DNA from: Chlorobiota bacterium
GTDB taxonomy: Bacteria; Bacteroidota; Ignavibacteria; OLB7
DNA length: 64,000 bases
Reading direction: 5' to 3'
Assembly: GCA_028287785.1 (NCBI GenBank)
Contig: JAQBOZ010000011.1
Location: 1-64,000, forward strand
The notes beneath the pieces were generated by a model. It saw only the letters and a program-made list of their open reading frames with translations, made no database searches and was not told where the DNA came from. This document shows positions 1-64,000 of the stretch, piece by piece. The translations under genes were made by a program, and so were the position numbers. Position 1 is the stretch's first letter. The number at the start of each line of letters is the position of its first letter.

Positions 1-178
1 CGCCCTTGGTGATGGTTCCGAAGGCGAGTGGGGCGGTGGCCGACGCGGAGATGGGCGTGACGATGGTCGCGGTGCTGGTAACCGAGGCCGACTGAGCCGA
101 GGCAAGCAGCGTGGTTGCAACGAAGGCGATGACGAATGCGATCGAGAAGGCAATGAGGAATGAGATATTCTTTTTCAT
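1..178 (-). CDS. Secreted DUF4402-type protein, 3' end outside window
   Basis: Reading leftward from an ATG at 178, a 59-codon open frame runs off the window edge. Residues 1-28 form a Sec signal peptide (KK followed by a long Ile/Phe/Ala stretch, cleaved near ASA-QS). The mature start, with the pattern ATIVTPISASATAPLAFGTI, is the typical opening of DUF4402, a family of small secreted beta-rich proteins of unknown function. Only the N-terminal third is present, so the call rests on that motif. The 208 bp upstream hold no other gene. Confidence 0.7.
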   Translation of the reverse strand, partial: MKKNISFLIAFSIAFVIAFVATTLLASAQSASVTSTATIVTPISASATAPLAFGTITKG

Positions 179-386
179 GATGTCGGTCTGGAAGAGGTTT
201 GACGACTGAGTTTGTTATTGAGAACTGCAGGAGGGATGTATCAAGACCGTGCCATCAGCCAAAAACGCTGAAAACAGAGAGGAAATGAGGATTGGAGGGA
301 TTGGGTAGTGACCGCCATCCGGACAGTGGGCGTGGTTTGGTCCGGTTTCCGTACAACATCCCCCTTCACGGAAGGGGGGCCTGGGG

Positions 387-1217
387 CTACTTCTCGCGCT
401 GGTTTCTGTCGGCCAGCCTGAAGCTGACCGGAACGTCAACCCAGACCGGGGTTTCCTGGGCCATCGCCGTCAGGAACCGCGTTTCCCGCACGGCTTTCAA
501 CGCCGCGTCGTCCAGGAGCGAGTCATCAGTCTTCGCCACGGTTGCCTCCACGACACGACCTCCCGGATCAACGCGTGCATGGATCATCACCGTCCCCTCG
601 ATTCCGCGGCTGAGCGCCTCCGGAGGATAGACCAGCCGTGAGGCCAGATCCACCTGGTTCCATATCGGCCCTCTGTTTGCCGTGGGGGGCGCGGCGGTGG
701 TATCATCCGAAGCAGTATGCATGGATGGGGCGCCGGTGGTGATCGATGGCCCCTGATTGTTCTGGGCCGGCGGTGGCGCCAGTCGCGCGAGCTGTTCAGC
801 CGTGGGATGCACCACGATCTCATCGGACGATCCCACGGCGGTAACCGGGGAGGCGGGGTCGAGATCGAACCGGACGCGCATCTTGATCATCTGCATCGCC
901 GGGCGTCCCTTCTTGACGGCCGGGGCAAACCGCGTCGCCTGGATCACATCGCGAACGTGGGAGGCAAGTATCTTCGTATCGCCGAACTGCTCCGACATCA
1001 CCGTAGCCCTGCCGGTATCGCTTACCATCACGCTGAGCGTCACCATGCCGCTGATGCCGGCCGAGACTGCCTCATCGGGATAATGGAGTTGATGCTCGAA
1101 CTTGATTCTGTCGAAGGATGGCAATGCCTCGGCTCCGAAGAACCCGCCGGAAGCCGGCTGCGCCTGAAGGTTGAGGGCAAGGAGGAGGAAGGCAAAAAGA
1201 GGGATAAGTTGCCGCAT
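387..1217 (-). CDS. Secreted protein with two TonB C-terminal domains
   Basis: 276 residues. The ATG at 1217 is chosen because it gives a clean signal peptide (MRQLIPLFAFLLLALNLQAQ); the longer frame upstream adds nonsense. Two TonB_C repeats are visible, about residues 40-120 (YPDEAVSAGISGMVTLSVMV) and 185-270 (YPPEALSRGIEGTVMIHARV), joined by a Pro/Thr-rich linker. In the family this domain contacts the TonB box of outer-membrane receptors, and canonical TonB is anchored in the inner membrane with a Pro-rich spanner. Here there is no anchor after the signal peptide and the domain is doubled. It is therefore probably a periplasmic TonB_C protein of uncertain partner, not the energy transducer itself. 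Confidence 0.75.
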   Translation of the reverse strand: MRQLIPLFAFLLLALNLQAQPASGGFFGAEALPSFDRIKFEHQLHYPDEAVSAGISGMVTLSVMVSDTGRATVMSEQFGDTKILASHVRDVIQATRFAPAVKKGRPAMQMIKMRVRFDLDPASPVTAVGSSDEIVVHPTAEQLARLAPPPAQNNQGPSITTGAPSMHTASDDTTAAPPTANRGPIWNQVDLASRLVYPPEALSRGIEGTVMIHARVDPGGRVVEATVAKTDDSLLDDAALKAVRETRFLTAMAQETPVWVDVPVSFRLADRNQREK

Positions 1218-1461
1218 AGCTGATCTATATGAATGCAGTTCCCACCACGGGAACGGGACGCTCATCGACAATATAGCGTCTGTGGGGAAGAGCGCAAGGA
1301 TGGGACGCCCCGGCATTCCACCGGAGCACCGGACACAGCATCCGTCGCCGAGCCGGCCTGTGATGCGGTTCCCGTGGCATCTTTCCCGGCGTTCATGCTA
1401 TCGGACATCATTCAAACCGGAATATCCAGTGTTTCTCTTCAGCCAGCCCTCCGTTGAGACC

Positions 1462-2040
1462 ATGTGCGACTTTATCGCGGGGCAGCGTTCGCTCCCCTTC
1501 ACCTACCCGGAGGCGGGGGCATCGTTCAATGGAGCGCCGGCGGGATACAGGGCGGTTCATCAGAGAACCCGCATCGGAACCGGAGAGGAGGATTTCGAGC
1601 GCGGCATGCGCGCCATCGAGAGGTGGACGATGTACAGCCTCGGCTGGGGAAGCGTCTTCCCGGCCGACGCGCCGATCGAGCCGGGGGAAACGGTGGGGCT
1701 GGTGATACGAAGCTGGTTCCTCTGGTCGCTCAACGCATGCAGGATCATCTATGTGATGGATGTGGAGGATGGCCCGATGCGGCGGTACGGCTTCGGGTTC
1801 GGCACGACGCCGGAGCACGCGGTGATCGGCGAGGAGCGCTTCATGGTGGAATGGGACAGGTCCGACGATTCGGTCTGGTACGATATCTTCTCATTCTCGC
1901 GCCCCGGCCATCCGCTCACGCGGATCGGATATCCCCTGCTGCGCCATATGCAGAAGCGTTTCGCGAGGGATTCCGCGGCGGCGATGATCCGCGCTGTGTC
2001 GGATGATCGCCGCCTGCATGATGGGGCGTCTACGCCGTGA
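1462..2040 (+). CDS. DUF1990 family protein
   Basis: 192 residues from an ATG at 1462; the frame is open upstream, but the family begins with the FTYPEAGASFNGAPAGY motif seen at residues 11-27. Other DUF1990 hallmarks follow: RTRIGTGEEDFERG, GLVIRSW, CRIIYVMDVEDGPMRRYGFGFGT, GEERFMVEWD, SFSRPGHPLTRIGYPLLRHMQ. The function of the family is not known. The last 11 bp overlap the 3' end of the convergent GAF gene. The length fits the family. Confidence 0.85.
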   Translation: MCDFIAGQRSLPFTYPEAGASFNGAPAGYRAVHQRTRIGTGEEDFERGMRAIERWTMYSLGWGSVFPADAPIEPGETVGLVIRSWFLWSLNACRIIYVMDVEDGPMRRYGFGFGTTPEHAVIGEERFMVEWDRSDDSVWYDIFSFSRPGHPLTRIGYPLLRHMQKRFARDSAAAMIRAVSDDRRLHDGASTP

Positions 2041-4477
2041 CGGAGGCAATCGAGCGGATCGCCTCGGAGATCTGCGCCGGGATTGACTCCATCGCCTCAT
2101 CGATCGTGTCCATGCGGACCGTGACCCTGAGCGCCTTCAACCCCTGCACGCCCTGAAGATCCTCCAGATCCACCTCCTCGACCCCTTCGGCCAGATATCC
2201 CGACGCGACCAGGAACTCGATGTACTCCGTGTATTCCTGCGCCTCGCGCCCCTGCGAGTAGACGATGGCGATCTTCCCCGGCTGCGTCAGCCGCTCCGAT
2301 GTCCCCTTGATCGTCGCCTTGTCGATCCGCTTCTTGATGATCTCGTAGCGGATGTTGTACGCGCCATCCACATCGAACTGCTTCTCATCCAGTCGGAACC
2401 GGATGGAGAGGGGGGTGTGCTGCACCAGCACCAGATGCGTGGTATCGAGCGGCACGGAGAGGCGGGGCTTGATCTTCTCGCCGGCGCGGGCCAGGCCGCA
2501 CATCACCATCAACTGCCAGAGTCGCAGCTCCCGCAGGTAGAGAGGATCGAACGTCCCGTGTTCCACCAGCGGCGCACCCACGTAGATGCTCATATCAATC
2601 CCGTCGGTCTCGTGCTTCTCGAAATAGTGCGGGAAGATATTCTGCGCGCGATCCTCCTCCGCCTCGATATACGCGGCGCATGTGCGGTTGATCTGCGCCA
2701 TGCTCTCCTCGTACTGCCGTCTCCGGTCGTAGAGGATGCCAAGCCCCGGCTCGATCGCCGCGCGATAGGCCGCAACGCCCCGCGCCGCGCCGTCGCCGAA
2801 GGTCTCCAGATGATCGAACAGCGGCTCCACCTCCTCCTGAAGGAACGCCAGCACGTTCGCCTCATCCCCCGCGCCAAGCCCCTTCTCGATGGCGGTGATA
2901 TGCCGCTCGATGCGGAAGGCAAGATGGGAGAGGATGGAGAGGGCTCTGTCCCGCCGCGCCGAACGCATCACCTCCCGGGCCAGCTTCAACTGGCTTACAA
3001 GATCCTGCTGGATGGCAAGGTTCCGTTGCGTGGAGGAGCCGCGGACATCCGTGACGTTGTAGAGCGGATAGACGCCGTTGAAGAGGATCGGCTCCAGCGT
3101 TACCTCCGCGCCGCTGTCCTGCCGCGCGATGATGTTCAGCGCCGCCTTGCGGAACCGCCATTCCACCGATGGGTGAATCGCCGTGTATTCCTCACGGATG
3201 ATCCGCTGCACCCGGTTGTTCAATTCCTCGATGCTCCGCTTCACCGCGATCGCGAAGAGGGGGAGCACCTCATTCAGGCGGAGGGCGTTGATCCTGTTGA
3301 TATCCCCCGGCACCGGCGAGAGGATGTAGAGCAGGCCGACCACGGAATCCCGATCGCGCAGCGGCGCCACGCACATGTTCGCATATCCCTTCGCCAGCGT
3401 GTTCTCCTCCATCTCCGTCCGGTCCGGCCACGTCCTCAGATCGTCGATAAACTGAATCTGCCCGCTCCGCAACGCGCGTTCGTAGATCGATCCGTTGAAA
3501 TCGGCCAGCCGGTAGCGGACCGAATCGGTGAAGATGCAGCGGTTGTCGCTCTTGCGATGCGTGTTGAGCAGCAGGACCTGATCGCCATGAACGGCGCTGA
3601 GCCCGAGCGAGATCTCCGGCTTCCCGAGGATGGTCCGCACGCGGGTCTGCAGCTCGGTAAACCGTTCGCGCGAGGAGAGTGAATCGTTCTCCACAAGATC
3701 GCGACGGAGGATGGAGAGCGCCTCCTGCTCGGTGACATCGACCGCGTTGATGATCATAAACCCGTGGAACTGAAATCTCTCCGGCGGCAGCAGCGTTCTC
3801 CAGAGCGCGTTGTTGTTCGGCTCCGCCAGCAGCCGCGCCCGTTCCTCCGGCGAGAGGGCCGGGAGATCGCCGATGACGACCACATCGAGAAAGCGTGAGT
3901 CGAAGGAGACCTTGTAGTAGCGATCGAGCCCCGTTCCGGCATCGGCCAGGCCGATGACAAGCGAGTAATCGGTGTCGATATCGAAGCCGTAGAGCTTCTT
4001 CGCGATCATGAAGTACGCGCTGGTCCCCCTGTCCATGCCGCGATTCCTCTTGCTCTCCTCCATGCGGGGGGCAAACGTCCCGTCGATATCCTCGAACAGC
4101 CTGTCGAACGCCGGCGTCGCGTAGAATTTTCTGAAGCCGTACGGGTGGAACGCCGCGGAGATATCTCGCTCCCAGAACGTCGGCGGGAAGACGATGCTCA
4201 TCAGCTTCTCCACCGTCTCGCGGTGCCGGTCCAGCACTGTCGCGTCGATGATCGGCTCCAGAAGTTCCGGCGCGCCCTGAAGATCCTTCCGCAGCGCCCG
4301 GAGCACCTCCGGACGGACGGCACCGGGGCCTGTTCCTCCCTGATCCCAGAAGCGGATGAGAGGGGCAAGGCTGAGCGCCGTGATAAAGGGGAATGCCTCC
4401 ACCTGCTGTTCCATCAGAACATCCCCCATCGCGTCCATGGATTCACCCGAAACAATCCCGCCGCCGTTGGTAGCCAT
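2030..4477 (-). CDS. Large GAF-domain protein of the Bacteroidota type
   Basis: 815 residues, soluble, no signal peptide. The N-terminal ~150 residues (FPFITALSLAPLIRFWDQ, then TVEKLMSIVFPPTFWERD, FYATPAFDRLF) match a family of ~800-residue 'GAF domain-containing' proteins common in Bacteroidota and without assigned function. A GAF-like segment sits near residues 290-420 (YANMCVAPLRDRDSVVGLLYILSP). The C-terminal half is helical and charged. There is no kinase, cyclase or DNA-binding signature, so a ligand-sensing or scaffolding role is only a guess. The stop region overlaps the DUF1990 gene tail-to-tail by 11 bp. Confidence 0.7.
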   Translation of the reverse strand: MATNGGGIVSGESMDAMGDVLMEQQVEAFPFITALSLAPLIRFWDQGGTGPGAVRPEVLRALRKDLQGAPELLEPIIDATVLDRHRETVEKLMSIVFPPTFWERDISAAFHPYGFRKFYATPAFDRLFEDIDGTFAPRMEESKRNRGMDRGTSAYFMIAKKLYGFDIDTDYSLVIGLADAGTGLDRYYKVSFDSRFLDVVVIGDLPALSPEERARLLAEPNNNALWRTLLPPERFQFHGFMIINAVDVTEQEALSILRRDLVENDSLSSRERFTELQTRVRTILGKPEISLGLSAVHGDQVLLLNTHRKSDNRCIFTDSVRYRLADFNGSIYERALRSGQIQFIDDLRTWPDRTEMEENTLAKGYANMCVAPLRDRDSVVGLLYILSPVPGDINRINALRLNEVLPLFAIAVKRSIEELNNRVQRIIREEYTAIHPSVEWRFRKAALNIIARQDSGAEVTLEPILFNGVYPLYNVTDVRGSSTQRNLAIQQDLVSQLKLAREVMRSARRDRALSILSHLAFRIERHITAIEKGLGAGDEANVLAFLQEEVEPLFDHLETFGDGAARGVAAYRAAIEPGLGILYDRRRQYEESMAQINRTCAAYIEAEEDRAQNIFPHYFEKHETDGIDMSIYVGAPLVEHGTFDPLYLRELRLWQLMVMCGLARAGEKIKPRLSVPLDTTHLVLVQHTPLSIRFRLDEKQFDVDGAYNIRYEIIKKRIDKATIKGTSERLTQPGKIAIVYSQGREAQEYTEYIEFLVASGYLAEGVEEVDLEDLQGVQGLKALRVTVRMDTIDEAMESIPAQISEAIRSIASVTA

Positions 4478-4612
4478 GTGTCAGTTCCTCATCGAGATAT
4501 TGATCAAATCAGACAGCGCGAAAGATAGCACGCCGACGGGAGAGTTGCGCGTGCCGGAGCGCGCCGATCGATCGGGCGTACACGGGGATGCGCGGGAAGA
4601 GTTTCGGGGAGC

Positions 4613-5320
4613 CTACTTCAGAATGTACTCCGTCAGCGTCGTCCTCTGGCGGGCTATTCCGCCGATGTCGTCGGAAACCGACGTGCTGATCTGCGCGGGG
4701 AACTTGAGCTTCGGCGCGTAGCAGATGGTGTCGAGCTGGAGCGTGAAGGATGTGGTGTTGGCAGTGAACGCCCGTGCCGTGCGGACCACGAACACCTCAA
4801 CCGGGACCACCTCCGTTCCCACCGTCAGGTTGTCCGGCCGCAGATACGATACCGTACGGGTCAGCGTATATCGTGTGGCGTTCGCCCCGGCTCCGAATGC
4901 CGTATCGATGGCGTAGACGCCGGTGGTGGCCGGCTTCGCGGAGATGGAAAGGGGGGTCCAGACGATCCCCGTGTAGAACTCGTGGCCGTTGCCGGCGTAG
5001 AAGTAACTCCACGGTATCTCGAAATCCCCGTTCGGATCGTAGAAGTAGCCGACGCTGTCGGCGCCGAATATGCCGGGGATCTCGAAGATCGTCACACCGT
5101 TCCTGCCGTGATAGGGAGCCTTCTGCGCGACCACTGTCATCGCGTAATCGGTGCTTTCGGAGGGTGCTGTCCCCGTTGAATCGAACACGTCGTACTGTAG
5201 AAGGTATCTGCTCCCGATTCCCGGCGGCTGAATCGGGGTGCCCGGATCAGAGGATGAGCCGCAGGCGGCGAGGAATAACGTCATGAGGAGCAACGCCGCG
5301 AACGAGAGATATGAATGCAT
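4613..5320 (-). CDS. Predicted lipoprotein, unknown function
   Basis: 235 residues from the ATG at 5320. Signal peptide with lipobox LAAC-GSSS (Cys near residue 20), so the protein is probably lipidated and sent to the outer membrane. The mature part is beta-rich (GSRYLLQYDVFDSTG; YFYDPNGDFEIP). It shares its layout with the lipoprotein at 20617-21318: a similar length, an opening GSxYxxxxxxxDSxG, a central Y(x)PNGD motif and a Lys-terminated C-terminus. The two are probably diverged paralogs. No named domain is recognised. Confidence 0.7.
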   Translation of the reverse strand: MHSYLSFAALLLMTLFLAACGSSSDPGTPIQPPGIGSRYLLQYDVFDSTGTAPSESTDYAMTVVAQKAPYHGRNGVTIFEIPGIFGADSVGYFYDPNGDFEIPWSYFYAGNGHEFYTGIVWTPLSISAKPATTGVYAIDTAFGAGANATRYTLTRTVSYLRPDNLTVGTEVVPVEVFVVRTARAFTANTTSFTLQLDTICYAPKLKFPAQISTSVSDDIGGIARQRTTLTEYILK

Positions 5321-5555
5321 CGGGAGGGTTCCGAGATGACTGACTGGAATGTTCATCGGGCGCGATCGTATGGTCGCGCCATGGGAAAAGACCTGAATAT
5401 ATGACCGATGTCACACCTGGGCGATCGCCGGAGACCGGCCATCCGTATGGCACGGCGGGCACATCCTGTGTATATTCCCCCGCATCGCGCCGGTCACAAG
5501 CCCCCACGAACCGGAACAGGCCGATGTCTTCAACCCAACAATCTACACTGTCGCC

Positions 5556-6791
5556 ATGCCGAACAACGAAGCCAGAACCCGGTTTCCGCTTGCGCCGTAC
5601 TATCGCTACATGTTCATTCCGGGGCTGCTCCTGCTGATGATTCCGGGGATGCTGAAAACGTATCTGCTGATGCCGTTTCCCGGCAGTCAGGATCTTGAAT
5701 CCATCCGGCTGGTCTACTACCTGCTCCCCTGGGTGATGCCGCTCCACATCCTGGGATTTCTTCTGGTGATCCTTCCCATCCTGAACACGATCATCAACGG
5801 GAGGGTCTGGAAGAAGATCGGCATGCTCCTTCTCTGCCTGGTCTGCGGGGCGATCATCTGGTTTACCGAGGTGAAATTCTCGGCCGGAAATATCTTCAGG
5901 GAGCCCGCGACGGTCGCGTTCGTAAAGGCTTCGACGAGCGGTCTTCCGTTGGAGACGGTGGTGATGGGGGTGGAGCATGGCGGCGTTGCCAAGGCATATC
6001 CGATAGATTATCTGGCGTATCACCACAAGGTGCAGGATACCATCGGCGGGCTTCCGGTGCTGGTTACCTACTGCACCATGTGCAGGACCGGCGCCACGTT
6101 CCAGCCCGTGGTCGATAACCAGCCGCTGAGCTTCCGGCTGATCGGCGCCAACCACTATAACGCGATCTTTCAGGATCGGGGGACCGGGACGCTCTGGTAT
6201 CAGGCAACGGGGGAGGCGGCGGTCGGCCCGCTGAAGGGAAAGCGCATGCCGCTGGTTCCGTCGCAGCAGGTGACGCTCGGCGTCTGGCTGCGGGAGCATC
6301 CCGAGAGCCTGGTCTTCGTGGCGGACACAGCCAGCCGGCAGGGATACGACATGACCGAGGGGTTTGCCGACATCCGTCCGGGGAAGGAATATTATGCCAC
6401 CGCCGACAGCAACTGGAGGATGCGGAGCTGGGTGGTTGGCGTGGAGATCGGCCGCGAGGCGCGGGCGTATCCGTGGCCGGCGCTGGTGCGGCATCGGGTG
6501 ATCAATGACTCGGTCGGCGGCGTGCCGGTGGTGATAGCCCTGGAGAACGATTCGATCTCCTACCACGTCTGGAAGCGCGATCTGAACGGTCGCACCCTCC
6601 AGTTCGCCCCTGATCCCACCGGAAAGAATCTGCTGGAGATGACCGATGGATCGCTCTGGAACTGGGATGGATACTGCGTCGAGGGGGCTTCCGTCGGAAC
6701 CAGGCTGGAGCCGGTGACGGCATCGCAGGAGTTCTGGCATGCATGGAGCCGGTTTCATCCGGGGACGCTCAGATGGGAGGAGACTCGGTAG
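5556..6791 (+). CDS. DUF3179 membrane protein
   Basis: 411 residues. The N-terminus carries about three membrane helices (residues ~18-40, 55-80, 90-110). From ~125 onward is a DUF3179 domain: KAYPIDYLAYHHKVQDTIGG, then VLVTYCTMCRTGATF with two conserved cysteines, GTLWYQATGEAAVGPLKG, and a second KAYP-like segment (EARAYPWPALVRHRVINDSV). The family has no established function; the Cys pair suggests metal or redox chemistry, which is an inference. The last base of the TAG stop is also the first base of a GC-rich palindromic repeat. Confidence 0.85.
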   Translation: MPNNEARTRFPLAPYYRYMFIPGLLLLMIPGMLKTYLLMPFPGSQDLESIRLVYYLLPWVMPLHILGFLLVILPILNTIINGRVWKKIGMLLLCLVCGAIIWFTEVKFSAGNIFREPATVAFVKASTSGLPLETVVMGVEHGGVAKAYPIDYLAYHHKVQDTIGGLPVLVTYCTMCRTGATFQPVVDNQPLSFRLIGANHYNAIFQDRGTGTLWYQATGEAAVGPLKGKRMPLVPSQQVTLGVWLREHPESLVFVADTASRQGYDMTEGFADIRPGKEYYATADSNWRMRSWVVGVEIGREARAYPWPALVRHRVINDSVGGVPVVIALENDSISYHVWKRDLNGRTLQFAPDPTGKNLLEMTDGSLWNWDGYCVEGASVGTRLEPVTASQEFWHAWSRFHPGTLRWEETR

Positions 6792-6970
6792 CGCGGGGCG
6801 ATGCCCCGCGCACCAGGGATTGCGCCCCTCCGGGGCTTGAGGAACATACATCAGGGTTTCTTAAGCCCCAACGGGGCGCCATAGCTTCTGCGTGGGGGCA
6901 ACCCCATGCAGAATGCCCGCCGGGGCTGTTGTCTTCAAGCCCCGGCTTCTCAGCCCCGGCGGGGTGTCAT
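6791..6970. repeat. GC-rich palindromic intergenic repeat (family A)
   Basis: It begins with a perfect 9-bp hairpin, GCGCGGGGC-GAT-GCCCCGCGC (6791-6811), followed by a second imperfect one around GCGCCCCTCCGGGGC and further CCCC/GGGG inverted pairs to ~6970. The core recurs at 21327, 26173 and 55461, in the opposite orientation at the last two. It fills the gap between the DUF3179 gene and the convergent FKBP gene, so it could also serve as a bidirectional terminator, although there is no U-tract. Confidence 0.8.
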
Positions 6971-6995
6971 ATATCATCCCTTGCAGAATTGGAGA

Positions 6996-7763
6996 TTATT
7001 TCGCCTTCAGCTTCTTCAGCATGTCGGTCGCGTTGGTGTTCTGCGGGTTCAACTCCAGCGATTTTCTGTAGTTCGCCGTTGCCAGTTTCGCATTTCCCCC
7101 CGCCATGAATGCCTCCCCCAGACTGTCGTACACGTTCGCCGATTTCGGAAATGCATCGGCGTTGAGCTGAAGGATCGCGATCGCCTCCTTGATCCTCTTG
7201 GCGTTGAGGAGCTTGTAGCCGAGGGAGTTCATCTGCGCCTCGCTCAGATAGGAATCCTTCGATCGTTTCTCCTTGCCGAACGCCGCGCGTGCCCCATCGA
7301 TCCCCTTCGCCTCCAGCGCCTTTTCCACCTCATCCGCCACCGACCTGCTTTTCAGATCGACCAGTTCCACATCGAATATGAGGGTGGAGTTGGCGGGGAT
7401 CGGCCCGCGATCCATGTTGCCGTAGGCCAGCCCCGGCGGGATGATCAGTGTGGCCCTGTCCCCAACGCGGAGCAGCCCGAACCCCTCGTCCCAGCCCCGG
7501 ATCACCTGATGCCTTCCGAGCGTGAAGGCGAACGGCTCGTTCCTCTCGCGCGAGCTGTCGAAGACCTTCCCGTCGAGGAACGTCCCGGTATAGTGAGCCA
7601 GCACCACATTCCCCTCCGCGGCCTTCGTCCCGGCGCCATGATGGGTGATGATGTACTTCAGCCCGGAGGCGGTGGTGATGGTATCGCCATCGGCCAGTCC
7701 ACCGGCGCGGGCGGTAAGCGCAAGCAGCCCGAGAGCCAGCGTGAGAAGGGCAAGTCGTTTCAT
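6996..7763 (-). CDS. Exported FKBP-type prolyl isomerase with C-terminal TPRs
   Basis: 255 residues. Signal peptide 1-21 (MKRLALLTLALGLLALTARA). FKBP domain ~28-135: TASGLKYIITHHGAGTKAAEG, YTGTFLDGKVFDSS, VIRGWDEGFGLLRVG, IIPPGLAYG, LIFDVELVDL, all catalytic-pocket hallmarks. The C-terminal ~90 residues contain two TPR-like helix pairs (SLGYKLLNAKRIKEAIAILQLN; YDSLGEAFMAGGNAKLATANYRKSL). It should accelerate prolyl cis-trans isomerisation in the periplasm, with the TPR part as a docking arm. It lies 61 bp downstream of the cyclophilin gene on the same strand and may be co-transcribed with it. Confidence 0.9.
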   Translation of the reverse strand: MKRLALLTLALGLLALTARAGGLADGDTITTASGLKYIITHHGAGTKAAEGNVVLAHYTGTFLDGKVFDSSRERNEPFAFTLGRHQVIRGWDEGFGLLRVGDRATLIIPPGLAYGNMDRGPIPANSTLIFDVELVDLKSRSVADEVEKALEAKGIDGARAAFGKEKRSKDSYLSEAQMNSLGYKLLNAKRIKEAIAILQLNADAFPKSANVYDSLGEAFMAGGNAKLATANYRKSLELNPQNTNATDMLKKLKAK

Positions 7764-7824
7764 GGGTTTCCTGGATTATGGCTCCGTGGAGCGGTTGATA
7801 GCGTCGTGAATGCCCGGCGCGATA

Positions 7825-9270
7825 TCATCGCACCACCACCAGCCTTCGTGTTTCCACGCGCCCGCCGGTTTCCAGACGGCAGAGGTAGATGCCCGATGGG
7901 AGCCCGCGAAGATCGGCCGGCAGGGCTCGCGCGCCCGGCTCCATCGTGCCATCGAACAGCGTGGCAAGCTCACGGCCGGCGGCATCGGCCATCGTAATAC
8001 GCACGCCCGCTTCCCGACGAAGAGTAAGGCGGAGCGATACAGCGTCGCGCGCGGGGTTCGGTCCCTCCAGCACAAAGCCCGTCAGCGCCGTCGCCGCTTC
8101 CTCGACTCCGCCGGCCGCGCCGGTCGTGAAATAGAATGTGGGTGAGGCCGGCCCGTCGCCGATCGTATCGCTGCCGGTCACGCGCCAGTAATAGCGTTTG
8201 TTCGGCTCCAGCCCCTGAGCCAGATAGGTCGTGTCGGCGATCCCGGTTTTATCGAGGACGGGCGTTGTGAGGGAGGCGAGCGTGGAGATCCTGAGATGAT
8301 AGGTGCTGGCACCTCCGGCGCTGTGCCACGCGAGCGGCGCGTTGACCGGGATCGATTTCGCGTTGTTGATCGGCGCGAGCAGGGATGGAGCGGCCAGCCC
8401 CGTCGTCAGGCTTCTGACCTCGGCGAACGGGCCCCGTTCGCCGCCGTTCGATGCCCTGACGCGCCAGTAGTAGCGCTGTCCCCCCTGCGCCAGCAGAGAA
8501 GTCTTCGTCTTGCCGAGCGGCGTGAAATCGCTGGTGTCGATCGTGCTGAAATCGGCGGCATGGGAGAATTGAACCTCGTACATCACCGCGCCGGATACCG
8601 TATCCCACGTCACCGATTTCGTTGTGTCGATCCGCGTGGCGCCGTCGGTCGGGGCCAGAAGGGCAGGTGCCATCGGAGCAGGATCGGTGGAGAAGCCATC
8701 GGCGGCAATCATCATGATCACCTTCTCCAGCGGGCGATCGTTGGATGGGTCGCGCGGTGAAGCGACCACGGAGTCTGCCACATTCATCCCCGCGATCACA
8801 TGGCCGTAGGCGGTATAGTTTCCATCGAGATAGGTGGGGTTGGCGACGCAGATGAAGAACTGCGATGTCGCGCTGTTCGGGTCGCTCGATCGCGCCGCCG
8901 AGAGGATACCGCGACGATGCGAGAGCTTGCTGAACTCCGCCGGCACCGTCGCCTGGTCGGGATCGCCAAAGCCCCATGTCGATTCCGGTTTATCTTTTGT
9001 GTTCGGATCGCCCCCCTGGATCATAAAGCCGGGGATCACCCGGTGGAACGCCGTGCTGTCGAAGAATCTGATCGCCACAAGGCTGTCGAAATTCCTGACA
9101 TGTTTCGGCGCGATATCGGGGTACAGCTCGACCCTGATGGTGCCGAGCGGCTTTCCGGCACGGAACACCGAGATGGCATAGCGTGGCTTTCCGGTGGCCG
9201 GCGTCATCTGCGCCACCAGGCCGAGCGGGAGAAGAAACAGGGCTGCGAAAAGGAGTATGGTTTGTCTCAT
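7825..9270 (-). CDS. Cyclophilin-type prolyl isomerase with FN3 repeats and T9SS tail
   Basis: 481 residues from the ATG at 9270, where a signal peptide begins (MRQTILLFAALFLLPLGLVA). Cyclophilin domain ~30-200: IRVELYPDIAPKHVRNF, FFDSTAFHRVIPGFMIQGGD, NSATSQFFICVA, YLDGNYTAYGHVIAGMNV. Two fibronectin-III-like repeats follow (VSGAVMYEVQFSHA...YYWRVRASN; AGGASTYHLRIST...YYWRVTGSD). The end is a T9SS type-A-like sorting domain (GPNPARDAVSLRL ... GLPSGIYLCRLE). A periplasmic or surface isomerase exported by T9SS is the likely reading. A candidate promoter lies just upstream. Confidence 0.88.
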   Translation of the reverse strand: MRQTILLFAALFLLPLGLVAQMTPATGKPRYAISVFRAGKPLGTIRVELYPDIAPKHVRNFDSLVAIRFFDSTAFHRVIPGFMIQGGDPNTKDKPESTWGFGDPDQATVPAEFSKLSHRRGILSAARSSDPNSATSQFFICVANPTYLDGNYTAYGHVIAGMNVADSVVASPRDPSNDRPLEKVIMMIAADGFSTDPAPMAPALLAPTDGATRIDTTKSVTWDTVSGAVMYEVQFSHAADFSTIDTSDFTPLGKTKTSLLAQGGQRYYWRVRASNGGERGPFAEVRSLTTGLAAPSLLAPINNAKSIPVNAPLAWHSAGGASTYHLRISTLASLTTPVLDKTGIADTTYLAQGLEPNKRYYWRVTGSDTIGDGPASPTFYFTTGAAGGVEEAATALTGFVLEGPNPARDAVSLRLTLRREAGVRITMADAAGRELATLFDGTMEPGARALPADLRGLPSGIYLCRLETGGRVETRRLVVVR

Positions 9271-9332
9271 GGGCATGGGAAGATGTCGTCGTGACGCCAC
9301 CGGACGCGGTCGGTACGGCGGGAATCGAACGA

Positions 9333-9363
9333 CAAACATGGGGAACTGGCGGGAGACTGTCAA
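9333..9363 (-). promoter_or_regulatory. Candidate Bacteroidota-type promoter for the cyclophilin gene
   Basis: On the minus strand TTG (9361-9363) is followed by a 20-nt spacer and CATGTTTG (9333-9340), seven of eight matches to the Bacteroidota -7 element TAnnTTTG. It is about 60 nt upstream of the ATG at 9270. The spacing fits the known 17-23 nt. The match could be chance, since the motif is short. Confidence 0.35.
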
Positions 9364-9740
9364 GCGTGGGGCGGATGAGCGGCCCGATTTACCGCCGGGG
9401 GCTCGGGGGGGATCTGCATTGTAATCGCGCCGATCCATCCTTCCAGCAGATCGCGCAGCCGGGCATCCGCCGGTTCCTGACCGGAGCCGGCCATCAGCTC
9501 GTACATCCTGCGGCGCCCGGCGAGCAGGTGAAGCGCGCCATCGAGATGGTGTGTGTCGCGATCGCCGTCCCGATGATATCCCTCCAGCGTTTCCACGGCG
9601 TTATCGATCGCATCGAGAAGGCGGGGGGGACACAGGGGGGCCAGCAGGCGGATGGCCGCGCGAATCTCCGCCAGCAGTTGCGCCTGGCGATCGTGGGAAG
9701 CATCGTCCGGCGGTGGGGGGTCTGCCTGTCGGTTCTTCAT
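9360..9740 (-). CDS. Hypothetical protein, Ala/Arg-rich
   Basis: 126 residues from the ATG at 9740; a GTG three codons earlier is possible. Soluble and helical (AQLLAEIRAAIRLLAPL; LLDAIDNAVETLEGYHRD), with Pro-rich ends. No family is recognised and there is no strong ribosome binding site. It is kept because the frame is long, uninterrupted and protein-like, and because it fills a gap between same-strand genes. Its end touches the candidate cyclophilin promoter. Confidence 0.5.
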   Translation of the reverse strand: MKNRQADPPPPDDASHDRQAQLLAEIRAAIRLLAPLCPPRLLDAIDNAVETLEGYHRDGDRDTHHLDGALHLLAGRRRMYELMAGSGQEPADARLRDLLEGWIGAITMQIPPEPPAVNRAAHPPHA

Positions 9741-9866
9741 GATGCTCACTCGGGTTCCGCTTTCCGCGCGGTTCGAGAAATGGCGGGGATGGGCCAGCCC
9801 GATCCCCGCCGCCTGTTCATAGCGTCCTGTTCATCATCATATCGTATCGGCCATTGGCCCTGCCAC

Positions 9867-10607
9867 TTACTGGACGGTCAGCTTGTAGGTGACTTCCTGG
9901 TAGATGCCATCGCTTGTCCTGCCGAGGAAGTGAATCGTGTGCGCGCCGGACGCGAGGGGGGCCACCATCAGCCAGTGGCCATCCGAGAGGTACGGCATGA
10001 CTGTTCCGGCCGGGATCGGGTTTCCCCAGTACTGATAGAAATTGTGGTCCGGGAGCGTGGCGCTGAAAAGCGCCGAGCGGACATGGTAGTTCGCCGGGGT
10101 TGCGACCGCCTGGCCGTCGATTTCGGCGGAGACACCGGTGATGTTCTTCACGGCCGCGTCAAGCGCCACGCGCATCGAATCGGGCGTCCAGCCGCCGGTG
10201 GTATCGGTGAAGGTGTTGAGCATCGGGAAGAAGAGCGCCTTGCCGGAAGGAATGGTGATGGTACGGGTGAACGGGCTTCCGGGCGCCAGCGATCCTCCCA
10301 GAAAAATGACCGAGCCCGATGTTGCCTGCGTCGCGTTGAAGTTCGCGCCGGTGGAATCGAACAGCGGATGAATCACCTTGCCGGAGGCATCGGTCACAGG
10401 CTGGCTGAAGACCCACTGCCACCACGTTGCCGACCATTCGGCGTAGGTCTTTCCGTATGGCTTGGAGTCGGGTTTGTAGATGCCCCCCACGACATCGCTC
10501 TGCGACGAAACCGGGTCGCTGGCGCAGCCGGTGGAGAACGTGGCCGCCAGTATCGCGAAACCTGCGAGCAGAGCCGGGAGCAGCCGGCTGGTGACGTTGC
10601 TGTTCAT
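9867..10607 (-). CDS. Predicted lipoprotein with YGKTY-EWS-WWQW motif
   Basis: 246 residues from the ATG at 10607. Lipoprotein signal with Cys in FSTGC-ASD, near residue 28. Close to the mature N-terminus is a Trp-rich motif, YGKTYAEWSATWWQWVFSQP, that I associate with secreted hypothetical proteins in several phyla but cannot tie to a function. The rest is beta-rich (VIFLGGS, GKALFFPMLNT, HWLMVAPLASGAHTIHFLG), resembling a two-lobed jelly-roll. A soluble cell-envelope protein is likely; the ligand is unknown. Confidence 0.7.
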   Translation of the reverse strand: MNSNVTSRLLPALLAGFAILAATFSTGCASDPVSSQSDVVGGIYKPDSKPYGKTYAEWSATWWQWVFSQPVTDASGKVIHPLFDSTGANFNATQATSGSVIFLGGSLAPGSPFTRTITIPSGKALFFPMLNTFTDTTGGWTPDSMRVALDAAVKNITGVSAEIDGQAVATPANYHVRSALFSATLPDHNFYQYWGNPIPAGTVMPYLSDGHWLMVAPLASGAHTIHFLGRTSDGIYQEVTYKLTVQ

Positions 10608-10876
10608 GGTCGATATCCTCATCGAGATTGGTATGAATGGGAACGTTATTCGTGTGCGGGATGCCGGTGGCGTGATATCCGCCCGCCCGGTTCCCGTTGT
10701 TCATGGTGGCAACATAGCGGGCGGCGATGGCGGCGGTATCACTCAATAATCACTCACTGCGCAGAATGGCATGCGCTGACGATCCATGCCGGAAGGCTTC
10801 CGTTCGGTGAGCTATCGCAGGCCTTGCTGGCCGGGATTGCGGTTGCGGCCGATTGCTCCAGCGAGGGCATGGGGGC

Positions 10877-12541
10877 TCAGAGCGCGGCGAAATGTGTGGT
10901 AAGGTTCACATCCTCGTTCAAGCCAAGTTTCTTCCTGATGCGGTAGCGGTGGTTGCCGATCGTTCTATCGGACGACGCCAGCATCGCCGCGATCTCCTTC
11001 GTCGAAAGGTTGATCTTCAGCAGCGCGCAGACCTTCAGTTCCGCGCGCGACAGATCGGGGGAGCGCGCCGCCAGCCGCTTCAGAAAATCGTTATGGACCT
11101 TCTCGAACTGCGCCTCGAATGCCCGCCACTCCTCGCCGCCGCCGATGTTCCCGTCCACCTGCCGCATCAGCCCCTTCACTTTCGGGCGCGCGGCCCCGTC
11201 GAGCGATTGTACCACATCGGACATCTCCTTCCGCAGCCCGTCGAGAAACTGGTTCTTCTCCACCAGGTGGAGCGCCATCGAGGTAAGCTCCCTGGTCCGA
11301 TGTTCCATCTCCACCTCCAGCTTCTCCTTTTCCCGGCGAAGGATTTCCCGCTCTCCCGCCGCGCGCTCCATCTCCTCCCGCACCCGGAGCCGTGCCACCA
11401 TCCGCTGCTGGTCCCGTCCCCAGAGCCTCTCCTTCAGCTCCGCCATCAGCTTGAAATGTTCGAGCGATTTCGCCACATCCCCCAGCGCCTCGTGGCTGAT
11501 TGAAAGCGTCTCGTGAACCCGTACCTCCGTCTCCGGCTGATCGAACCGGCGCGAGCCTTCCAGCGCGTTCCCGAGCCACTCGAACGCCGCCGGGTACTCC
11601 TTCAGCTCGGCATGGCACCGGCCGATTCCGAACACGATCCGCCATGTTGCCGCATTGTCCAACTCCCTGGCGATCGGCAGCGCCTCACGAAGAACCTGAA
11701 GCGCCATATCGTGCGCTCCGGTATCGAGGTAAAGGAAGCCGATGTTCATCAGCGCGTAGAGATCCTTCCCGCCATCGCCCAGCCCGGCCGAAAGTTCAAG
11801 CGCGTGCCGGTAATGCTCCAGCGCCCCGGCGGAATCCCCCTGCTCGAACAGGATATTGCCGAGGTTCGTCAGCGGGCTGATCTGAAGGGCCCTGCTGCCG
11901 GCCGACCGCGCCATGTCGAGCGCCTCCCGGTAGTGCTCGCACGCCTTCTCCCGGTCGCCAAGCTCGGCATAGACGATGCCGGTGTTCATGGCGATATCGC
12001 ACGCTATCACCGGCTCATCGCTTCCCGCCAGTATCTCTCCCGCGCGCAGGAAATGTTCAAGCGCGCGGCCGTAGTTGCCGGACTCCAGGTAGATGCATCC
12101 CAGGGCGCTCAACCCGTTCGCCTCCTTGCTTCGGGCGCCGATGATGTGCGCCAGCTCAACTGAGCGCTCGAAGCACTCGATTGCCCGCGCGTGCTCGCCA
12201 TCGGCGCCATGCACCATCCCCATCCCGTGCGCGGCCACGCGCATGCCGTCGTCCGAACCGCACTCCCTTGCAACCTCTTCCGCCCGCTGATGCCATTTGT
12301 AGGAGGAGCGTTTGTCCCCCATCTGGAACTCGCAGATGCCCACGCAGTTCATGCTTCTTGCCACGCGCGCACCATCGCCGAGCGATCTGGCAATCCGGAG
12401 CGCCTTTGCCGCCAGTTTCCGCGCGTCGCCGGGGGCCTCATGGCTGGTTTTCGCGATGATCCCGATCATAAGGTCGATCCGCTCGGCCGGATCGGTGGCT
12501 TCGGCAAGCCTGCGTTGAAGTTCGTCGACGATCTCATTCAT
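10877..12541 (-). CDS. TPR-repeat transcriptional regulator with LuxR-type HTH
   Basis: 554 residues from the ATG at 12541 (MNEIVDELQRRL). Eight or more TPR units span ~1-390 (for example SALGCIYLESGNYGRALEHFLRA; NTGIVYAELGDREKACEHYREA). A coiled coil follows (~390-450, EEMERAAGEREILRREKEKLE), then a C-terminal LuxR/GerE helix-turn-helix (LSRAELKVCALLKINLSTKEIAAML, then DRTIGNHRYRIRKKLGL). In Bacteroidota such proteins usually carry a membrane helix between the TPRs and coiled coil; none is seen here, so this is a cytosolic version. The target genes are unknown. Confidence 0.85.
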   Translation of the reverse strand: MNEIVDELQRRLAEATDPAERIDLMIGIIAKTSHEAPGDARKLAAKALRIARSLGDGARVARSMNCVGICEFQMGDKRSSYKWHQRAEEVARECGSDDGMRVAAHGMGMVHGADGEHARAIECFERSVELAHIIGARSKEANGLSALGCIYLESGNYGRALEHFLRAGEILAGSDEPVIACDIAMNTGIVYAELGDREKACEHYREALDMARSAGSRALQISPLTNLGNILFEQGDSAGALEHYRHALELSAGLGDGGKDLYALMNIGFLYLDTGAHDMALQVLREALPIARELDNAATWRIVFGIGRCHAELKEYPAAFEWLGNALEGSRRFDQPETEVRVHETLSISHEALGDVAKSLEHFKLMAELKERLWGRDQQRMVARLRVREEMERAAGEREILRREKEKLEVEMEHRTRELTSMALHLVEKNQFLDGLRKEMSDVVQSLDGAARPKVKGLMRQVDGNIGGGEEWRAFEAQFEKVHNDFLKRLAARSPDLSRAELKVCALLKINLSTKEIAAMLASSDRTIGNHRYRIRKKLGLNEDVNLTTHFAAL

Positions 12542-12830
12542 GGACGGGCCTGGGCATGTGCGCGAGTCTCTACTCCGCATAAGTGGAAGGGGGAAGCATT
12601 CGTGGTTTCTCCGCGATTGCCGGGACACGCAAGTTACGCGATGGGCGTCAATGCGGCGGGCATCGCGCGATCCGGAGATGACATCCCCGCCGCCGATGAA
12701 ACCGTCCGGGCCGATTTGCGTCGATTCGGCGGGCCGGGCCGGTTCGGAAATTATTCCGGTCGCGCCGTATCTTTATGGCTTCCCGCACGGTCAATAATTC
12801 AATACTCACATATTCGGAGATCAGATCAGG

Positions 12831-13295
12831 ATGAAGAAAATCGTAATCGCGGCCATCGCGCTCCTCTTTACCGGCCTGGTCGCGCACGCGCAGGTGACGC
12901 CATCGCACATGAAGGCGGCCGAGGATCTTTTCGCGGTGATGCACATGGACAAGGTGATGGCGGAATCGCTGGATAACATGCTGGCGATGCAGATCAAGGC
13001 AAACCCGTCGCTGGCGCAGTTCAGCGATGTGATGAAGGAGTTCCTGGGCAAGTACATGAGCTGGAGCAGCCTGAAGGGGGATCTTGCCAAGGTTTACACG
13101 GACGCCTTCTCCGAGCAGGAGCTTCGCGATCTTACCACCTTCTACAAGACCGAGCTGGGACAGAAGACCGCCGCGCTTACCCCGGTGCTGATGACCAAGG
13201 GTGCCGCGATCGGGCAGCAGCGCGTTCAGGAGCATATCTCCGAGCTGCAGCAGCTTATCATGGCGAAGATGGGGAGTGAGAAGAAGTCGAAGTAA
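12831..13295 (+). CDS. DUF2059 secreted protein
   Basis: 154 residues. Signal peptide 1-20 (MKKIVIAAIALLFTGLVAHA-QV). The rest is helical and matches DUF2059 (LFAVMHMDKVMAESLDNML; AFSEQELRDLTTFYKTELGQKTAALTPVLM). The family is periplasmic and of unknown function. The 3' end is followed within ~30 bp by a strong intrinsic terminator. Confidence 0.85.
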   Translation: MKKIVIAAIALLFTGLVAHAQVTPSHMKAAEDLFAVMHMDKVMAESLDNMLAMQIKANPSLAQFSDVMKEFLGKYMSWSSLKGDLAKVYTDAFSEQELRDLTTFYKTELGQKTAALTPVLMTKGAAIGQQRVQEHISELQQLIMAKMGSEKKSK

Positions 13296-13327
13296 GACCC
13301 ATCGTGATATCAGCTGATGACGACCGG

Positions 13328-13356
13328 GGCGCTCGTAAAACGGGCGCCTTTTTTTT
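13328..13356 (+). terminator. Intrinsic terminator after the DUF2059 gene
   Basis: A 9-bp stem GGCGCTCGT / ACGGGCGCC (one G-U pair) with an AAA loop is followed directly by eight T. It starts 33 nt after the DUF2059 stop. The T-run merges with the reverse-complement stop codon of the convergent gene at 13355, so on the other strand it would not act before that gene ends. Confidence 0.85.
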
Positions 13357-16147
13357 ATCGCATCACCACCATCCTGCGCGTTGCGCTCAGATCTCCGCAA
13401 CGGAGCCGGCAGGTATAAACGCCGCTCGGCATCCGTGATGGCGGGATGGTGGAGAGATCCAGCACGATGCTCCCCTCGCCGGCGGGGAGGCCCCCCGCAA
13501 ACGGTGTCGCCACGATCATGCCGAGCGGATCGATCACCTCAAGCGTCACATTCCTTGTACCGTTCTCCGGGATCTCGAAGCGGATCTCGGTGGCGGTTCC
13601 GAAAGGATTGGGGAAGTTCTGCTCCAGCCGGAGCGCCGCCCGCGCCGGAGGGGTTACGCCCGCCACCAGATCGGGAATTCGGGCCGTGAAGATGCCATGT
13701 CCCCACGTCGCCACCGCCACCATTCCATCGCTCGCTCTGGCCTGAATCATATCGACCCTCACGCTGCCGATCGTCGAGGCTCCCTCCAGGCTCCAGATGG
13801 TGCCGCTCCCCGCCAGCTTCGTGGTGGAGTAGAGCCCCGTCGTGGTGGCGACGAAGTAGACGATCCCGTTCCGGCGATGAATCATCGTTGCCCACCGGCA
13901 GGAGGGGCCGTTGCCCGTCCCATCCTCGAACTGCTCCAGGTTGCCGCCGACGGGCGTCCAGCTTTCGCCGGCATCGCTGGTGAGGAAGAGGCTTCTCACG
14001 TTGTAGTTCGTGAAGACGACGATGGCGCTGTTCCCATTCTCCGGGTCCACCGCGATGCAGTTGACATACGCGCCGTCCGGGAACGCGCCGCTGGTGATAT
14101 CCTGCGGCGGGTTGTGCGCCGATGTCGCATTATCGAGACGATATACTCTGCCGTCCGAGGTGCCATAGTAGAGGCGGTTGCCGGGGTTGCTCCGCGAGAT
14201 GCCGAGCGCGGTGATCGTCGAATCGGTGCGCGTCTCCGTCAGCTCGATCCAGTTCCGCTGGGCGGGGTCCTGCGATGGGTTGTCGATGCCGGTGATATCC
14301 GTGCACTGCCATATCGTGTGCCCGCCGGCATCGTAAAGGATGTTCGGGTCGGCCGGGTCCAGCGCGAACGGGTTGACGAAGAGAACCTGGTCTTCGACGG
14401 GCGGATCGACCCGGATATACTCTCCGGGGGTGCTGTCGCCGTTCATGAACACCATGTAGATGGGGCCGTTCTGCGGCGACATGAACCAGGTGGTTCCGCC
14501 TGGGGCGATGGCGCAGAATCCGCCATCGCCGCCGAAATCCGTGCGCCACGGCTCGGAGGGGTTATCGGTGGATGTGGTCCATGTGCCGTTGTCCTGCGCC
14601 CCCGCCAGCAGAATCCGGCTGCCGGGGGTTCCGGGGTCGAGCGCCACGGTGTAGAACTGGGAGGTGAGATAGTTGTTGTTCAACGCAACCCATGTCGGCG
14701 CCGCGTTGGTTGCGTCGTCGGTGCGGAAGATGCCGCCATCGCACGCGGCATAGAGCATATCCGGGCTGGTCGGCGAGAAGAGAACCTCGTGGATATCCGG
14801 GTGGAGCATCCCGACGTCACCCCAGCCGAAGTCCTGATGATATCCCCCCATCCAGATCGTTCTGGAGTCGTTCCGGAACGCGTCAGGCGATTGAAAGAGG
14901 CATGATCCGCCAACGAAGACGGCGTTCGCGTCGCGGGGGTCGGTTCGGAGCGTCAGGGCATACGATGCCAGCCCGTTGAAGTCCCAGGCATCGCCGAAGT
15001 GCGGGAGGTTGGCCGATCGATCGTCCCAGCTTCCGCCGGAGCCGGTGCCATTGCCGCCGAGATAGGAATACTGGAGGAAGGAGTAGTATTCCGGGACGCC
15101 GTACAGGCCGTTGATGGTGAGGCCGTTTCCCGGCGTTTCCGCCAGAACATACGCGATGTGGGGGTCGGTCTTCGGGATATCGATCACGATCCGGCGACAG
15201 GAGTCGGCCCAGCCGCCCGGGGTGATATCGGACCAGTCGACCCCATTGGAGGAGCGCCAGATCCCTCTTGGAGATCCCCCGGCGCCAAAGCCGGCGTAGA
15301 GCGAGCCATCGGTCCCCATCGTCACCGTGGTGTAGATGGTGCCGTTGCCGGCCGATCCAAGAACCGCCTTCCAGCTTCCGCCGCCGTCGGTGCTTCGCAT
15401 GATTGCGCCGTGCGTTGCGGCATACAGAATATCCTTCCCCTTCTGGATCGTATCGACCACGATATTCCAGACGATATCGAACGGCCCGTCGAGCGTCTGC
15501 GGCGTTCCGGTGATGGTGGAGGGGAGCTGGCTCCAGCTTTTACCGCTGTCGATGGAGCGGAATATCCCATCGCCGAGAAGGGCCGTGTTGCCGAACCTGT
15601 TGCTGTTGGTGCGCCCCTCGCCGGTTCCGTAGTACCAGATGTTTCTCCGTCCCGGCCGCGTATCCTGCGTGATGCAGGTCACCGTCGGGTGCTGCGCCAG
15701 GGTTGTGGTTCTGGTCCATGATGTTCCGTCATTGTCGGAGCGCCACATGCCTCCGCTTGCCCCGCCGGCCAGGATAACGCCGGGATGGGCGGCATCGAGC
15801 GCCATGGCTCTGGTCCTTCCTCCAACGTTGGCCGGTCCCCGCTCCAGCCATGTGTAGTCGGGGATTGTCGCGGCGGGATCGCGCCGGGCGATGACCCTTT
15901 CGTCGCGTGAGGGGATCATGGCGGCAAACGCCATCTCCTTCCGCCCGATGCCGTCCGGAATCCTCCCGGTCGCCGGATCGCGCAGCCGCATCCATTCCCA
16001 CTCCTCCCTGGCCTGCGGGTTCTGTTCCGCCGCCTCGGTGCGCGGTGGGGAGCCCGCGGCAAATTGTCGCGGGATCATCAGGCGCGCAGCGGCCGCAACA
16101 ATTCCCGTAACGACAAGCGCGATGGCGATGGTTGAGAATACCTTCAT
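13355..16147 (-). CDS. T9SS-exported sortilin-like beta-propeller protein
   Basis: 930 residues from the ATG at 16147; the N-terminus is a signal peptide or anchor (MKVFSTIAIALVVTGIVAAAA). The body is built of VPS10/BNR-like repeats, including GGMWRSDNDGTSW, GIFRSIDSGKSW, AIMRSTDGGGSWKAV, GIFRTDDATNAAPTWV and FLTSDAGESWTPVG, expected to fold as one or two propellers. The last ~85 residues are a type-A T9SS sorting domain (NFPNPFGTATEIRFEIP ... MPSGVYTCRLRCGD). It is probably a secreted or surface protein; whether it binds glycans or peptides cannot be read from sequence. A distant architectural relative is at 59239-61872. Confidence 0.85.
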   Translation of the reverse strand: MKVFSTIAIALVVTGIVAAAARLMIPRQFAAGSPPRTEAAEQNPQAREEWEWMRLRDPATGRIPDGIGRKEMAFAAMIPSRDERVIARRDPAATIPDYTWLERGPANVGGRTRAMALDAAHPGVILAGGASGGMWRSDNDGTSWTRTTTLAQHPTVTCITQDTRPGRRNIWYYGTGEGRTNSNRFGNTALLGDGIFRSIDSGKSWSQLPSTITGTPQTLDGPFDIVWNIVVDTIQKGKDILYAATHGAIMRSTDGGGSWKAVLGSAGNGTIYTTVTMGTDGSLYAGFGAGGSPRGIWRSSNGVDWSDITPGGWADSCRRIVIDIPKTDPHIAYVLAETPGNGLTINGLYGVPEYYSFLQYSYLGGNGTGSGGSWDDRSANLPHFGDAWDFNGLASYALTLRTDPRDANAVFVGGSCLFQSPDAFRNDSRTIWMGGYHQDFGWGDVGMLHPDIHEVLFSPTSPDMLYAACDGGIFRTDDATNAAPTWVALNNNYLTSQFYTVALDPGTPGSRILLAGAQDNGTWTTSTDNPSEPWRTDFGGDGGFCAIAPGGTTWFMSPQNGPIYMVFMNGDSTPGEYIRVDPPVEDQVLFVNPFALDPADPNILYDAGGHTIWQCTDITGIDNPSQDPAQRNWIELTETRTDSTITALGISRSNPGNRLYYGTSDGRVYRLDNATSAHNPPQDITSGAFPDGAYVNCIAVDPENGNSAIVVFTNYNVRSLFLTSDAGESWTPVGGNLEQFEDGTGNGPSCRWATMIHRRNGIVYFVATTTGLYSTTKLAGSGTIWSLEGASTIGSVRVDMIQARASDGMVAVATWGHGIFTARIPDLVAGVTPPARAALRLEQNFPNPFGTATEIRFEIPENGTRNVTLEVIDPLGMIVATPFAGGLPAGEGSIVLDLSTIPPSRMPSGVYTCRLRCGDLSATRRMVVMR

Positions 16148-16421
16148 GGCGGTCCAGTGATCGGTGAGATGTCCTGCTTCGGGCTTCCGATCGGGAAGTT
16201 TACGATGATAGCAATTCGAGATGAAACGTGACAGGGGAAAGAGCTCAACCACCCCGTGGCGGATGATGGGGATATATCGTCCCGACGTATCTTACGGTTT
16301 CTCCCTGCCGATTTCGATACCGGCCCGGCGGGGGAGATGCTGCCGCATTGATCGGACAGCCATCGTCAGCGGTCAGCCCCTCCGAAAAGATTGCCATGAT
16401 TTATCGCTTTTCAAACTGAAT

Positions 16422-19400
16422 ATGGAGATTCTGCAACGCTCCCCGTTGAAGCGCTACGGCATTGCCGTGCTTGCCAGCCTGACCGCTCTCACGCTTACGC
16501 TGGTCTTCGGCAACGCCGTCGATAAATCCGTCTTCGCCTTCTTTTTCGTCGCCGTGGTTGCCACGGCGTATTACTCCGGCTTTGCGCCAAGCCTGCTGGT
16601 GATCGGCATGGCCGTCGCGTTCGCGGGGTATTTCATCATCTTCCCGGCAGGCACATTTCTCAACCATCCCCCCGCGCCGCTGCAGCTTGGGATCTTCACG
16701 ACCATGGCATTCGGAATTTCGCTCCTCTCCTCGTTGCGGGAGCGGAACGCGGTGAAGCTTCGGGAGAGCGAGCGGTTTCTGGCGACCACGCTCAGGAGCA
16801 TCGGGGATGCGGTGATTGCAACCGACGGGACGGGGCGGGTGAGCTTTATGAATCCCGTGGCGGAGACGTTGACAGGCTGGACGGAGCGGGAAGCCGCCGG
16901 CCGGCCGCTGGCCGATATCTTCATCATCGTCAACGAGGATACGCGCGCGCCGGTGGAGAGCCCCGTGGAAAAGGTGATCCAGGAGGGGAGGATCGTCGGG
17001 CTGGCGAACCACACGGTGCTGATCGCGAAGGACGGACGGGAAATCCCCATCGAGGACAGCGCGGCGCCGATCAAGGACCGGGAGGGGCGTCTCCTTGGCG
17101 TGATCATGGTCTTCCATGATGTCACGGAACGGCGGCGGCTGGAGATCGAGCAGAATTATCTCTTCCAGTCGAGCGAGCTGCTGGCATCCTCGCTCGATTA
17201 CGAGATGACCCTCAAGCGGCTGGCTGATCTCTCCGTTCCCCACATCGCCGACTGGTGCGCTGTTGATATCATCAACGACGATGGAATCGTGGAGCGGCTG
17301 GCGGTGGCGCATGTCGATCCGGAGAAAGTGAAATGGGCGCACGAGCTGGAGGAGAAATACCCGGCCGATCCGAACGCGCCGACCGGCGTCTATCAGGTTA
17401 TCCGCACCGGGAAATCGGAGTTCTATCCCTTCATCCCGGAGGAGATGCTGATGGCCGGGGCGGTCAACGACGAGCATCGTGAGATCATCCACCAGATCGG
17501 CTTTACATCGGCGATCGTCGTTCCGCTGATGACGCGCGACCGCACGTTCGGGGCGGTTACGCTGGTAACGACGCTGTCCGGTTCCAACCGGCGCTATACC
17601 GATCGCGATCTGGCGCTGGCCCAGGATATCGCCCGGCATGCCGGGATGGCGATCGAGAACGCACGGCTCTACCGGAACGTTCGGCGGGATGCCGAGGAGA
17701 TCGGCCGCCAGGCCGCGAGGTTCTCCTCGCTGGCGGAGATCGGCGAGGATCTGACCGCCGCCCGTCTCGACTACCGGGCCGTGCTCGATACCATCACCCG
17801 CCGCCTTGCCGATGTCATCGGCGATGGTTGCGTGCTCCGTCTGATCGAAGGGGATATGCTCCCCGCCGCTGCCTTCCACCATCGCGATCCCGCGGGGCTG
17901 GAGGCCCTCCACGCATTTATCGAGGGGACTCCCCACGGGCGCTATCACGGCCTTCCCGGTGAGGTTGCCAGAACCGGTGAGGGAAAAATCCTTCATGCGG
18001 TGGATGAGCCGGAACTGATCGCGGGGCTGCCGAAGGATGAGTATGTGGAGCGTTTCGGGTTGCAGAGCCTTGCCATTGCGCCGCTCAAGATTCGGGGAGA
18101 GGTGATCGGGACGATCTCCCTCACGCGCGATTGGGGCGGGGCTGAATACACTCCGAGCGATCAACTGCTTCTGCAGGGGCTTGCCGACCGCGCGGCGCTG
18201 GCGATCGAGAACGCGCAGCTTTTCCGCAACGCCGAGGAGCAGCGGGAGTGGTTCGAAGTAACGCTCTCCTCGATCGGCGACGCGGTGATCGCCACCGATA
18301 CGGAGGGCCATATCACCTTTATGAACCCGGTGGCCGAACGGCTGACACGCTGGTCGGAGGAAGAGGCGATGGCGAAGCCTCTGGACACCGTCTTCAATAT
18401 CGTGAACGAGGACACGAGGCAGATCGTGGAGAGCCCGGTTGCCAAGGTGCTGCGCGATGGAATGGTGGTCGGGCTGGCTAACCATACCGTGCTGATCGGA
18501 AAGGATGGGCACGAGGTGCCGATCGACGACAGCGCCGCGCCGATCCGGGCGGTGGAAGGGGAGATGCGCGGCGTGGTCCTCGTGTTCCACGATATCTCCG
18601 AACGAAAGGTGATCGAGGATGAGCGGGCACGCCTCTTCAGCGAGGTTGCAAGCGGGCGGGAGCGTCTGAACAGCCTGATTGCCAGCATCCCGGGCGTTGT
18701 CTGGGAGGCCTGGGGGGAGCCCGATCAGGGCTCGCAGAAGATCGATTTCGTGAGCGATTATGTTGAACAGATGCTTGGCTACACGAAGGAGGAATGGCTT
18801 GCCACTCCCAACTTCTGGCTGACCATCGTTCATCCCGATGACCGCGAGCGCGCCGCCCGGGAAGCCCTGGCGAAGTACGAGAGCGGCGAGGTTGGAGACA
18901 ACCAGTTCCGATGGATGACCAGGGACGGCCAGGTGCTCTGGGTGGTGGCGCGTTCGATCGCCGTGCTGGATGGCGACGGGAAGCCGATCGGAATGCGCGG
19001 CGTGACGATGGATATCTCCGAGCGGAAGCGGGCCGAGAACGCGTTGATCGAGGGGGAACGGCGTTTCCGCACCCTGGCCGACAGCGCCCCGGTCCTTATC
19101 TGGATGGCCGGGCCGGACGGGGTCTATAATTACTTCAACAGGACGTGGCTGGAGTTTACCGGAAAGACCGAGCAGCAGGAGCTTGAGGAGGGATGGACTT
19201 CAGGCATTCATCGGGATGATGTGGAGCAGTGCATCGGCATCTTCCAGGCCGCATTCGCCGGACACAGGATGTTCCGCATGGAATATCGCTTCCGCCGCGC
19301 CGACGGCGAATACCGCTGGGTGCTTGATACCGGCACGCCCCGCCTCTCAAGCTCCGGGGAGTTCCTCGGCTATATCGGGTCGTGCGTCGATATCACCGAT

Positions 19401-20543
19401 CTGAAAATGGTGGAGAGCGAGTTGATGGGGGCCAAGGAGATCGCCGAGGCCGCGAACGCCGCGAAGGACCATTTCCTGGCCGTGCTGAGCCACGAGCTGC
19501 GGACGCCGCTGACGCCGGTGCTGGCGATCGCGGAATCGCTGGAGGCCGAAAGCGTGCCGGAGGATCTGCGGCCGATGATCGAGGTGATCCGCCGCAATGT
19601 GGAGCTCGAGGTTCATCTGATCGATGATCTTCTCGATCTGGTCCGCGTGGCCCGCGGGAAGATCGCGCTGGAGAGCCGTCCGGTCGATCTCCACAAGTCC
19701 GTGATGAATGCCCTGGAGATCTGCCGCGGCGAAATAGACGAGAAGGGGCTGCATGTGACGATGGATCTGACCGCCCGCCAGGCCGGCGCCAGTGGCGATC
19801 CCGCCCGTCTCCAGCAGGTGTTCTGGAACCTGATCAAGAACAGCGTGAAGTTTACGCAGGCCGGGGGAAATCTTACGATACGATCCTCCAACCCATCTCC
19901 CGGCAGGGTTGCGATCGCCGTCATCGACAACGGCATCGGCATCGAGACGGAGCATCTTCCCAGGATCTTCAACGCGTTCGAGCAGGGGGAACAGACCATC
20001 ACGCGCAGATTCGGCGGGCTGGGGCTTGGGCTGTCGATCAGCAAGGCGCTTATCGATCTCCACGACGGTACGATCACCGCCAGCAGCGACGGGACCAATC
20101 ACGGGGCTGCCTTCGTCGTGGAGCTTCCGCTTGCTGTTGAAGTGCCCATAATCGAGCGCCCATCAGTGGTTGCCGGTGAGCAGAAGGGGGAGAAGAAGCG
20201 GATTCTGATCGTGGATGACCACAAGGATACCAACATGGTGATGCGGCTTCTGCTGGAGCGCAGGGGGTACGATGTGCTTGCCGCCGGCACCATGAACGAG
20301 GCGCTGGAGATTGCCAGCAACAACCAGTTCGATCTGCTGGTAAGCGATATCGGCCTCCCCGACGGCAGCGGGCTTGAGCTGATACGACTTCTCAGGGAAC
20401 GGGGGCCGGTCAAGGCCGTGGCGCTGAGCGGCTTCGGCATGGAGGGAGATGTTCAGAAGAGCCTGGAGGCGGGGTTCAGCGAGCATCTCACCAAGCCCGT
20501 CACATTCCAGAAACTCCAGGAAATCATCGATCGGCTGCTGTAG
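16422..20543 (+). CDS. Membrane hybrid histidine kinase with PAS/GAF array and receiver
   Basis: 1373 residues from the ATG at 16422, where the membrane-embedded N-terminus begins (three to four helices in residues 10-100, DUF4118-like). Order: PAS ~110-235, GAF ~255-415, GAF ~430-605, PAS ~605-740, PAS ~745-870, PAS ~880-1005, HisKA with LSHELRTPL (His ~1023), HATPase (NLIKNSVKF; DNGIGIE; GGLGLGLSI), receiver ~1257-1370 (ILIVDDHKD, DLLVSDIGLPDGSG, HLTKPV). All phosphotransfer residues are present. No HPt or output regulator is adjacent, so the downstream partner must be elsewhere. PAS 1 and PAS 2 are near-duplicates. Confidence 0.9.
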   Translation: MEILQRSPLKRYGIAVLASLTALTLTLVFGNAVDKSVFAFFFVAVVATAYYSGFAPSLLVIGMAVAFAGYFIIFPAGTFLNHPPAPLQLGIFTTMAFGISLLSSLRERNAVKLRESERFLATTLRSIGDAVIATDGTGRVSFMNPVAETLTGWTEREAAGRPLADIFIIVNEDTRAPVESPVEKVIQEGRIVGLANHTVLIAKDGREIPIEDSAAPIKDREGRLLGVIMVFHDVTERRRLEIEQNYLFQSSELLASSLDYEMTLKRLADLSVPHIADWCAVDIINDDGIVERLAVAHVDPEKVKWAHELEEKYPADPNAPTGVYQVIRTGKSEFYPFIPEEMLMAGAVNDEHREIIHQIGFTSAIVVPLMTRDRTFGAVTLVTTLSGSNRRYTDRDLALAQDIARHAGMAIENARLYRNVRRDAEEIGRQAARFSSLAEIGEDLTAARLDYRAVLDTITRRLADVIGDGCVLRLIEGDMLPAAAFHHRDPAGLEALHAFIEGTPHGRYHGLPGEVARTGEGKILHAVDEPELIAGLPKDEYVERFGLQSLAIAPLKIRGEVIGTISLTRDWGGAEYTPSDQLLLQGLADRAALAIENAQLFRNAEEQREWFEVTLSSIGDAVIATDTEGHITFMNPVAERLTRWSEEEAMAKPLDTVFNIVNEDTRQIVESPVAKVLRDGMVVGLANHTVLIGKDGHEVPIDDSAAPIRAVEGEMRGVVLVFHDISERKVIEDERARLFSEVASGRERLNSLIASIPGVVWEAWGEPDQGSQKIDFVSDYVEQMLGYTKEEWLATPNFWLTIVHPDDRERAAREALAKYESGEVGDNQFRWMTRDGQVLWVVARSIAVLDGDGKPIGMRGVTMDISERKRAENALIEGERRFRTLADSAPVLIWMAGPDGVYNYFNRTWLEFTGKTEQQELEEGWTSGIHRDDVEQCIGIFQAAFAGHRMFRMEYRFRRADGEYRWVLDTGTPRLSSSGEFLGYIGSCVDITDLKMVESELMGAKEIAEAANAAKDHFLAVLSHELRTPLTPVLAIAESLEAESVPEDLRPMIEVIRRNVELEVHLIDDLLDLVRVARGKIALESRPVDLHKSVMNALEICRGEIDEKGLHVTMDLTARQAGASGDPARLQQVFWNLIKNSVKFTQAGGNLTIRSSNPSPGRVAIAVIDNGIGIETEHLPRIFNAFEQGEQTITRRFGGLGLGLSISKALIDLHDGTITASSDGTNHGAAFVVELPLAVEVPIIERPSVVAGEQKGEKKRILIVDDHKDTNMVMRLLLERRGYDVLAAGTMNEALEIASNNQFDLLVSDIGLPDGSGLELIRLLRERGPVKAVALSGFGMEGDVQKSLEAGFSEHLTKPVTFQKLQEIIDRLL

Positions 20544-20616
20544 AGCCGTGACCGCCCGGCGTTGAGGTCAACCCGGCTGATGGACTTTTCAATCAACACG
20601 AATGCTTTCCTCGACC

Positions 20617-21318
20617 ATGAATCGTTTCAACATCATGATTCCCACGGCCGCAACGGCGCTCCTGGCGCTCGGCATGTTTTCGGCCGGCTGTTCGCAGGGG
20701 CCATCCACCGCCGAAAGCATCGTTCATCCAAAAGTGGGAAGCGGTTATACCTATACGCGCTCCGACCTCGATTCGGCCGGCCGCCCGGTTCCCGGAACCG
20801 ATACCACAGTCACGGCAACCGTGGTTGCCGCCGATACCGCGATCTACGGCAAAACGGAGGTTCAGAAAATCCTTGAATCGAATAATTTCTGGTATCTCCA
20901 TTATGAGCCGAATGGTGATGTGTCGATGTGCTTCGACTGGAAGAACAATGGCCCGTTCGCGCCACGCTGGGTGATCCTTCCGTTCGCCAGCGGGATTCCG
21001 CAGAACACGGTGCTGGCGGATACCACGTTGCAGGTTGCCAACGACCACACCATCGATACGGTGAAAATCAAATTTGTCGCGGAAGTCAAAAAAACCGGGG
21101 TCGATACTGTCGTCATCGGCTCGCAGAAACTGCTCTCCGAGAAAGTGCAGTTGACGATCAGGACGTCCGATAACGGCACCTCCAACACAACGACGCTGGA
21201 CCTCGAATTTGCTCCGAAGGTGGGATTCTTCTCGCGGAAGGATGATGGCTTTGTCGATCAGGTAACCGGCAAACATGGGACGCGCATGCAGATGCTGAAA
21301 TCGTTCACGCTGAAATAA
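20617..21318 (+). CDS. Predicted lipoprotein, paralog-like to the one at 4613
   Basis: 233 residues from the ATG at 20617; an in-frame ATG at 20602 is possible and neither has a good ribosome binding site. Lipobox FSAGC-SQG. The mature part opens with GSGYTYTRSDLDSAG, contains HYEPNGDVSMCFDW near the middle and ends in Lys. This mirrors the lipoprotein at 4613-5320 and suggests common ancestry. It follows the hybrid kinase by 73 bp on the same strand. No named domain. Confidence 0.7.
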   Translation: MNRFNIMIPTAATALLALGMFSAGCSQGPSTAESIVHPKVGSGYTYTRSDLDSAGRPVPGTDTTVTATVVAADTAIYGKTEVQKILESNNFWYLHYEPNGDVSMCFDWKNNGPFAPRWVILPFASGIPQNTVLADTTLQVANDHTIDTVKIKFVAEVKKTGVDTVVIGSQKLLSEKVQLTIRTSDNGTSNTTTLDLEFAPKVGFFSRKDDGFVDQVTGKHGTRMQMLKSFTLK

Positions 21319-21326
21319 TCGATTCT

Positions 21327-21347
21327 GCGCGGGGCATCGCCCCGCGC
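21327..21347. repeat. Family A palindrome
   Basis: Perfect hairpin GCGCGGGGC-ATC-GCCCCGCGC, 9 nt after the lipoprotein stop. It is the core of the family A repeat without the adjoining AAGCCCC/GGGGCGC hairpin. Placement directly after a gene repeats the pattern at 6791. Confidence 0.8.
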
Positions 21348-21523
21348 TATGGGATTCCGGTGCCGGTTACCATGCCGATGCTGTCGATAAACCCGATCCC
21401 CTGAATCTTCGCCACGATCTCCGCCTGAAAAATCCTTGCCGAGTCCGGAGAGAACCGTACGGATATCCTCGACGGTGGCGCGAGGAGAGTCATGGCGAGC
21501 AGAACTCGGAGATGATTATTCAT
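21347..21523 (-). pseudogene. Possible gene remnant (58 codons)
   Basis: An ATG at 21523 opens a 58-codon frame with a short hydrophobic start (MNNHLRVLLAMTLLAPP) and the segment FSPDSARIFQAEIVAKIQGIGFIDS. It ends at the edge of the family A palindrome. It lacks a full signal peptide and matches no family I know. It reads like the stub of a larger secreted-protein gene trimmed by repeat insertion, but it may also be noncoding. Confidence 0.25.
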
Positions 21524-21574
21524 GTGACTACAATCCAATATCAGAAGCGTACCGATATCCCCACGCCCCGCGCC

Positions 21575-21704
21575 CGATGGGAGGGAAAAGGGAGCATCAT
21601 TGCTACAACCGGCGCGCTCCTGACGGAGCTTGAAGAGAGAAGAAGGGATCGTTGAGCGATGATCGTTCAGGGGGCCGGCGGCTGGATTCAACCTGATTCA
21701 CGAC
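21575..21704. repeat. Partial copy of MITE-like repeat (family B)
   Basis: Contains the family's right half: GCTACAACCGGCGCGCTCC, then the GCTCC-TGAC-GGAGC hairpin, the GATCGTTCAG segment, GGATTCAACCTGA and a decayed right terminus GATTCACGAC (21695-21704). The left half is missing. The 441-bp gap between the lipoprotein and the VWA gene holds this, the family A palindrome and the remnant frame only. Confidence 0.75.
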
Positions 21705-21759
21705 CGAACGTGAAAGCCAACGCCGCGGATGATATTGTTCAACAGTCCGCCATATCGAC

Positions 21760-24700
21760 CTATAACACCAGCACATAGCTTACGAGCGGGGCTATCGGGA
21801 GCGATGGCGCCGTGCCGCCGTCGGTGGTGAGGCCGATGTATCCCACGCCGAAATCGAGCGCGTAGCCGTCGCCGAAGAACCTTGCTCCCACGATGATCGG
21901 AACGTAGCCGAGCGTCTGCATCGTGATCACCTCCATCTCCGCCTTCCATCGCCGCGCAAACCGGTAGTCGCCGCCGAAGGTTCCCACCATCGCGTTCCGG
22001 TCGAACTCCCCGACGCCGATCGCTGTATGATGCTTCAGCGCGTAGCCCCCCGTCGCGGAGACGCGGGCATCGTCGGTGCCGTAGCTGGCCGAAAGGTATC
22101 CGGCGCCGAATGATATCCGCGACTCCACCTGATCGGTGCTCTGTTCATCGTACATGCTCCGCCCCGCCTGCAACCCGAGCGCCACGTTGAGCCGCTTCGT
22201 CAGCGGCGCCGCGAATTTGAATCCCAGGGAGAACGCGCCGAACATGTTCCCCTTGACGCCTCCCCAGTCATCAGGCAGCGGCGGCGCCCCCCCCACCAGC
22301 ACCATAAGGTGGTCGCTGACGGCGTAGCCGGCCATCAGCCCGAGAAGGTCGTACGTCCCGGCCACGAACGTCCCCTTCTTCGGGATGATCGCGTTGGGTG
22401 CAAGGATCGTTCTGAAGGTGGTGGGATCGCTGTAGGGGATCGCCGGGAGGTCATCGCCATCGGTAACGCCGTGGCCGTACAACTGCGTGGCCACCGAGCC
22501 GCCGGGGCCGTCGTGGAAGAACGCCAGACGGGTCGATGTCCTTCCGCGAGCCGTTGGGGCAAACCGCACCGTGATGCCTTTCGATCCCCCGGCCGGGATG
22601 GTGAACGGGCCCATGCCGTCGGCCATCGAGAACTGCGTGGTGTCCGGGCCGACAAACGCGGCGCGCGTGATCTCCAGCGGCGCGGACCCGCTGTTCCGCA
22701 ACACCACGCGGATGGCGGTATCGCGCGATGCCCCCACCATCACCGTATCGAAATCGATGGCCTCCGTCTCCAGCCGGAGCCGCGCCTGAACCCCCTCGCC
22801 GGCGAGCCGCTGATGGAGCGTCCTTCCGCCGGCGATGATATCGGCCGTCGCGCTTCGCATGCCGGCGCTGGCCGGAAAGAACCGGAACTCCACGCTTCGG
22901 GCATCCCCCGCCGCCACATCGAACGGCGGGATGCCGGAGACCAGCGAGAAGTCGCGCGGGTTGGTCCCCGCAATCGTGATGGCGTCCACCTTCAGCGGTG
23001 CGGAGCCATCGTTTCTGATGTATCGCGTGATCACCGAATCGGTCTTCGTGCCGACAAGGCGCCTGCCGAAATCGACATCGGACGATGCCGCCCTGGCGTC
23101 CATGATGGACCAGACCGCGTCAGACTGGTCATGCTGCGATGGAATCGCGCTGATGTTCCATATCGCCGCGCGCTGGTTCAGCCCCGAGGCAATCCGTTCG
23201 CCGTCCGGGCTGAAGATGGAGTGGGACATCTGCCCGTCCCACGGGAATCGTTCCACCAGCGCTCCGGTGGTGGCATCCCAGATCTGCACATCGCCGGACA
23301 TGGCCGCCACGCGGGAGCCGTCCGGGCTGAACGTTGCATACCCGATCGCCGACTGCCCCATGCTCCTGCCGTTGTCATCGAGTTCCTCCAGCCGCTGCGT
23401 CTCCCGGCCGCTCCGGAAATCGTAAAGCGTCGGGGGCATTTCGCTTCCCGCCCATACCAGAAGGTTGGTCCCGTCAGGGCTGAAGAGCGCGCGAAGGCTG
23501 GTTCCTCCGAATTTCTTTTCATGGATCGCGCTTGCCTCGGCCCCCGTCGCGGCATCGAAAACGTGGATGGTGTCCCGCACGATGGCGGTGATATATCGTC
23601 CGTCGATGGAGAACATGGCGCTGCTGACGGGGGAGGGGAATGGTCCGAACCGGCGCACCGTGCTGCCGCTGCTCCCATCATAGATCCTGACGGTGCTGTC
23701 CCGGCCGGCCGATACGATCTGCTTCCCGTCGGGGCTGAAGACGGCGGTGTTCACCCATCCGGTGTGGCCGGTCAGCTCGAACCGCTTCCGCCCGCTGACG
23801 GCGTCCCATACGGTCGGGACTTTCGCCGTCAGCAGCAGAATGCGCGTGCCGTCCGGCGTCATGATGGGGTCGGGGGTGGTTTCCCCCTCCGTCCCGACGG
23901 TGTGCGTGGCGTCCGCCTTGTTGAAGGGGCTTCCCTTGAATGTCTGGAGAAGGCGACCGCTTGCCACATCCCAGATCTGCGCGGCGTAGTTGTCGCTCGC
24001 GGTCAGCAACCTGGAGCCATCGTGGCTGAACTCCGTATAGAACACCCTGCTCGGCCAGCCGCCGTCGGCGGGCTTTGGTGAGACCACCAGCGTCCGGATG
24101 GGCGCGCCGGTACGGGCATCCCAGAGCTTCGCCTTTCCATCCCAGCTCGCGCTTGCCAGCGTTCCTCCGTCGGGGCTGAAGGCGGTGGTGACCACCCAGT
24201 CGGTATGTCCCGAAAGCTCCAGCCCGTTCTTCTTCCCGTCACCACCAACTCCGCCGACCAGCCCGACCCGTGCCAGGCATCGGGTGCTCGGGGTTGGCGG
24301 AACGGTCCACTGGTAGCTCAGTCCCCGCGCCCTGCTGGAGATCGATCGCCACGACGCCCCCTCGTCAGTGCTGTAGTCCAGGCGCACGGTGTCGGTGGGG
24401 AGCAGCCCCTCCCAGCGGATGGTTGCCTGCTCTCCCGGCCGGAAGCTCTCGCCGCCGTTCGGCGCAAGCAGATGAAGCGTCGATTGCCCCCGCCCGCCGG
24501 CCCCGCCCGATGCGTAGATCACCGCGCCGGAGCATGCGTCCGAGGCGATCGACCAGCGCATGAACGCGAAGTTGGTATCGGCGGGAGCGTAGCGGATGGT
24601 GATCGATTTCCGTTCGCCGGCGCGGATGGCAAGCGGCAGTGGAAGATCGGACAGGGTGAACGCGGACGCGCGCGATGTGGGTGTGATGGCGGTGATGGTG

Positions 24701-25722
24701 ACCGGGCGACCCGTTGCGGCCAGATATATCTGCTGCTCCCTTGTGGTCCCCGGCGTCACCACGCCGAACGCCACGGCCTGCGGGGTGAGCGTGATCGATC
24801 CGATGGAGTTCTTCGGCGCCGTGTATCCGGCCGATGCCCGAAGCCCGCGCGCGGGGATCTCGATCGAGGCCCTGCGATCGGTGGAGCATCCCGATTCGCT
24901 CGTCCAGCTCAACTCGCATGGCTCACCCCCCTGCGCGCGATAGAGAATGGCGCGATAGATATCGGCCGCCTCCTCCACGGTGGTCACGTTTTCGAAGCAC
25001 TCGCCGCCGGTTCGCGCCGCTATCCGTTTCAGGATGGGAGGGGCGGGCATCCCGAGCGTGACGCAGAAGATCGTCGCGTTGATCTTCGCCGCGGCATCCA
25101 CGATCGCGCTCTCGTCGCCGCGTCCCTGCCCGTCGGTCAGGAATATCACCACGCGGCGGTTGCGACCCCCCGCGGCAATCGACAGGGCGCCGGCCGGAAG
25201 GGCTATCAGCCCCGCGTTGTAGTCGGTTCCTCCCTGCGGTCGCAGCCCATCGATCGCGGCGCGGAGCCGGCTTCTGTCGGCCGTGAAGTCCAGGTTCACC
25301 ATGCTCCCGTCGTCGAACGTGGAGAGCGCGCACTCCGATTCTCCCGACGGCAGCCCGTCCACCCACGCGGCGGCGGCGGCCTTCGCCAGGGCGATATTGG
25401 GCGCCTTGGATGATGAGCTGCCGTAGGCCATCGAGCTGGATATGTCGATCGTCAGGACGGAGGAGAGCGCCTGGCTGCTTCCGGGCGAGGGGCATCGGAG
25501 GGAGAGGATATCGCGCGCGGCGCCCCCTTCGTGCACGGTGAAATCCTTCTCCGAGAGGCTGGTCATGGGTGACCCCGATCCATCCAGCACATAGACTTTT
25601 GCGCGGATGGTGGGGTAATCGCTTGAATCGATCCGGGAGATCAGCAGATGTTGCGCGACGGCCGGGGGAGCCAGCATAAGCAACAGAAGGGGGAGCAGGA
25701 AGGCGATAGATTTTGTGGTCAT
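21760..25722 (-). CDS. Giant VWA / WD40 / ASH-domain envelope protein with barrel-like C-terminus
   Basis: 1320 residues from the ATG at 25722 (signal peptide ending APPAVA-Q). Order: von Willebrand A ~88-270 with MIDAS residues DISSS, GGTD and LTDGQ; ASH-like domain ~300-400; a Kre9/KNH-like segment ~410-480 (LLAPNGGESFRPGEQATIRW); about eight WD40 repeats ~500-860 (LSGHTDWVVTTAFSPDGG, TVRIYDG, VQIWDATTG); two choice-of-anchor-D/ASH domains ~875-1085; and ~230 final residues rich in alternating aromatic, Gly and charged positions that resemble an outer-membrane barrel. There is no T9SS tail. The first six parts suggest protein binding; the barrel is my inference. Confidence 0.8.
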   Translation of the reverse strand: MTTKSIAFLLPLLLLMLAPPAVAQHLLISRIDSSDYPTIRAKVYVLDGSGSPMTSLSEKDFTVHEGGAARDILSLRCPSPGSSQALSSVLTIDISSSMAYGSSSSKAPNIALAKAAAAAWVDGLPSGESECALSTFDDGSMVNLDFTADRSRLRAAIDGLRPQGGTDYNAGLIALPAGALSIAAGGRNRRVVIFLTDGQGRGDESAIVDAAAKINATIFCVTLGMPAPPILKRIAARTGGECFENVTTVEEAADIYRAILYRAQGGEPCELSWTSESGCSTDRRASIEIPARGLRASAGYTAPKNSIGSITLTPQAVAFGVVTPGTTREQQIYLAATGRPVTITAITPTSRASAFTLSDLPLPLAIRAGERKSITIRYAPADTNFAFMRWSIASDACSGAVIYASGGAGGRGQSTLHLLAPNGGESFRPGEQATIRWEGLLPTDTVRLDYSTDEGASWRSISSRARGLSYQWTVPPTPSTRCLARVGLVGGVGGDGKKNGLELSGHTDWVVTTAFSPDGGTLASASWDGKAKLWDARTGAPIRTLVVSPKPADGGWPSRVFYTEFSHDGSRLLTASDNYAAQIWDVASGRLLQTFKGSPFNKADATHTVGTEGETTPDPIMTPDGTRILLLTAKVPTVWDAVSGRKRFELTGHTGWVNTAVFSPDGKQIVSAGRDSTVRIYDGSSGSTVRRFGPFPSPVSSAMFSIDGRYITAIVRDTIHVFDAATGAEASAIHEKKFGGTSLRALFSPDGTNLLVWAGSEMPPTLYDFRSGRETQRLEELDDNGRSMGQSAIGYATFSPDGSRVAAMSGDVQIWDATTGALVERFPWDGQMSHSIFSPDGERIASGLNQRAAIWNISAIPSQHDQSDAVWSIMDARAASSDVDFGRRLVGTKTDSVITRYIRNDGSAPLKVDAITIAGTNPRDFSLVSGIPPFDVAAGDARSVEFRFFPASAGMRSATADIIAGGRTLHQRLAGEGVQARLRLETEAIDFDTVMVGASRDTAIRVVLRNSGSAPLEITRAAFVGPDTTQFSMADGMGPFTIPAGGSKGITVRFAPTARGRTSTRLAFFHDGPGGSVATQLYGHGVTDGDDLPAIPYSDPTTFRTILAPNAIIPKKGTFVAGTYDLLGLMAGYAVSDHLMVLVGGAPPLPDDWGGVKGNMFGAFSLGFKFAAPLTKRLNVALGLQAGRSMYDEQSTDQVESRISFGAGYLSASYGTDDARVSATGGYALKHHTAIGVGEFDRNAMVGTFGGDYRFARRWKAEMEVITMQTLGYVPIIVGARFFGDGYALDFGVGYIGLTTDGGTAPSLPIAPLVSYVLVL

Positions 25723-25793
25723 AACGCAGCGAGTGTTCGGTGTCCTTTGAACGTGCGGCAAAGATGCACCGATTTCAACTGTTGCGAAAGCAT

Positions 25794-26101
25794 GGTAGTG
25801 ACTCAGGTTGAGATACGGTTCATGCTGTTTGGACTCATGGTGGGAATTCGACATCTGTCCTTCCAGCCCCATCGGGGCGTACCGGTTGTAGCATCGCCAT
25901 GCCCCCATGATTCCAGGCTCCATCGGAGCGTACCATTCGGCACGGATACGGGGATGGTTCGCTCCGATGGAGCTTGAGCGGGAGATGGGAGCATTGTTGC
26001 TACAACCGGCGCGCTCCTGACGGAGCTTGAAGAGCGAAGAAGGGATCGCCGATCGATGATTGTTCAGCAGACGGAAGACTGGATTCAAACTGAGTCATTA
26101 C
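25794..26101. mobile_element. MITE-like element, full copy B1
   Basis: 308 bp with imperfect terminal inverted repeats GGTAGTGACTC / GAGTCATTAC. It is flanked by a perfect 9-bp direct repeat CGAAAGCAT at 25785-25793 and 26102-26110, which is a target-site duplication. Inside are four small GC hairpins and the pair CCGGTTGTAGC / GCTACAACCGG. No open frame codes for a transposase, so it is non-autonomous. It lies upstream of the VWA gene, between it and the anti-sigma gene. The 529-bp gap contains only this and a family A repeat. Confidence 0.85.
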
Positions 26102-26172
26102 CGAAAGCATCGGGGATATTCCGATATCAGGCTGTCAGATAACGTCATCCGCCGCGTTGACAGAATCCTCGC

Positions 26173-26222
26173 CTCAGCCCCTGAGGGGCGCAATCCCCTG
26201 TGCGCGGGGCATCGCCCCGCGC
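26173..26222. repeat. Family A palindromic repeat
   Basis: AGCCCCTGAGGGGC hairpin, a CAATCCC linker, then GCGCGGGGC-ATC-GCCCCGCGC (26202-26222). It sits 30 bp from the 3' end of the anti-sigma gene. Orientation is opposite to the copy at 6791. Confidence 0.85.
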
Positions 26223-26251
26223 ACTCTTTCAGGATGATCCGGTGAAATCGG

Positions 26252-27622
26252 CTAATGCTGCGGGATCACCAGCCGCTGCACCGCGTGCTCTCCCTTGTCG
26301 CTGCTGATCGAGATCAGGTAGACGCCGGCGGGGAGATTGCCAAGCTCGATATTGAGCGATTCATCGCCTTCCCCCACGGTGTGTTCCGCGATCAACTGGC
26401 GAATCCTGGCGCCGCGGATATCGTGGAGTGTCACGCTTATCGTGCGGGACTGCGCCAGCCGGTAGTGGAGCGTTGCGCGGTCGAGCGCCGGGTTCGGGAA
26501 GATGGACGTGTTCAGAATCGCGCCGGATGTGGTTCTGAGGATATCCAGATAGGGCTGCTCGCCCGTGACCGACGGGACCGCGGCGATATGGAGGAGGGAG
26601 TCATCGAGCTTGTGCGCCGCGATCAGCTCCTTCTCGATCTTCGTCCGGATCGGCTCGGGAAGAGCGGCCAGAAGCTCGGGCGTGGGGCGTATCCAGAGGA
26701 TGCAGTCAGGGCGCCAGTGGCCGCTCAGGCTGTCGGCCTTCGTAAACGGATGGCCGGTGCGGACGATGATCGGCATCAGCGTGTTGAGGCTCTTCTCCAC
26801 CCCCTCTTCTCCCTCTTTCAGCAGCTCCATCTGGAGGTCATACCGTTCCGGGGCGTCCGCCGGGAGCGCCGCGATCCGTGCCGAGAGGGCGGAATCCACA
26901 GCATCGCCATCGAACGACATTCCCCGCCACGCCCCGTGATCGTCGGTGACCAGCGTTGGCGGTATTGAGAGAGGAGTCACCCCCATCGATTTCGCGGTGA
27001 CGTGCTCCGGGCTGAGAAGCGTGCCGTACATCGAGTACTGCGTGGCGCTGGCAGCGGCCCCCTGGTTCACGAAGATCCATACGCCGGCGGTGTCCGCCTT
27101 CGCGCCCAGGTGCGCCAGCTCCTCCGGCGTCAACTCGATCAGCTTTACGCCGGAGATATCGACCGGCGTCACCGGCTTCGTCTTGCCTGATCCATGCATT
27201 ACCGTGTCGGCGGGGTCGGTGTTCCCAGGGATGCCCTTGGCGGCCGGCGTGCCCGAAAATGTGGTCAGGATGGGGCTTGCGGGGAGGGTATACTCTCCGT
27301 GGCCGGCGGGAGTGGAGACCGCGCTTCCCCGTATCGCTGGCGCGTTGGACGGAGCGGGGGCGGCCGTGTGTGCCGGTGCCGGCCGATAGGCGGCCTGCGG
27401 CGCGCCGGTGAAATTGAAGATTCCGATGCCGGTGATCGTTGCCACGATTGCTGCAGCTGTCATCATCATGATGCGTCCTCGATGAGTTTTTTGTTCGGTT
27501 GCGTCGGGGAGGGATTCCCCGGCCGCCGCTCTGCCATCATCCAGAAGCTGCTCGATCCGTTCGGCTGGAATTGCGCGTTGACGGGATCGTGCCTGAGCGA
27601 AATGTTCGTCGAGGTTATTCAT
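26252..27622 (-). CDS. Membrane anti-sigma-like protein with T9SS-type C-terminal domain
   Basis: 456 residues. The N-terminal ~45 residues are cytosolic and resemble Bacteroidota anti-sigma N-termini (LDEHFAQARSRQRAIPAERIEQLLDDG). One membrane helix is at ~50-70 (MMMTAAAIVATITGIGIF). A Thr/Ala/Pro-rich periplasmic region follows, and the last ~85 residues read as a T9SS type-A sorting domain (SIFPNPALDRATLHYRLA ... NLPAGVYLISISSDKG). Its ATG overlaps the sigma gene's stop as ATGA, so the two are translationally coupled. There is no cleavable signal peptide, which is odd for a T9SS substrate. The anti-sigma role is inferred from context and the N-terminus. Confidence 0.75.
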   Translation of the reverse strand: MNNLDEHFAQARSRQRAIPAERIEQLLDDGRAAAGESLPDATEQKTHRGRIMMMTAAAIVATITGIGIFNFTGAPQAAYRPAPAHTAAPAPSNAPAIRGSAVSTPAGHGEYTLPASPILTTFSGTPAAKGIPGNTDPADTVMHGSGKTKPVTPVDISGVKLIELTPEELAHLGAKADTAGVWIFVNQGAAASATQYSMYGTLLSPEHVTAKSMGVTPLSIPPTLVTDDHGAWRGMSFDGDAVDSALSARIAALPADAPERYDLQMELLKEGEEGVEKSLNTLMPIIVRTGHPFTKADSLSGHWRPDCILWIRPTPELLAALPEPIRTKIEKELIAAHKLDDSLLHIAAVPSVTGEQPYLDILRTTSGAILNTSIFPNPALDRATLHYRLAQSRTISVTLHDIRGARIRQLIAEHTVGEGDESLNIELGNLPAGVYLISISSDKGEHAVQRLVIPQH

Positions 27623-28248
27623 GACATTGCTCGTTGAAGGTCGATGGGAAGTGAGGGATCGATATCGTCGGGTTCGGGACTGCGCCCGGCGGGAAGGCCA
27701 CGATCATCGCGGCCGCCGCTTTGCAGGCGTACGCCGAGGATCGCGGCCAGATCCCGCCGTGCCCGCCACAGCCGCACCTTCACCGCGGAGAGGGAGCCCC
27801 CCTGGATGGCCTGGATTTCCTTGAGGGGAAACCCCGCGATCTCATGGAGGACCACCGTCTCCCGCTGCTTCTCCGGGAGCCGTGCCAGCGCCTCGTAGAG
27901 CAGGGTGATATCGGCCGAAACATCGGGGAGCGGATCGGACGAACGGATCATCTCCGCGCGTTCGGCCTGATACGGTTCAAACCGTTTTCCCCGCTGCCGG
28001 CGTCGCTGGTGCAGCCGTGTCGCTATCGAGAAGATGTAGCTGGGGAAGGCTTTCGGGTCCCTGATCTCCTCGAAATGTTCGAAGGCCAGGAGGATCGTTT
28101 CGCCCACCAGATCGCATCCCTCATCACTATCCCGCGTCATCGCAAACGCGAACCCCTCCAGCCGGTCGTGGACCGGTTCGAGCAATGCCAGGAAGCGCTC
28201 TTTCTTTCGCTGCCGTTCCTGGGCATGTATGGCTTGGCTGGATGTCAT
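27619..28248 (-). CDS. ECF-type RNA polymerase sigma factor
   Basis: 209 residues from the ATG at 28248; the frame upstream to 28503 is Arg-rich filler. Region 2 is at ~25-90 (MTRDSDEGCDLVGETILLAFEHFEEIRDPKAFPSYIFSIATRL). Region 4 is at ~115-170 (ALARLPEKQRETVVLHEIAGFPLKEIQAI, then GGSLSAVKVRLWRARRDL). This is a sigma-70 group 4 protein that directs RNA polymerase to a stress- or envelope-type regulon. Its stop overlaps the start of the putative anti-sigma gene by 4 bp, implying stoichiometric synthesis. Confidence 0.9.
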   Translation of the reverse strand: MTSSQAIHAQERQRKKERFLALLEPVHDRLEGFAFAMTRDSDEGCDLVGETILLAFEHFEEIRDPKAFPSYIFSIATRLHQRRRQRGKRFEPYQAERAEMIRSSDPLPDVSADITLLYEALARLPEKQRETVVLHEIAGFPLKEIQAIQGGSLSAVKVRLWRARRDLAAILGVRLQSGGRDDRGLPAGRSPEPDDIDPSLPIDLQRAMS

Positions 28249-28534
28249 TGTCGTCGATAGTTCCGTGTGATCATCATTCACGTCATCGGGAGGTGATCGT
28301 CCGGACGATCCAACCCGCGTTCCGCTCACCGGTGAGCTGCATTGGATAGGAGACAGAGCCAGCGGGATGGTTACATCGGCCGGGATAATCGGGTTGCCTG
28401 GAAGGCTCGTGGTCGCCGAACTTATGAAACATGCCGCGTGCATCGCGCGGGCCGCAACCTCTCGCCGGCGATTTCGTTCACGGCGGGGCGCTGTGTTCCG
28501 CATCGCTCGAACCCTCTCCGCTTATCCGAAACCA

Positions 28535-29128
28535 ATGGAACAGATGATGAACATCCCGACCGTGGAAACCGACCGCATCCTTCTCCGCGCATTCACCCCC
28601 GATGATCTGGACGATCTGGCACCGATCCTCGCCGATCCCGATGTGGTCCGCCATCTGGCGGGGGGAAAGCCGTTTACGCGGGATCAGGTCGCCGGGGCCA
28701 TCGAGCGGATCAACGCCTATTGGGGGAAGCATGGCTTCGGGTTGATGGCGCTTGTGCTGAAGGAGAGCGGTCGCGTTGCGGGCTGGTGCGGGCTGACGCT
28801 GCTGGATGCCACGCCGGAGATCGAGCTGGTGTACATGCTGGCGAAGCAGGAGTGGGGGAAGGGGCTGGCGGCGGAGGCCGCGCGGGCGATGCTCCGCCTG
28901 GGGTTCGGGATGCCCGGCATGGAGCGGATCGTTGCCGTGGCGCGGCACGAAAACCCGGCGTCGTATCGCGTGATGGAGAAGATCGGCATGCGGTACGAAC
29001 GGGATGTGCGGTTCTACGATCTGGACATGGTCTGTTATGCCATCACGCCGGAGACGATGCCGGGGTATCAGGGAGCATATATCGTCCATGATGATCCCGG
29101 AACGGCGGGCCGGGCCGGTGGGCGATGA
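28535..29128 (+). CDS. GNAT-family N-acetyltransferase (RimJ/RimL type)
   Basis: 197 residues from the ATG at 28535; an ATG at 28544 also fits. Typical opening ETDRILLRAFTPDDLDDLAPIL. The acetyl-CoA loop reads EWGKGLAAEAARAML and the C-terminal motif B reads ARHENPASYRVMEKIGMRYERD. It transfers acetyl from acetyl-CoA to an amine, commonly a protein N-terminus or an antibiotic; the substrate is not evident. It is divergent from the sigma gene across 286 bp that hold no other gene. Confidence 0.88.
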   Translation: MEQMMNIPTVETDRILLRAFTPDDLDDLAPILADPDVVRHLAGGKPFTRDQVAGAIERINAYWGKHGFGLMALVLKESGRVAGWCGLTLLDATPEIELVYMLAKQEWGKGLAAEAARAMLRLGFGMPGMERIVAVARHENPASYRVMEKIGMRYERDVRFYDLDMVCYAITPETMPGYQGAYIVHDDPGTAGRAGGR

Positions 29129-29213
29129 GGGATGCGGAAGGATCGGTAATTTCGCGATCGATCGGATCATCGACGTATCCATCAACCATACTTCCTGAAC
29201 AGGAGAGAGACCT

Positions 29214-29693
29214 ATGCTGACCGAACAGGAGCGGGCCGAGCGGATCGGCCGGATCGAACATCTGCCGGCGCTGGCGGAGGCCGCCGTGCGCGATCTGAAC
29301 GACAGCCAGCTTGACACGCCGTATCGCGATGGCGGCTGGAACATCAGGCAGGTGATCCATCATCTCGCCGACTCCCATATGAACGCGATCATCCGCATGA
29401 AGCTGCTTCTGACCGAGGATAATCCCACCATCAAGCCGTACGATCAGGATTCCTGGGTGGCCCTGGCCGACAGCGCCGCCCACCCCGTCGATGCATCGCT
29501 CGCCATCCTGCGGGGGCTGCACGATCGCTGGGGAGCGCTTCTCCGCTCCATGCCGGAATCCGCCTGGAGCCGGCCCGGCACGCACCCGGAGATCGGGGCG
29601 ATAACGATGGATGATCTGCTGGTGAACTATTCCGATCACGGCACAAATCACGTCGGGCAGATAACGGGGCTCAGGGAACGGAACGGCTGGTAG
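29214..29693 (+). CDS. YfiT/DinB-like putative metal-dependent hydrolase or thiol transferase
   Basis: 159 residues with a good ribosome binding site (ACAGGAGAGAGACCT before ATG). A four-helix DinB/YfiT fold is indicated by DGGWNIRQVIHHLADSHMNA, with metal-ligand histidines, and by SDHGTNHVGQITGLRERNGW at the C-terminus carrying the third. The family is called YfiT-type bacillithiol transferase in Firmicutes; whether this organism makes bacillithiol cannot be judged here. Soluble. Confidence 0.85.
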   Translation: MLTEQERAERIGRIEHLPALAEAAVRDLNDSQLDTPYRDGGWNIRQVIHHLADSHMNAIIRMKLLLTEDNPTIKPYDQDSWVALADSAAHPVDASLAILRGLHDRWGALLRSMPESAWSRPGTHPEIGAITMDDLLVNYSDHGTNHVGQITGLRERNGW

Positions 29694-29772
29694 GGCTCGC
29701 GGCAGGCACACGGGTGCCGTCCGATCGGTTCCCGGAGTGCGTTCGGCATGGGCAATCCCTTCCTACCATTGC

Positions 29773-29794
29773 GATATCAAGTGACCGTGATATC
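29773..29794. promoter_or_regulatory. Inverted repeat upstream of a small membrane gene
   Basis: GATATCA-N8-TGATATC lies 23 nt upstream of the start at 29818. It has operator-like symmetry, but GATATC is so frequent in this window that pairing by chance is plausible. Confidence 0.25.
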
Positions 29795-29817
29795 AATCAA
29801 CAATGGAGGAATGGATG

Positions 29818-30267
29818 ATGGGCAGGCAATCCGCGCGGCTGCTGGCAATGGGGGTGTTCACTGTCATGGCGACCATCTATCTGACGCTCTGGGAATACGT
29901 TGCGGACATGAGGAGGATGGAGGCGATCCCGTGGCTTCTTCTGGTTGTGGCATTGCCGGCGCTGATCGCCGGATATCTCCTCGGCGGAAGGATGCTGGAG
30001 AGCGCACGCAAACACAAACCGACGTTCGGGCTTCTGGTGGGAATGGGGGTAACGGTGCTTGCCTATGCCTTCTGCTGGGTGATGGAGCTTCTTCTCGGCG
30101 GCCCGCTGGGTCCGTTTCACACGGAACTCAGGGGCTTTGATTATTTCGTAAGAGCGATTCTGCTTGGCATCCCTCTCTGCCTTCTCCCCGCCATCCCCTT
30201 CGGCATGATCGCCGGGTTTGTCTTCTATATGATCGTGCGCCGGAGAGAATCGCCCGAGGGGACATAG
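29818..30267 (+). CDS. Four-helix membrane protein, unknown function
   Basis: 149 residues. The ATG at 29818 is preferred because GGAGGA (29805-29810) lies 7 nt upstream; in-frame ATGs at 29803 and 29815 are too early for it. Four hydrophobic helices: LLAMGVFTVMATIYLTLW, WLLLVVALPALIAGYLLGG, FGLLVGMGVTVLAYAFCW and IPLCLLPAIPFGMIAGFVFY. No family recognised. It precedes the Hen1 gene by 27 bp. Confidence 0.65.
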   Translation: MGRQSARLLAMGVFTVMATIYLTLWEYVADMRRMEAIPWLLLVVALPALIAGYLLGGRMLESARKHKPTFGLLVGMGVTVLAYAFCWVMELLLGGPLGPFHTELRGFDYFVRAILLGIPLCLLPAIPFGMIAGFVFYMIVRRRESPEGT

Positions 30268-30294
30268 GGGAGGGAATCCTTATCTTCCCGGACA

Positions 30295-31686
30295 ATGTTA
30301 TTGACCATTACCAACACCCGGCAGCCGGCGACCGATCTCGGTTACCTGCTTCACAAGCATCCCGCAAGGGCACAGACCTTCGACCTCACGTTCGGAAGCG
30401 TCCATCTGTTCTATCCCGAGGCGACCGAGGAGCGCTGCACCTGCTCGCTCCTCCTCGATGTCGACCCGATCAAGCTGGTTCGCGGGCGGAGGAAACCCGC
30501 CGGCGGGTTTGCGCTTGAGCAGTATGTCAACGACCGGCCGTACGTGGCGTCATCGTTTATGAGCGTGGGGATCGCGGAGGTGCTTACCTCGGCGCTGAAC
30601 GGGAAGTGCAGGGATCGGCCGGAGCTGGTGGATGAGCTTCTTCCGCTGATCGCGGGTATCCATTCGCTGCCGTGCCGGGGAGGGGAGCGGATTGTCCGCG
30701 GGCTGTTCGAGCCGCTTGGCTACGCTGTTACGGTGGAGCGGCTGCCGCTTGACCCAGCCTTCCCGGAATGGGGGGAGAGCGGTATCTACAACCTGACGCT
30801 TTCCGGCACGGTCCGTCTGCGCGATCTCCTGGCCCACCTCTACGTTCTGATTCCCGTCCTGGATGACGAGAAACATTACTGGGTGGGAGATGACGAGGTG
30901 GAGAAGCTCCTGCATCGCGGCGAAGGGTGGCTGGCCGGGCATCCCGAGCGCGATCTGATAGCGCGGCGCTATCTGCGCCATCAGGGCTCGCTGGCACGGA
31001 ACGCCGTGGCGCGGCTTGCCGAGGGGGATACGGCCGATCCCGATGAGTCGGCGCGGGAGAAGGATAAGGAAGAGGCTGATGTGGAGGTGAGGATCGGCCT
31101 GCACCAGCAGCGGCTGGAGAAGGTGGTGGAGGTGCTGAAGGAGAGCGGCGCGGCCCGCGTGCTGGATGCCGGATGCGGGGAAGGGAAGCTGCTGAGGATG
31201 CTGGTCGGGGAGAAGGAGTTTACGGAGATCCTCGGGATGGATGTCTCCTCGCGCGCTCTGGAGATGGCCTCGGCCAGGATGGAGAAGCTGCCGGAGAAGC
31301 AGCGGGAGCGGGTGAAGCTGATCCAGGGGGCGCTGACCTATCGCGACCGGAGGATTGCCGGGTACGATGCCGCGGCGATCGTCGAGGTGATCGAGCACCT
31401 CGATGCCGATCGGCTTGTGACGTTCGAGCAGGCGATCTTCAAGCATGCGCGTCCCGGAACCGTGGTCATCACCACGCCGAACAGCGAGTACAATGTGATG
31501 TGGCCGTCACTCTCCGCCGGGCGCATGCGCCATCGCGATCACCGGTTCGAGTGGACCAGAGGGGAGTTCGAGGCGTGGGCTACGCGTGTTGCCGGCGCCT
31601 ATGGCTATTCGGTCCGGTTCCTCCCCGTGGGGCCGGAGGATGCCGCGGTGGGCGCGCCGACGCAGATGGGAGTGTTCAGCCGCTGA
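30295..31686 (+). CDS. hen1: Hen1 3'-terminal RNA ribose 2'-O-methyltransferase
   Basis: 463 residues. N-terminal Hen1-specific domain 1-245, beginning MLLTITNTRQPATDLGYLLH with KHPARAQTFDLTFGSVHLFYPEA. C-terminal methyltransferase ~270-463: VLDAGCGEGKLLRML for SAM, metal-binding EVIEHLDADRL, TTPNSEYN, and RHRDHRFEWTRGEF with catalytic-site histidine. In bacteria Hen1 methylates the 2'-OH at the break of cleaved RNA so that Pnkp seals a nuclease-resistant junction. The Pnkp gene is nearby (34605-37187) on the same strand, but a kinase gene intervenes. Confidence 0.95.
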   Translation: MLLTITNTRQPATDLGYLLHKHPARAQTFDLTFGSVHLFYPEATEERCTCSLLLDVDPIKLVRGRRKPAGGFALEQYVNDRPYVASSFMSVGIAEVLTSALNGKCRDRPELVDELLPLIAGIHSLPCRGGERIVRGLFEPLGYAVTVERLPLDPAFPEWGESGIYNLTLSGTVRLRDLLAHLYVLIPVLDDEKHYWVGDDEVEKLLHRGEGWLAGHPERDLIARRYLRHQGSLARNAVARLAEGDTADPDESAREKDKEEADVEVRIGLHQQRLEKVVEVLKESGAARVLDAGCGEGKLLRMLVGEKEFTEILGMDVSSRALEMASARMEKLPEKQRERVKLIQGALTYRDRRIAGYDAAAIVEVIEHLDADRLVTFEQAIFKHARPGTVVITTPNSEYNVMWPSLSAGRMRHRDHRFEWTRGEFEAWATRVAGAYGYSVRFLPVGPEDAAVGAPTQMGVFSR

Positions 31687-31829
31687 GCCGCGGGTGCGAT
31701 ATACATCCCGTGCTGGAACATATGGCGCGGCGTGACGAGCAGGGTATCTTTCGATTTCTGATTTCCACCGTCTTCAGCGGAGCCGATCGGCCAGGCGCGC
31801 AATGGCGGACCAACGTGGTCAAGCAGTAA

Positions 31830-34553
31830 ATGATGAGCGACAACGCACTCGAATCGTCTGAGAGCGATTTCATGGAATCGCGGATGGATCTTCTCCAGGG
31901 ACAGATCTCGGCCTTTGAAATGGCCGAGGCAATTGCCGATGCCCTTATCGTCTTCGATCAGGATTGGCATATCGTCTATATCAACCGGCAGGCGGAGACG
32001 CTCTACGGCGTTACCCGCGACCGGGTTATCGGCAGTATCTACTGGGATCTGGTCCCGGCGCGGGGAACGGCGATCGGCGATGCGCTGGAGAAATGCATGA
32101 GCGAACGGGTCACCGTCCGGCTGGAAACGATCTCGGCATTTCAGAGGGATAAGTGGGTCGATATCAGGGTGCATCCCACATCGAACGGAGTGGCCGCCTA
32201 TGCGCTGGATATCACCGCGCGCAAGCTCGCCGAACAGACGATGCGGACCAACGAGGAGCAGTTGCGCCTTGTGATCGATACGATCCCGGCGTTGATATCC
32301 TACCTCGATGGCGACGGTCGCTACAGATTCGTCAATCGCGTCTACCAGGAATGGCTCTCCAAGCCCTTGGAGCAGATCGTGGGGATGACCATCCGGGAAG
32401 CCGTTGGAGAGAAGGCGTTCGGCATGGTGTCGGAGCGGGTGGAGCGGGCGATGAAGGGGGAGAACGTCCGATTCGAGGCGCGCATCCCGTATCCCGACGG
32501 CATCATGCGGGATGTCGAGGTCAACTACGTACCGCACCGCGACGCCGAGGGCGATATCCAGGGGATGGTGGCGCTGGTGACCGATATCACGCAGTGGAAG
32601 GATACGCAGCGGCAGGTCGAGGAGGCACGCGTGCGCGCGGAGCGGATTCTGGAGAACATGAGCGACGCCTATATCCGCCTGGATACCGAATGGCGCGTGA
32701 CCTATATGAATGAGCGGGCCCTGCGCCTGGGCGATGTCGATCCGATCATGATACTGGGGAAAACCATCTGGGAGATCTTCCCGCGGATGCTCGGGACGGA
32801 GTTCGAGACGCTGCACCGTCGCGCGGTGGCTTCCGGCCAGCCGCTCCACGCCGAGGTTCGGAACGCCTGGGGCGAGAGGTGGACCGAGTTTCATGACTAT
32901 CCATCGAGCGATGGGCTCGGGATCTACTTCCGCGATATCACCGAACGGAAGAGCGCGGAGGCAAAGCTCCGAAGGCACGAGGAGCAGTTGCGGCTGGCCC
33001 TGGACGCCGCGCATCTCGGCTTCTGGCAGCGGAATATCCTCACCGGCGAGCTTGAGATGTCGGATCGTGGCAGGGCCATCCTCGGCCTCTCCCCGGATCG
33101 GCCCATGCACTACGCCACGTTTATCGAGGCGGTCCATCCGGACGATCGCGAGCAGGTGATGGCTTCCGTGCTCAGGTCGATCGAGAACCACACGCTCTAC
33201 GAAAGCCAGTACCGCGTGGTGATGCCGGGGGGGGAGATTCGATGGGTGGGGGCGTTGGGGCAGGTGGCGTATGATGATGCGGGAGTGCCCGTCGAGATGA
33301 TCGGCGTTGTGCAGGACATCACCGAGCGGAGAGCCACGGAGGAGGAGCGGGATCAACTCCTGACCGCCGAACGTTCCGCCCGCGCCGAGGCGGAGCGCGC
33401 AAATCGTCTGAAGGATGAGTTCCTCTCCACGCTGTCGCACGAGCTGCGGACGCCGCTGAACGCAATCCTCGGGTGGTCGCAGCTTCTCAACTCCGGCGAG
33501 ATGGGGGAGCCGGATATCATCAAGGGGATGGAGGTGATCGAGCGGAACGCGCGGATGCAGACGCAGATCATCGACGATCTTCTGGACATGAGCCGGATCA
33601 TCAGCGGCAAGATCAGGCTGGATGTGCAGCGGGTGGATCTGCCGCAGATCATCGACCAGTCGCTGGATTCGATCCGCCCCGCGGCTGATGGGAAGGAGAT
33701 ACGCCTCCAGAAAATCGTCGACCCTCTTGCCGGGCCTGTCTCCGGCGACCCCGCCCGGTTGCAGCAGATCGTCTGGAACCTGTTGACAAACGCCATCAAG
33801 TTTACCCCGAAGGGGGGGCGCGTACAGGTGATTCTGGAACGTGTGAATTCCCATATCGAGATATCCATTGTCGACAGCGGCGAGGGGATCAGGCCGGAGT
33901 TCCTGCCGTATATCTTCGAGCGGTTCCGTCAGGCCGATGCCACCACCACCCGGAATCATGGCGGGCTTGGGCTTGGGCTGGCGATCGTCAAGAGCCTGGT
34001 GGAGCTGCACGGCGGCTCCGTCCGCGCGAAGAGCCCCGGCGTGGGAAAGGGGACCACCTTCGTGGTTGCGCTGCCGCCAACGGTGATCAGGGACGGGGAG
34101 GAGATTCGCGATCGTCCGATGACAGCGCGATCGGCCGGCACCGACGGCGCGCCGCCGATGCTGAACGGGGTAAAGGTGCTGGTGGTGGATGACGAGCCGG
34201 ACGCGCGGGATCTGGTGCGGCGCTTCCTTGAGCAGAGCGGCGCTCAGGTGATCACCGCATCATCGGCCCGTGAGGCGCTGGCCGCCGTGCCGGAACATCG
34301 CCCCGACGTGGTGATCAGCGATATCGGGATGCCGGATCAGGACGGATATACGCTTATCAGGTCGATCCGCGCGCTCCCTCACGATCAGGGGGGCGCCACC
34401 CCGGCGCTTGCGCTGACGGCGTTCGCGCGCTCCGAGGATCGGCGGCGGGCCGTCATGTCGGGGTTCCAGATGCATATCGCGAAGCCCGTGGAGCCCTCGG
34501 AACTTCTGACGATGGTGGCAAGCCTCTCGGGGCGGATCGAGCTGAACCGATAG
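31830..34553 (+). CDS. Soluble PAS hybrid histidine kinase with receiver
   Basis: 907 residues, no membrane helix. Four PAS domains (~34-135, 140-265, 268-385, 390-510), HisKA with TLSHELRTPL (His ~536), HATPase ~645-755 (NLLTNAIKF; DSGEGI; GGLGLGLAI), and receiver ~782-900 (VLVVDDEPD, DVVISDIGMPDQDGY, HIAKPV). All catalytic residues are intact. The catalytic half is very close to that of the kinase at 46446, so the two are paralogs. It lies between hen1 and pnkp, 52 bp before the latter, so a link to RNA-damage signalling is possible but unproven. Confidence 0.9.
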   Translation: MMSDNALESSESDFMESRMDLLQGQISAFEMAEAIADALIVFDQDWHIVYINRQAETLYGVTRDRVIGSIYWDLVPARGTAIGDALEKCMSERVTVRLETISAFQRDKWVDIRVHPTSNGVAAYALDITARKLAEQTMRTNEEQLRLVIDTIPALISYLDGDGRYRFVNRVYQEWLSKPLEQIVGMTIREAVGEKAFGMVSERVERAMKGENVRFEARIPYPDGIMRDVEVNYVPHRDAEGDIQGMVALVTDITQWKDTQRQVEEARVRAERILENMSDAYIRLDTEWRVTYMNERALRLGDVDPIMILGKTIWEIFPRMLGTEFETLHRRAVASGQPLHAEVRNAWGERWTEFHDYPSSDGLGIYFRDITERKSAEAKLRRHEEQLRLALDAAHLGFWQRNILTGELEMSDRGRAILGLSPDRPMHYATFIEAVHPDDREQVMASVLRSIENHTLYESQYRVVMPGGEIRWVGALGQVAYDDAGVPVEMIGVVQDITERRATEEERDQLLTAERSARAEAERANRLKDEFLSTLSHELRTPLNAILGWSQLLNSGEMGEPDIIKGMEVIERNARMQTQIIDDLLDMSRIISGKIRLDVQRVDLPQIIDQSLDSIRPAADGKEIRLQKIVDPLAGPVSGDPARLQQIVWNLLTNAIKFTPKGGRVQVILERVNSHIEISIVDSGEGIRPEFLPYIFERFRQADATTTRNHGGLGLGLAIVKSLVELHGGSVRAKSPGVGKGTTFVVALPPTVIRDGEEIRDRPMTARSAGTDGAPPMLNGVKVLVVDDEPDARDLVRRFLEQSGAQVITASSAREALAAVPEHRPDVVISDIGMPDQDGYTLIRSIRALPHDQGGATPALALTAFARSEDRRRAVMSGFQMHIAKPVEPSELLTMVASLSGRIELNR

Positions 34554-34604
34554 ACGATGGCGCGGGAGCCGGCATGCCCCGTTGCAGCAACTTCAACCTT
34601 CCCC

Positions 34605-37187
34605 ATGAACATCACCATACCCGAGCTTTCGCTGGTGGTCCTGATCGGCGCTTCCGGCTCAGGCAAGTCCACCTTTGCCCGAAAGCACTTCAAACCCACG
34701 GAGACGATCTCCTCCGATTACTGCCGCGCGCTTGCATCGGACGATGAGAATGATCTCTCCGCCACCGATGATGCCTTCGGCATCCTCAACCATATCGCCG
34801 GAACCCGGCTGCGTCGCGGGAACTTCACGGTGATCGACGCAACCAGCGTCCAGCCCGAGGCACGACGGCCGCTGGTTGCGCTGGCGCGCGAACATGACGT
34901 GCAGCCGGTGGCGATCGTCCTCAATATTTCCGAGCGGGTCTGCCAGGACCGGCACGCGGCCAGGACCGACCGGAGTTTCGGCGCGCATGTGATCCGGCGC
35001 CAGCGGCAGAACCTGAAGCGCTCCCTCCGCGATCTTCGCCGCGAGGGATTCCGCCACATCCATATCCTTTCCACCCCTGAAGAGGTGGAGGCCGCCACCA
35101 TCACGCGGGCGCCGCTCTGGAATGACCGGCGGAGCGAGCATGGCCCGTTCGATATCATCGGTGATATCCACGGCTGCTGCGATGAGCTGGAGATGCTGCT
35201 GGAGAACCTTGGCTACGGGTGGCGTCCCGAGGAGATCGGCGATGAGGCCGGGCGCGCCGCAAGCCGCTACGGCAGGATCTATGCCCATCCGGAGGGACGG
35301 AAGGCGGTCTTCGTGGGGGATATCGTCGATCGTGGCCCGCGTATCCTGGACAGCTACGAGCTTGTGCGTAACATGGTCCGTGATGGCGGCGGCATCTGCG
35401 TTCCGGGGAATCACGATACGAAGCTGGTGAAAAAGCTCCGCGGGAGAAATGTGATGGTGCGTCATGGGCTGGAGCAGACCGTGGCGGAGCTCGACGCGCT
35501 TCCCGAGGAGATCCGCGCCCCATATTCCGAGGCGATGGCCGCCTTCTTCGATTCGCTGGTGAGCCACTATCTGCTCGATGATGGTGGGCTGGTGGTTGCC
35601 CACGCGGGGATGAAGGAGAGCTTTCAGGGGCGCGCGTCGGGGCGGGTGCGGGAGTTTGCGCTCTATGGCGAGACCACCGGCGAGACCGACGAGTTCGGGC
35701 TGCCGGTCCGCTACAACTGGGCTGCCGATTATCGCGGGCGGGCGCGGGTTGTCTACGGCCATACGCCGGTCCCCGATCCCGAGTGGCTGAACGGCACCAT
35801 CAACATCGATACCGGTTGCGTCTTCGGCGGGCGGCTGACCGCGCTTCGCTATCCCGAGCTTGTCACCCTGGCGGTGCCGGCGGCGCGGGTCCATGCCGAG
35901 CCATCGCGACCGTTCCTCCCGGAGAAGGGTGCCACGGTGGAGGAGCCTGATGAGATGCTCGATCTTGCCGATATCTTCGGCAAACGGCAGATCACGACCA
36001 GGCTGCACCAGGGGATCACGATCCGTGAGGAGAACAGCCGCGCCGCGCTGGAGGTGATGAGCCGTTTCGCGCTCGACCCGCGCTGGCTGATCTATCTCCC
36101 CCCCACGATGTCCCCGACAACCACCAGCACGGAGCCGGGCCTTCTGGAACATCCCGCCGACGCGTTTGCCTACTACCGCCGCCACGGCGTGACGCGGCTG
36201 GTCTGCGAGGAGAAGCATATGGGCTCGCGCGCGGTGGTGGTCCTCTGTCGCGATGGCGATGCCGCCGCCCGTCGGTTCGGCGTTTCCGGCACGGTTGCCG
36301 GCGTCTGCTACACGCGCACCGGGCGGGCGTTCTTCGAGGGCGCCGGTGAGCACGAGCTGCTTGCGCGTCTCCGCGCCGCGCTTGATGATGTCGGATTCTG
36401 GGAGGAGTTCTCCACCGACTGGGTCTGCCTGGATTGCGAGTTGATGCCCTGGTCGGCGAAAGCTCAGGATCTTCTCCAGCGCCAGTACGCCTCCGTCGGC
36501 GCCGCCGCGCGCGAGGGGTTTGCCGCGACGCTCGCCTCGATGCGGCAGACGGCGGGTCGCGGCGTGGAGATGGGGCATCTGATCGAGCGGTTCGAGAGCC
36601 GCGCCGGGATGGCCGGGCGGTACATCGATTCCTACCGTCGCTACTGCTGGCCGGTCAACTCGGTCGATGATCTGAAGCTGGCACCGTTTCATATCCTTGC
36701 CACCGAGGGGGCCGTCCACACCGACAAGCCGCACACATGGCACATGGAGACGATTCATCGCATCGTGGGCGAACGGGCATCGCTGAAGGCGACCGCGTAC
36801 AGGCTGGTGGATCTTGGGGACGAGGAGAGCGAGGCGGCGGGGATTGCATGGTGGGAGGGGATGACAGGGGAGGGGGGTGAGGGGATGGTGGTGAAGCCGA
36901 TCGATTTCATCGCGAATGGAACCGATAATCGCGTGCAGCCGGCCGTGAAATGCCGTGGCCGGGAATATCTGCGGATCATCTACGGCCCCGAATACACGGC
37001 GCCGGAAAACCTGGAGCTGCTGCGGAAGCGGAGCGTTGGGGCGAAGCGGGCGCTGGCGTTGCAGGAGTTCGCGCTCGGGGTGGAAGGGCTGGAGCGATTC
37101 GTGCGGAGGGAGTCGTTACGGAAGGTGCATGAATGCGCGTTCGCGGTGCTGGCGCTGGAGAGCGAGCCGGTCGATCCAAGGCTGTAG
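34605..37187 (+). CDS. pnkp: Polynucleotide kinase-phosphatase (RNA repair)
   Basis: 860 residues from the ATG at 34605, which gives the standard family start MNITIPELSLVVLIG. Three modules are visible. The 5'-kinase has P-loop GASGSGKST (~15-23). The central binuclear metallophosphatase starts near 180 (DIIGDIHGCCDE, GDIVDRGPR, VPGNHD). The C-terminal adenylyltransferase has Lys ~537 in CEEKHMGSRAVV, plus VCLDCELMPWSAKAQ and VVKP. It heals 2',3'-cyclic phosphate and 5'-OH RNA ends and, with Hen1, seals them. Length matches the family. Confidence 0.95.
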   Translation: MNITIPELSLVVLIGASGSGKSTFARKHFKPTETISSDYCRALASDDENDLSATDDAFGILNHIAGTRLRRGNFTVIDATSVQPEARRPLVALAREHDVQPVAIVLNISERVCQDRHAARTDRSFGAHVIRRQRQNLKRSLRDLRREGFRHIHILSTPEEVEAATITRAPLWNDRRSEHGPFDIIGDIHGCCDELEMLLENLGYGWRPEEIGDEAGRAASRYGRIYAHPEGRKAVFVGDIVDRGPRILDSYELVRNMVRDGGGICVPGNHDTKLVKKLRGRNVMVRHGLEQTVAELDALPEEIRAPYSEAMAAFFDSLVSHYLLDDGGLVVAHAGMKESFQGRASGRVREFALYGETTGETDEFGLPVRYNWAADYRGRARVVYGHTPVPDPEWLNGTINIDTGCVFGGRLTALRYPELVTLAVPAARVHAEPSRPFLPEKGATVEEPDEMLDLADIFGKRQITTRLHQGITIREENSRAALEVMSRFALDPRWLIYLPPTMSPTTTSTEPGLLEHPADAFAYYRRHGVTRLVCEEKHMGSRAVVVLCRDGDAAARRFGVSGTVAGVCYTRTGRAFFEGAGEHELLARLRAALDDVGFWEEFSTDWVCLDCELMPWSAKAQDLLQRQYASVGAAAREGFAATLASMRQTAGRGVEMGHLIERFESRAGMAGRYIDSYRRYCWPVNSVDDLKLAPFHILATEGAVHTDKPHTWHMETIHRIVGERASLKATAYRLVDLGDEESEAAGIAWWEGMTGEGGEGMVVKPIDFIANGTDNRVQPAVKCRGREYLRIIYGPEYTAPENLELLRKRSVGAKRALALQEFALGVEGLERFVRRESLRKVHECAFAVLALESEPVDPRL

Positions 37188-37336
37188 CAGACTGTTGAAG
37201 GACGTCATCTGCTGTGTTGTCCTTCACCGTTCGCTCACTGCGGCGTCCGGGAGGACGCCTCATTCGCTCAGGTTCGGCCGCCCTGCATCTGATCGTCCTT
37301 GAACAGTCTGAGCCCCGGAAGTACTTCAACAGGCTG
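37188..37336. repeat. Inverted-repeat element abutting the pnkp stop (family C)
   Basis: Starts one base after the TAG of pnkp. Left end CAGACTGTTGAAGGAC (37188-37203) pairs with GTCCTTGAACAGTCTG (37295-37310), and again with GTACTTCAACAGGCTG (37321-37336), 14 of 16 matches. An inner hairpin GGCGTCC-GGG-AGGACGCC lies between. AGGCTGTAG occurs at both borders, but this overlaps the terminal repeat, so a target duplication is ambiguous. Only one copy was seen here. Confidence 0.6.
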
Positions 37337-37390
37337 TAGGAGATGAGAAACACAGGCGATGTGATGATGCGGCGCTGAACGTGGCATCGA

Positions 37391-37431
37391 AAACAGGCGG
37401 GCCGGAACTCCCTCGCGCGGAGCTCCGGCCC
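37391..37431 (-). terminator. Probable terminator after the fasciclin gene
   Basis: 13-bp stem GGGCCGGAGCTCC / GGAGTTCCGGCCC (minus-strand sense, one G-U pair) 17 nt past the stop, followed by GCCTGTTTT. The T-run is short and offset by four bases, so efficiency is uncertain. The symmetric stem could also stop transcription from pnkp. Confidence 0.55.
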
Positions 37432-37448
37432 TGCCTTTTCGCGCGGGA

Positions 37449-38120
37449 TTAACCCGGCATCAACACCGTGTCGATGACATGGATCACGCCGTTCGACTGA
37501 TAGACATCGCCGATCGTGACATGGGCTTTTCCACCCTTGGCGTCGGTCAAAAGAATCCTGTCGCCGTCCATGGTGGCCGTGATCATGCCGCCGTTGACCG
37601 TCTTGAGCATCGCCTTGCCGTTGCCGTCCTTGATCTGCTTCATAAGCCCGGCACCGTCGATCTTCCCCGCCACCACATGGTACGTCAGGATCTTCGTCAG
37701 CTTCTCCTTGTTCTCGGGCTTTACAAGCGTCTCCACCGTTCCCTTCGGGAGCTTGTCGAATGCCTCGTTCGTCGGCGCGAAGACGGTGAACGGGCCGGCG
37801 CCCTTCAACGTCGCCACCAGATCCGCTGCCTTCACTGCCGCCACCAGCGTGGTGTGATCCTTGGAGTTGACGGCGTTATCGACGATATCCTTGTTGGCAT
37901 ACATCGCGGCGCCGCCCACCATCGGGTTCTCCTTCGCGGGCATCGCCGCCATGGTGTCGGCGGTTTTCGCCGCGACCGTATCCATCGGCTTGGCCGGGGT
38001 GGATGCCATGGAGGTATCGGTCATCGCGCCATCCTTGGGCGCCCCGCTCTTGGAACATGCCGTGATGGAGAATGCGAGCGACGCTGAAATGGTCAGCGTC
38101 ATAAGAAGATTCGAGCGCAT
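37449..38120 (-). CDS. Fasciclin-domain lipoprotein
   Basis: 223 residues. The ATG at 38120 has AAGGA 8 nt upstream; an earlier ATG at 38129 sits inside that site. Lipobox SITAC-SKS (Cys ~22). Then a Thr/Ala/Met-rich linker and one FAS1 domain ~85-220: TTLVAAVKAADLVATLKGAG, PFTVFAPTNEAFDKLP, LTKILTYHVVAGKI, NGVIHVIDTVLMPG. FAS1 domains mediate adhesion at cell surfaces and in extracellular matrix. Anchored by lipid to the envelope; partner unknown. Confidence 0.92.
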   Translation of the reverse strand: MRSNLLMTLTISASLAFSITACSKSGAPKDGAMTDTSMASTPAKPMDTVAAKTADTMAAMPAKENPMVGGAAMYANKDIVDNAVNSKDHTTLVAAVKAADLVATLKGAGPFTVFAPTNEAFDKLPKGTVETLVKPENKEKLTKILTYHVVAGKIDGAGLMKQIKDGNGKAMLKTVNGGMITATMDGDRILLTDAKGGKAHVTIGDVYQSNGVIHVIDTVLMPG

Positions 38121-38285
38121 GATGTGCATCCTTAATGGTTGGCAGCAGATCGGGCTCCGGCCCGCAGCCGGAGTCCCCACCGGGCGTCCGGCTGGTATCT
38201 CTGCATGAGGAATTAAACTGTTTGATGCTAGATACGGGAGAACGGCCGGGATGGATTGCGGAGGCGCGAAAAAGTGCGGAGTGAT

Positions 38286-38525
38286 GGTAATGGCTCATGT
38301 TGAGACTGGATGCATTGTGCCCGGCATCATGGAAAGTATTCTTCTCCACAGCCCCATGGGGGCGAGCCGGTTGTAGCGATGCCATGTCTATCATGATCTC
38401 AAGCTCCGTCGGAGCGTACCTTTCCACCTGCGTACGGGGATGGTACGCTCCCATGCAGCTTGAGTGAGAAAAAGAGAACGTTGGTGCTACAACCGGCGCG
38501 CTCCTCTGGAGCTTGAAGAGAGATG
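38286..38525. repeat. Partial copy of MITE-like repeat (family B)
   Basis: Left terminus GGTAATGGCTC at 38286, the CCGGTTGTAGCGATG arm, hairpins GCTCC-GTC-GGAGC and GCTCCCATGCAGC, then GCTACAACCGGCGCGCTCC. The right terminal repeat is missing, so the copy is truncated near 38525. The 475-bp gap between the fasciclin and cupin genes is mostly this repeat and the fasciclin leader. Confidence 0.75.
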
Positions 38526-38595
38526 GCCGGCGGGTTGACGCCGAACGTTATCTTCGAGGCTCGTTGCCGGAACGATCAACAAAACGACATCTGTC

Positions 38596-38952
38596 ATGGG
38601 TTCGCTCGAAAAAGTCGATATCGCCGGGAAACTGGACCGGATTACCGAGTATTATCATCCTCATATCGCCGGGGAGTTGAACGGCCAGCATGTAAAGCTG
38701 GCGAAGCTGAAGGGGCCGTTCGTCTGGCACAGCCACCAGCATGAGGATGAGATGTTCCTGGTGGTGAAGGGGGAGCTGCGCGATGGGGATATCACCCTGC
38801 GCGCCGGGGAGTTCCTGATTGTCCCCCGCGGCGTGGAGCATATGCCGGTTGCCGATGAGGAAGTCCATCTGATGCTCTTCGAGCCCGCCGGCACGCTCAA
38901 CACCGGCGATGTGCGGAATGAGCTGACGGTGGATGATCCCGGGCGCATCTGA
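38596..38952 (+). CDS. Small cupin-domain protein
   Basis: 118 residues, a single cupin fold. The metal motif HSHQHEDEMFLVVKGEL carries His and Glu ligands, and the second motif is LRAGEFLIVPRGVEHMPVADEE. Family members of this size bind a divalent metal and act as enzymes or sensors; the substrate is not apparent. It stands alone between two decayed copies of the family B repeat. No clear ribosome binding site. Confidence 0.88.
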   Translation: MGSLEKVDIAGKLDRITEYYHPHIAGELNGQHVKLAKLKGPFVWHSHQHEDEMFLVVKGELRDGDITLRAGEFLIVPRGVEHMPVADEEVHLMLFEPAGTLNTGDVRNELTVDDPGRI

Positions 38953-38965
38953 GCCCCATCTTCCG

Positions 38966-39125
38966 TGATCTGGCGCGTACCGTTGTTCATGACTGCGGGG
39001 CTAGTACGCTCCGATGGAGCTGGGGCGGGGCATGGGATCATCGTCGCCATAACCGGCGCGCTTCTCTGGAGCCTGAAGAGCGATGAAGGGATCGATGATC
39101 GTTCAGGGTGCCGGATGATGGATGC
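38966..39125. repeat. Decayed copy of MITE-like repeat (family B)
   Basis: Retains GTACGCTCCGATGGAGC, CATAACCGGCGCGCTTC, a CTGGAGCCTGAAGAGCGA segment and GATCGTTCAGG, with several substitutions and no clean termini. It fills most of the 284-bp gap before the YbjQ gene run. Confidence 0.6.
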
Positions 39126-39236
39126 AGACTGATCCCTTCCCGATGAAATTTCGTGCGGCGTAACGGCCGATTTTCTTAAACTTGGCGATGCGCTCCCCGG
39201 AGCCGCCGTGAACGATCAACATGTTCGGGAGGAGTA

Positions 39237-39638
39237 ATGCTGGAAAGCTTCGATGATCAGTCGCTACAGTTCAACGTGCTTGCCGCCACGCTCAGGATGG
39301 AGGGAGGGGAGGCGTCCGACATGCTGGAGCTTCTCGCGGGAAAGCTGGAGGCGGCCATCCCGTCGCACACGGAGGTGAAGCGGAGCGGCGGGCTTTTCTC
39401 CCGTCGGCAGACCGTTCAGGAGATCGCCGTTGATTTCGATGATCAGACCTACAGGATCGTGCGGGGAAAGCACGGCGCGCCGTCGGCGACGATAGCGCGG
39501 AAGGTGCGGGGGATTGTGCTGAGGACCACGGAGACGCCGCTGGCCGCGTGGACCGACGAGCTGGCCGGGGAGCTTTTCCGGATGGCCGAGCGGAGCATCG
39601 AAACGAAGGAAGCACTACAGAAACTTATCCTGGGATAA
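39237..39638 (+). CDS. Conserved hypothetical protein leading a YbjQ gene run
   Basis: 133 residues with a strong ribosome binding site (GGGAGGAG just before the ATG). Alpha/beta pattern: MLELLAGKLEAAIPSHTEVKRS, then a basic RRQTVQEIAVDFDDQTYRIVRG, TIARKVRGIVLRTTETPLAAW and a C-terminal helix. From memory, similar small proteins precede YbjQ genes in actinobacteria, but I cannot check this. Its stop is 4 bp before the next gene, so the two are co-translated. Function unknown. Confidence 0.75.
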   Translation: MLESFDDQSLQFNVLAATLRMEGGEASDMLELLAGKLEAAIPSHTEVKRSGGLFSRRQTVQEIAVDFDDQTYRIVRGKHGAPSATIARKVRGIVLRTTETPLAAWTDELAGELFRMAERSIETKEALQKLILG

Positions 39639-39642
39639 CCGC

Positions 39643-40605
39643 ATGCTCTTCGGACGGAAGAATGACAATGCCGATCCGGTCGCCGAGGGGCTGGCCGAAC
39701 TGCGCCACAAGCGGGGGCTGGATGCCCTGGAGAAGGGAGTTGTTTCTCCCGATACGCTCGAACGGTTCAGATCCGGGCCGGCGCACGGCGATCTGACCTG
39801 CAATGAATTTCTCCTGACGCGCGAGGCGGGAGGGGAGCAGCTCGGCATGGTGATGGGAAGCTCCTTCTACAAGTTCAACTATCTCGGGCTGCGGGGAGGA
39901 TCGCGCCCCACCTCATCGGGGGAGCTTTCCGGCCTTACCGGGGCCATGATCGAGGCCCGCCGGCTGGCGCTTCACCGGATGAAGCAGGAGGCGGCGGCGC
40001 TGGGCGCCAACGGCGTGATCGGCGTCCGCCTGACGGTGAAGCGGAAGGCGTGGGACAGAAGTCATCTGGAGTTCACCGCCATCGGCACGGCGATCCGGCT
40101 CCCCGATTATCCGCCGATGGCCGATCCCTTTACAAGCGATCTCTCCGGGCAGGACTTCTGGAAGCTCCAGAAGGCTGGCTATCTTCCGCGCGGCCTTGTG
40201 TTCGGCCTGAGCTGCTACTATGTCGCCACCCGCTCCAGCACGATGCAGGTGCTGACCAATGTGTGGGCCGCAGGGCAGGCCAATCAGGAGATCACTCAGT
40301 TTACGGCGGGGCTGAGCAAGGCGCGGGATATCGCCGTCAAGCGGCTTCGGGCGGAGACGGAGCATATCATGGGTGAGGGGACCGTGGGGATGGAGATCGA
40401 TTACGAGGTGGAGGAGAACGAATACGAGTATGGCAATACCAAGTACATCGATCTGATCATCACCTTCTCCGCGCTTGGAACCGCGATCATCCGCAACCCG
40501 CACGTAACCCCGGACCCCGCGCCATCGTCGCTGATCATCATCGATCTGGCGAGCGGCGGAAGCGGCCCGCTCCGGAACGCGGCCGCAAAGGAGACGCATC
40601 AGTAG
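39643..40605 (+). CDS. Protein with two YbjQ-type (heavy-metal-binding) domains
   Basis: 320 residues. After a ~45-residue leader come two YbjQ/DUF74-like repeats: LTCNEFLLTREAGGEQLGMVMGS with ALHRMKQEAAALGANGVIGVRL (~46-155), and [22 protein letters not shown] with IAVKRLRAETEHIMGEGTVGMEID (~160-290). Each ends in an IGTAI or LGTAI strand. The family forms pentamers in solved structures and is annotated as heavy-metal-binding on weak grounds. No Cys-rich metal site is visible here. Part of a run with 39237 and 40677. Confidence 0.85.
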   Translation: MLFGRKNDNADPVAEGLAELRHKRGLDALEKGVVSPDTLERFRSGPAHGDLTCNEFLLTREAGGEQLGMVMGSSFYKFNYLGLRGGSRPTSSGELSGLTGAMIEARRLALHRMKQEAAALGANGVIGVRLTVKRKAWDRSHLEFTAIGTAIRLPDYPPMADPFTSDLSGQDFWKLQKAGYLPRGLVFGLSCYYVATRSSTMQVLTNVWAAGQANQEITQFTAGLSKARDIAVKRLRAETEHIMGEGTVGMEIDYEVEENEYEYGNTKYIDLIITFSALGTAIIRNPHVTPDPAPSSLIIIDLASGGSGPLRNAAAKETHQ

Positions 40606-40676
40606 CGGGGGGAATCCATGCATTCCCCTCCCGGCCCCAAACCTCAACATCCTATCGGAACCAGAAGAGGAATCCT

Positions 40677-41480
40677 ATGGCGGATAACAAGACCCAAAGC
40701 GATCTGCCGGCCCATGCCGGCGAACGTCTCAACCTTCTACGCGGCTGCTTCACCAGCGATCTCTCGGTCAACGAGTTCCTGCTGGTGAAGGAGGCGGGCT
40801 TCGAGCCGCTTGGAATGGTGGTCGGCAGCTCGATCTATCACACCGGATACCAGGCGCGCCAGTGGAGCCGGAACGAGGAGATGGTGGTGCTGACCCAGGC
40901 GATGTACCACGCGCGCGAGCTGGCGATGGAGCGGATGGAGGAGGAGGCGAAGATGCTCGGCGCCGATGGCGTGGTCGGGGTGCGGCTGGAGACGAAGCAT
41001 CTCGGGTTCGGCGAGCATCTGATGGAGTTCGTGGCGATCGGCACGGCCGTGCGCGCGACCGATACATCGGTCAGCTACCGCGCCGTCGGGGATAACCCGT
41101 TCACGAGCGATCTCTCCGGCCAGGATTTCTGGACGCTGCTGAAGGCCGGCTACCGTCCGGTCGGCCTGGTGATGGGGAACTGCGTCTTCCATGTGGCGCA
41201 TCAGAGCATCGGGCAGTGGTTCAGCAGCGCGGGGCAGAACACGGAGATGGTGAATTTCACGCAGGCGCTCTACGAGGCCCGCGAGCTGGCGATGGAGCGG
41301 ATGCAGATGGAGGCGAGGACGCTGGAGGCGGCCGGCATCGTTGGCGTGCAGTTGCACGAGGGGAGCTATCAATGGCATTCCCATGTGATCGAGTTCTTTT
41401 CGATCGGCACGGCGATCGTTCCGATCAGGGAAAACCATCATATACCGGCCCCGCAACTTGTGCTTTCACTTAACACATGA
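40677..41480 (+). CDS. Second two-domain YbjQ-type protein
   Basis: 267 residues with AGAGGA upstream. Two YbjQ-like repeats: [27 protein letters not shown] with [20 protein letters not shown], and [27 protein letters not shown] with [20 protein letters not shown]. Repeats within this protein resemble each other and those of the 39643 gene, implying duplication of a domain and then of the gene. Its TGA overlaps the next gene's ATG (ATGA), so a dienelactone hydrolase is translationally coupled to it. Confidence 0.85.
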
Positions 41481-42343
41481 TCGATATGAATGACCAGCAT
41501 GATGCCCCGGAGCGCGGGGACGGGATTTCGAGGAGGACGTTCGTGATGACGACGCTCGCGGCGGGGTTCGCGCTTGCGGTGCAGCCGATTGCCGAGGGGC
41601 ACATCATCACCGACGACAAGGCCCTCGTGGCCGGAGAGGTGCGGATTCCGGTGGGGGAGGAGATGATACCGGCCTACAGGGCGATGCCGGAGGGGAAGGG
41701 GCCGTTTCCGGTGGTGCTGGTGGTTCAGGAGATCTTCGGCGTGCACGAGCATATCCGCGATGTCTGCCGCCGGTTTGCGCGGGTAGGCTACATGGCCGTG
41801 GCTACCGAGCTGTTCGCGCGGCAGGGGGATGTCTCGAAGATGAGCGATATGCAGGATATCATGAAGGTGGTGGCGCAGGTGCCGGACGCGCAGGTGCTGG
41901 GCGATCTTGACGCCACAGTCGCGTGGGCGGCGAACAACGGCGGCGATACCGGACGGCTCGGGATCACCGGCTTCTGCTGGGGCGGGCGGATCGTCTGGCT
42001 CTACGCCGCGCACAACCCGAACGTGAAGGCCGGCGGCGCATGGTACGGTCGCCTGACCGGGGCCACAACGCCGTTGCAGCCGCAGCATCCGCTGGATATC
42101 GCCTCAACGCTGAAGACCCCCGTGCTGGGGCTCTACGGCGGAAAGGATCAGGGCATTCCGGTGGATACCGTGGAGCAGATGCGGGCGGCGCTGAAGAGGA
42201 CCGGCAACCCATCGGAGATCATGGTCTATCCCGATGCCGGACACGCATTCTTCGCCGACTACCGTCCGAGCTATAACGAGAAGGCGGCGAAGGACGGATG
42301 GCGACGGCTCCTGGAATGGTTCAGGAAATGCGGCGTGGCGTGA
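41477..42343 (+). CDS. Tat-exported dienelactone hydrolase family protein
   Basis: 288 residues. The N-terminus carries a Tat signal ([19 protein letters not shown]). Alpha/beta hydrolase fold with the dienelactone-hydrolase triad: Cys in [10 protein letters not shown], Asp in [10 protein letters not shown], His in [16 protein letters not shown]. The family opens lactone rings such as dienelactone, and many members act on other esters. The twin-Arg signal places it in the periplasm. Its start overlaps the stop of the preceding YbjQ gene, which is an unusual partnership. Confidence 0.9.
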
Positions 42344-42361
42344 AAGGCGTCGCTGAACAAC

Positions 42362-42411
42362 CGAAGCCCCGCGATAAACGCCCTGTACCGGCGCTCCACC
42401 GCGGGGCTTCG
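42362..42411. terminator. Perfect 12-bp stem-loop between convergent genes
   Basis: CGAAGCCCCGCG (42362-42373) and CGCGGGGCTTCG (42400-42411) are perfectly complementary across a 26-nt loop. It lies 18 bp past the dienelactone hydrolase stop and faces the convergent gene ending at 42559. No T-run on either side, so a bidirectional terminator role is likely but not certain. Confidence 0.5.
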
Positions 42412-42568
42412 CTGTCTGATGGGGAGGCTGTTTCAGCCCGTTCTGCGCGGCATCCTGGCGGAGCATATCAAGGATATGCTCCAGCTTTGCACGTTCGGCC
42501 GCGTCGGTCGTCGTGGAGATCGATTTCATCAGGTCCGCCTCCACGTTCTTCCGCACGCTCACGGGCAT
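42412..42568 (-). other. Overlapping out-of-frame continuation after the 42559 gene
   Basis: An ATG overlapping the stop of the 42559 gene by 10 bp opens a frame with protein-like sequence (VRKNVEADLMKSISTTTDAAERA, then LEHILDMLRQDAAQNG). It then runs without a stop through the stem-loop and into the opposite-strand hydrolase gene. It is either a small second cistron whose stop is lost or the true C-terminus of the 42559 protein after a frameshift. Confidence 0.3.
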
Positions 42569-43254
42569 TGTTTCGCCGGCGTTGCCGTGGTCCGGGGGAT
42601 GGTATCATATGTCACCTTCATCTGCATCTCCTCGAACTTCGGGTTCGTTTCGGTCACGAAGTTCAACTGGCGCTGATCGGTGCTCACCTGCAATGCCGGT
42701 TCGAACCGTTTCAGCACAATCCGATGCCCGATGGAATCGCCGCCGATCGTGAGCGTCACGATCCCATCCCCGCTCTTCATCTTCCGGTTCCCATCCTTCA
42801 CGATGACATCGCGCAATGAAAACCAGATGCTGGCGAAGTCCTCGCGTTCCCGCCTCGGCATGCTCTCCAGGAACTCCTGCCCGCGCTCGATGACGAACCC
42901 GGTCCGCCATTCCCCGTGATCCGCATCCACGCCGGATGCCGACGATGGAATCCCCCCTGTCCGGGAGACGGAGCCGAACCACATGCCGGGCTTGTCGCCG
43001 GCGGCAATGAACATATCCTCCGCGTCCGGTGTGTTCTCCCCGGAGAAGGTCGGGATGGCGCGGTAGAGCACATGACTGGTATCCTCCCCCCAGCATTTCA
43101 CGATCCTCCCGTTTTCGAACATCGCCATGATCCACCATGTTCCGCCGCCGGATGTGCGACCGCAACTGTAGCGGTAGTCGGGCGTTGCGCCCGCGACCGT
43201 GGCGGATATCAGCAACAGGGCGATAAGTGCCGGGATGCACCGATTGTTCCTCAT
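42559..43254 (-). CDS. Secreted hypothetical protein
   Basis: 231 residues from the ATG at 43254. Signal peptide 1-24 (MRNNRCIPALIALLLISATVAGA). The mature part has YSCGRTSGGGTWWIMAMFENGRIVKCW near its start (two cysteines), a beta-rich middle and TLTIGGDSIGHRIVLKRFEP. No family recognised. The end may be altered by a frameshift, since a protein-like frame continues just past it. Confidence 0.65.
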   Translation of the reverse strand: MRNNRCIPALIALLLISATVAGATPDYRYSCGRTSGGGTWWIMAMFENGRIVKCWGEDTSHVLYRAIPTFSGENTPDAEDMFIAAGDKPGMWFGSVSRTGGIPSSASGVDADHGEWRTGFVIERGQEFLESMPRREREDFASIWFSLRDVIVKDGNRKMKSGDGIVTLTIGGDSIGHRIVLKRFEPALQVSTDQRQLNFVTETNPKFEEMQMKVTYDTIPRTTATPAKQCP

Positions 43255-43438
43255 GGTATTCGATAATATGTGAAAGGGATGTTGCAAAGGCGGGGCAACC
43301 ATACGGCATTCCTCCGGGGATTACACCGGAAAAATCCGGTGTGAAGAAATTTCCGCACTCTCCGGCAATTCCCGGTCGGCAGCATCGTCGTGACGGGCGC
43401 GCGATTTCACGGGCCGATGCCGTCGGGGGCGCCGTCGC

Positions 43439-43725
43439 GGTCGTGACTCAGTTATAATGCCTGGAATTCCGGGCGGCCCCAGCCCTGCCGGCCCCATCGG
43501 GGCGTACCGGTTGTAGAAACGCCGCCCCCATGATTCCAAGCTCCATAGGAGCGTGCCATCCTGTCGGCATGTGAGGATGGTACGCTCCTATGGAGCTTGA
43601 GTGGGACGTGGATGTATCGATGCTACAACCGGCACGCTCCTGACGGAGCTTGAAGAGTGATCGGAGGATCATCGGTAGAGCATTGCGCTGTCAACCGGAG
43701 GGCTGGATTCAAATCGAGCCACTAC
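43439..43725. mobile_element. MITE-like element, full copy B2
   Basis: 287 bp, termini GGTCGTGACTC / GAGCCACTAC. Flanked by a perfect 10-bp direct repeat GCGCCGTCGC at 43429-43438 and 43726-43735. Same internal plan as copy B1: CCGGTTGTAG arm, hairpins GCTCC-ATA-GGAGC and GCTCC-TAT-GGAGC, then GCTACAACCGG. No coding capacity. It occupies about half of the 645-bp gap upstream of the PNGase F-like gene; nothing else is seen apart from a candidate promoter. Confidence 0.88.
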
Positions 43726-43742
43726 GCGCCGTCGCGGTCGCT

Positions 43743-43772
43743 TGGTTCTCGATTCGCGCGGTGCTATGTTTC
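43743..43772 (+). promoter_or_regulatory. Candidate Bacteroidota-type promoter for the PNGase F-like gene
   Basis: TTG (43743-43745), 19-nt spacer, TATGTTTC (43765-43772), seven of eight matches to TAnnTTTG. It lies ~130 nt before the chosen start and directly beyond the right target duplication of repeat copy B2. Confidence 0.4.
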
Positions 43773-43899
43773 TGGCTTCACGCGCGCAGGAGCCGGCCTT
43801 CAGGCTCTTCGTTCGTAACACTCCCGCTCCGTCCGCGGCCCCGATCCAATTATCGTGGCGATGCGTTTCAATCAATCATCTATTCCACTCCGGCGATCC

Positions 43900-46212
43900 A
43901 TGAGATCCTTGAGAACGACGTACACGGTTTCGCTCAGCCTCGCAATGGCCCTCATCACGGTGGGCGTCCTCCTTCTCGGCGCCGTCTCCGCGTCCGCGAA
44001 GCCGGGGGATACCACCAGGGTGAAGGTGTTCGATCAATATCTCTGGACCTATTACGGAAGCCAGAACCGGTGGGGGATATTCCCCGGCAGGGACCATCGG
44101 TACGAGAAGATCCTGATGCATTATCATCTGAAGTGCCCGACGGGAACCTGCGGACAGTGGGATTACACCACCAATGTCTTTCTTGATCGCCATACCGGAA
44201 GGATCGATTCATCCATTCAGAAAGCTCCCAGCTTCACGGTCGATGGCGGCACCAGGGATTCGCTCCCCTTCCGTCGCGATACCACGCGGACCTACACATA
44301 CAACAGCAAGACCAAGCTGACCGATTCCGCCGTGAACAAGCCGGTGAAGGTGATCTTCTTCCGCGATCCGGCCCATCCGTTCAAGGCCACCGATTCGATG
44401 AACGTCTGGCCCGCCGGATATTACAACCGTCGCTACAACGCCACCGGCGCCGTCATCGATTCCTTTTACGTGCGGGGGGATTCGGTTCTGCATCTGGCCT
44501 ACAGGGATGTCTACGTGCCGTTCGAGGTGCTGGAGGAGTTCGAGATGGGGCGGCTGATCACCCCGTACGGCCAGTGGTTCCCGCAGGGGCAGGAGTTCGT
44601 CTGGACGTTCGATGTCACCGATTACGCCTACCTGCTGCACGACTCCGTCGATATCCGCTCGTTCTACGACGGATATTCGCAGGGATCGCTCTTCTCGCTC
44701 GATTTCGAGATGGTGGAGGGGACGCCGGCGAAGGATGTCTTCAGGATCGAGAATCTGTACGATGGCTATTTCGCCTACGGCAACCCGAACGATCCGATCG
44801 AGAACCATCTGCCGCCGAAGACCGTCGCGATCGATCCGGCATCGACCTCCACATCGTTGAAGATCACGACCACCGGGCATGGGTTCGGCGGCACTGATGA
44901 CGCGGCGGAGTTCTCCAACAAGACGCACACGGTGGATGTGAACGGCACCCTGCGCTTCACCCAGCATCTCTGGCGCGATGACTGCGGCCAGAACCCCGTC
45001 TATCCGCAGGCGGGCACCTGGTACTTCCAGCGCGGCGGCTGGTGCCCCGGCTCCGATGTCCGGCCGGATGTATACGATCTTACACCGTTTGTCACCCCCG
45101 GAAAGGATGCGGTGATCGACTACAACATGGAGCCGTTCGTCAACGAGGATCTCTCGCACGGGGCAACCTATATCGTCCACGCGCAGGTGATGTACGCCAC
45201 CGGGCCGAACTTCCAGAACGACGCGACGATCGATGAGATCAGGACGCCGAGCCAGGATTTCCGCTATCGCAGGATGAACCCGATATGCAGCGATGCAAAC
45301 CCGCTGATCGTGATCCGGAACACCGGCGCAAAGCCGCTCACCGATCTGACGATCAACTATGGCGTCAGCGGCGGGGCATCCGGCAGCTACAAGTGGAAGG
45401 GGAAGCTGGCGTTCATGGAGGCCACGGAGGTGAGCCTTCCCGGCATCGATCTGGGGAGCGGCGACGGTCGGTTTACGGCGACCGTGGAGAGCCCGAACGG
45501 CGTGGCCGATGAATATCCATCGAACAACTCGATGACATCGGCCTACACGGTTCCGCATACCTACTCCAGTACCGTCTACCTGACGCTGAAGACCGATGAT
45601 GTCCCGGCGATCGGCGGGACCACCAACGGCATCGCCTACGAGGTGCGCGCGCTCGACGGAACGGTCCTCTACCAGCGGGATGGCTTCGACGACAACAAGC
45701 TGATTCGCGATACGTTCAAGCTGGCCGATGGCTGCTACCAGTTTGTGATCACCGACCTTCAGATCGGCGACGGGCTCTATCCCATCTACCAGGGCTCGAC
45801 GCCCGGCTACTATCTTATGAAGGACAGTCGGAACCAGACGATCGTCAACGCCAACGCCACCAATCATCTGGCGAACTTCGGCGATCGCGAGATCATCCCC
45901 TTCTCCGTTTCCTCGGCCCTCTCCTCGGTCGATGAGAAGAACGCCGGTTCCGATAATGCCTTCGCCGTCTTTCCAAACCCGACCACGGGGGAACTGACGG
46001 TCGATCTTCCCTCGTCGGCCATCGTCGCGGGGAAGCAGGCCAGCATCCGCGTCATGACGCTGCTGGGAACGCAGGTGACTGCCACTGCACTTCAGGGGGG
46101 GGCGCGGAGCCTGAGCGTCGATCTGGGCGGCCAGCCGTCCGGCGTCTACATCGTGCAGTATATCGCCGGAGAGAAGCTCCTTTCCCGTCGTGTCCTTCTG
46201 ATGCGCCCGTAA
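43900..46212 (+). CDS. Peptide-N-glycosidase F-like protein with T9SS tail
   Basis: 770 residues from the ATG at 43900, which starts a signal peptide (MRSLRTTYTVSLSLAMALIT); in-frame ATGs at 43855 and 43861 are possible. The opening region (RVKVFDQYLWTYYGSQ, then RYEKILMHYHLKCPTGTCGQWDYTTNVFL) matches PNGase F-related proteins. A second lobe contains QHLWRDDCGQNPVYPQAGTW and RGGWCPGSDV. An Ig-like stretch (NPLIVIRNTGAKPLTDLTINYG) precedes the type-A T9SS domain (VFPNPTTGELTVDLP ... QPSGVYIVQYIAG). PNGase F removes N-glycans from asparagine; whether this member is active is not certain. Confidence 0.85.
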   Translation: MRSLRTTYTVSLSLAMALITVGVLLLGAVSASAKPGDTTRVKVFDQYLWTYYGSQNRWGIFPGRDHRYEKILMHYHLKCPTGTCGQWDYTTNVFLDRHTGRIDSSIQKAPSFTVDGGTRDSLPFRRDTTRTYTYNSKTKLTDSAVNKPVKVIFFRDPAHPFKATDSMNVWPAGYYNRRYNATGAVIDSFYVRGDSVLHLAYRDVYVPFEVLEEFEMGRLITPYGQWFPQGQEFVWTFDVTDYAYLLHDSVDIRSFYDGYSQGSLFSLDFEMVEGTPAKDVFRIENLYDGYFAYGNPNDPIENHLPPKTVAIDPASTSTSLKITTTGHGFGGTDDAAEFSNKTHTVDVNGTLRFTQHLWRDDCGQNPVYPQAGTWYFQRGGWCPGSDVRPDVYDLTPFVTPGKDAVIDYNMEPFVNEDLSHGATYIVHAQVMYATGPNFQNDATIDEIRTPSQDFRYRRMNPICSDANPLIVIRNTGAKPLTDLTINYGVSGGASGSYKWKGKLAFMEATEVSLPGIDLGSGDGRFTATVESPNGVADEYPSNNSMTSAYTVPHTYSSTVYLTLKTDDVPAIGGTTNGIAYEVRALDGTVLYQRDGFDDNKLIRDTFKLADGCYQFVITDLQIGDGLYPIYQGSTPGYYLMKDSRNQTIVNANATNHLANFGDREIIPFSVSSALSSVDEKNAGSDNAFAVFPNPTTGELTVDLPSSAIVAGKQASIRVMTLLGTQVTATALQGGARSLSVDLGGQPSGVYIVQYIAGEKLLSRRVLLMRP

Positions 46213-46258
46213 GGCCGGTTCCGTCTGGCGGGCCATGTCGCCGGTGGCGATGATGACC

Positions 46259-46290
46259 GGCTCTCCCCATGATGGGCTATGGGGAGGGCC
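46259..46290. other. Stem-loop after the PNGase F-like gene
   Basis: GGCTCTCCCCAT / ATGGGGAGGGCC, 11 of 12 pairs (12 with G-U), 8-nt loop, 46 nt past the stop. There is no T-run. It may protect the 3' end or help termination. Confidence 0.4.
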
Positions 46291-46445
46291 ATCCACGTCC
46301 TATATTGCCTTATCACCGTGAGCCGTTACGCTCCACACCCCAGGCTGTCCGGCACATCATGAGCTGAATGAGTGATCGATACATCGGCGATCGTGAGCCG
46401 TGGATCGATCCACGATAACCATACATTATCATCAGGAACGGAGAA

Positions 46446-49400
46446 TTGGTGGAGAACCATGTGGCGCGCATACTGATGGTTGCCGCGGGGGGAGAATCTG
46501 ACGGAATAGGGCGCGCCCTTGACGGGCTGGGCGATATCCAGATCGTTGCCGGCCCGGAAGCGATGCCCGTTGCCGTGCGCCGCTTCCAGCCGGATCTTGT
46601 CATCACCGTTGCATCGGACGGCGCCGATGCGCTGGAGCATGTCCGGGCAATAAAGGATACAGCCGATGTGCCGGTGGTGGTGATGGGGGTGGAGGATGAG
46701 GGAGCGCGGATAGATGCGCTGGAGGCGGGGGCCAGCGATGCTCTGGCCGGATCGATATCGCTCCGCGAGATGCGGGCGCGGGTCGCGGCATGGCTCAGGG
46801 CCTCCGTTGCGCCGCGCGATATCCCGCGGCCGACGGGCGTTCCCGATCCGATCCCATCCGAACAGATATTCCGGGAGCAGGAGGAGCGGTTGCGCGTTGC
46901 GCTCCTGGCGTCCGGCACCGGCACCTACCGATGGGATATCGGCAACGATGTCATCGTCTGGGACGAGGGGATGGACCGGCTGTTCGGCGCGGCCGCCGGT
47001 GAGGATGCCCATGCCATCGCCGACTTTATCGCCCATGTCCATCCCGACGACCGCGAACGGGTGCAACTGGCAATGGAGTGCTCGGTTCGTGAGCGGACCA
47101 ACCTGGACGTGGAGTTCCGGGTTCTCCGTTCCGATGGCGGCGTCATCTGGCTGGCGGACAAGGGAAGGCTGATGGAGGTGACGCCGGGCATCATGACCGG
47201 CGCCTGTGTCGATATCACGGAGCGCCGCAGCGGGGAGGTGGATCGGGCGGAGCTGCTGGTGCTGGAACGTGAGGCGCGCGCAAAGGCGGAGCGGACGGGG
47301 GACCGGATCGCGCGGCTCCAGGCGGTGACCTCGGCCCTCTCGGTCGCGCTTACGCCATTGCAGGTTGCCGATGTGATCATCGATCTTGGAATCGGCGCGT
47401 TCGGCGCCGCCGCCGGATCGGTCTCCATGCTGACGGACGATGGGGAGATGCTGGAGGTGGTGCGCGCCAAGGGATATTCCAAGATCATGCTGAGCAGCTG
47501 GCGGCGAATGCCGATGAACAGATCGGTGCCGCTCACCGATTGCATCCGCACCCGGCAGGTGATCATCGTTTCCGGTCGGACCGAGCGGACAAGGCTCTTC
47601 CCGGATGTCTTCAGGTCGGAGCATCTTCAGGCCCACCACGGCATCGCCGCGATCCCGCTGATGCTGGCTGATCGTCCCGTGGGGGCAATCGGCCTGAGCT
47701 TCTCCGACGGGTGGGAGTTCACCGACGAGGATCATGCGTTCATGCGGGCGCTGGCGCAGCAGTGCGTGCAGGCGCTGGAGCGCGCGCGACTCTACGAGGC
47801 CGAACGGCATGCCCATCTCGCGGCGGAGATGCGCTGGCGCGAGAGCGTTCGCCTGGCGGATATCAACCGCGATCTGGCCGCTTCCATCGAGTTGAGCGAG
47901 GTGATCTCCACCATCTGCCGGGCGGCCCGCGAGCTGACCGGCGCGGACGGGGCCGCCTTCATCATCAGGGAGGGAAATCTGGTCTATTACGCCGATGAGA
48001 ACGCCGTGGCGCCGCTCTGGAAGGGAAGCCGTTTCCCGATCACCGCGTGCGTCTCCGGCTGGTCCATTCTGAACCGGCAGGCGGTCGCGATGGAGGATGT
48101 CTTCAACGATGCGCGCGTTCCCAAGGAGCTGTACCGCTCCACATTTGTCCGAAGCCTTGCGATGGTCCCGGTTCGGGCCAACGATCCGCTTGGCGCCATC
48201 GGGGTTTACTGGGGGGGGAACCACCGGACCACCGATCACGAGGTGATACTCCTCAATGCACTGGCGGACGCCGCCACGATCGCGCTGATCAACGCGCAGC
48301 TCTACGAGCAGACGCGGAACGCGAAGATCGAGGCGGAGGCGGCCAACAGGATGAAGGATGAGTTCCTTGCCACCGTCTCGCACGAGATACGAACCCCGCT
48401 GAACGCCATCCTCGGCTGGGCGCAGATTCTCCGCACGGGGGATCTTGACGCGGAGACAACCGAGCGGGCGCTGGAGACGGTGGAACGGAACGCGAAGGCC
48501 CAGGCGCAGCTTATCGATGATATCCTCGATATCTCCAGGATCATCACCGGCAAGATCCATCTGGAGGCCCGGCCCGTCGATCTCGATCCGATCATCGGCG
48601 CCACGGTGGAATCGATGCGCCCGGCGGCGGCGGCGAAATCGATCCATATCAGGATGGTCGCCGACAGGCTTGCCGGCCCGGTGATGGGCGATCCGAACAG
48701 GCTCCAGCAGGTGATCTGGAATCTTCTCTCCAACGCCATCAAGTTCACCCCGGCCGGTGGCGAGGTGGAGGTGCGGCTGGAGAGGGACGGGGGGAGGGCG
48801 CTGATCGTGGTAAGCGATACGGGGCAGGGGATCAGCCCGGAGTTCATGCCGTATGTCTTCGACCGGTTCAGGCAGGCCGACGGGACGATCACGCGGAAGC
48901 ATGGCGGGCTTGGCCTGGGGCTTGCGATCGTCCGCCATCTGCTTGACCTGCACGGCGGCACTGTTCGCGCGGAAAGCGCGGGGCCGGGGGAGGGCTCAAC
49001 CTTTACCGTGGCGCTGCCGATCGTGCGGCTGCCGGAGCGAGCGGACCCGGCGGGGGCCGCGCCGGATATCCATCTGGCTGAGGCATCCACGCTGCATGGT
49101 GTCAGAATCGTGGTGGTTGATGACGAGCCGGATACGCTGGAGATGCTCAGCACCACGCTGCGGCAGTCGGGGGCCACGGTCAGCGCGGTTTCCTCCGCGG
49201 CAAGGGCGCTCATGGCGATCGAGCACTCGATGCCGGACCTGCTTGTCTCCGATATCGGCATGCCGGACGAGGATGGTTATTCGCTTATCCGTAAAGTTCG
49301 AGGGCTCTCCGGCGTTAGGTGGAAGGACCTTCCAGCCGTTGCGCTGACGGCCTACGCGGGAGCGGAGGACCGGCGGCGAGCGATCGAGGCGGGCTATCAG

Positions 49401-49475
49401 CGGCATGTTACCAAGCCGGTGGAACCGGCGGAGCTGATTACCGTGATAGCCAGTCTGATCAACGGCAGGGGATAA
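46446..49475 (+). CDS. Soluble hybrid histidine kinase with degenerate N-terminal receiver
   Basis: 1009 residues; start is TTG at 46446 or, with better spacing from GGAG, GTG at 46449. Order: receiver-like fold ~8-120 lacking the acidic pair, phospho-Asp and Lys (PDLVITVASDG where an Asp is expected); PAS ~140-265; GAF ~290-450; GAF ~470-625; HisKA with TVSHEIRTPL (His ~644); HATPase ~750-860; complete receiver ~885-1005 (IVVVDDEPD, LLVSDIGMPDEDGY, VTKPV). No membrane helix. The C-terminal half is paralogous to the kinase at 31830. The degenerate receiver may be a dimer or partner interface. Confidence 0.9.
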   Translation: MVENHVARILMVAAGGESDGIGRALDGLGDIQIVAGPEAMPVAVRRFQPDLVITVASDGADALEHVRAIKDTADVPVVVMGVEDEGARIDALEAGASDALAGSISLREMRARVAAWLRASVAPRDIPRPTGVPDPIPSEQIFREQEERLRVALLASGTGTYRWDIGNDVIVWDEGMDRLFGAAAGEDAHAIADFIAHVHPDDRERVQLAMECSVRERTNLDVEFRVLRSDGGVIWLADKGRLMEVTPGIMTGACVDITERRSGEVDRAELLVLEREARAKAERTGDRIARLQAVTSALSVALTPLQVADVIIDLGIGAFGAAAGSVSMLTDDGEMLEVVRAKGYSKIMLSSWRRMPMNRSVPLTDCIRTRQVIIVSGRTERTRLFPDVFRSEHLQAHHGIAAIPLMLADRPVGAIGLSFSDGWEFTDEDHAFMRALAQQCVQALERARLYEAERHAHLAAEMRWRESVRLADINRDLAASIELSEVISTICRAARELTGADGAAFIIREGNLVYYADENAVAPLWKGSRFPITACVSGWSILNRQAVAMEDVFNDARVPKELYRSTFVRSLAMVPVRANDPLGAIGVYWGGNHRTTDHEVILLNALADAATIALINAQLYEQTRNAKIEAEAANRMKDEFLATVSHEIRTPLNAILGWAQILRTGDLDAETTERALETVERNAKAQAQLIDDILDISRIITGKIHLEARPVDLDPIIGATVESMRPAAAAKSIHIRMVADRLAGPVMGDPNRLQQVIWNLLSNAIKFTPAGGEVEVRLERDGGRALIVVSDTGQGISPEFMPYVFDRFRQADGTITRKHGGLGLGLAIVRHLLDLHGGTVRAESAGPGEGSTFTVALPIVRLPERADPAGAAPDIHLAEASTLHGVRIVVVDDEPDTLEMLSTTLRQSGATVSAVSSAARALMAIEHSMPDLLVSDIGMPDEDGYSLIRKVRGLSGVRWKDLPAVALTAYAGAEDRRRAIEAGYQRHVTKPVEPAELITVIASLINGRG

Positions 49476-49648
49476 CCGGACCTGGGGAACATCACTTCCC
49501 TTCGGCTCCATCGGCATGACATCTCTCCGGTGTTCCAGCCCTTGAGTCTCCGGTTGTCCGGGTTCAATTCCCTCGATCGATTCGTTCTGATTTCATATCC
49601 TGCCGAATCGGTATCGATTCTCCTTACCCGTGCTCATCGTCATACGCC

Positions 49649-50305
49649 ATGATTGTATTTGGTTATCGCACCAAGGTGCTCGCCACGTTCGTATTGTCCG
49701 GTCTCACCTGCCGCAGATGCGGCAGCGGCAATGAAGTGCTCTGCATTGCCCGGAGATATTATCATATAAGCTGGATTCTCAGGTTCCCCGGAAAAAAGAC
49801 CGGCCTGCTGATCTGCGCCGACTGCAAGGTGACGCAGGAAGAGGAGGATATGAGCTCCTCGCTCCTCGATACGGTGGACGAGAAGAAGAAGGAGGTGAAG
49901 ACCCCGTGGCACTACTATACCGGCCTTGCGGGCATCGCGATCGTCGTTGTCGCGGCCCTCTTCGCGCATCCCAATCAGCAGACGACCCCGGCGGCGGAAC
50001 GGTCGGGCTCATCCGGCTATCAGGCCGCGCCGGGTAGTGGAGGAGCCCTTACAGGAACCTATTATCTTGTCGCCGCGTTTCCCTACACGCAGACGATCGC
50101 CTATCAGATCGTGAAGGTATCGCCAGGAAGGGATTCATTGGAGACGAGGTTGGGGCAGACATCATACCATACCCGCGACAAGGCGGAGGATGCGATCAGG
50201 GACCATACGGTCGATCGCCCGGATTATTCCTGGACCGCGGTGATGCCAACCGGGTTTCTGGATAATTTGATCAAGGAAGGGAGAGTACGGGAGCCTGGGG
50301 AATAG
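49649..50305 (+). CDS. Zinc-ribbon membrane protein
   Basis: 218 residues. The N-terminus resembles the zinc-ribbon-15 family (MIVFGYRTKVLATF) with Cys pairs CRRC and CADC at ~21 and ~57 around an ISWILRFPGKKTG segment. One membrane helix is at ~92-108 (LAGIAIVVVAALFAH), then a Ser/Gly-rich linker and a C-terminal ~90 residues (YYLVAAFPYTQTIAYQIVKV) of unknown fold. It probably faces the cytosol with the metal site and projects its C-terminus outward. Function unknown. Confidence 0.72.
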   Translation: MIVFGYRTKVLATFVLSGLTCRRCGSGNEVLCIARRYYHISWILRFPGKKTGLLICADCKVTQEEEDMSSSLLDTVDEKKKEVKTPWHYYTGLAGIAIVVVAALFAHPNQQTTPAAERSGSSGYQAAPGSGGALTGTYYLVAAFPYTQTIAYQIVKVSPGRDSLETRLGQTSYHTRDKAEDAIRDHTVDRPDYSWTAVMPTGFLDNLIKEGRVREPGE

Positions 50306-50377
50306 GCGTTCCCGCGTGCTTCCTGCCAGCCAACGTGGCGGCCCGCCGCCCATCATCCAGACAGGGAGATCGCATAC

Positions 50378-52783
50378 GTGACCGATTCAGCAGGCAGACC
50401 GCATACCGGGACGGCGTTCGGCGCCCCCGGAATAGAGCCGCGATGGACAGGAAGCGCCAAGGAGGGGGTGGGGACCGCGTACTCCATCGCCAGCACGCTC
50501 TGGTATTCGATATCGCTCGGGATCATCAACGAAGTCTACTACCCCACGATCGACCGCCCGCAGGTCCGCGATCTCCAGTATCTCATCACCGATGGCGAGA
50601 CGTTCGTGCATGAGGAGCGGCGGCACTGCACCACGACGATGGAATGCATCGCGCCGTATGCCCTCGGCTTCACGATCAGGAATACCTCCCCGGATGGACG
50701 GTATACGGTGGTGAAGGAGGTGATCGGCGACCCGCATCAGGACTGCCTGCTGATCAGAACTACTCTGGAGGGGGATGAGGATCTTCTCCCGCGGTTGAAA
50801 CTCTACGCCCTGCTTGCGCCGCACATGGAGATCAGCGGCTGGGGGAACAGCGGTCGCGTGGTGACGGTGGCGGGGCGGAGGATTCTGACCGCGACCAAGG
50901 ACGGCACCTGGCTGGCGATGGGCGCCACGGTCCCGTTCAGCCGGCTCTCATGCGGCTATGTGGGGGCCAGCGACGGCTGGACCGATCTGTTCGACAATTT
51001 CGAGATGGACTGGGAGTTCGATTCCGCTCCCGACGGCAATATCGCCCTCACCGGCCAGATCGATCTCTCCGGCGGGCGGGAGTTCGTCCTCGCGCTCAGC
51101 TTTGGCGATTCCCTTCACAACGCCGCCACCGGCCTTTTCCAGTCGCTCGATGTCCCGTTCGATCGGCAGAAGATCAGGTTTATCGAGCAGTGGCAGCGGA
51201 TCGAAAAATGGAATCTGCCGCTTGGCGATGGCGCGCACGATGATGGAAAGCTCTATCGCACCAGCCACAGCCTCCTTCTGGCGCATGAGGACAAGAGTTT
51301 TCAGGGGGCGCTGATCGCGTCGCTGAGCATACCGTGGGGTGAGGCGAAGGGGGATGAGGATCTTGGGGGATATCATCTCGTCTGGACGCGCGATCTCTAC
51401 AACAGCGCCACCGCCCTGCTTGCGCTTGGACATGCGGAGACCCCGTTGCGCGCCCTGATCTACCTGGCCTGCGCCCAGAACGAGGCGGGGGGATTCTACC
51501 AGAATTTCTGGATCAACGGCGAACCCTACTGGCATGGCGTGCAGCTGGATGAGACGGCGTTCCCGATCATCCTGGCGTGGAAGCTTCATCTCGCCGGCGC
51601 CCTCCGCGGGTTCGACCCACAGGCGATGATCCTCCGTGCCGCCCGCTATCTGATCGTGGAGGGGCCGGCCACGCAGCAGGAACGCTGGGAGGAGAACAGC
51701 GGATATTCCCCCTCCACGCTGGCGGCCCATATCGCCGGCCTGACCTGCGCCGCAATGTTTGTGCGGCTTCGCGGGGATGAGGGGTGCGCCAGGTTTATCC
51801 AGGAGTACGCGGACTTCCTGGAACAGCATGTGGAACGGTGGACCGTCACCACGCGGGGAACGCTGCTTGCGGATGTTCCCAGGCACTACATCAGAATCCA
51901 TCCGGTCGATCTCTCCGATCCGCACGCCTCGGAGGACCCGGACTGCGGCATCCTCTCGATGAGGAATCGCCCTCCCGGTCGTCAGGTCGATTTTCCGGCG
52001 AAGGATATCGTCGATGCGGGGTTCCTTCAGCTTGTCCGGTTCGGCATCCGCGCGCCGGGCGATCCGCTGATCGAGGATTCCCTCCGCGTGATCGACGCGA
52101 TGCTGAAGGTGGAAACCCCGTTCGGGCCATGCTGGCGACGCTACAACAACGACGGTTACGGACAGCGGGAGGATGGGGGGCCGTTTCTGACATACGGCAG
52201 GGGCCGGCCCTGGCCGCTGCTGGCGGGGGAGCGGGCGCACTATGAGTTCGCGGCCGGCCGTGACATCACCGACTTCGTCAGGACGATGGAGGCATTCGCC
52301 AACTCCCACGGGCTGCTGCCGGAGCAGATCTGGGATGAGGCCGATCTGCCCGAGCATTTCCTCCGGTTCGGGCGCTCCACCGGCTCCGCGATGCCGCTGA
52401 TGTGGGCGCACGCGGAGTATGTAAAGCTCCTCCGCTCGATTCGCGATGGCGCCGTCTTCGATCTGATCCCCGCGGTTGCCGAGCGGTATATCGGGAATCG
52501 CGCAACCACGCCGATCGAGATCTGGAAGGTGAACCGGCAGCCCCGTACGGTCCTTCCCGGCTCCACGCTTCGGATTCTCTCCACCAGCCCCTTCCGGCTC
52601 CACTGGTCATCCAGCGAGTGGGCCGCCGCCGCCGATACCCCTTCCACCTCCACATCGCTTGGCGTCGAGTATGTCGATATCGCGGTTTCCCCGGAACAGC
52701 GCGCGCCGGTCCGCTTCACATTCTACTGGACCGCGCTGGGCAAATGGGAGGGGAAGGATTACGATGTGGCGATGGAGCGATGA
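50378..52783 (+). CDS. GH15 glucoamylase / glucodextranase-like enzyme
   Basis: 801 residues, GTG start at 50378 preceded by AGGGAGA. N-terminal beta-sandwich ~1-260 (AYSIASTLWYSISLGIINEVYYPTID). (alpha/alpha)6 barrel ~290-690 with GYHLVWTRDLYNSATALLAL, the catalytic acid in ERWEENSGYSPSTLAAH, and the catalytic base in GLLPEQIWDEADLPE. C-terminal small domain from ~700. It releases glucose from the non-reducing ends of alpha-glucans. No signal peptide, so it may work on intracellular glycogen, or be exported by an unknown route. Confidence 0.92.
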   Translation: MTDSAGRPHTGTAFGAPGIEPRWTGSAKEGVGTAYSIASTLWYSISLGIINEVYYPTIDRPQVRDLQYLITDGETFVHEERRHCTTTMECIAPYALGFTIRNTSPDGRYTVVKEVIGDPHQDCLLIRTTLEGDEDLLPRLKLYALLAPHMEISGWGNSGRVVTVAGRRILTATKDGTWLAMGATVPFSRLSCGYVGASDGWTDLFDNFEMDWEFDSAPDGNIALTGQIDLSGGREFVLALSFGDSLHNAATGLFQSLDVPFDRQKIRFIEQWQRIEKWNLPLGDGAHDDGKLYRTSHSLLLAHEDKSFQGALIASLSIPWGEAKGDEDLGGYHLVWTRDLYNSATALLALGHAETPLRALIYLACAQNEAGGFYQNFWINGEPYWHGVQLDETAFPIILAWKLHLAGALRGFDPQAMILRAARYLIVEGPATQQERWEENSGYSPSTLAAHIAGLTCAAMFVRLRGDEGCARFIQEYADFLEQHVERWTVTTRGTLLADVPRHYIRIHPVDLSDPHASEDPDCGILSMRNRPPGRQVDFPAKDIVDAGFLQLVRFGIRAPGDPLIEDSLRVIDAMLKVETPFGPCWRRYNNDGYGQREDGGPFLTYGRGRPWPLLAGERAHYEFAAGRDITDFVRTMEAFANSHGLLPEQIWDEADLPEHFLRFGRSTGSAMPLMWAHAEYVKLLRSIRDGAVFDLIPAVAERYIGNRATTPIEIWKVNRQPRTVLPGSTLRILSTSPFRLHWSSSEWAAAADTPSTSTSLGVEYVDIAVSPEQRAPVRFTFYWTALGKWEGKDYDVAMER

Positions 52784-52919
52784 CCTCCACGATGGCGCCC
52801 GTTCCGGCTCTGTTCCGGCGGCTTCATGCGAACAGAAAAACTCCGGTGGAAGCTCCTGACGGAACTGGCCTCCGGCTGGTTACAGAAGGCCCTTCCGGAA
52901 CATATTGCTCAAGGCTCCC

Positions 52920-53855
52920 ATGCTGAATATTACCAATGGCGACAGCGCGGTTCAGGTGATGCGGATGGCCGGCATCGAGGGGGAATATCTCCCCTGGCGC
53001 GATCTCCTTCATGAAGGCCCCGTCCCCTCGGGGCTGACGCTGGAGGAGCTTTCGGACGTGCGGGCCGGGTTTATCGCCGCCTGCGGCTGGGGGGACCCCA
53101 GGGGGGCCTTCCGCGAGCGCGACGGGGTGCTGCGCGATTTCCGGGAGCGGGGGCGGACACTTCTCTGGTTCGAGCACGATCTCTACGATCAGACGCAGCT
53201 TCTGCAACTGCTGGCGTGGTTTGCCGGTCAGGATCTGAGCGGCGCCGATCTTCGCCTGATCTGTACCGATCATTATCTGGGCCGGCTCTCCCCCGATCAG
53301 TTTGCGGCGCTTGCCGACCGGGAGCAGGTCGTGACCGGCGCGATGCTCGATCTGGCGCGTCGTGGCTGGGAGGCGTTTACCTCCGCCGATCCCACGGATA
53401 TCGAGCGGCTGATCGGGAGCGATACCGGCGCGCTCCCCTTCCTTGCCGGGGCGCTCCTCAGGCACCTCGAGCAGTTTCCCTCGGTAGCGAACGGGCTTTC
53501 CCGAACCGAGCGCCAGATTCTGGACGCCGTGACCTCCGGCGCCGGGACATTCGGCCAGGTGTTCGCGGCCACGCAGAGGATGGAGGAGCGGGTCTTCATG
53601 GGAGATACCACGCTCTGGCGGTATGTCGAGGGGCTGGCGGGTGGGCCGCTGCCGCTGCTGACGATCGGCGGGCGCCTGGGGGATGACTTCTCCCGCGCGG
53701 TTGCGCCAACTCCGGCCGCCGCCGAAGTGCTGGCCGGCACGGCGGACTGGATAGCGTTGAACGGCATCGATCGCTGGCTGGGGGGAGCGCATCTCCGCGA
53801 TGGCTCCGTCTATCGCTGGGATGCCGCCGCGCGGCATCTGACGCCGCCCGCCTGA
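52920..53855 (+). CDS. DUF1835 family protein
   Basis: 311 residues from the ATG at 52920 with AAGG nearby; the upstream TTG at 52905 is less likely. DUF1835 opening MLNITNGDSAVQVMR, followed by WRDLLHEGPVP, the segment LLWFEHDLYDQTQLLQLL and a helical C-terminal half (LSRTERQILDAVTSG). The family has no known enzymatic role. It follows the glucoamylase by 136 bp on the same strand. Confidence 0.85.
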   Translation: MLNITNGDSAVQVMRMAGIEGEYLPWRDLLHEGPVPSGLTLEELSDVRAGFIAACGWGDPRGAFRERDGVLRDFRERGRTLLWFEHDLYDQTQLLQLLAWFAGQDLSGADLRLICTDHYLGRLSPDQFAALADREQVVTGAMLDLARRGWEAFTSADPTDIERLIGSDTGALPFLAGALLRHLEQFPSVANGLSRTERQILDAVTSGAGTFGQVFAATQRMEERVFMGDTTLWRYVEGLAGGPLPLLTIGGRLGDDFSRAVAPTPAAAEVLAGTADWIALNGIDRWLGGAHLRDGSVYRWDAAARHLTPPA

Positions 53856-54445
53856 TCCGGGGCCGGCACTCCCCGGCACTGGCGGGATTCGGGATATCGT
53901 TCAGCGCGATCACCATCGCATCGGCATTGAATATATCATGGCATATGCCGGTGGGAATGTTCTGGTTTCTTTAATGACCCGCCACAACATCGATTCGTAT
54001 ATCTGCCGGGGCCGGTTTTATCCGATTGTAGAGCGATGCCGGGCCGCGGGACACCATTCATGGATATTTCCTCCAGCCCGCGGTCGGCCTTTTCATCATC
54101 ACGGTGATCAAATGATGAACCTGGACGTGCTGTGGTGCTCACGGAGCGATTTTTTTTTCCTGCCGACAAAAAATAGTTGAGAAAATTGCTCGCTACAATT
54201 GTACATTTGAATTCTTTCGTGAACGGACGGGCTTTGGATCGGCTCGTCAACGTCCACGGAAGGTTTTACGGATATACCCTTGAATTTTCCCGATGAATGA
54301 GCCTGGCTCGTTACGTCGGGAAATTTCGAAACCATGCCGATCGTTTCCGCTCCCCATATGGCACGATCGGCTTCAACATATCTTCCTCGGCCCGACATGA
54401 CGAAATCGGGCCGGGAGATCAATTCCATTCCCCTCGAAATGCCAT
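53856..54445. other. Gene-free, less GC-rich stretch
   Basis: 590 bp without a convincing gene on either strand; all short frames lack family features. It holds a T9 run after a weak hairpin GCTC-ACG-GAGC (54137-54158), the palindrome ACAATTGT and a candidate promoter at 54177-54209. Base composition is visibly more AT-rich than the neighbourhood. Confidence 0.5.
54177..54209 (+). promoter_or_regulatory. Candidate Bacteroidota-type promoter
   Basis: TTG (54177-54179), 22-nt spacer, TACATTTG (54202-54209), a full match to TAnnTTTG. It points toward the hypothetical gene at 54446, but 240 nt upstream, implying a long leader if used. Confidence 0.35.
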
Positions 54446-54949
54446 ATGGAGCGAACATATCATCTCTGCCATTATCGCCTTGACAACCGTGACGGCTACC
54501 TTATATGGTACGCCGATGACACCGACGGGATCGTGACCGATGCCGAACGGAATGTCATTGAATATTCAGGGCCGGATATCGCCGACATCTATGCTGACTA
54601 CCATCAATTCCGCATCGCCAACATCGATGAGCCGGCGCATTATGATTTCGACCGGATAGAGCGGTGGTTGACGCATGGCGAAGGGGACGCGGTTTCGTGC
54701 GAGGATTTTCTGGACGCGTGGAATCTCTTTACCGATATCTCGTTTTCGGTCGGCGGAGATTTCGATAACGATGTCGATCGGACGGCCGTGGTGTACGACA
54801 AGCTGTTCTTCGGAAATAATCTGCCGAGCGTCTCTCCTCCCGGCGAGATCTACGTGCCGGAGTGGGCTGATGATGAGCTGATGCTGCTGCGGGGTGTTCT
54901 TGCCGACGGGCTGCGAATGTTCCGGGAAAACGTGGTGCGTCTGGAATAA
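54446..54949 (+). CDS. Acidic hypothetical protein
   Basis: 167 residues from the ATG at 54446. Very acidic (YADDTDGIVTDAERNVIEY; YDFDRIERWL; VGGDFDNDVDRTAVVYD), no signal peptide, ends in a helix (LRGVLADGLRMFRENVVRLE). The size, acidity and position in a sparse region recall immunity-type or accessory proteins, but no toxin is adjacent and no family is recognised. Codon use is more AT-rich than neighbouring genes, consistent with acquisition. Confidence 0.65.
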   Translation: MERTYHLCHYRLDNRDGYLIWYADDTDGIVTDAERNVIEYSGPDIADIYADYHQFRIANIDEPAHYDFDRIERWLTHGEGDAVSCEDFLDAWNLFTDISFSVGGDFDNDVDRTAVVYDKLFFGNNLPSVSPPGEIYVPEWADDELMLLRGVLADGLRMFRENVVRLE

Positions 54950-55432
54950 GCAGTGATCCCGGCGATCTGCTTCGCCTCCCGAATATTCCCATGCGGCCAT
55001 AAAGCACGCGCCCCCGGCGATAGTGAACGCCAGGGGCGCAGCGGCAAACCGGGGGAGAACAATTGCCGGGGCTGGGGGTGGTCGCATGGATCGATCTTCG
55101 AGCCTGTCACGGTGCTTCCAGCAGGAAATCCGTGCCAGAATCGGTGGATCGGGTTGAATGGTTTCGCGAACGCATCTGTTCCGCGCCCGAACGATGTATC
55201 ACTTCCCAGTCGATGTTCATCATTGCCGCATCCGTGCCTTTATTTCCGTGCGAGATATTTCCGGAGGCCCGCCGGTCGCGAGCCTCCGGTCTCACGTGAA
55301 CTCCCTTCGTATGTGGTGGCCGGGAGCTTCATCAATCGTGCTGAATTTTCCGGGCGTCATATCAACGCCGTAAGCTGAAAAGCCCTGCCCGCGGCCCGAA
55401 CGCCCATGCCATCGGCAGGCCGCCAAACCACG
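54950..55432. other. Intergenic stretch, no gene recognised
   Basis: 483 bp between the acidic hypothetical gene and the carboxypeptidase-regulatory-like gene. Small frames on both strands are low-complexity or shadow-like; none has a ribosome binding site with a family match. One inverted GAGGCCCGCCGGTCGCGAGCC-like GC cluster lies near 55262-55285. I see nothing else. Confidence 0.4.
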
Positions 55433-55831
55433 TCATCCACCATGATCGCGAAACACCTTCTCAAGCCCCGGAGGGGCGCAATCCCTGGTGCGCGGGGCAT
55501 CGCCCTGCGCGGCGATGAGCATCACATCCACATGCGTTTCCTGCCCGTCCACCACTCCGACATTGGCGCAGTGTATATCATGATATCCTCGGGCCGTCAC
55601 CAACAGTTCGTATATGCCGGGGGAGAGATCGCCGATATAGTACGATCCGGTTCCCCACGCTCGCGAGCTGTGATGCGTGTCGTTGCCGGAGATCGTGACC
55701 ACGGCTCCGAGCACCGTTTCTCCGAGCGCTCCGGTCACGCGTCCGGCCACCGAGCCGGTAGCGTGCGATGCCAGCAGGATTGGTATGAGGGCGGCCAGAA
55801 GAGCCAGCGCCAGCGCTATCAGGATCATCAT
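55433..55831 (-). CDS. Membrane-anchored carboxypeptidase-regulatory-like domain protein
   Basis: 132 residues from the ATG at 55831. Membrane or signal helix 1-21 (MMILIALALALLAALIPILL), then one CarboxypepD_reg-like Ig fold: GSVAGRVTGALGETVLGAVV, YYIGDLSPGIYELLVTARGY, HDIHCANVGVVDGQETHVDVML. The final ~20 codons (APRTRDCAPPGLEK...) are read out of a family A palindromic repeat, which supplies an extraneous tail and the stop. The domain is a common accessory module; here it stands alone. Confidence 0.7.
   Translation of the reverse strand: MMILIALALALLAALIPILLASHATGSVAGRVTGALGETVLGAVVTISGNDTHHSSRAWGTGSYYIGDLSPGIYELLVTARGYHDIHCANVGVVDGQETHVDVMLIAAQGDAPRTRDCAPPGLEKVFRDHGG
55461..55510. repeat. 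Family A palindromic repeat inside a gene end
   Basis: AAGCCCCGGAGGGGC hairpin, a CAATCCC linker, then GCGCGGGGC-ATC-GCCCTGCGC with one substitution in the right arm. It lies within the last codons of the gene at 55433-55831. Same orientation as the copy at 26173. Confidence 0.85.
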
Positions 55832-56196
55832 GAGGGCTCCTGATGATTGCGGTTCCAATGAAGAGGGGATACGCGGAAAGCCTTGCGTGCGAAGGGTTGC
55901 GGGGCGGCCGGCTGTCTGGATCATGAGGAGATGCCGGCTATTGACGCACTCCCCACAACATACACGGCGGGCGTCGGGAAAGTTACTTTGCGCGGATGTG
56001 CCTGGTGGTTCCGGGCGTTGGTGAAGTATCCTGGACGGGCATCAACGAGTCGATCGGCGCCATTTCATTCTCCTCATATGGCGATGCCTCTTCTGTGACA
56101 GCAGAAGCCATATATCGCACTGGCGATTTCCTCCATCGGAGATCATGCGCCCGATGGGGTGTGAACGGCGGACCTGTGGCCCGCCCTGTATCACCT
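55832..56196. other. Intergenic stretch, no gene recognised
   Basis: 365 bp between two minus-strand genes. A 76-codon minus frame crosses it, but its sequence is not protein-like and its start lies inside the short gene at 56197. No repeat or clear terminator was seen. Confidence 0.4.
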
Positions 56197-56316
56197 TTAG
56201 AACATCTTGCCAAGGAGCCAGTAGATCAGAATGAAGACGACGATCGTGCCGAAGCATCCAAGGCCCGCCTTCTTTGCTCCCCAGCCGGCGAGCAGTGTGC
56301 GAAAAAGATCACGCAT
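56197..56316 (-). CDS. 39-residue single-helix membrane protein
   Basis: The ATG at 56316 is preceded by GGGAG 8 nt upstream. The product starts MRDLFRTLLAGWGAKKAG, continues LGCFGTIVVFILIYWLLGKMF and stops with TAA at 56197-56199. One membrane helix follows a basic Gly/Lys segment (positive-inside, so N-terminus cytosolic). I recall similar very short GWGAKK-type proteins in Bacteroidota, function unknown. It is easily missed because of its length. Confidence 0.7.
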   Translation of the reverse strand: MRDLFRTLLAGWGAKKAGLGCFGTIVVFILIYWLLGKMF

Positions 56317-56455
56317 GATAGTATCTCCCGAATATTGAAATGCCTGACATCACTTTGATGGTCCGCAAAAGAGGAACAGGCAAAGAGCGCGCCGTTTTTT
56401 TCGGTGGGTGCAATGGGGATGCGGGATGTCGCCGGCCACCGCCGTATTGCCGGGA

Positions 56456-56758
56456 GGTAGTGACTCAATTTGAATCCAGCCCTCCGGTTGACAGCGCAAT
56501 GATCCATCGACGCTCCTCTCTTCATTCTTCAAGCTCCGTCAGGAGCGCCCCGGTTGTAGTACTACCACACCTCCCATGATTCCAAGCTCCAGAGGAGCGT
56601 ACCATCTTTGTATGCCGGCGGAATGGTACGCTCCTCTGGAGCTTGAGCGGAGAACGGAGGGATTGTTGCTACAACCGGCACGCCCCGATGGGGCTGGGAA
56701 GACCGATGCCGGATATGACTCTGAGCATCATCCACAGCATCCCAAACTGAGTCACGAC
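56456..56758. mobile_element. MITE-like element, full copy B3
   Basis: 303 bp, termini GGTAGTGACTC / GAGTCACGAC. Flanks TTGCCGGGA (56447-56455) and CCGCCGGGA (56759-56767) agree at 7 of 9 positions, a partly decayed target duplication. Internal arms CCGGTTGTAG / CTACAACCGG and hairpins GCTCC-AGA-GGAGC, GCTCC-TCT-GGAGC. The element is inverted relative to copies B1 and B2. The 660-bp gap between 56316 and 56977 contains this and nothing else recognised. Confidence 0.85.
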
Positions 56759-56976
56759 CCGCCGGGAGACAGGCTTGTCCGTATCGGCGATCGGTGGTAT
56801 ACTTGACGCGGTTTTTCCACGATCGTCTCTTCCGGCCGCAACGCCATTTCCGTTCGGGTGAGGGGCATTCCTCTTTCCTTCCGCCCGCGTGGCGTTCGAA
56901 TTGTCATCGGGCAATGAGGGCCATCTTCCATGGGACGATCAGATTGTTCGATCACTATTCCTCAGGAGCATCGTCA

Positions 56977-57225
56977 ATGCAGGAGCCCCCGTACAACCCG
57001 GACGAGAGCAGATCGCTGTATCAGGATGAAGAGGCGTCCCCCGTGCGCCGGAAGATGTCGTCGGATGTATGGATCGGGCTGGCGATGATCGTGGCGGGGC
57101 TGGTGGTAACGATGGTAAGCTACGCCGCCGCAAGCTCGGGCTCCGGCGGTGGGAGATATATGATAACGTTCGGCCTCTTCATCTTCGGCATCATCAGGGT
57201 GGTGCGGGGTTTGTCCTCGCGCTGA
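56977..57225 (+). CDS. Small two-helix membrane protein
   Basis: 82 residues from the ATG at 56977 with AGGAG about 10 nt upstream. A charged, Tyr/Glu-rich cytosolic N-terminus (PPYNPDESRSLYQDEEASP) is followed by two helices, VWIGLAMIVAGLVVTMVSYAA and YMITFGLFIFGIIRVVRGL, joined by a Ser/Gly loop. No family recognised. Confidence 0.65.
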   Translation: MQEPPYNPDESRSLYQDEEASPVRRKMSSDVWIGLAMIVAGLVVTMVSYAAASSGSGGGRYMITFGLFIFGIIRVVRGLSSR

Positions 57226-57376
57226 TCCTCCTTCCATCGCGACGGCATGGTGCCCGAGAGAGCCTCCGCCGCGTGACTTATCCCGCAATCATACTGTCGC
57301 GCGCGCGATCGGGGTTATCCATGCCGATAGTCCGCTCGCATATCGCTTCGTCCCGCCGTAGCTCACACCTCGAACG

Positions 57377-58129
57377 ATGAACATCGATACCCCTTCCGAA
57401 CCGCGATTCCTCTCCGCCGAATGGAGATATCTGGCGATGCTCAATTACGAGATCGATCCGGCGCTCCTCCGGTCGCATGTGCCATATGGTTGCGAGCTCG
57501 ACTCGTGGAACGGGCGGACATTCGCCAGCATGGTCGGGTTCCGCTTTGTCCGCACCCGCGTGCTGGGGATACCCATTCCCGGCCACACCGATTTCGACGA
57601 GGTCAATCTCCGGTTCTACGTCCGGCGGAAGGGGGAGGAGGGATGGCGGCGCGGCGTGGTGTTTATCAGGGAGATCGTCCCGAGGTTCGCGATTGCCCGG
57701 CTGGCGCGGCTTCTCTACAACGAGCAGTATGTCTCGATGCCGATGCGTCACCGGATCGATATCGAGAATGGAACGCTGGTCCCGGAGGGGAGCGCGGAAT
57801 ACTCCTGGCGCTTCCAGGGCGCGTGGAACCGGCTCGCGGTGAAGAGCACGGGGCCCGCCCGTCCGGCGGAACCGGGATCGGAGGAGGAGTTTATCACCGA
57901 GCATTACTGGGGTTATTCGGCGCAGCGGGATGGCGGATCGGTGGAGTACAGGGTGATGCATCCCTCCTGGAATATCTGGCAGGTATCGCGGGCCGAACTC
58001 GAATGCGATATCCCCGCCATCTACGGCGATGAATTCCGCGAGGCGCTCTCCGGCACCCCCAGTTCCGCCTTCCTTGCCGATGGCTCCGCTATCTCCGTCC
58101 ATATGGGGAAGCGCATCAGGCGCCCATAG
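57377..58129 (+). CDS. DUF2071 (YqjF-like) family protein
   Basis: 250 residues. Family pattern: FLSAEWRYLAMLNYEIDPALL near the start, SHVPYGCELDSWNGRTFASMVGF, then VNLRFYVRR, RGVVFIREIVPRFAIARLARLLYNE and EHYWGYSAQRDGGSVEYRVMHP. Soluble, acetoacetate-decarboxylase-like beta fold is expected. The biological role of the family is not known. Confidence 0.88.
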   Translation: MNIDTPSEPRFLSAEWRYLAMLNYEIDPALLRSHVPYGCELDSWNGRTFASMVGFRFVRTRVLGIPIPGHTDFDEVNLRFYVRRKGEEGWRRGVVFIREIVPRFAIARLARLLYNEQYVSMPMRHRIDIENGTLVPEGSAEYSWRFQGAWNRLAVKSTGPARPAEPGSEEEFITEHYWGYSAQRDGGSVEYRVMHPSWNIWQVSRAELECDIPAIYGDEFREALSGTPSSAFLADGSAISVHMGKRIRRP

Positions 58130-58269
58130 GAACGCCTGTTCCCGGAGCGGCCGGATATCGGACCGTTACGGGGCATTCTTTGGGAAGCTCTTATATTCCG
58201 GCTGGTCTACCGGCGATTGGGGGAACTCCCTCGCATGCCGGCTCTCTTTCTGGATTACCGATATCATCA

Positions 58270-59037
58270 ATGAAAAAATCGATCGCGCGATTCGTCCGGC
58301 CGCTCCTCAGGAGCTACGGGCTCGATATCGTACGTTTTGATCAGCGGAAGCAGGGGCTTCCCATAGATTTCTCCGAGGAGGATGCCGTTATCGTCGCGGC
58401 CGTGCAGCCGTACACGATGACCGGCGCCGAGCGGGTCTACGCGCTTGTGCAGGCCGTCCGTTACGTGGTGGCGAACAATATCCCGGGGGCCATTGTGGAA
58501 TGTGGCGTCTGGAAGGGAGGATCGATGATGGCGGTCGCGATGGCCCTTGTAAAGCTTGGCGTTTCCGACCGCGATCTCTATCTCTACGATACGTTCGAGG
58601 GGATGACCGCGCCGGGCGATGTCGACGTTTCCCATCAGGGGAACAGGGCGACCGAGATGTTCGAGGGGAAGAAGACGGGGGAGGATTCCTCGGACTGGTG
58701 CAATGCCTCGATCGAGGAGGTGAAAGGGACGCTCCTTTCCACCGGCTATCCGGCGGAGCGCATCCATTTCGTGAAGGGGAAGGTGGAGGATACGATCCCC
58801 GAGGTGGCGCCGGAGACGATCGCGATTCTGCGGCTGGATACCGACTGGTATGAGTCCACCCGGCACGAGCTTCAGCATCTCTATCCCAGAATAAGCCGGG
58901 GAGGGGCGCTGGTTCTTGACGATTACGGCCACTGGCTTGGATCGCGCCAGGCAACCGATGAATATATCGCGCAGCACAGCCTTCCCATCCTCCTCAATCG
59001 CATCGATTATTCGGGTCGCATCGGGCTGAAGCTGTAG
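58270..59037 (+). CDS. TylF/MycF-family O-methyltransferase
   Basis: 255 residues from the ATG at 58270 (MKKSIARFVRPLLRSYGLDI). TylF hallmarks: AIVECGVWKGGSMMAVAMAL for SAM binding, LYLYDTFEGMTAPGDVD, ILRLDTDWYESTRHELQHLYPR with metal-ligand Asp residues, and GGALVLDDYGHW. These Mg-dependent enzymes methylate sugar hydroxyls in antibiotics or polysaccharides. With no biosynthetic cluster nearby, a surface-glycan substrate is as likely as any. Confidence 0.9.
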   Translation: MKKSIARFVRPLLRSYGLDIVRFDQRKQGLPIDFSEEDAVIVAAVQPYTMTGAERVYALVQAVRYVVANNIPGAIVECGVWKGGSMMAVAMALVKLGVSDRDLYLYDTFEGMTAPGDVDVSHQGNRATEMFEGKKTGEDSSDWCNASIEEVKGTLLSTGYPAERIHFVKGKVEDTIPEVAPETIAILRLDTDWYESTRHELQHLYPRISRGGALVLDDYGHWLGSRQATDEYIAQHSLPILLNRIDYSGRIGLKL

Positions 59038-59083
59038 ATGCCGGTGAAGATGCGGCGCCGCGGGCGTTATCACCGTGTCCCGC

Positions 59084-59116
59084 GGCCGGCGCGCGTTTCC
59101 CGATCGCGCGCCGGCC
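59084..59116. other. Perfect 12-bp GC stem-loop
   Basis: GGCCGGCGCGCG (59084-59095) and CGCGCGCCGGCC (59105-59116), 9-nt loop TTTCCCGAT. It lies 47 nt after the methyltransferase stop. No T-run follows. A terminator or an mRNA-stabilising structure is plausible. Confidence 0.5.
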
Positions 59117-59238
59117 GGAATGGGCAGTTGGCCCATAAGCGCGATGTTCGATTCCGTCGCGTTCCATGACCGTTCAATCGAGTTCGATGATTCCCCGTGA
59201 TATCTCGGTCGCCGGCATCTCACACCTGATATTTCCTT

Positions 59239-61872
59239 ATGACCATGATCCGCTTCCATTGCTCCTCTCTGTCGCGATCCGGCCCCCTGCTCCTTCTTAT
59301 CGCCATGGTTCTCCTGCCGCTCCACGCGCTCCATGCCCAGGACGCGCATCGCCGGGAGGTGCGGACCCTTCACGATGAGCGGCTCAACAGGGAGGATGAC
59401 GCGGAGTTCCGGGAGGGGCGGGAGGCGTGGATACGCTCCATGCATCGCGCCGAGCCGGGATTGAACTGGGAGGTTGTGAACAGGGAAGTTCGGATGGCGC
59501 GGCAGGCGGAGCTTGCGCGGATGCGGGATGAGAAGTACAGGTCAGGGGAGATGCGGCCCAGCCTGCTGGAGGCCGATACGGTCGGCGGCATCCTTCGCGG
59601 TCACTGGGTGGAGCGGGGGAGCAACAACCTGGCCGGGAGCATGGCAACGGCCGATGTCGATTTCGAGCGCGGCCAGATCTACGCAGCCTCCGCCGGAGGA
59701 AATATCTGGCGCGGGACGCTGGACGGGAAGAACTGGACATGCCTCAACAACGCCATGAACTTCCCCGGCGTCAGGCTGGTCAGGATCATGAAGAACGATT
59801 CGCTCCGCCGCATTCTGGTGGTCACCGGGGGCTCCGCCATCTACTATTCCGACAACGACGGCTCCACCTGGAACCGCTCCGACAGCCTGACGACGATAGC
59901 GCAGTGGGGATGGTTCACCCGTAGCGTGGTCGCCAGTGATCCCGGCCATACCATCTATGCGCTCGGCGTCGAATGGGACTACAAGCAGTGGAAATCGGTC
60001 TCCACGCTCTACCGCTCCACCGATCTGGGGCGCAGCTTCAGGAACATCGCCCGGTTCGATGACAACCGGGCCGATCTCTGGGGAGGCATCACCCCGGACT
60101 GCCCCATCTACCTCCTCTACGGCGATACGCTGGCGCGGGTCATGCCGAACGATTCCATCGTCACCATCTCCCCGAAGCTCGCCATCCCCGGCGGCAACGA
60201 CGCCATCGACAACTACATCCTGCTGGGACGCGATTCCCGCACGCTGATCCTCGACGTGATCCGGCACAACGTGTCGGAGATCTTCGCTTCCGGCGATGGC
60301 GGGAAAAGCTGGAGCAAACGTGGCTCGGTCGATGTCGTTCCCAACAAGAACGCGTTCGCCCTCTCCCTTTCCGATCCGAACGTGATGATCGCCGGCGGGG
60401 TGGAGGCGAAACGGACCAGCGATGGCGGCGCGACGTGGGAATCGGTCAACGGATGGGGGGAATATTATGGCGATCCCGGCACGAAGCTCCACGCCGATAT
60501 CCAGGCCGTGACGGTCTTCCGGACGCCGGCCAACGGCGAGCTGATGCTGATCTCCAACGACGGCGGCATCTACCGGTCCGATGATATCGCCATGAGCGTA
60601 AACAATATCTCGCTGGAGGGGCTTGGCGTCAGCCAGTACTACAGCACCTACACCTGCCGGGCGGACACGAACTTCATCTACGTGGGGAGCCAGGATCAGG
60701 GCTTCCAGCGTTCGCTGAGCCTTGGCGCGGGGCGGTTCGATTTCGAGCAGACGATCAGCGGCGATTACGGCCATATCACCAGCGGCAACGGCGGCCAGAG
60801 CATCTGGACGGTCTATCCCGGCTTCGCGATGTACTACGATTCGCTGACCATCAGCACGCGCGCGAAGTTCTGGCAGTTCACCTGCAAGGGGCAGCTCTGG
60901 ATGCCGCCGATCCTTGCCGATACCAGAAGCCCGAACGTGGCGTATCTGGCCGGCGGGAGCAACGACAGCGGCGCGTACATCTATCGCCTGGTCGCGGGGG
61001 ATGATTCGATCACGCCGGGGCGGTTGCCGCACGATTTCTCCGGCGGCATGCCGAACGTCAACATCACCTCCCTGGGGATCTCCCCGATCGACCCGAACCA
61101 CCGCTACGTCATGACCAGCGACGGCGGCTTTCACCATACCAGCGGCGGTGTCGATGGCGTCTGGCAGCGCACCGACTCCTTCAACGTTCCGGGATCGCAC
61201 TACTTCTACGGGGCCTGCATCCTTCCGTCGCCGGTGAAGAAGGGGCGCGTCTACATCGCCGGCAGCGGCTACTCCAACCCCGCCGTCTACGTCACGAACG
61301 ATGACGGCGTCACCTTCGACACGATGAACGTGGGGCTGCCGAAGACGCTTGTCCTGGAGCTGGCCGGAACCCCGGATGATCGATTTCTTTTTGCCGCCAC
61401 CGATGCCGGGCCGTATGTCTATATCGCATCGCGCGGCCGCTGGTATTCCGCCGCCGGCCTCGATGCGCCGGCGCAGACCTACTGGTGCGTCGATTATGTG
61501 CCGGAGTTGAAGACCGCGCGGTTCGGCACCTACGGGCGCGGCCTCTGGGATTTTACGATCGATGAGTTCCCGGCCGGCGTGGAGACTGCATCGGCCCCGC
61601 TCGGGCTTCAGCTTTCGGCCGAGCCGAACATCGTTACCGATGGGACCACGATCTCCCTGACGATGCCGCGTTCCGGCCATGCCACGCTCCGCGTCTACGA
61701 TATCACCGGCCGCGTGGTCTCCGAGTTGAACGACGGCGATCTCCCCGGCGGGACGCACCGGTTCCAGTGGGACGGGACCGCGCACGGCCACCGTCTCCCC
61801 GCCGGGACATATCTCTGCAGCGCGGGGGCGTTCGGCAGCGCGACATTTACCCGGCTTACGCTGGTCCGTTGA
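59239..61872 (+). CDS. T9SS-exported sortilin-like propeller protein, second type
   Basis: 877 residues; signal peptide 1-34 (ends PLHALHA-QD). A ~110-residue charged N-terminal region is followed by BNR/VPS10-like repeats (AIYYSDNDGSTWNRSD, TLYRSTDLGRSFRNIA, IFASGDGGKSWSKRG, GIYRSDDIAM, VYVTNDDGVTFDTM). The last ~80 residues are FlgD/T9SS type-A-like (TLRVYDITGRVVSELNDG ... HRLPAGTYLCSAGAFG). It shares architecture but little direct sequence with the protein at 13355-16147. Secreted or surface-displayed; ligand unknown. Confidence 0.85.
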   Translation: MTMIRFHCSSLSRSGPLLLLIAMVLLPLHALHAQDAHRREVRTLHDERLNREDDAEFREGREAWIRSMHRAEPGLNWEVVNREVRMARQAELARMRDEKYRSGEMRPSLLEADTVGGILRGHWVERGSNNLAGSMATADVDFERGQIYAASAGGNIWRGTLDGKNWTCLNNAMNFPGVRLVRIMKNDSLRRILVVTGGSAIYYSDNDGSTWNRSDSLTTIAQWGWFTRSVVASDPGHTIYALGVEWDYKQWKSVSTLYRSTDLGRSFRNIARFDDNRADLWGGITPDCPIYLLYGDTLARVMPNDSIVTISPKLAIPGGNDAIDNYILLGRDSRTLILDVIRHNVSEIFASGDGGKSWSKRGSVDVVPNKNAFALSLSDPNVMIAGGVEAKRTSDGGATWESVNGWGEYYGDPGTKLHADIQAVTVFRTPANGELMLISNDGGIYRSDDIAMSVNNISLEGLGVSQYYSTYTCRADTNFIYVGSQDQGFQRSLSLGAGRFDFEQTISGDYGHITSGNGGQSIWTVYPGFAMYYDSLTISTRAKFWQFTCKGQLWMPPILADTRSPNVAYLAGGSNDSGAYIYRLVAGDDSITPGRLPHDFSGGMPNVNITSLGISPIDPNHRYVMTSDGGFHHTSGGVDGVWQRTDSFNVPGSHYFYGACILPSPVKKGRVYIAGSGYSNPAVYVTNDDGVTFDTMNVGLPKTLVLELAGTPDDRFLFAATDAGPYVYIASRGRWYSAAGLDAPAQTYWCVDYVPELKTARFGTYGRGLWDFTIDEFPAGVETASAPLGLQLSAEPNIVTDGTTISLTMPRSGHATLRVYDITGRVVSELNDGDLPGGTHRFQWDGTAHGHRLPAGTYLCSAGAFGSATFTRLTLVR

Positions 61873-61992
61873 GCGGCGGCCGCCGGGGGTAACTTCCGGG
61901 GGTCGTTCTGCATTGGAACTGATGGCGGCACGGAAGGTTCGCCTGCGGGAGACCTGCCGGCGCCTGTAATGACCGACACCACGGGAGACTGG

Positions 61993-62688
61993 ATGACCGA
62001 GCCCGATTACACCGGCTATACGTTCGAAGAGCTTCACGATGTGGCGAGACGCATCAACCGCTCGGAATTTCCGGAGAGGTACGCGAGGATCGAGGAGGAG
62101 ATTGCCCGGCGATATCGCCTGCGCGATGAGCTTCCGCCGCCATCGGGTCGCAGGCCGGCGCGGGGCGAGCCGGGCCCCGTTTCCTCGAAAGCGCTTCCTC
62201 CCGAGAATTCCGGTGCTCCGGTCAGGCGGCGCAGCGGGGAGCTGGTGATTCGAATGATCGCGGGGGTCGAGATCGCGATAGGGTGTATCGATATTCTCAG
62301 GCTGCTGATCGGAGGATCCAATCCGCTCCTTGCCAATGTCATGGTATCGGTCACGGCCATCGCGGCGGCTGCCTCCATCCTTGCCGGCGCCCTGCTCTGG
62401 GGATATCGCCGGGCCGGAGTCATGGTGAGCATCATGGTGCTTCTCCTTCAGATCCCGTTCTTCTACACCCGCTCGATGGGGCTGTATGTCATCGATACCA
62501 TCTTCAGTGTTCCGCTCCGGCTTGGGAGGCTGGCGGGTGGCGGTCAGGATGTCGGCGGTTTTCTCGGCATGAACGTTCTGGCCGCCGGAACCCTGTTTCT
62601 GATCTTCAGATTCGGGCGGAACCTTGATGAAATCCGTCACCGGGCGGCCCCTGATGGTGACGATGATGACGCGGCGGCGGCTGTATGA
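61993..62688 (+). CDS. Membrane protein with N-terminal DVxxxIxxxxxPER motif
   Basis: 231 residues from the ATG at 61993, which has GGAG 5 nt upstream; an earlier ATG at 61969 lacks one. The N-terminal ~35 residues (YTFEELHDVARRINRSEFPERY, then ARIEEEIARR) form a helical motif seen ahead of membrane domains in many bacteria. A Pro/Arg linker is followed by four helices (VEIAIGCIDILRLLIGG, VSVTAIAAAASILAGALLWG, VMVSIMVLLLQIPFFY, LAAGTLFLIFRF) and an acidic Asp/Ala tail. Function unknown. Confidence 0.7.
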   Translation: MTEPDYTGYTFEELHDVARRINRSEFPERYARIEEEIARRYRLRDELPPPSGRRPARGEPGPVSSKALPPENSGAPVRRRSGELVIRMIAGVEIAIGCIDILRLLIGGSNPLLANVMVSVTAIAAAASILAGALLWGYRRAGVMVSIMVLLLQIPFFYTRSMGLYVIDTIFSVPLRLGRLAGGGQDVGGFLGMNVLAAGTLFLIFRFGRNLDEIRHRAAPDGDDDDAAAAV

Positions 62689-63003
62689 TCATTCGATAAT
62701 TCCCATCGCGCTCATTTTTTTCCGTGGAAGTGAGCGCTATCGGGGCGATATTCCCCAATCAGCCCATGCTCCATCGGCCATCCCGGCCATATCGCGGGAC
62801 CATGATGGGCCTGGCGCTGTCCACGGCGGCGTTTCCGGGGGGCAATCCGAAGCGCTGCATGACCGTGGCGCCTTCCGGTCAGGAGAGTCTGTCAACCACC
62901 GGGAGCCATCCCGAGCCAATTCCCGCATCTCCTCTGTAGCGTCCCGCTACATGTACAAATCGGTTCCAATTCGAACTCCTCACTTTTTACCAGGAGCAAT
63001 TAC
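62689..63003. promoter_or_regulatory. Leader of the cyclopropane-fatty-acid synthase gene
   Basis: 315 bp without a gene. Contains a 7-bp perfect hairpin TGTAGCG-TCC-CGCTACA at 62935-62951 and the ribosome binding site AGGAG (62992-62996), 7 nt before the next ATG. The hairpin lies ~55 nt from the start and could be an operator or mRNA structure. Confidence 0.4.
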
Positions 63004-64000
63004 ATGGCCTATGATGCCACAAATCCGATCGTGCCGAAAAAACCGGGAATCGAATCTCGCTACCGCAGCAGGCAGGTACCGATAACGACTTTCATCGAAG
63101 ATTATATCGACGGACGGGTCGATCTTTCGGTCGACTTCCGCGATTTTCTCAACCAGAGAAATAAATTCATCAAGTATGCTCTGGTCGCCGACCATCTGAA
63201 GTTCATCGTTACGCGCTTCATCCCCGAGATCACCATTCACTCGAAAGAGCAGGATGAGCGTATCGTGCGCGATCACTACGATCGCGGCAACGATTTCTTC
63301 GCCAGCTTCCTTGGCGACCGGATGGTGTATACATCGGCATTTTTCAAGACCGGTGAGGAGGATCTGGAGACGGCGCAGGATCAGAAGATGGATCTGGTCT
63401 GCCGGAAAATCCAGATGGAGCGTGGCGAGCGCCACCTCGATATCGGCTGCGGATGGGGAACGCTGGTGATGCACGCCGCGCGCGATTTCGGCACCGACAG
63501 CACCGGCGTCACGCTGGCGCAGGACGGCACCGATTATGGCAACGCGCAGATAGCCCGTGCCGGCGTCTCCGATCACGCGCGGATTATCCGCTCCGATTAT
63601 CGCGATATCCCGAACACGAAATTCGACAAGATCACATGCCTCGAAATGGCGGAGCATGTCGGCATCAAGAACTTTCTGAAATTCATGAAGCAGATCAGCG
63701 GTCTGCTGGAGGATGACGGGCTGTTCTATCTTCAGATCGCGGGCCTCCGCGCCAGGACCGGAATGTTCTCCGGCCTGAACATGGAGGATATCGTCTGGGG
63801 TCTGTTCATGAGCAAGTATATTTTCCCCGGCGCCGATGCCAGCATGCCGCTCAGCTTCGTCGTGAAAAATCTCGAGAAGGCCGGCTTCGAAATTCACAGC
63901 GTGGAAAATGTCGGCATTCATTATTCCCGCACCATCGATCTCTGGTACGACAACTGGATGCGGAACAAGAGCGTCATCGTCAACAAGTACGGCGAGCGCT
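63004..64000 (+). CDS. cfa: Cyclopropane-fatty-acyl-phospholipid synthase, C-terminus outside window
   Basis: 332 codons are present from the ATG at 63004 (MAYDATNPIVPKKPG) before the window ends. Family features: VRDHYDRGNDFFASFLGDRMVYTSAFF, the SAM loop HLDIGCGWGTLVMHAA, GVTLAQDGTDYG, ITCLEMAEHVGIKNF, and a helical C-terminal part (NVGIHYSRTIDLWYDNW). The enzyme adds a methylene bridge from SAM to unsaturated phospholipid acyl chains at the membrane; related family members make other methyl-branched lipids. Most of the catalytic domain is here; roughly the last 60-80 residues are missing. Confidence 0.9.
   Translation, partial: MAYDATNPIVPKKPGIESRYRSRQVPITTFIEDYIDGRVDLSVDFRDFLNQRNKFIKYALVADHLKFIVTRFIPEITIHSKEQDERIVRDHYDRGNDFFASFLGDRMVYTSAFFKTGEEDLETAQDQKMDLVCRKIQMERGERHLDIGCGWGTLVMHAARDFGTDSTGVTLAQDGTDYGNAQIARAGVSDHARIIRSDYRDIPNTKFDKITCLEMAEHVGIKNFLKFMKQISGLLEDDGLFYLQIAGLRARTGMFSGLNMEDIVWGLFMSKYIFPGADASMPLSFVVKNLEKAGFEIHSVENVGIHYSRTIDLWYDNWMRNKSVIVNKYGER

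Follow-up and report, generated by a model that had tools for sequence, protein, structure and literature searches.

The window, the whole stretch of 64,000 nucleotides analyzed here, encodes an ECF sigma factor and, overlapping it, a putative anti-sigma factor of 456 amino acids that ends in a T9SS C-terminal domain (CTD). The interpretation that we favor, with modest confidence, pairs an ECF sigma factor that would regulate its own gene with an anti-sigma factor that is membrane-anchored and would cross the periplasm, dock through its CTD, and report the state of the translocon. More tentatively, and with somewhat less than even confidence, this interpretation may extend to many anti-sigma factors, which would form a widespread class of inner-membrane-tethered T9SS substrates; the machinery would grip or pull the tail and its state would be transmitted to the cytosolic sigma factor, providing a direct gauge of secretion in Bacteroidota. 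If true, a single protein that binds the sigma factor at one end and bears a T9SS tail at the other would constitute a direct link from the surface to the cytosol; PorXY-SigP with PorA is the sole regulatory route for T9SS found in the literature searched. In the portions of the literature on anti-sigma factors and T9SS covered by that search, the architecture of the window protein was not found described, and an anti-sigma factor with a T9SS CTD appears to be new to them.

Both genes lie on the reverse strand. The sigma factor gene occupies positions 27619-28248 (−), with a presumed ATG start at 28248, and belongs to the subgroup described by model A1. Its product carries the sigma-70 regions 2 and 4 that define an ECF factor, with Pfam matches above cut-off for both Sigma70_r4_2 (PF08281, 46.6 bits) and Sigma70_r2 (PF04542, 27.6 bits). 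The putative anti-sigma gene, delimited from the open reading frame, profile matches, and a structural model, spans 26252-27622 (−), and the stop of the sigma gene and the start of the anti-sigma gene share an ATGA at 27619-27622 (−). Among 135 pairs of the family, the offsets between the anti-sigma start and the sigma gene cluster from −10 to +30.

The tail of the window protein was recognized as a type A CTD at residues 369-453 (26264-26518, −) from PF18962, TIGR04183, and the model. PF18962 matches residues 374-453 with 39.7 bits (Pfam; cut-off 27, E 6e-10), and TIGR04183 matches the protein with 35.5 bits (NCBIfam; cut-off 23). In the AlphaFold2 model, computed from an alignment of 33 members, the protein ends in this region, which folds as an immunoglobulin-like sandwich of seven strands with pLDDT of about 90-96. 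Structure comparison aligns the sandwich with the PorU CTD (Z 10.1, 16% identity), the mirolase CTD (Z 9.9, 22%), and the CTD of NucA from its complex with SprA (Z 9.0, 20%), as well as with many other immunoglobulin-like folds. As the fold is a common one, the specific evidence for a T9SS role is the profile match and not the fold. Landmarks within the domain are PNP at residues 376-378, G404, G419, G433, Y435, and R450. G404 is invariant in all 92 aligned family sequences, and most family members have a basic residue near the C-terminus, which in the window protein is R450. Residues marked as functionally important in T9SS CTDs are a glycine of L-beta3-beta4, the loop that joins strands 3 and 4 (PMC11285876), and, in Flavobacterium johnsoniae, a nearly invariant lysine close to the C-terminus (PMC10994853); G404 and R450 are their counterparts. 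On these sequence grounds, the tail of the window protein qualifies as a true T9SS domain of type A. Anti-sigma and cargo tails lie apart in a CTD tree of weak resolution (7 changes versus 37 by shuffling), and this separation suggests that the anti-sigma tails may be specialized.

Four parts precede the CTD. A cytosolic N-terminal domain, residues 1-44 (27491-27622, −), consists in the model of two short helices (residues 4-13 and 20-33) and is considered putatively sigma-binding from the model and from its homology to partner proteins that have no CTD. It is followed by a membrane helix, residues 45-69 (27416-27490, −), assigned from the model and from the hydropathy of the family; by a disordered periplasmic tether, residues 72-145 (27188-27409, −), with pLDDT below 50; and by a folded ectodomain, residues about 155-365 (26528-27160, −), recognized from the model and the alignment. 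The ectodomain has a conserved motif, ILWxxPTPEL...LP, with W310 and P322 kept in at least 90% of 92 sequences, and has no match in Pfam. Neither in Pfam nor in NCBIfam does the cytosolic domain match the named anti-sigma families (zinc-finger, FecR, RskA, and others). A PDB sequence search with the whole window protein as query gave no useful match, and structure comparison of the whole model is dominated by the CTD.

The hydrophobic segment is predicted by hydropathy to be a membrane anchor. Across the 93 CTD-type partners compared, the hydrophobic peak begins near residue 53, the mean charge is +2.3 before the segment and −0.4 after it, following the positive-inside pattern, and an AxA motif occurs in only 3 of the 93. 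The cleavable Sec signal peptide of T9SS cargo is not predicted by hydropathy in the window protein, where 44 residues precede the membrane helix. The likeness to type A cargo (PF18962/TIGR04183) thus resides in the C-terminal domain, whereas the absence of a cleavable signal peptide and the presence of a cytosolic domain and membrane helix set the window protein apart. An earlier note on this DNA had described a protein coupled through ATGA to an ECF sigma factor, membrane-anchored without the usual signal peptide, and ending in a T9SS-type tail; these claims are upheld by the gene overlap and sigma-70 regions, by the helix and the hydropathy of the 93 partners, and by both profiles, and the mismatch to T9SS profiles that the note had named as one refutation did not occur.

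The architecture recurs widely. With residues 1-370 as query, one paralogue was found in the host genome and homologues were found in eight related genomes, all of them terminated by a CTD and all with an ECF sigma gene directly upstream. So as not to favor the tail, pairs were then collected only through their sigma factor (with alignment A1, whose 12 seeds come from CTD-type pairs) from named genomes (58 loci) and from 391 genomes of the class, of which 100 stretches were taken. Dereplication gave 135 distinct pairs, with 93 partner proteins terminated by a CTD, 38 without one, and 4 cut by contig ends, so that 93 of 131 complete partners carry the tail; it is not confined to a single gene, the other outcome that the earlier note had named as a refutation, and a survey of other ECF/anti-sigma pairs, which the note had proposed, finds it in most pairs of this sigma subgroup. 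CTDs were counted with local models, one built from seven cargo CTDs of the host genome without the window protein and the other from cargo and family tails combined; PF18962 itself matches 32 of 33 named CTD-type members. None of the 25 other pairs of an ECF gene and a directly downstream transmembrane protein in the host genome has a CTD, and by this comparison the association exceeds chance. The named loci come from Kapabacteria, Ignavibacteria, Bacteroidales (metagenome-assembled genomes, MAGs), and Prolixibacteraceae, and the few labelled as other phyla are probably mislabelled MAGs. A second pair of an ECF sigma factor and a CTD-type anti-sigma factor in the host genome (L072, G000:C13 about 109390-110890) does not have the conserved promoter motif described below.

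Proteins of the same family that do not end in a CTD illustrate how the outer end may be varied while the inner end is maintained. Most of the 38 have a strand-rich C-terminus, often with a terminal aromatic residue, and one model (L115), together with the look of the other C-termini, suggests that most end in a domain resembling an outer-membrane beta-barrel. The L115 model comprises two helices, a membrane helix at residues 41-62, 110 residues of disorder (62-171), and, at 176-340, a barrel of eight strands for which structure comparison gives OmpA, NspA, and Ail as matches, an arrangement like that of the Dma proteins discussed below; Pfam gives only a weak OMP match. By hhalign (probability 97.4, E 1.6e-11), the cytosolic domain of the CTD type is homologous to that of the no-CTD type, and the two types have in common this domain, the membrane helix, the tether, and the conserved promoter. 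On the sigma tree, the distribution of CTD and no-CTD partners needs at least 10 changes, 3 of them forced by well-supported (starred) branches, with support from SH-aLRT only and many placements unsure. Since proteins that are otherwise equivalent carry either this tail or an outer-membrane barrel, the tail is better described as an end reaching the outer membrane than as the decoy signal envisaged in the earlier note. Exchange of a T9SS domain and a barrel within one sigma subgroup points to a modular logic for cross-envelope signalling. Other partners vary further. In one of the same sigma subgroup (L123:5603-6937), a lytic transglycosylase (SLT) domain replaces the CTD or barrel, apparently an anti-sigma factor fused to a cell-wall enzyme; two others (L144:5589-7058 and L181:1733-3697) end in WD40/PD40 beta-propellers.

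The genomic setting of the CTD-type proteins is that of T9SS users. The host genome has the machinery that a type A CTD presupposes, with one SprA, four PorV-family proteins, and one PorU sortase, all above cut-off, and about 145 PF18962 matches above cut-off; SprA is present in all 27 CTD-type genomes checked. The four PorV-family proteins of the host (G000 C13:300184, C13:399252, C1:140170, and C3:27175) are possibly separate shuttles for different tails.

Several known systems offer points of comparison. FecR with its TonB receptor and RseA are membrane-anchored regulators read out from the outer membrane, and NlpE of the Cpx system is a self-trafficking sensor that gauges a pathway through its own passage along it; their logic is similar to that proposed here, with different domains and partners. 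Nearest to the window protein is the Dma family. Dma proteins of Bacteroides thetaiotaomicron have an N-terminal anti-sigma domain, a membrane helix, a long disordered tether, and an outer-membrane beta-barrel (PMC13088901). The window protein resembles them in a gene adjacent to an ECF gene, one inner-membrane helix, a long disordered tether, and a C-terminal domain predicted to reach the outer membrane, all in Bacteroidota, and its N-terminal domain is a candidate counterpart of their anti-sigma domain; in the model of the window protein, the single helix (45-69) and the long disordered tether (72-145) are both present. The window protein differs in having a T9SS sorting domain instead of a beta-barrel, and in an extra conserved ectodomain. 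Because it does not have the barrel that defines Dma proteins, we do not class it with them, although it would probably work in the same way; L115, of the same sigma subgroup, does have a barrel. The exchange of domain and barrel would extend the Dma idea to T9SS-using bacteria. PorA of Porphyromonas gingivalis, a CTD surface protein upstream of PorXY-SigP (PMC7712824), is similar in that a CTD protein contributes to the control of T9SS genes by an ECF sigma factor, but it has a signal peptide, resides at the cell surface, acts through a two-component route, and carries no anti-sigma part. The CTD proteins of P. gingivalis listed in PMC7712824 include none of the candidate anti-sigma genes named in the same paper.

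Evidence for regulation comes from the region upstream of the sigma gene, where a promoter-like element, TGTAACCATCCCGCTGGCTCTGTCTCCTATCC, lies at 28344-28375 (−) and scores 19.7 bits with a position weight matrix (PWM) for the sequence conserved upstream of the sigma subgroup. The consensus upstream of these sigma genes is TGYRACTTTT-N9/10-TGNCWCTTACC, and classical ECF promoters (GGAAC...CGT) are not enriched there. Scores exceed 10 bits in 107 and 14 bits in 101 of the 135 ECF upstream regions, values inflated by training of the PWM on the same regions; no shuffled or reverse-complemented region among 135 exceeds 14 bits. In the host genome, the strict motif has a single site, at the operon itself. 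Across 294 genomes it has 16 sites, as compared with one for a reversed control pattern, and 10 of the 16 precede sigma genes of the window subgroup, while none precedes a T9SS gene. Most of the remaining sites precede small lipoprotein-like or outer-membrane-like genes of one family. This pattern suggests that the sigma factor is autoregulated and that its targets have an envelope theme. The motif was observed before small lipoprotein-like genes and one outer-membrane-like gene at L262, L263, L265, L274, and L275 (family f24), a possible regulon.

How such a protein might operate can be proposed by analogy with Dma, with the T9SS signal serving as the outer-membrane end of a Dma-like anti-sigma factor that would dock on PorV/SprA without inserting a barrel. 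The N-terminal two-helix domain would hold the sigma factor in the cytosol, the single helix would fix the anti-sigma factor in the inner membrane, and the disordered tether and conserved ectodomain would cross the periplasm. The CTD would then dock on PorV/SprA in the outer membrane, into which related proteins would insert a beta-barrel instead. A protein held in the inner membrane could not be exported and would behave as a tethered T9SS substrate, and because it could not leave that membrane, engagement of its CTD could report the state of the translocon. In the absence of the motor, SprA/PorV retains T9SS substrates by their CTD (PMC10994853), so that a tethered CTD could likewise be held there. 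Lost engagement, or pulling or cutting of the CTD end, might lead to proteolysis and release of the sigma factor; the nature and sign of the signal and the proteolytic step are all conjectural. Equally conjectural are the earlier note's proposals that the protein would sense T9SS activity and set the sigma factor free when export stalls or the CTD is cleaved, and binding of the tail to PorV or PorU. Some observations count against this explanation. A pure sorting signal has no need of the internal CTD copies present in five relatives, the strict promoter search gave no link from the sigma factor to T9SS genes, the CTD fold is a common one, and the cytosolic domain matches no named anti-sigma family in Pfam or NCBIfam.

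The same observations bear on other explanations. The main rival, which we consider unlikely but serious, is a sensor of envelope spacing or of the outer membrane, in which the CTD is a grip only, on PorV or another barrel, and the signal is damage, stretch, or an ectodomain ligand rather than T9SS activity. The alternation of the CTD with outer-membrane barrels in otherwise equivalent proteins is what such a sensor would lead one to expect, as are the partners with TonB_C, lytic transglycosylase, or beta-propeller domains and the predominance of small lipoprotein-like genes of one family at promoter sites outside the sigma genes; Dma1 and Dma2, moreover, control vesiculation (PMC13088901). 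Any barrel would provide a grip, however, yet most partners (93 of 131) have retained a CTD together with its T9SS-relevant residues.

A still less probable explanation is that T9SS no longer reads the CTD-like end, which would be an immunoglobulin-like domain taken over from T9SS cargo for a binding role. The generic fold, the internal copies in the five relatives, and the separation of anti-sigma from cargo tails in the weakly resolved tree are consistent with such borrowing, but the profile match in nearly all named members, the retention of the terminal position and of PNP, G404, and the C-terminal basic residue, and the presence of SprA in every genome checked argue that the domain continues to be read. 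That the protein is ordinary cargo with an extended N-terminus, beside a sigma gene by chance and with a hydrophobic stretch that is a cleaved signal peptide, we regard as very improbable. A CTD with one N-terminal hydrophobic segment is indeed the usual layout of cargo, of which the host genome has about 145 matches of this type; against this, the same sigma subgroup adjoins in 93 pairs, the segment begins only at about residue 53 with positive-inside charge and a near absence of AxA, and the N-terminal domain is common to partners that have no CTD.

Further structural variations were observed among the relatives and in the window. The five relatives with internal CTD copies besides the terminal one show repeated units of ectodomain and CTD (family f10), with two CTDs in L088, L091, L154, and L156 and three in L134. 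In others of the CTD type (L128:5467-7404, L133:5545-7551, and two more in A5), a TonB C-terminal domain (62-72 bits) follows the membrane helix and precedes the CTD. Within the window, a large neighboring open reading frame at 21760-26088 (−) encodes VWA, WD40-type propeller, and choice-of-anchor D domains, and further T9SS CTD matches lie at 7834-8061 (−; 27.6 bits) and 45967-46179 (+; 36.8 bits).
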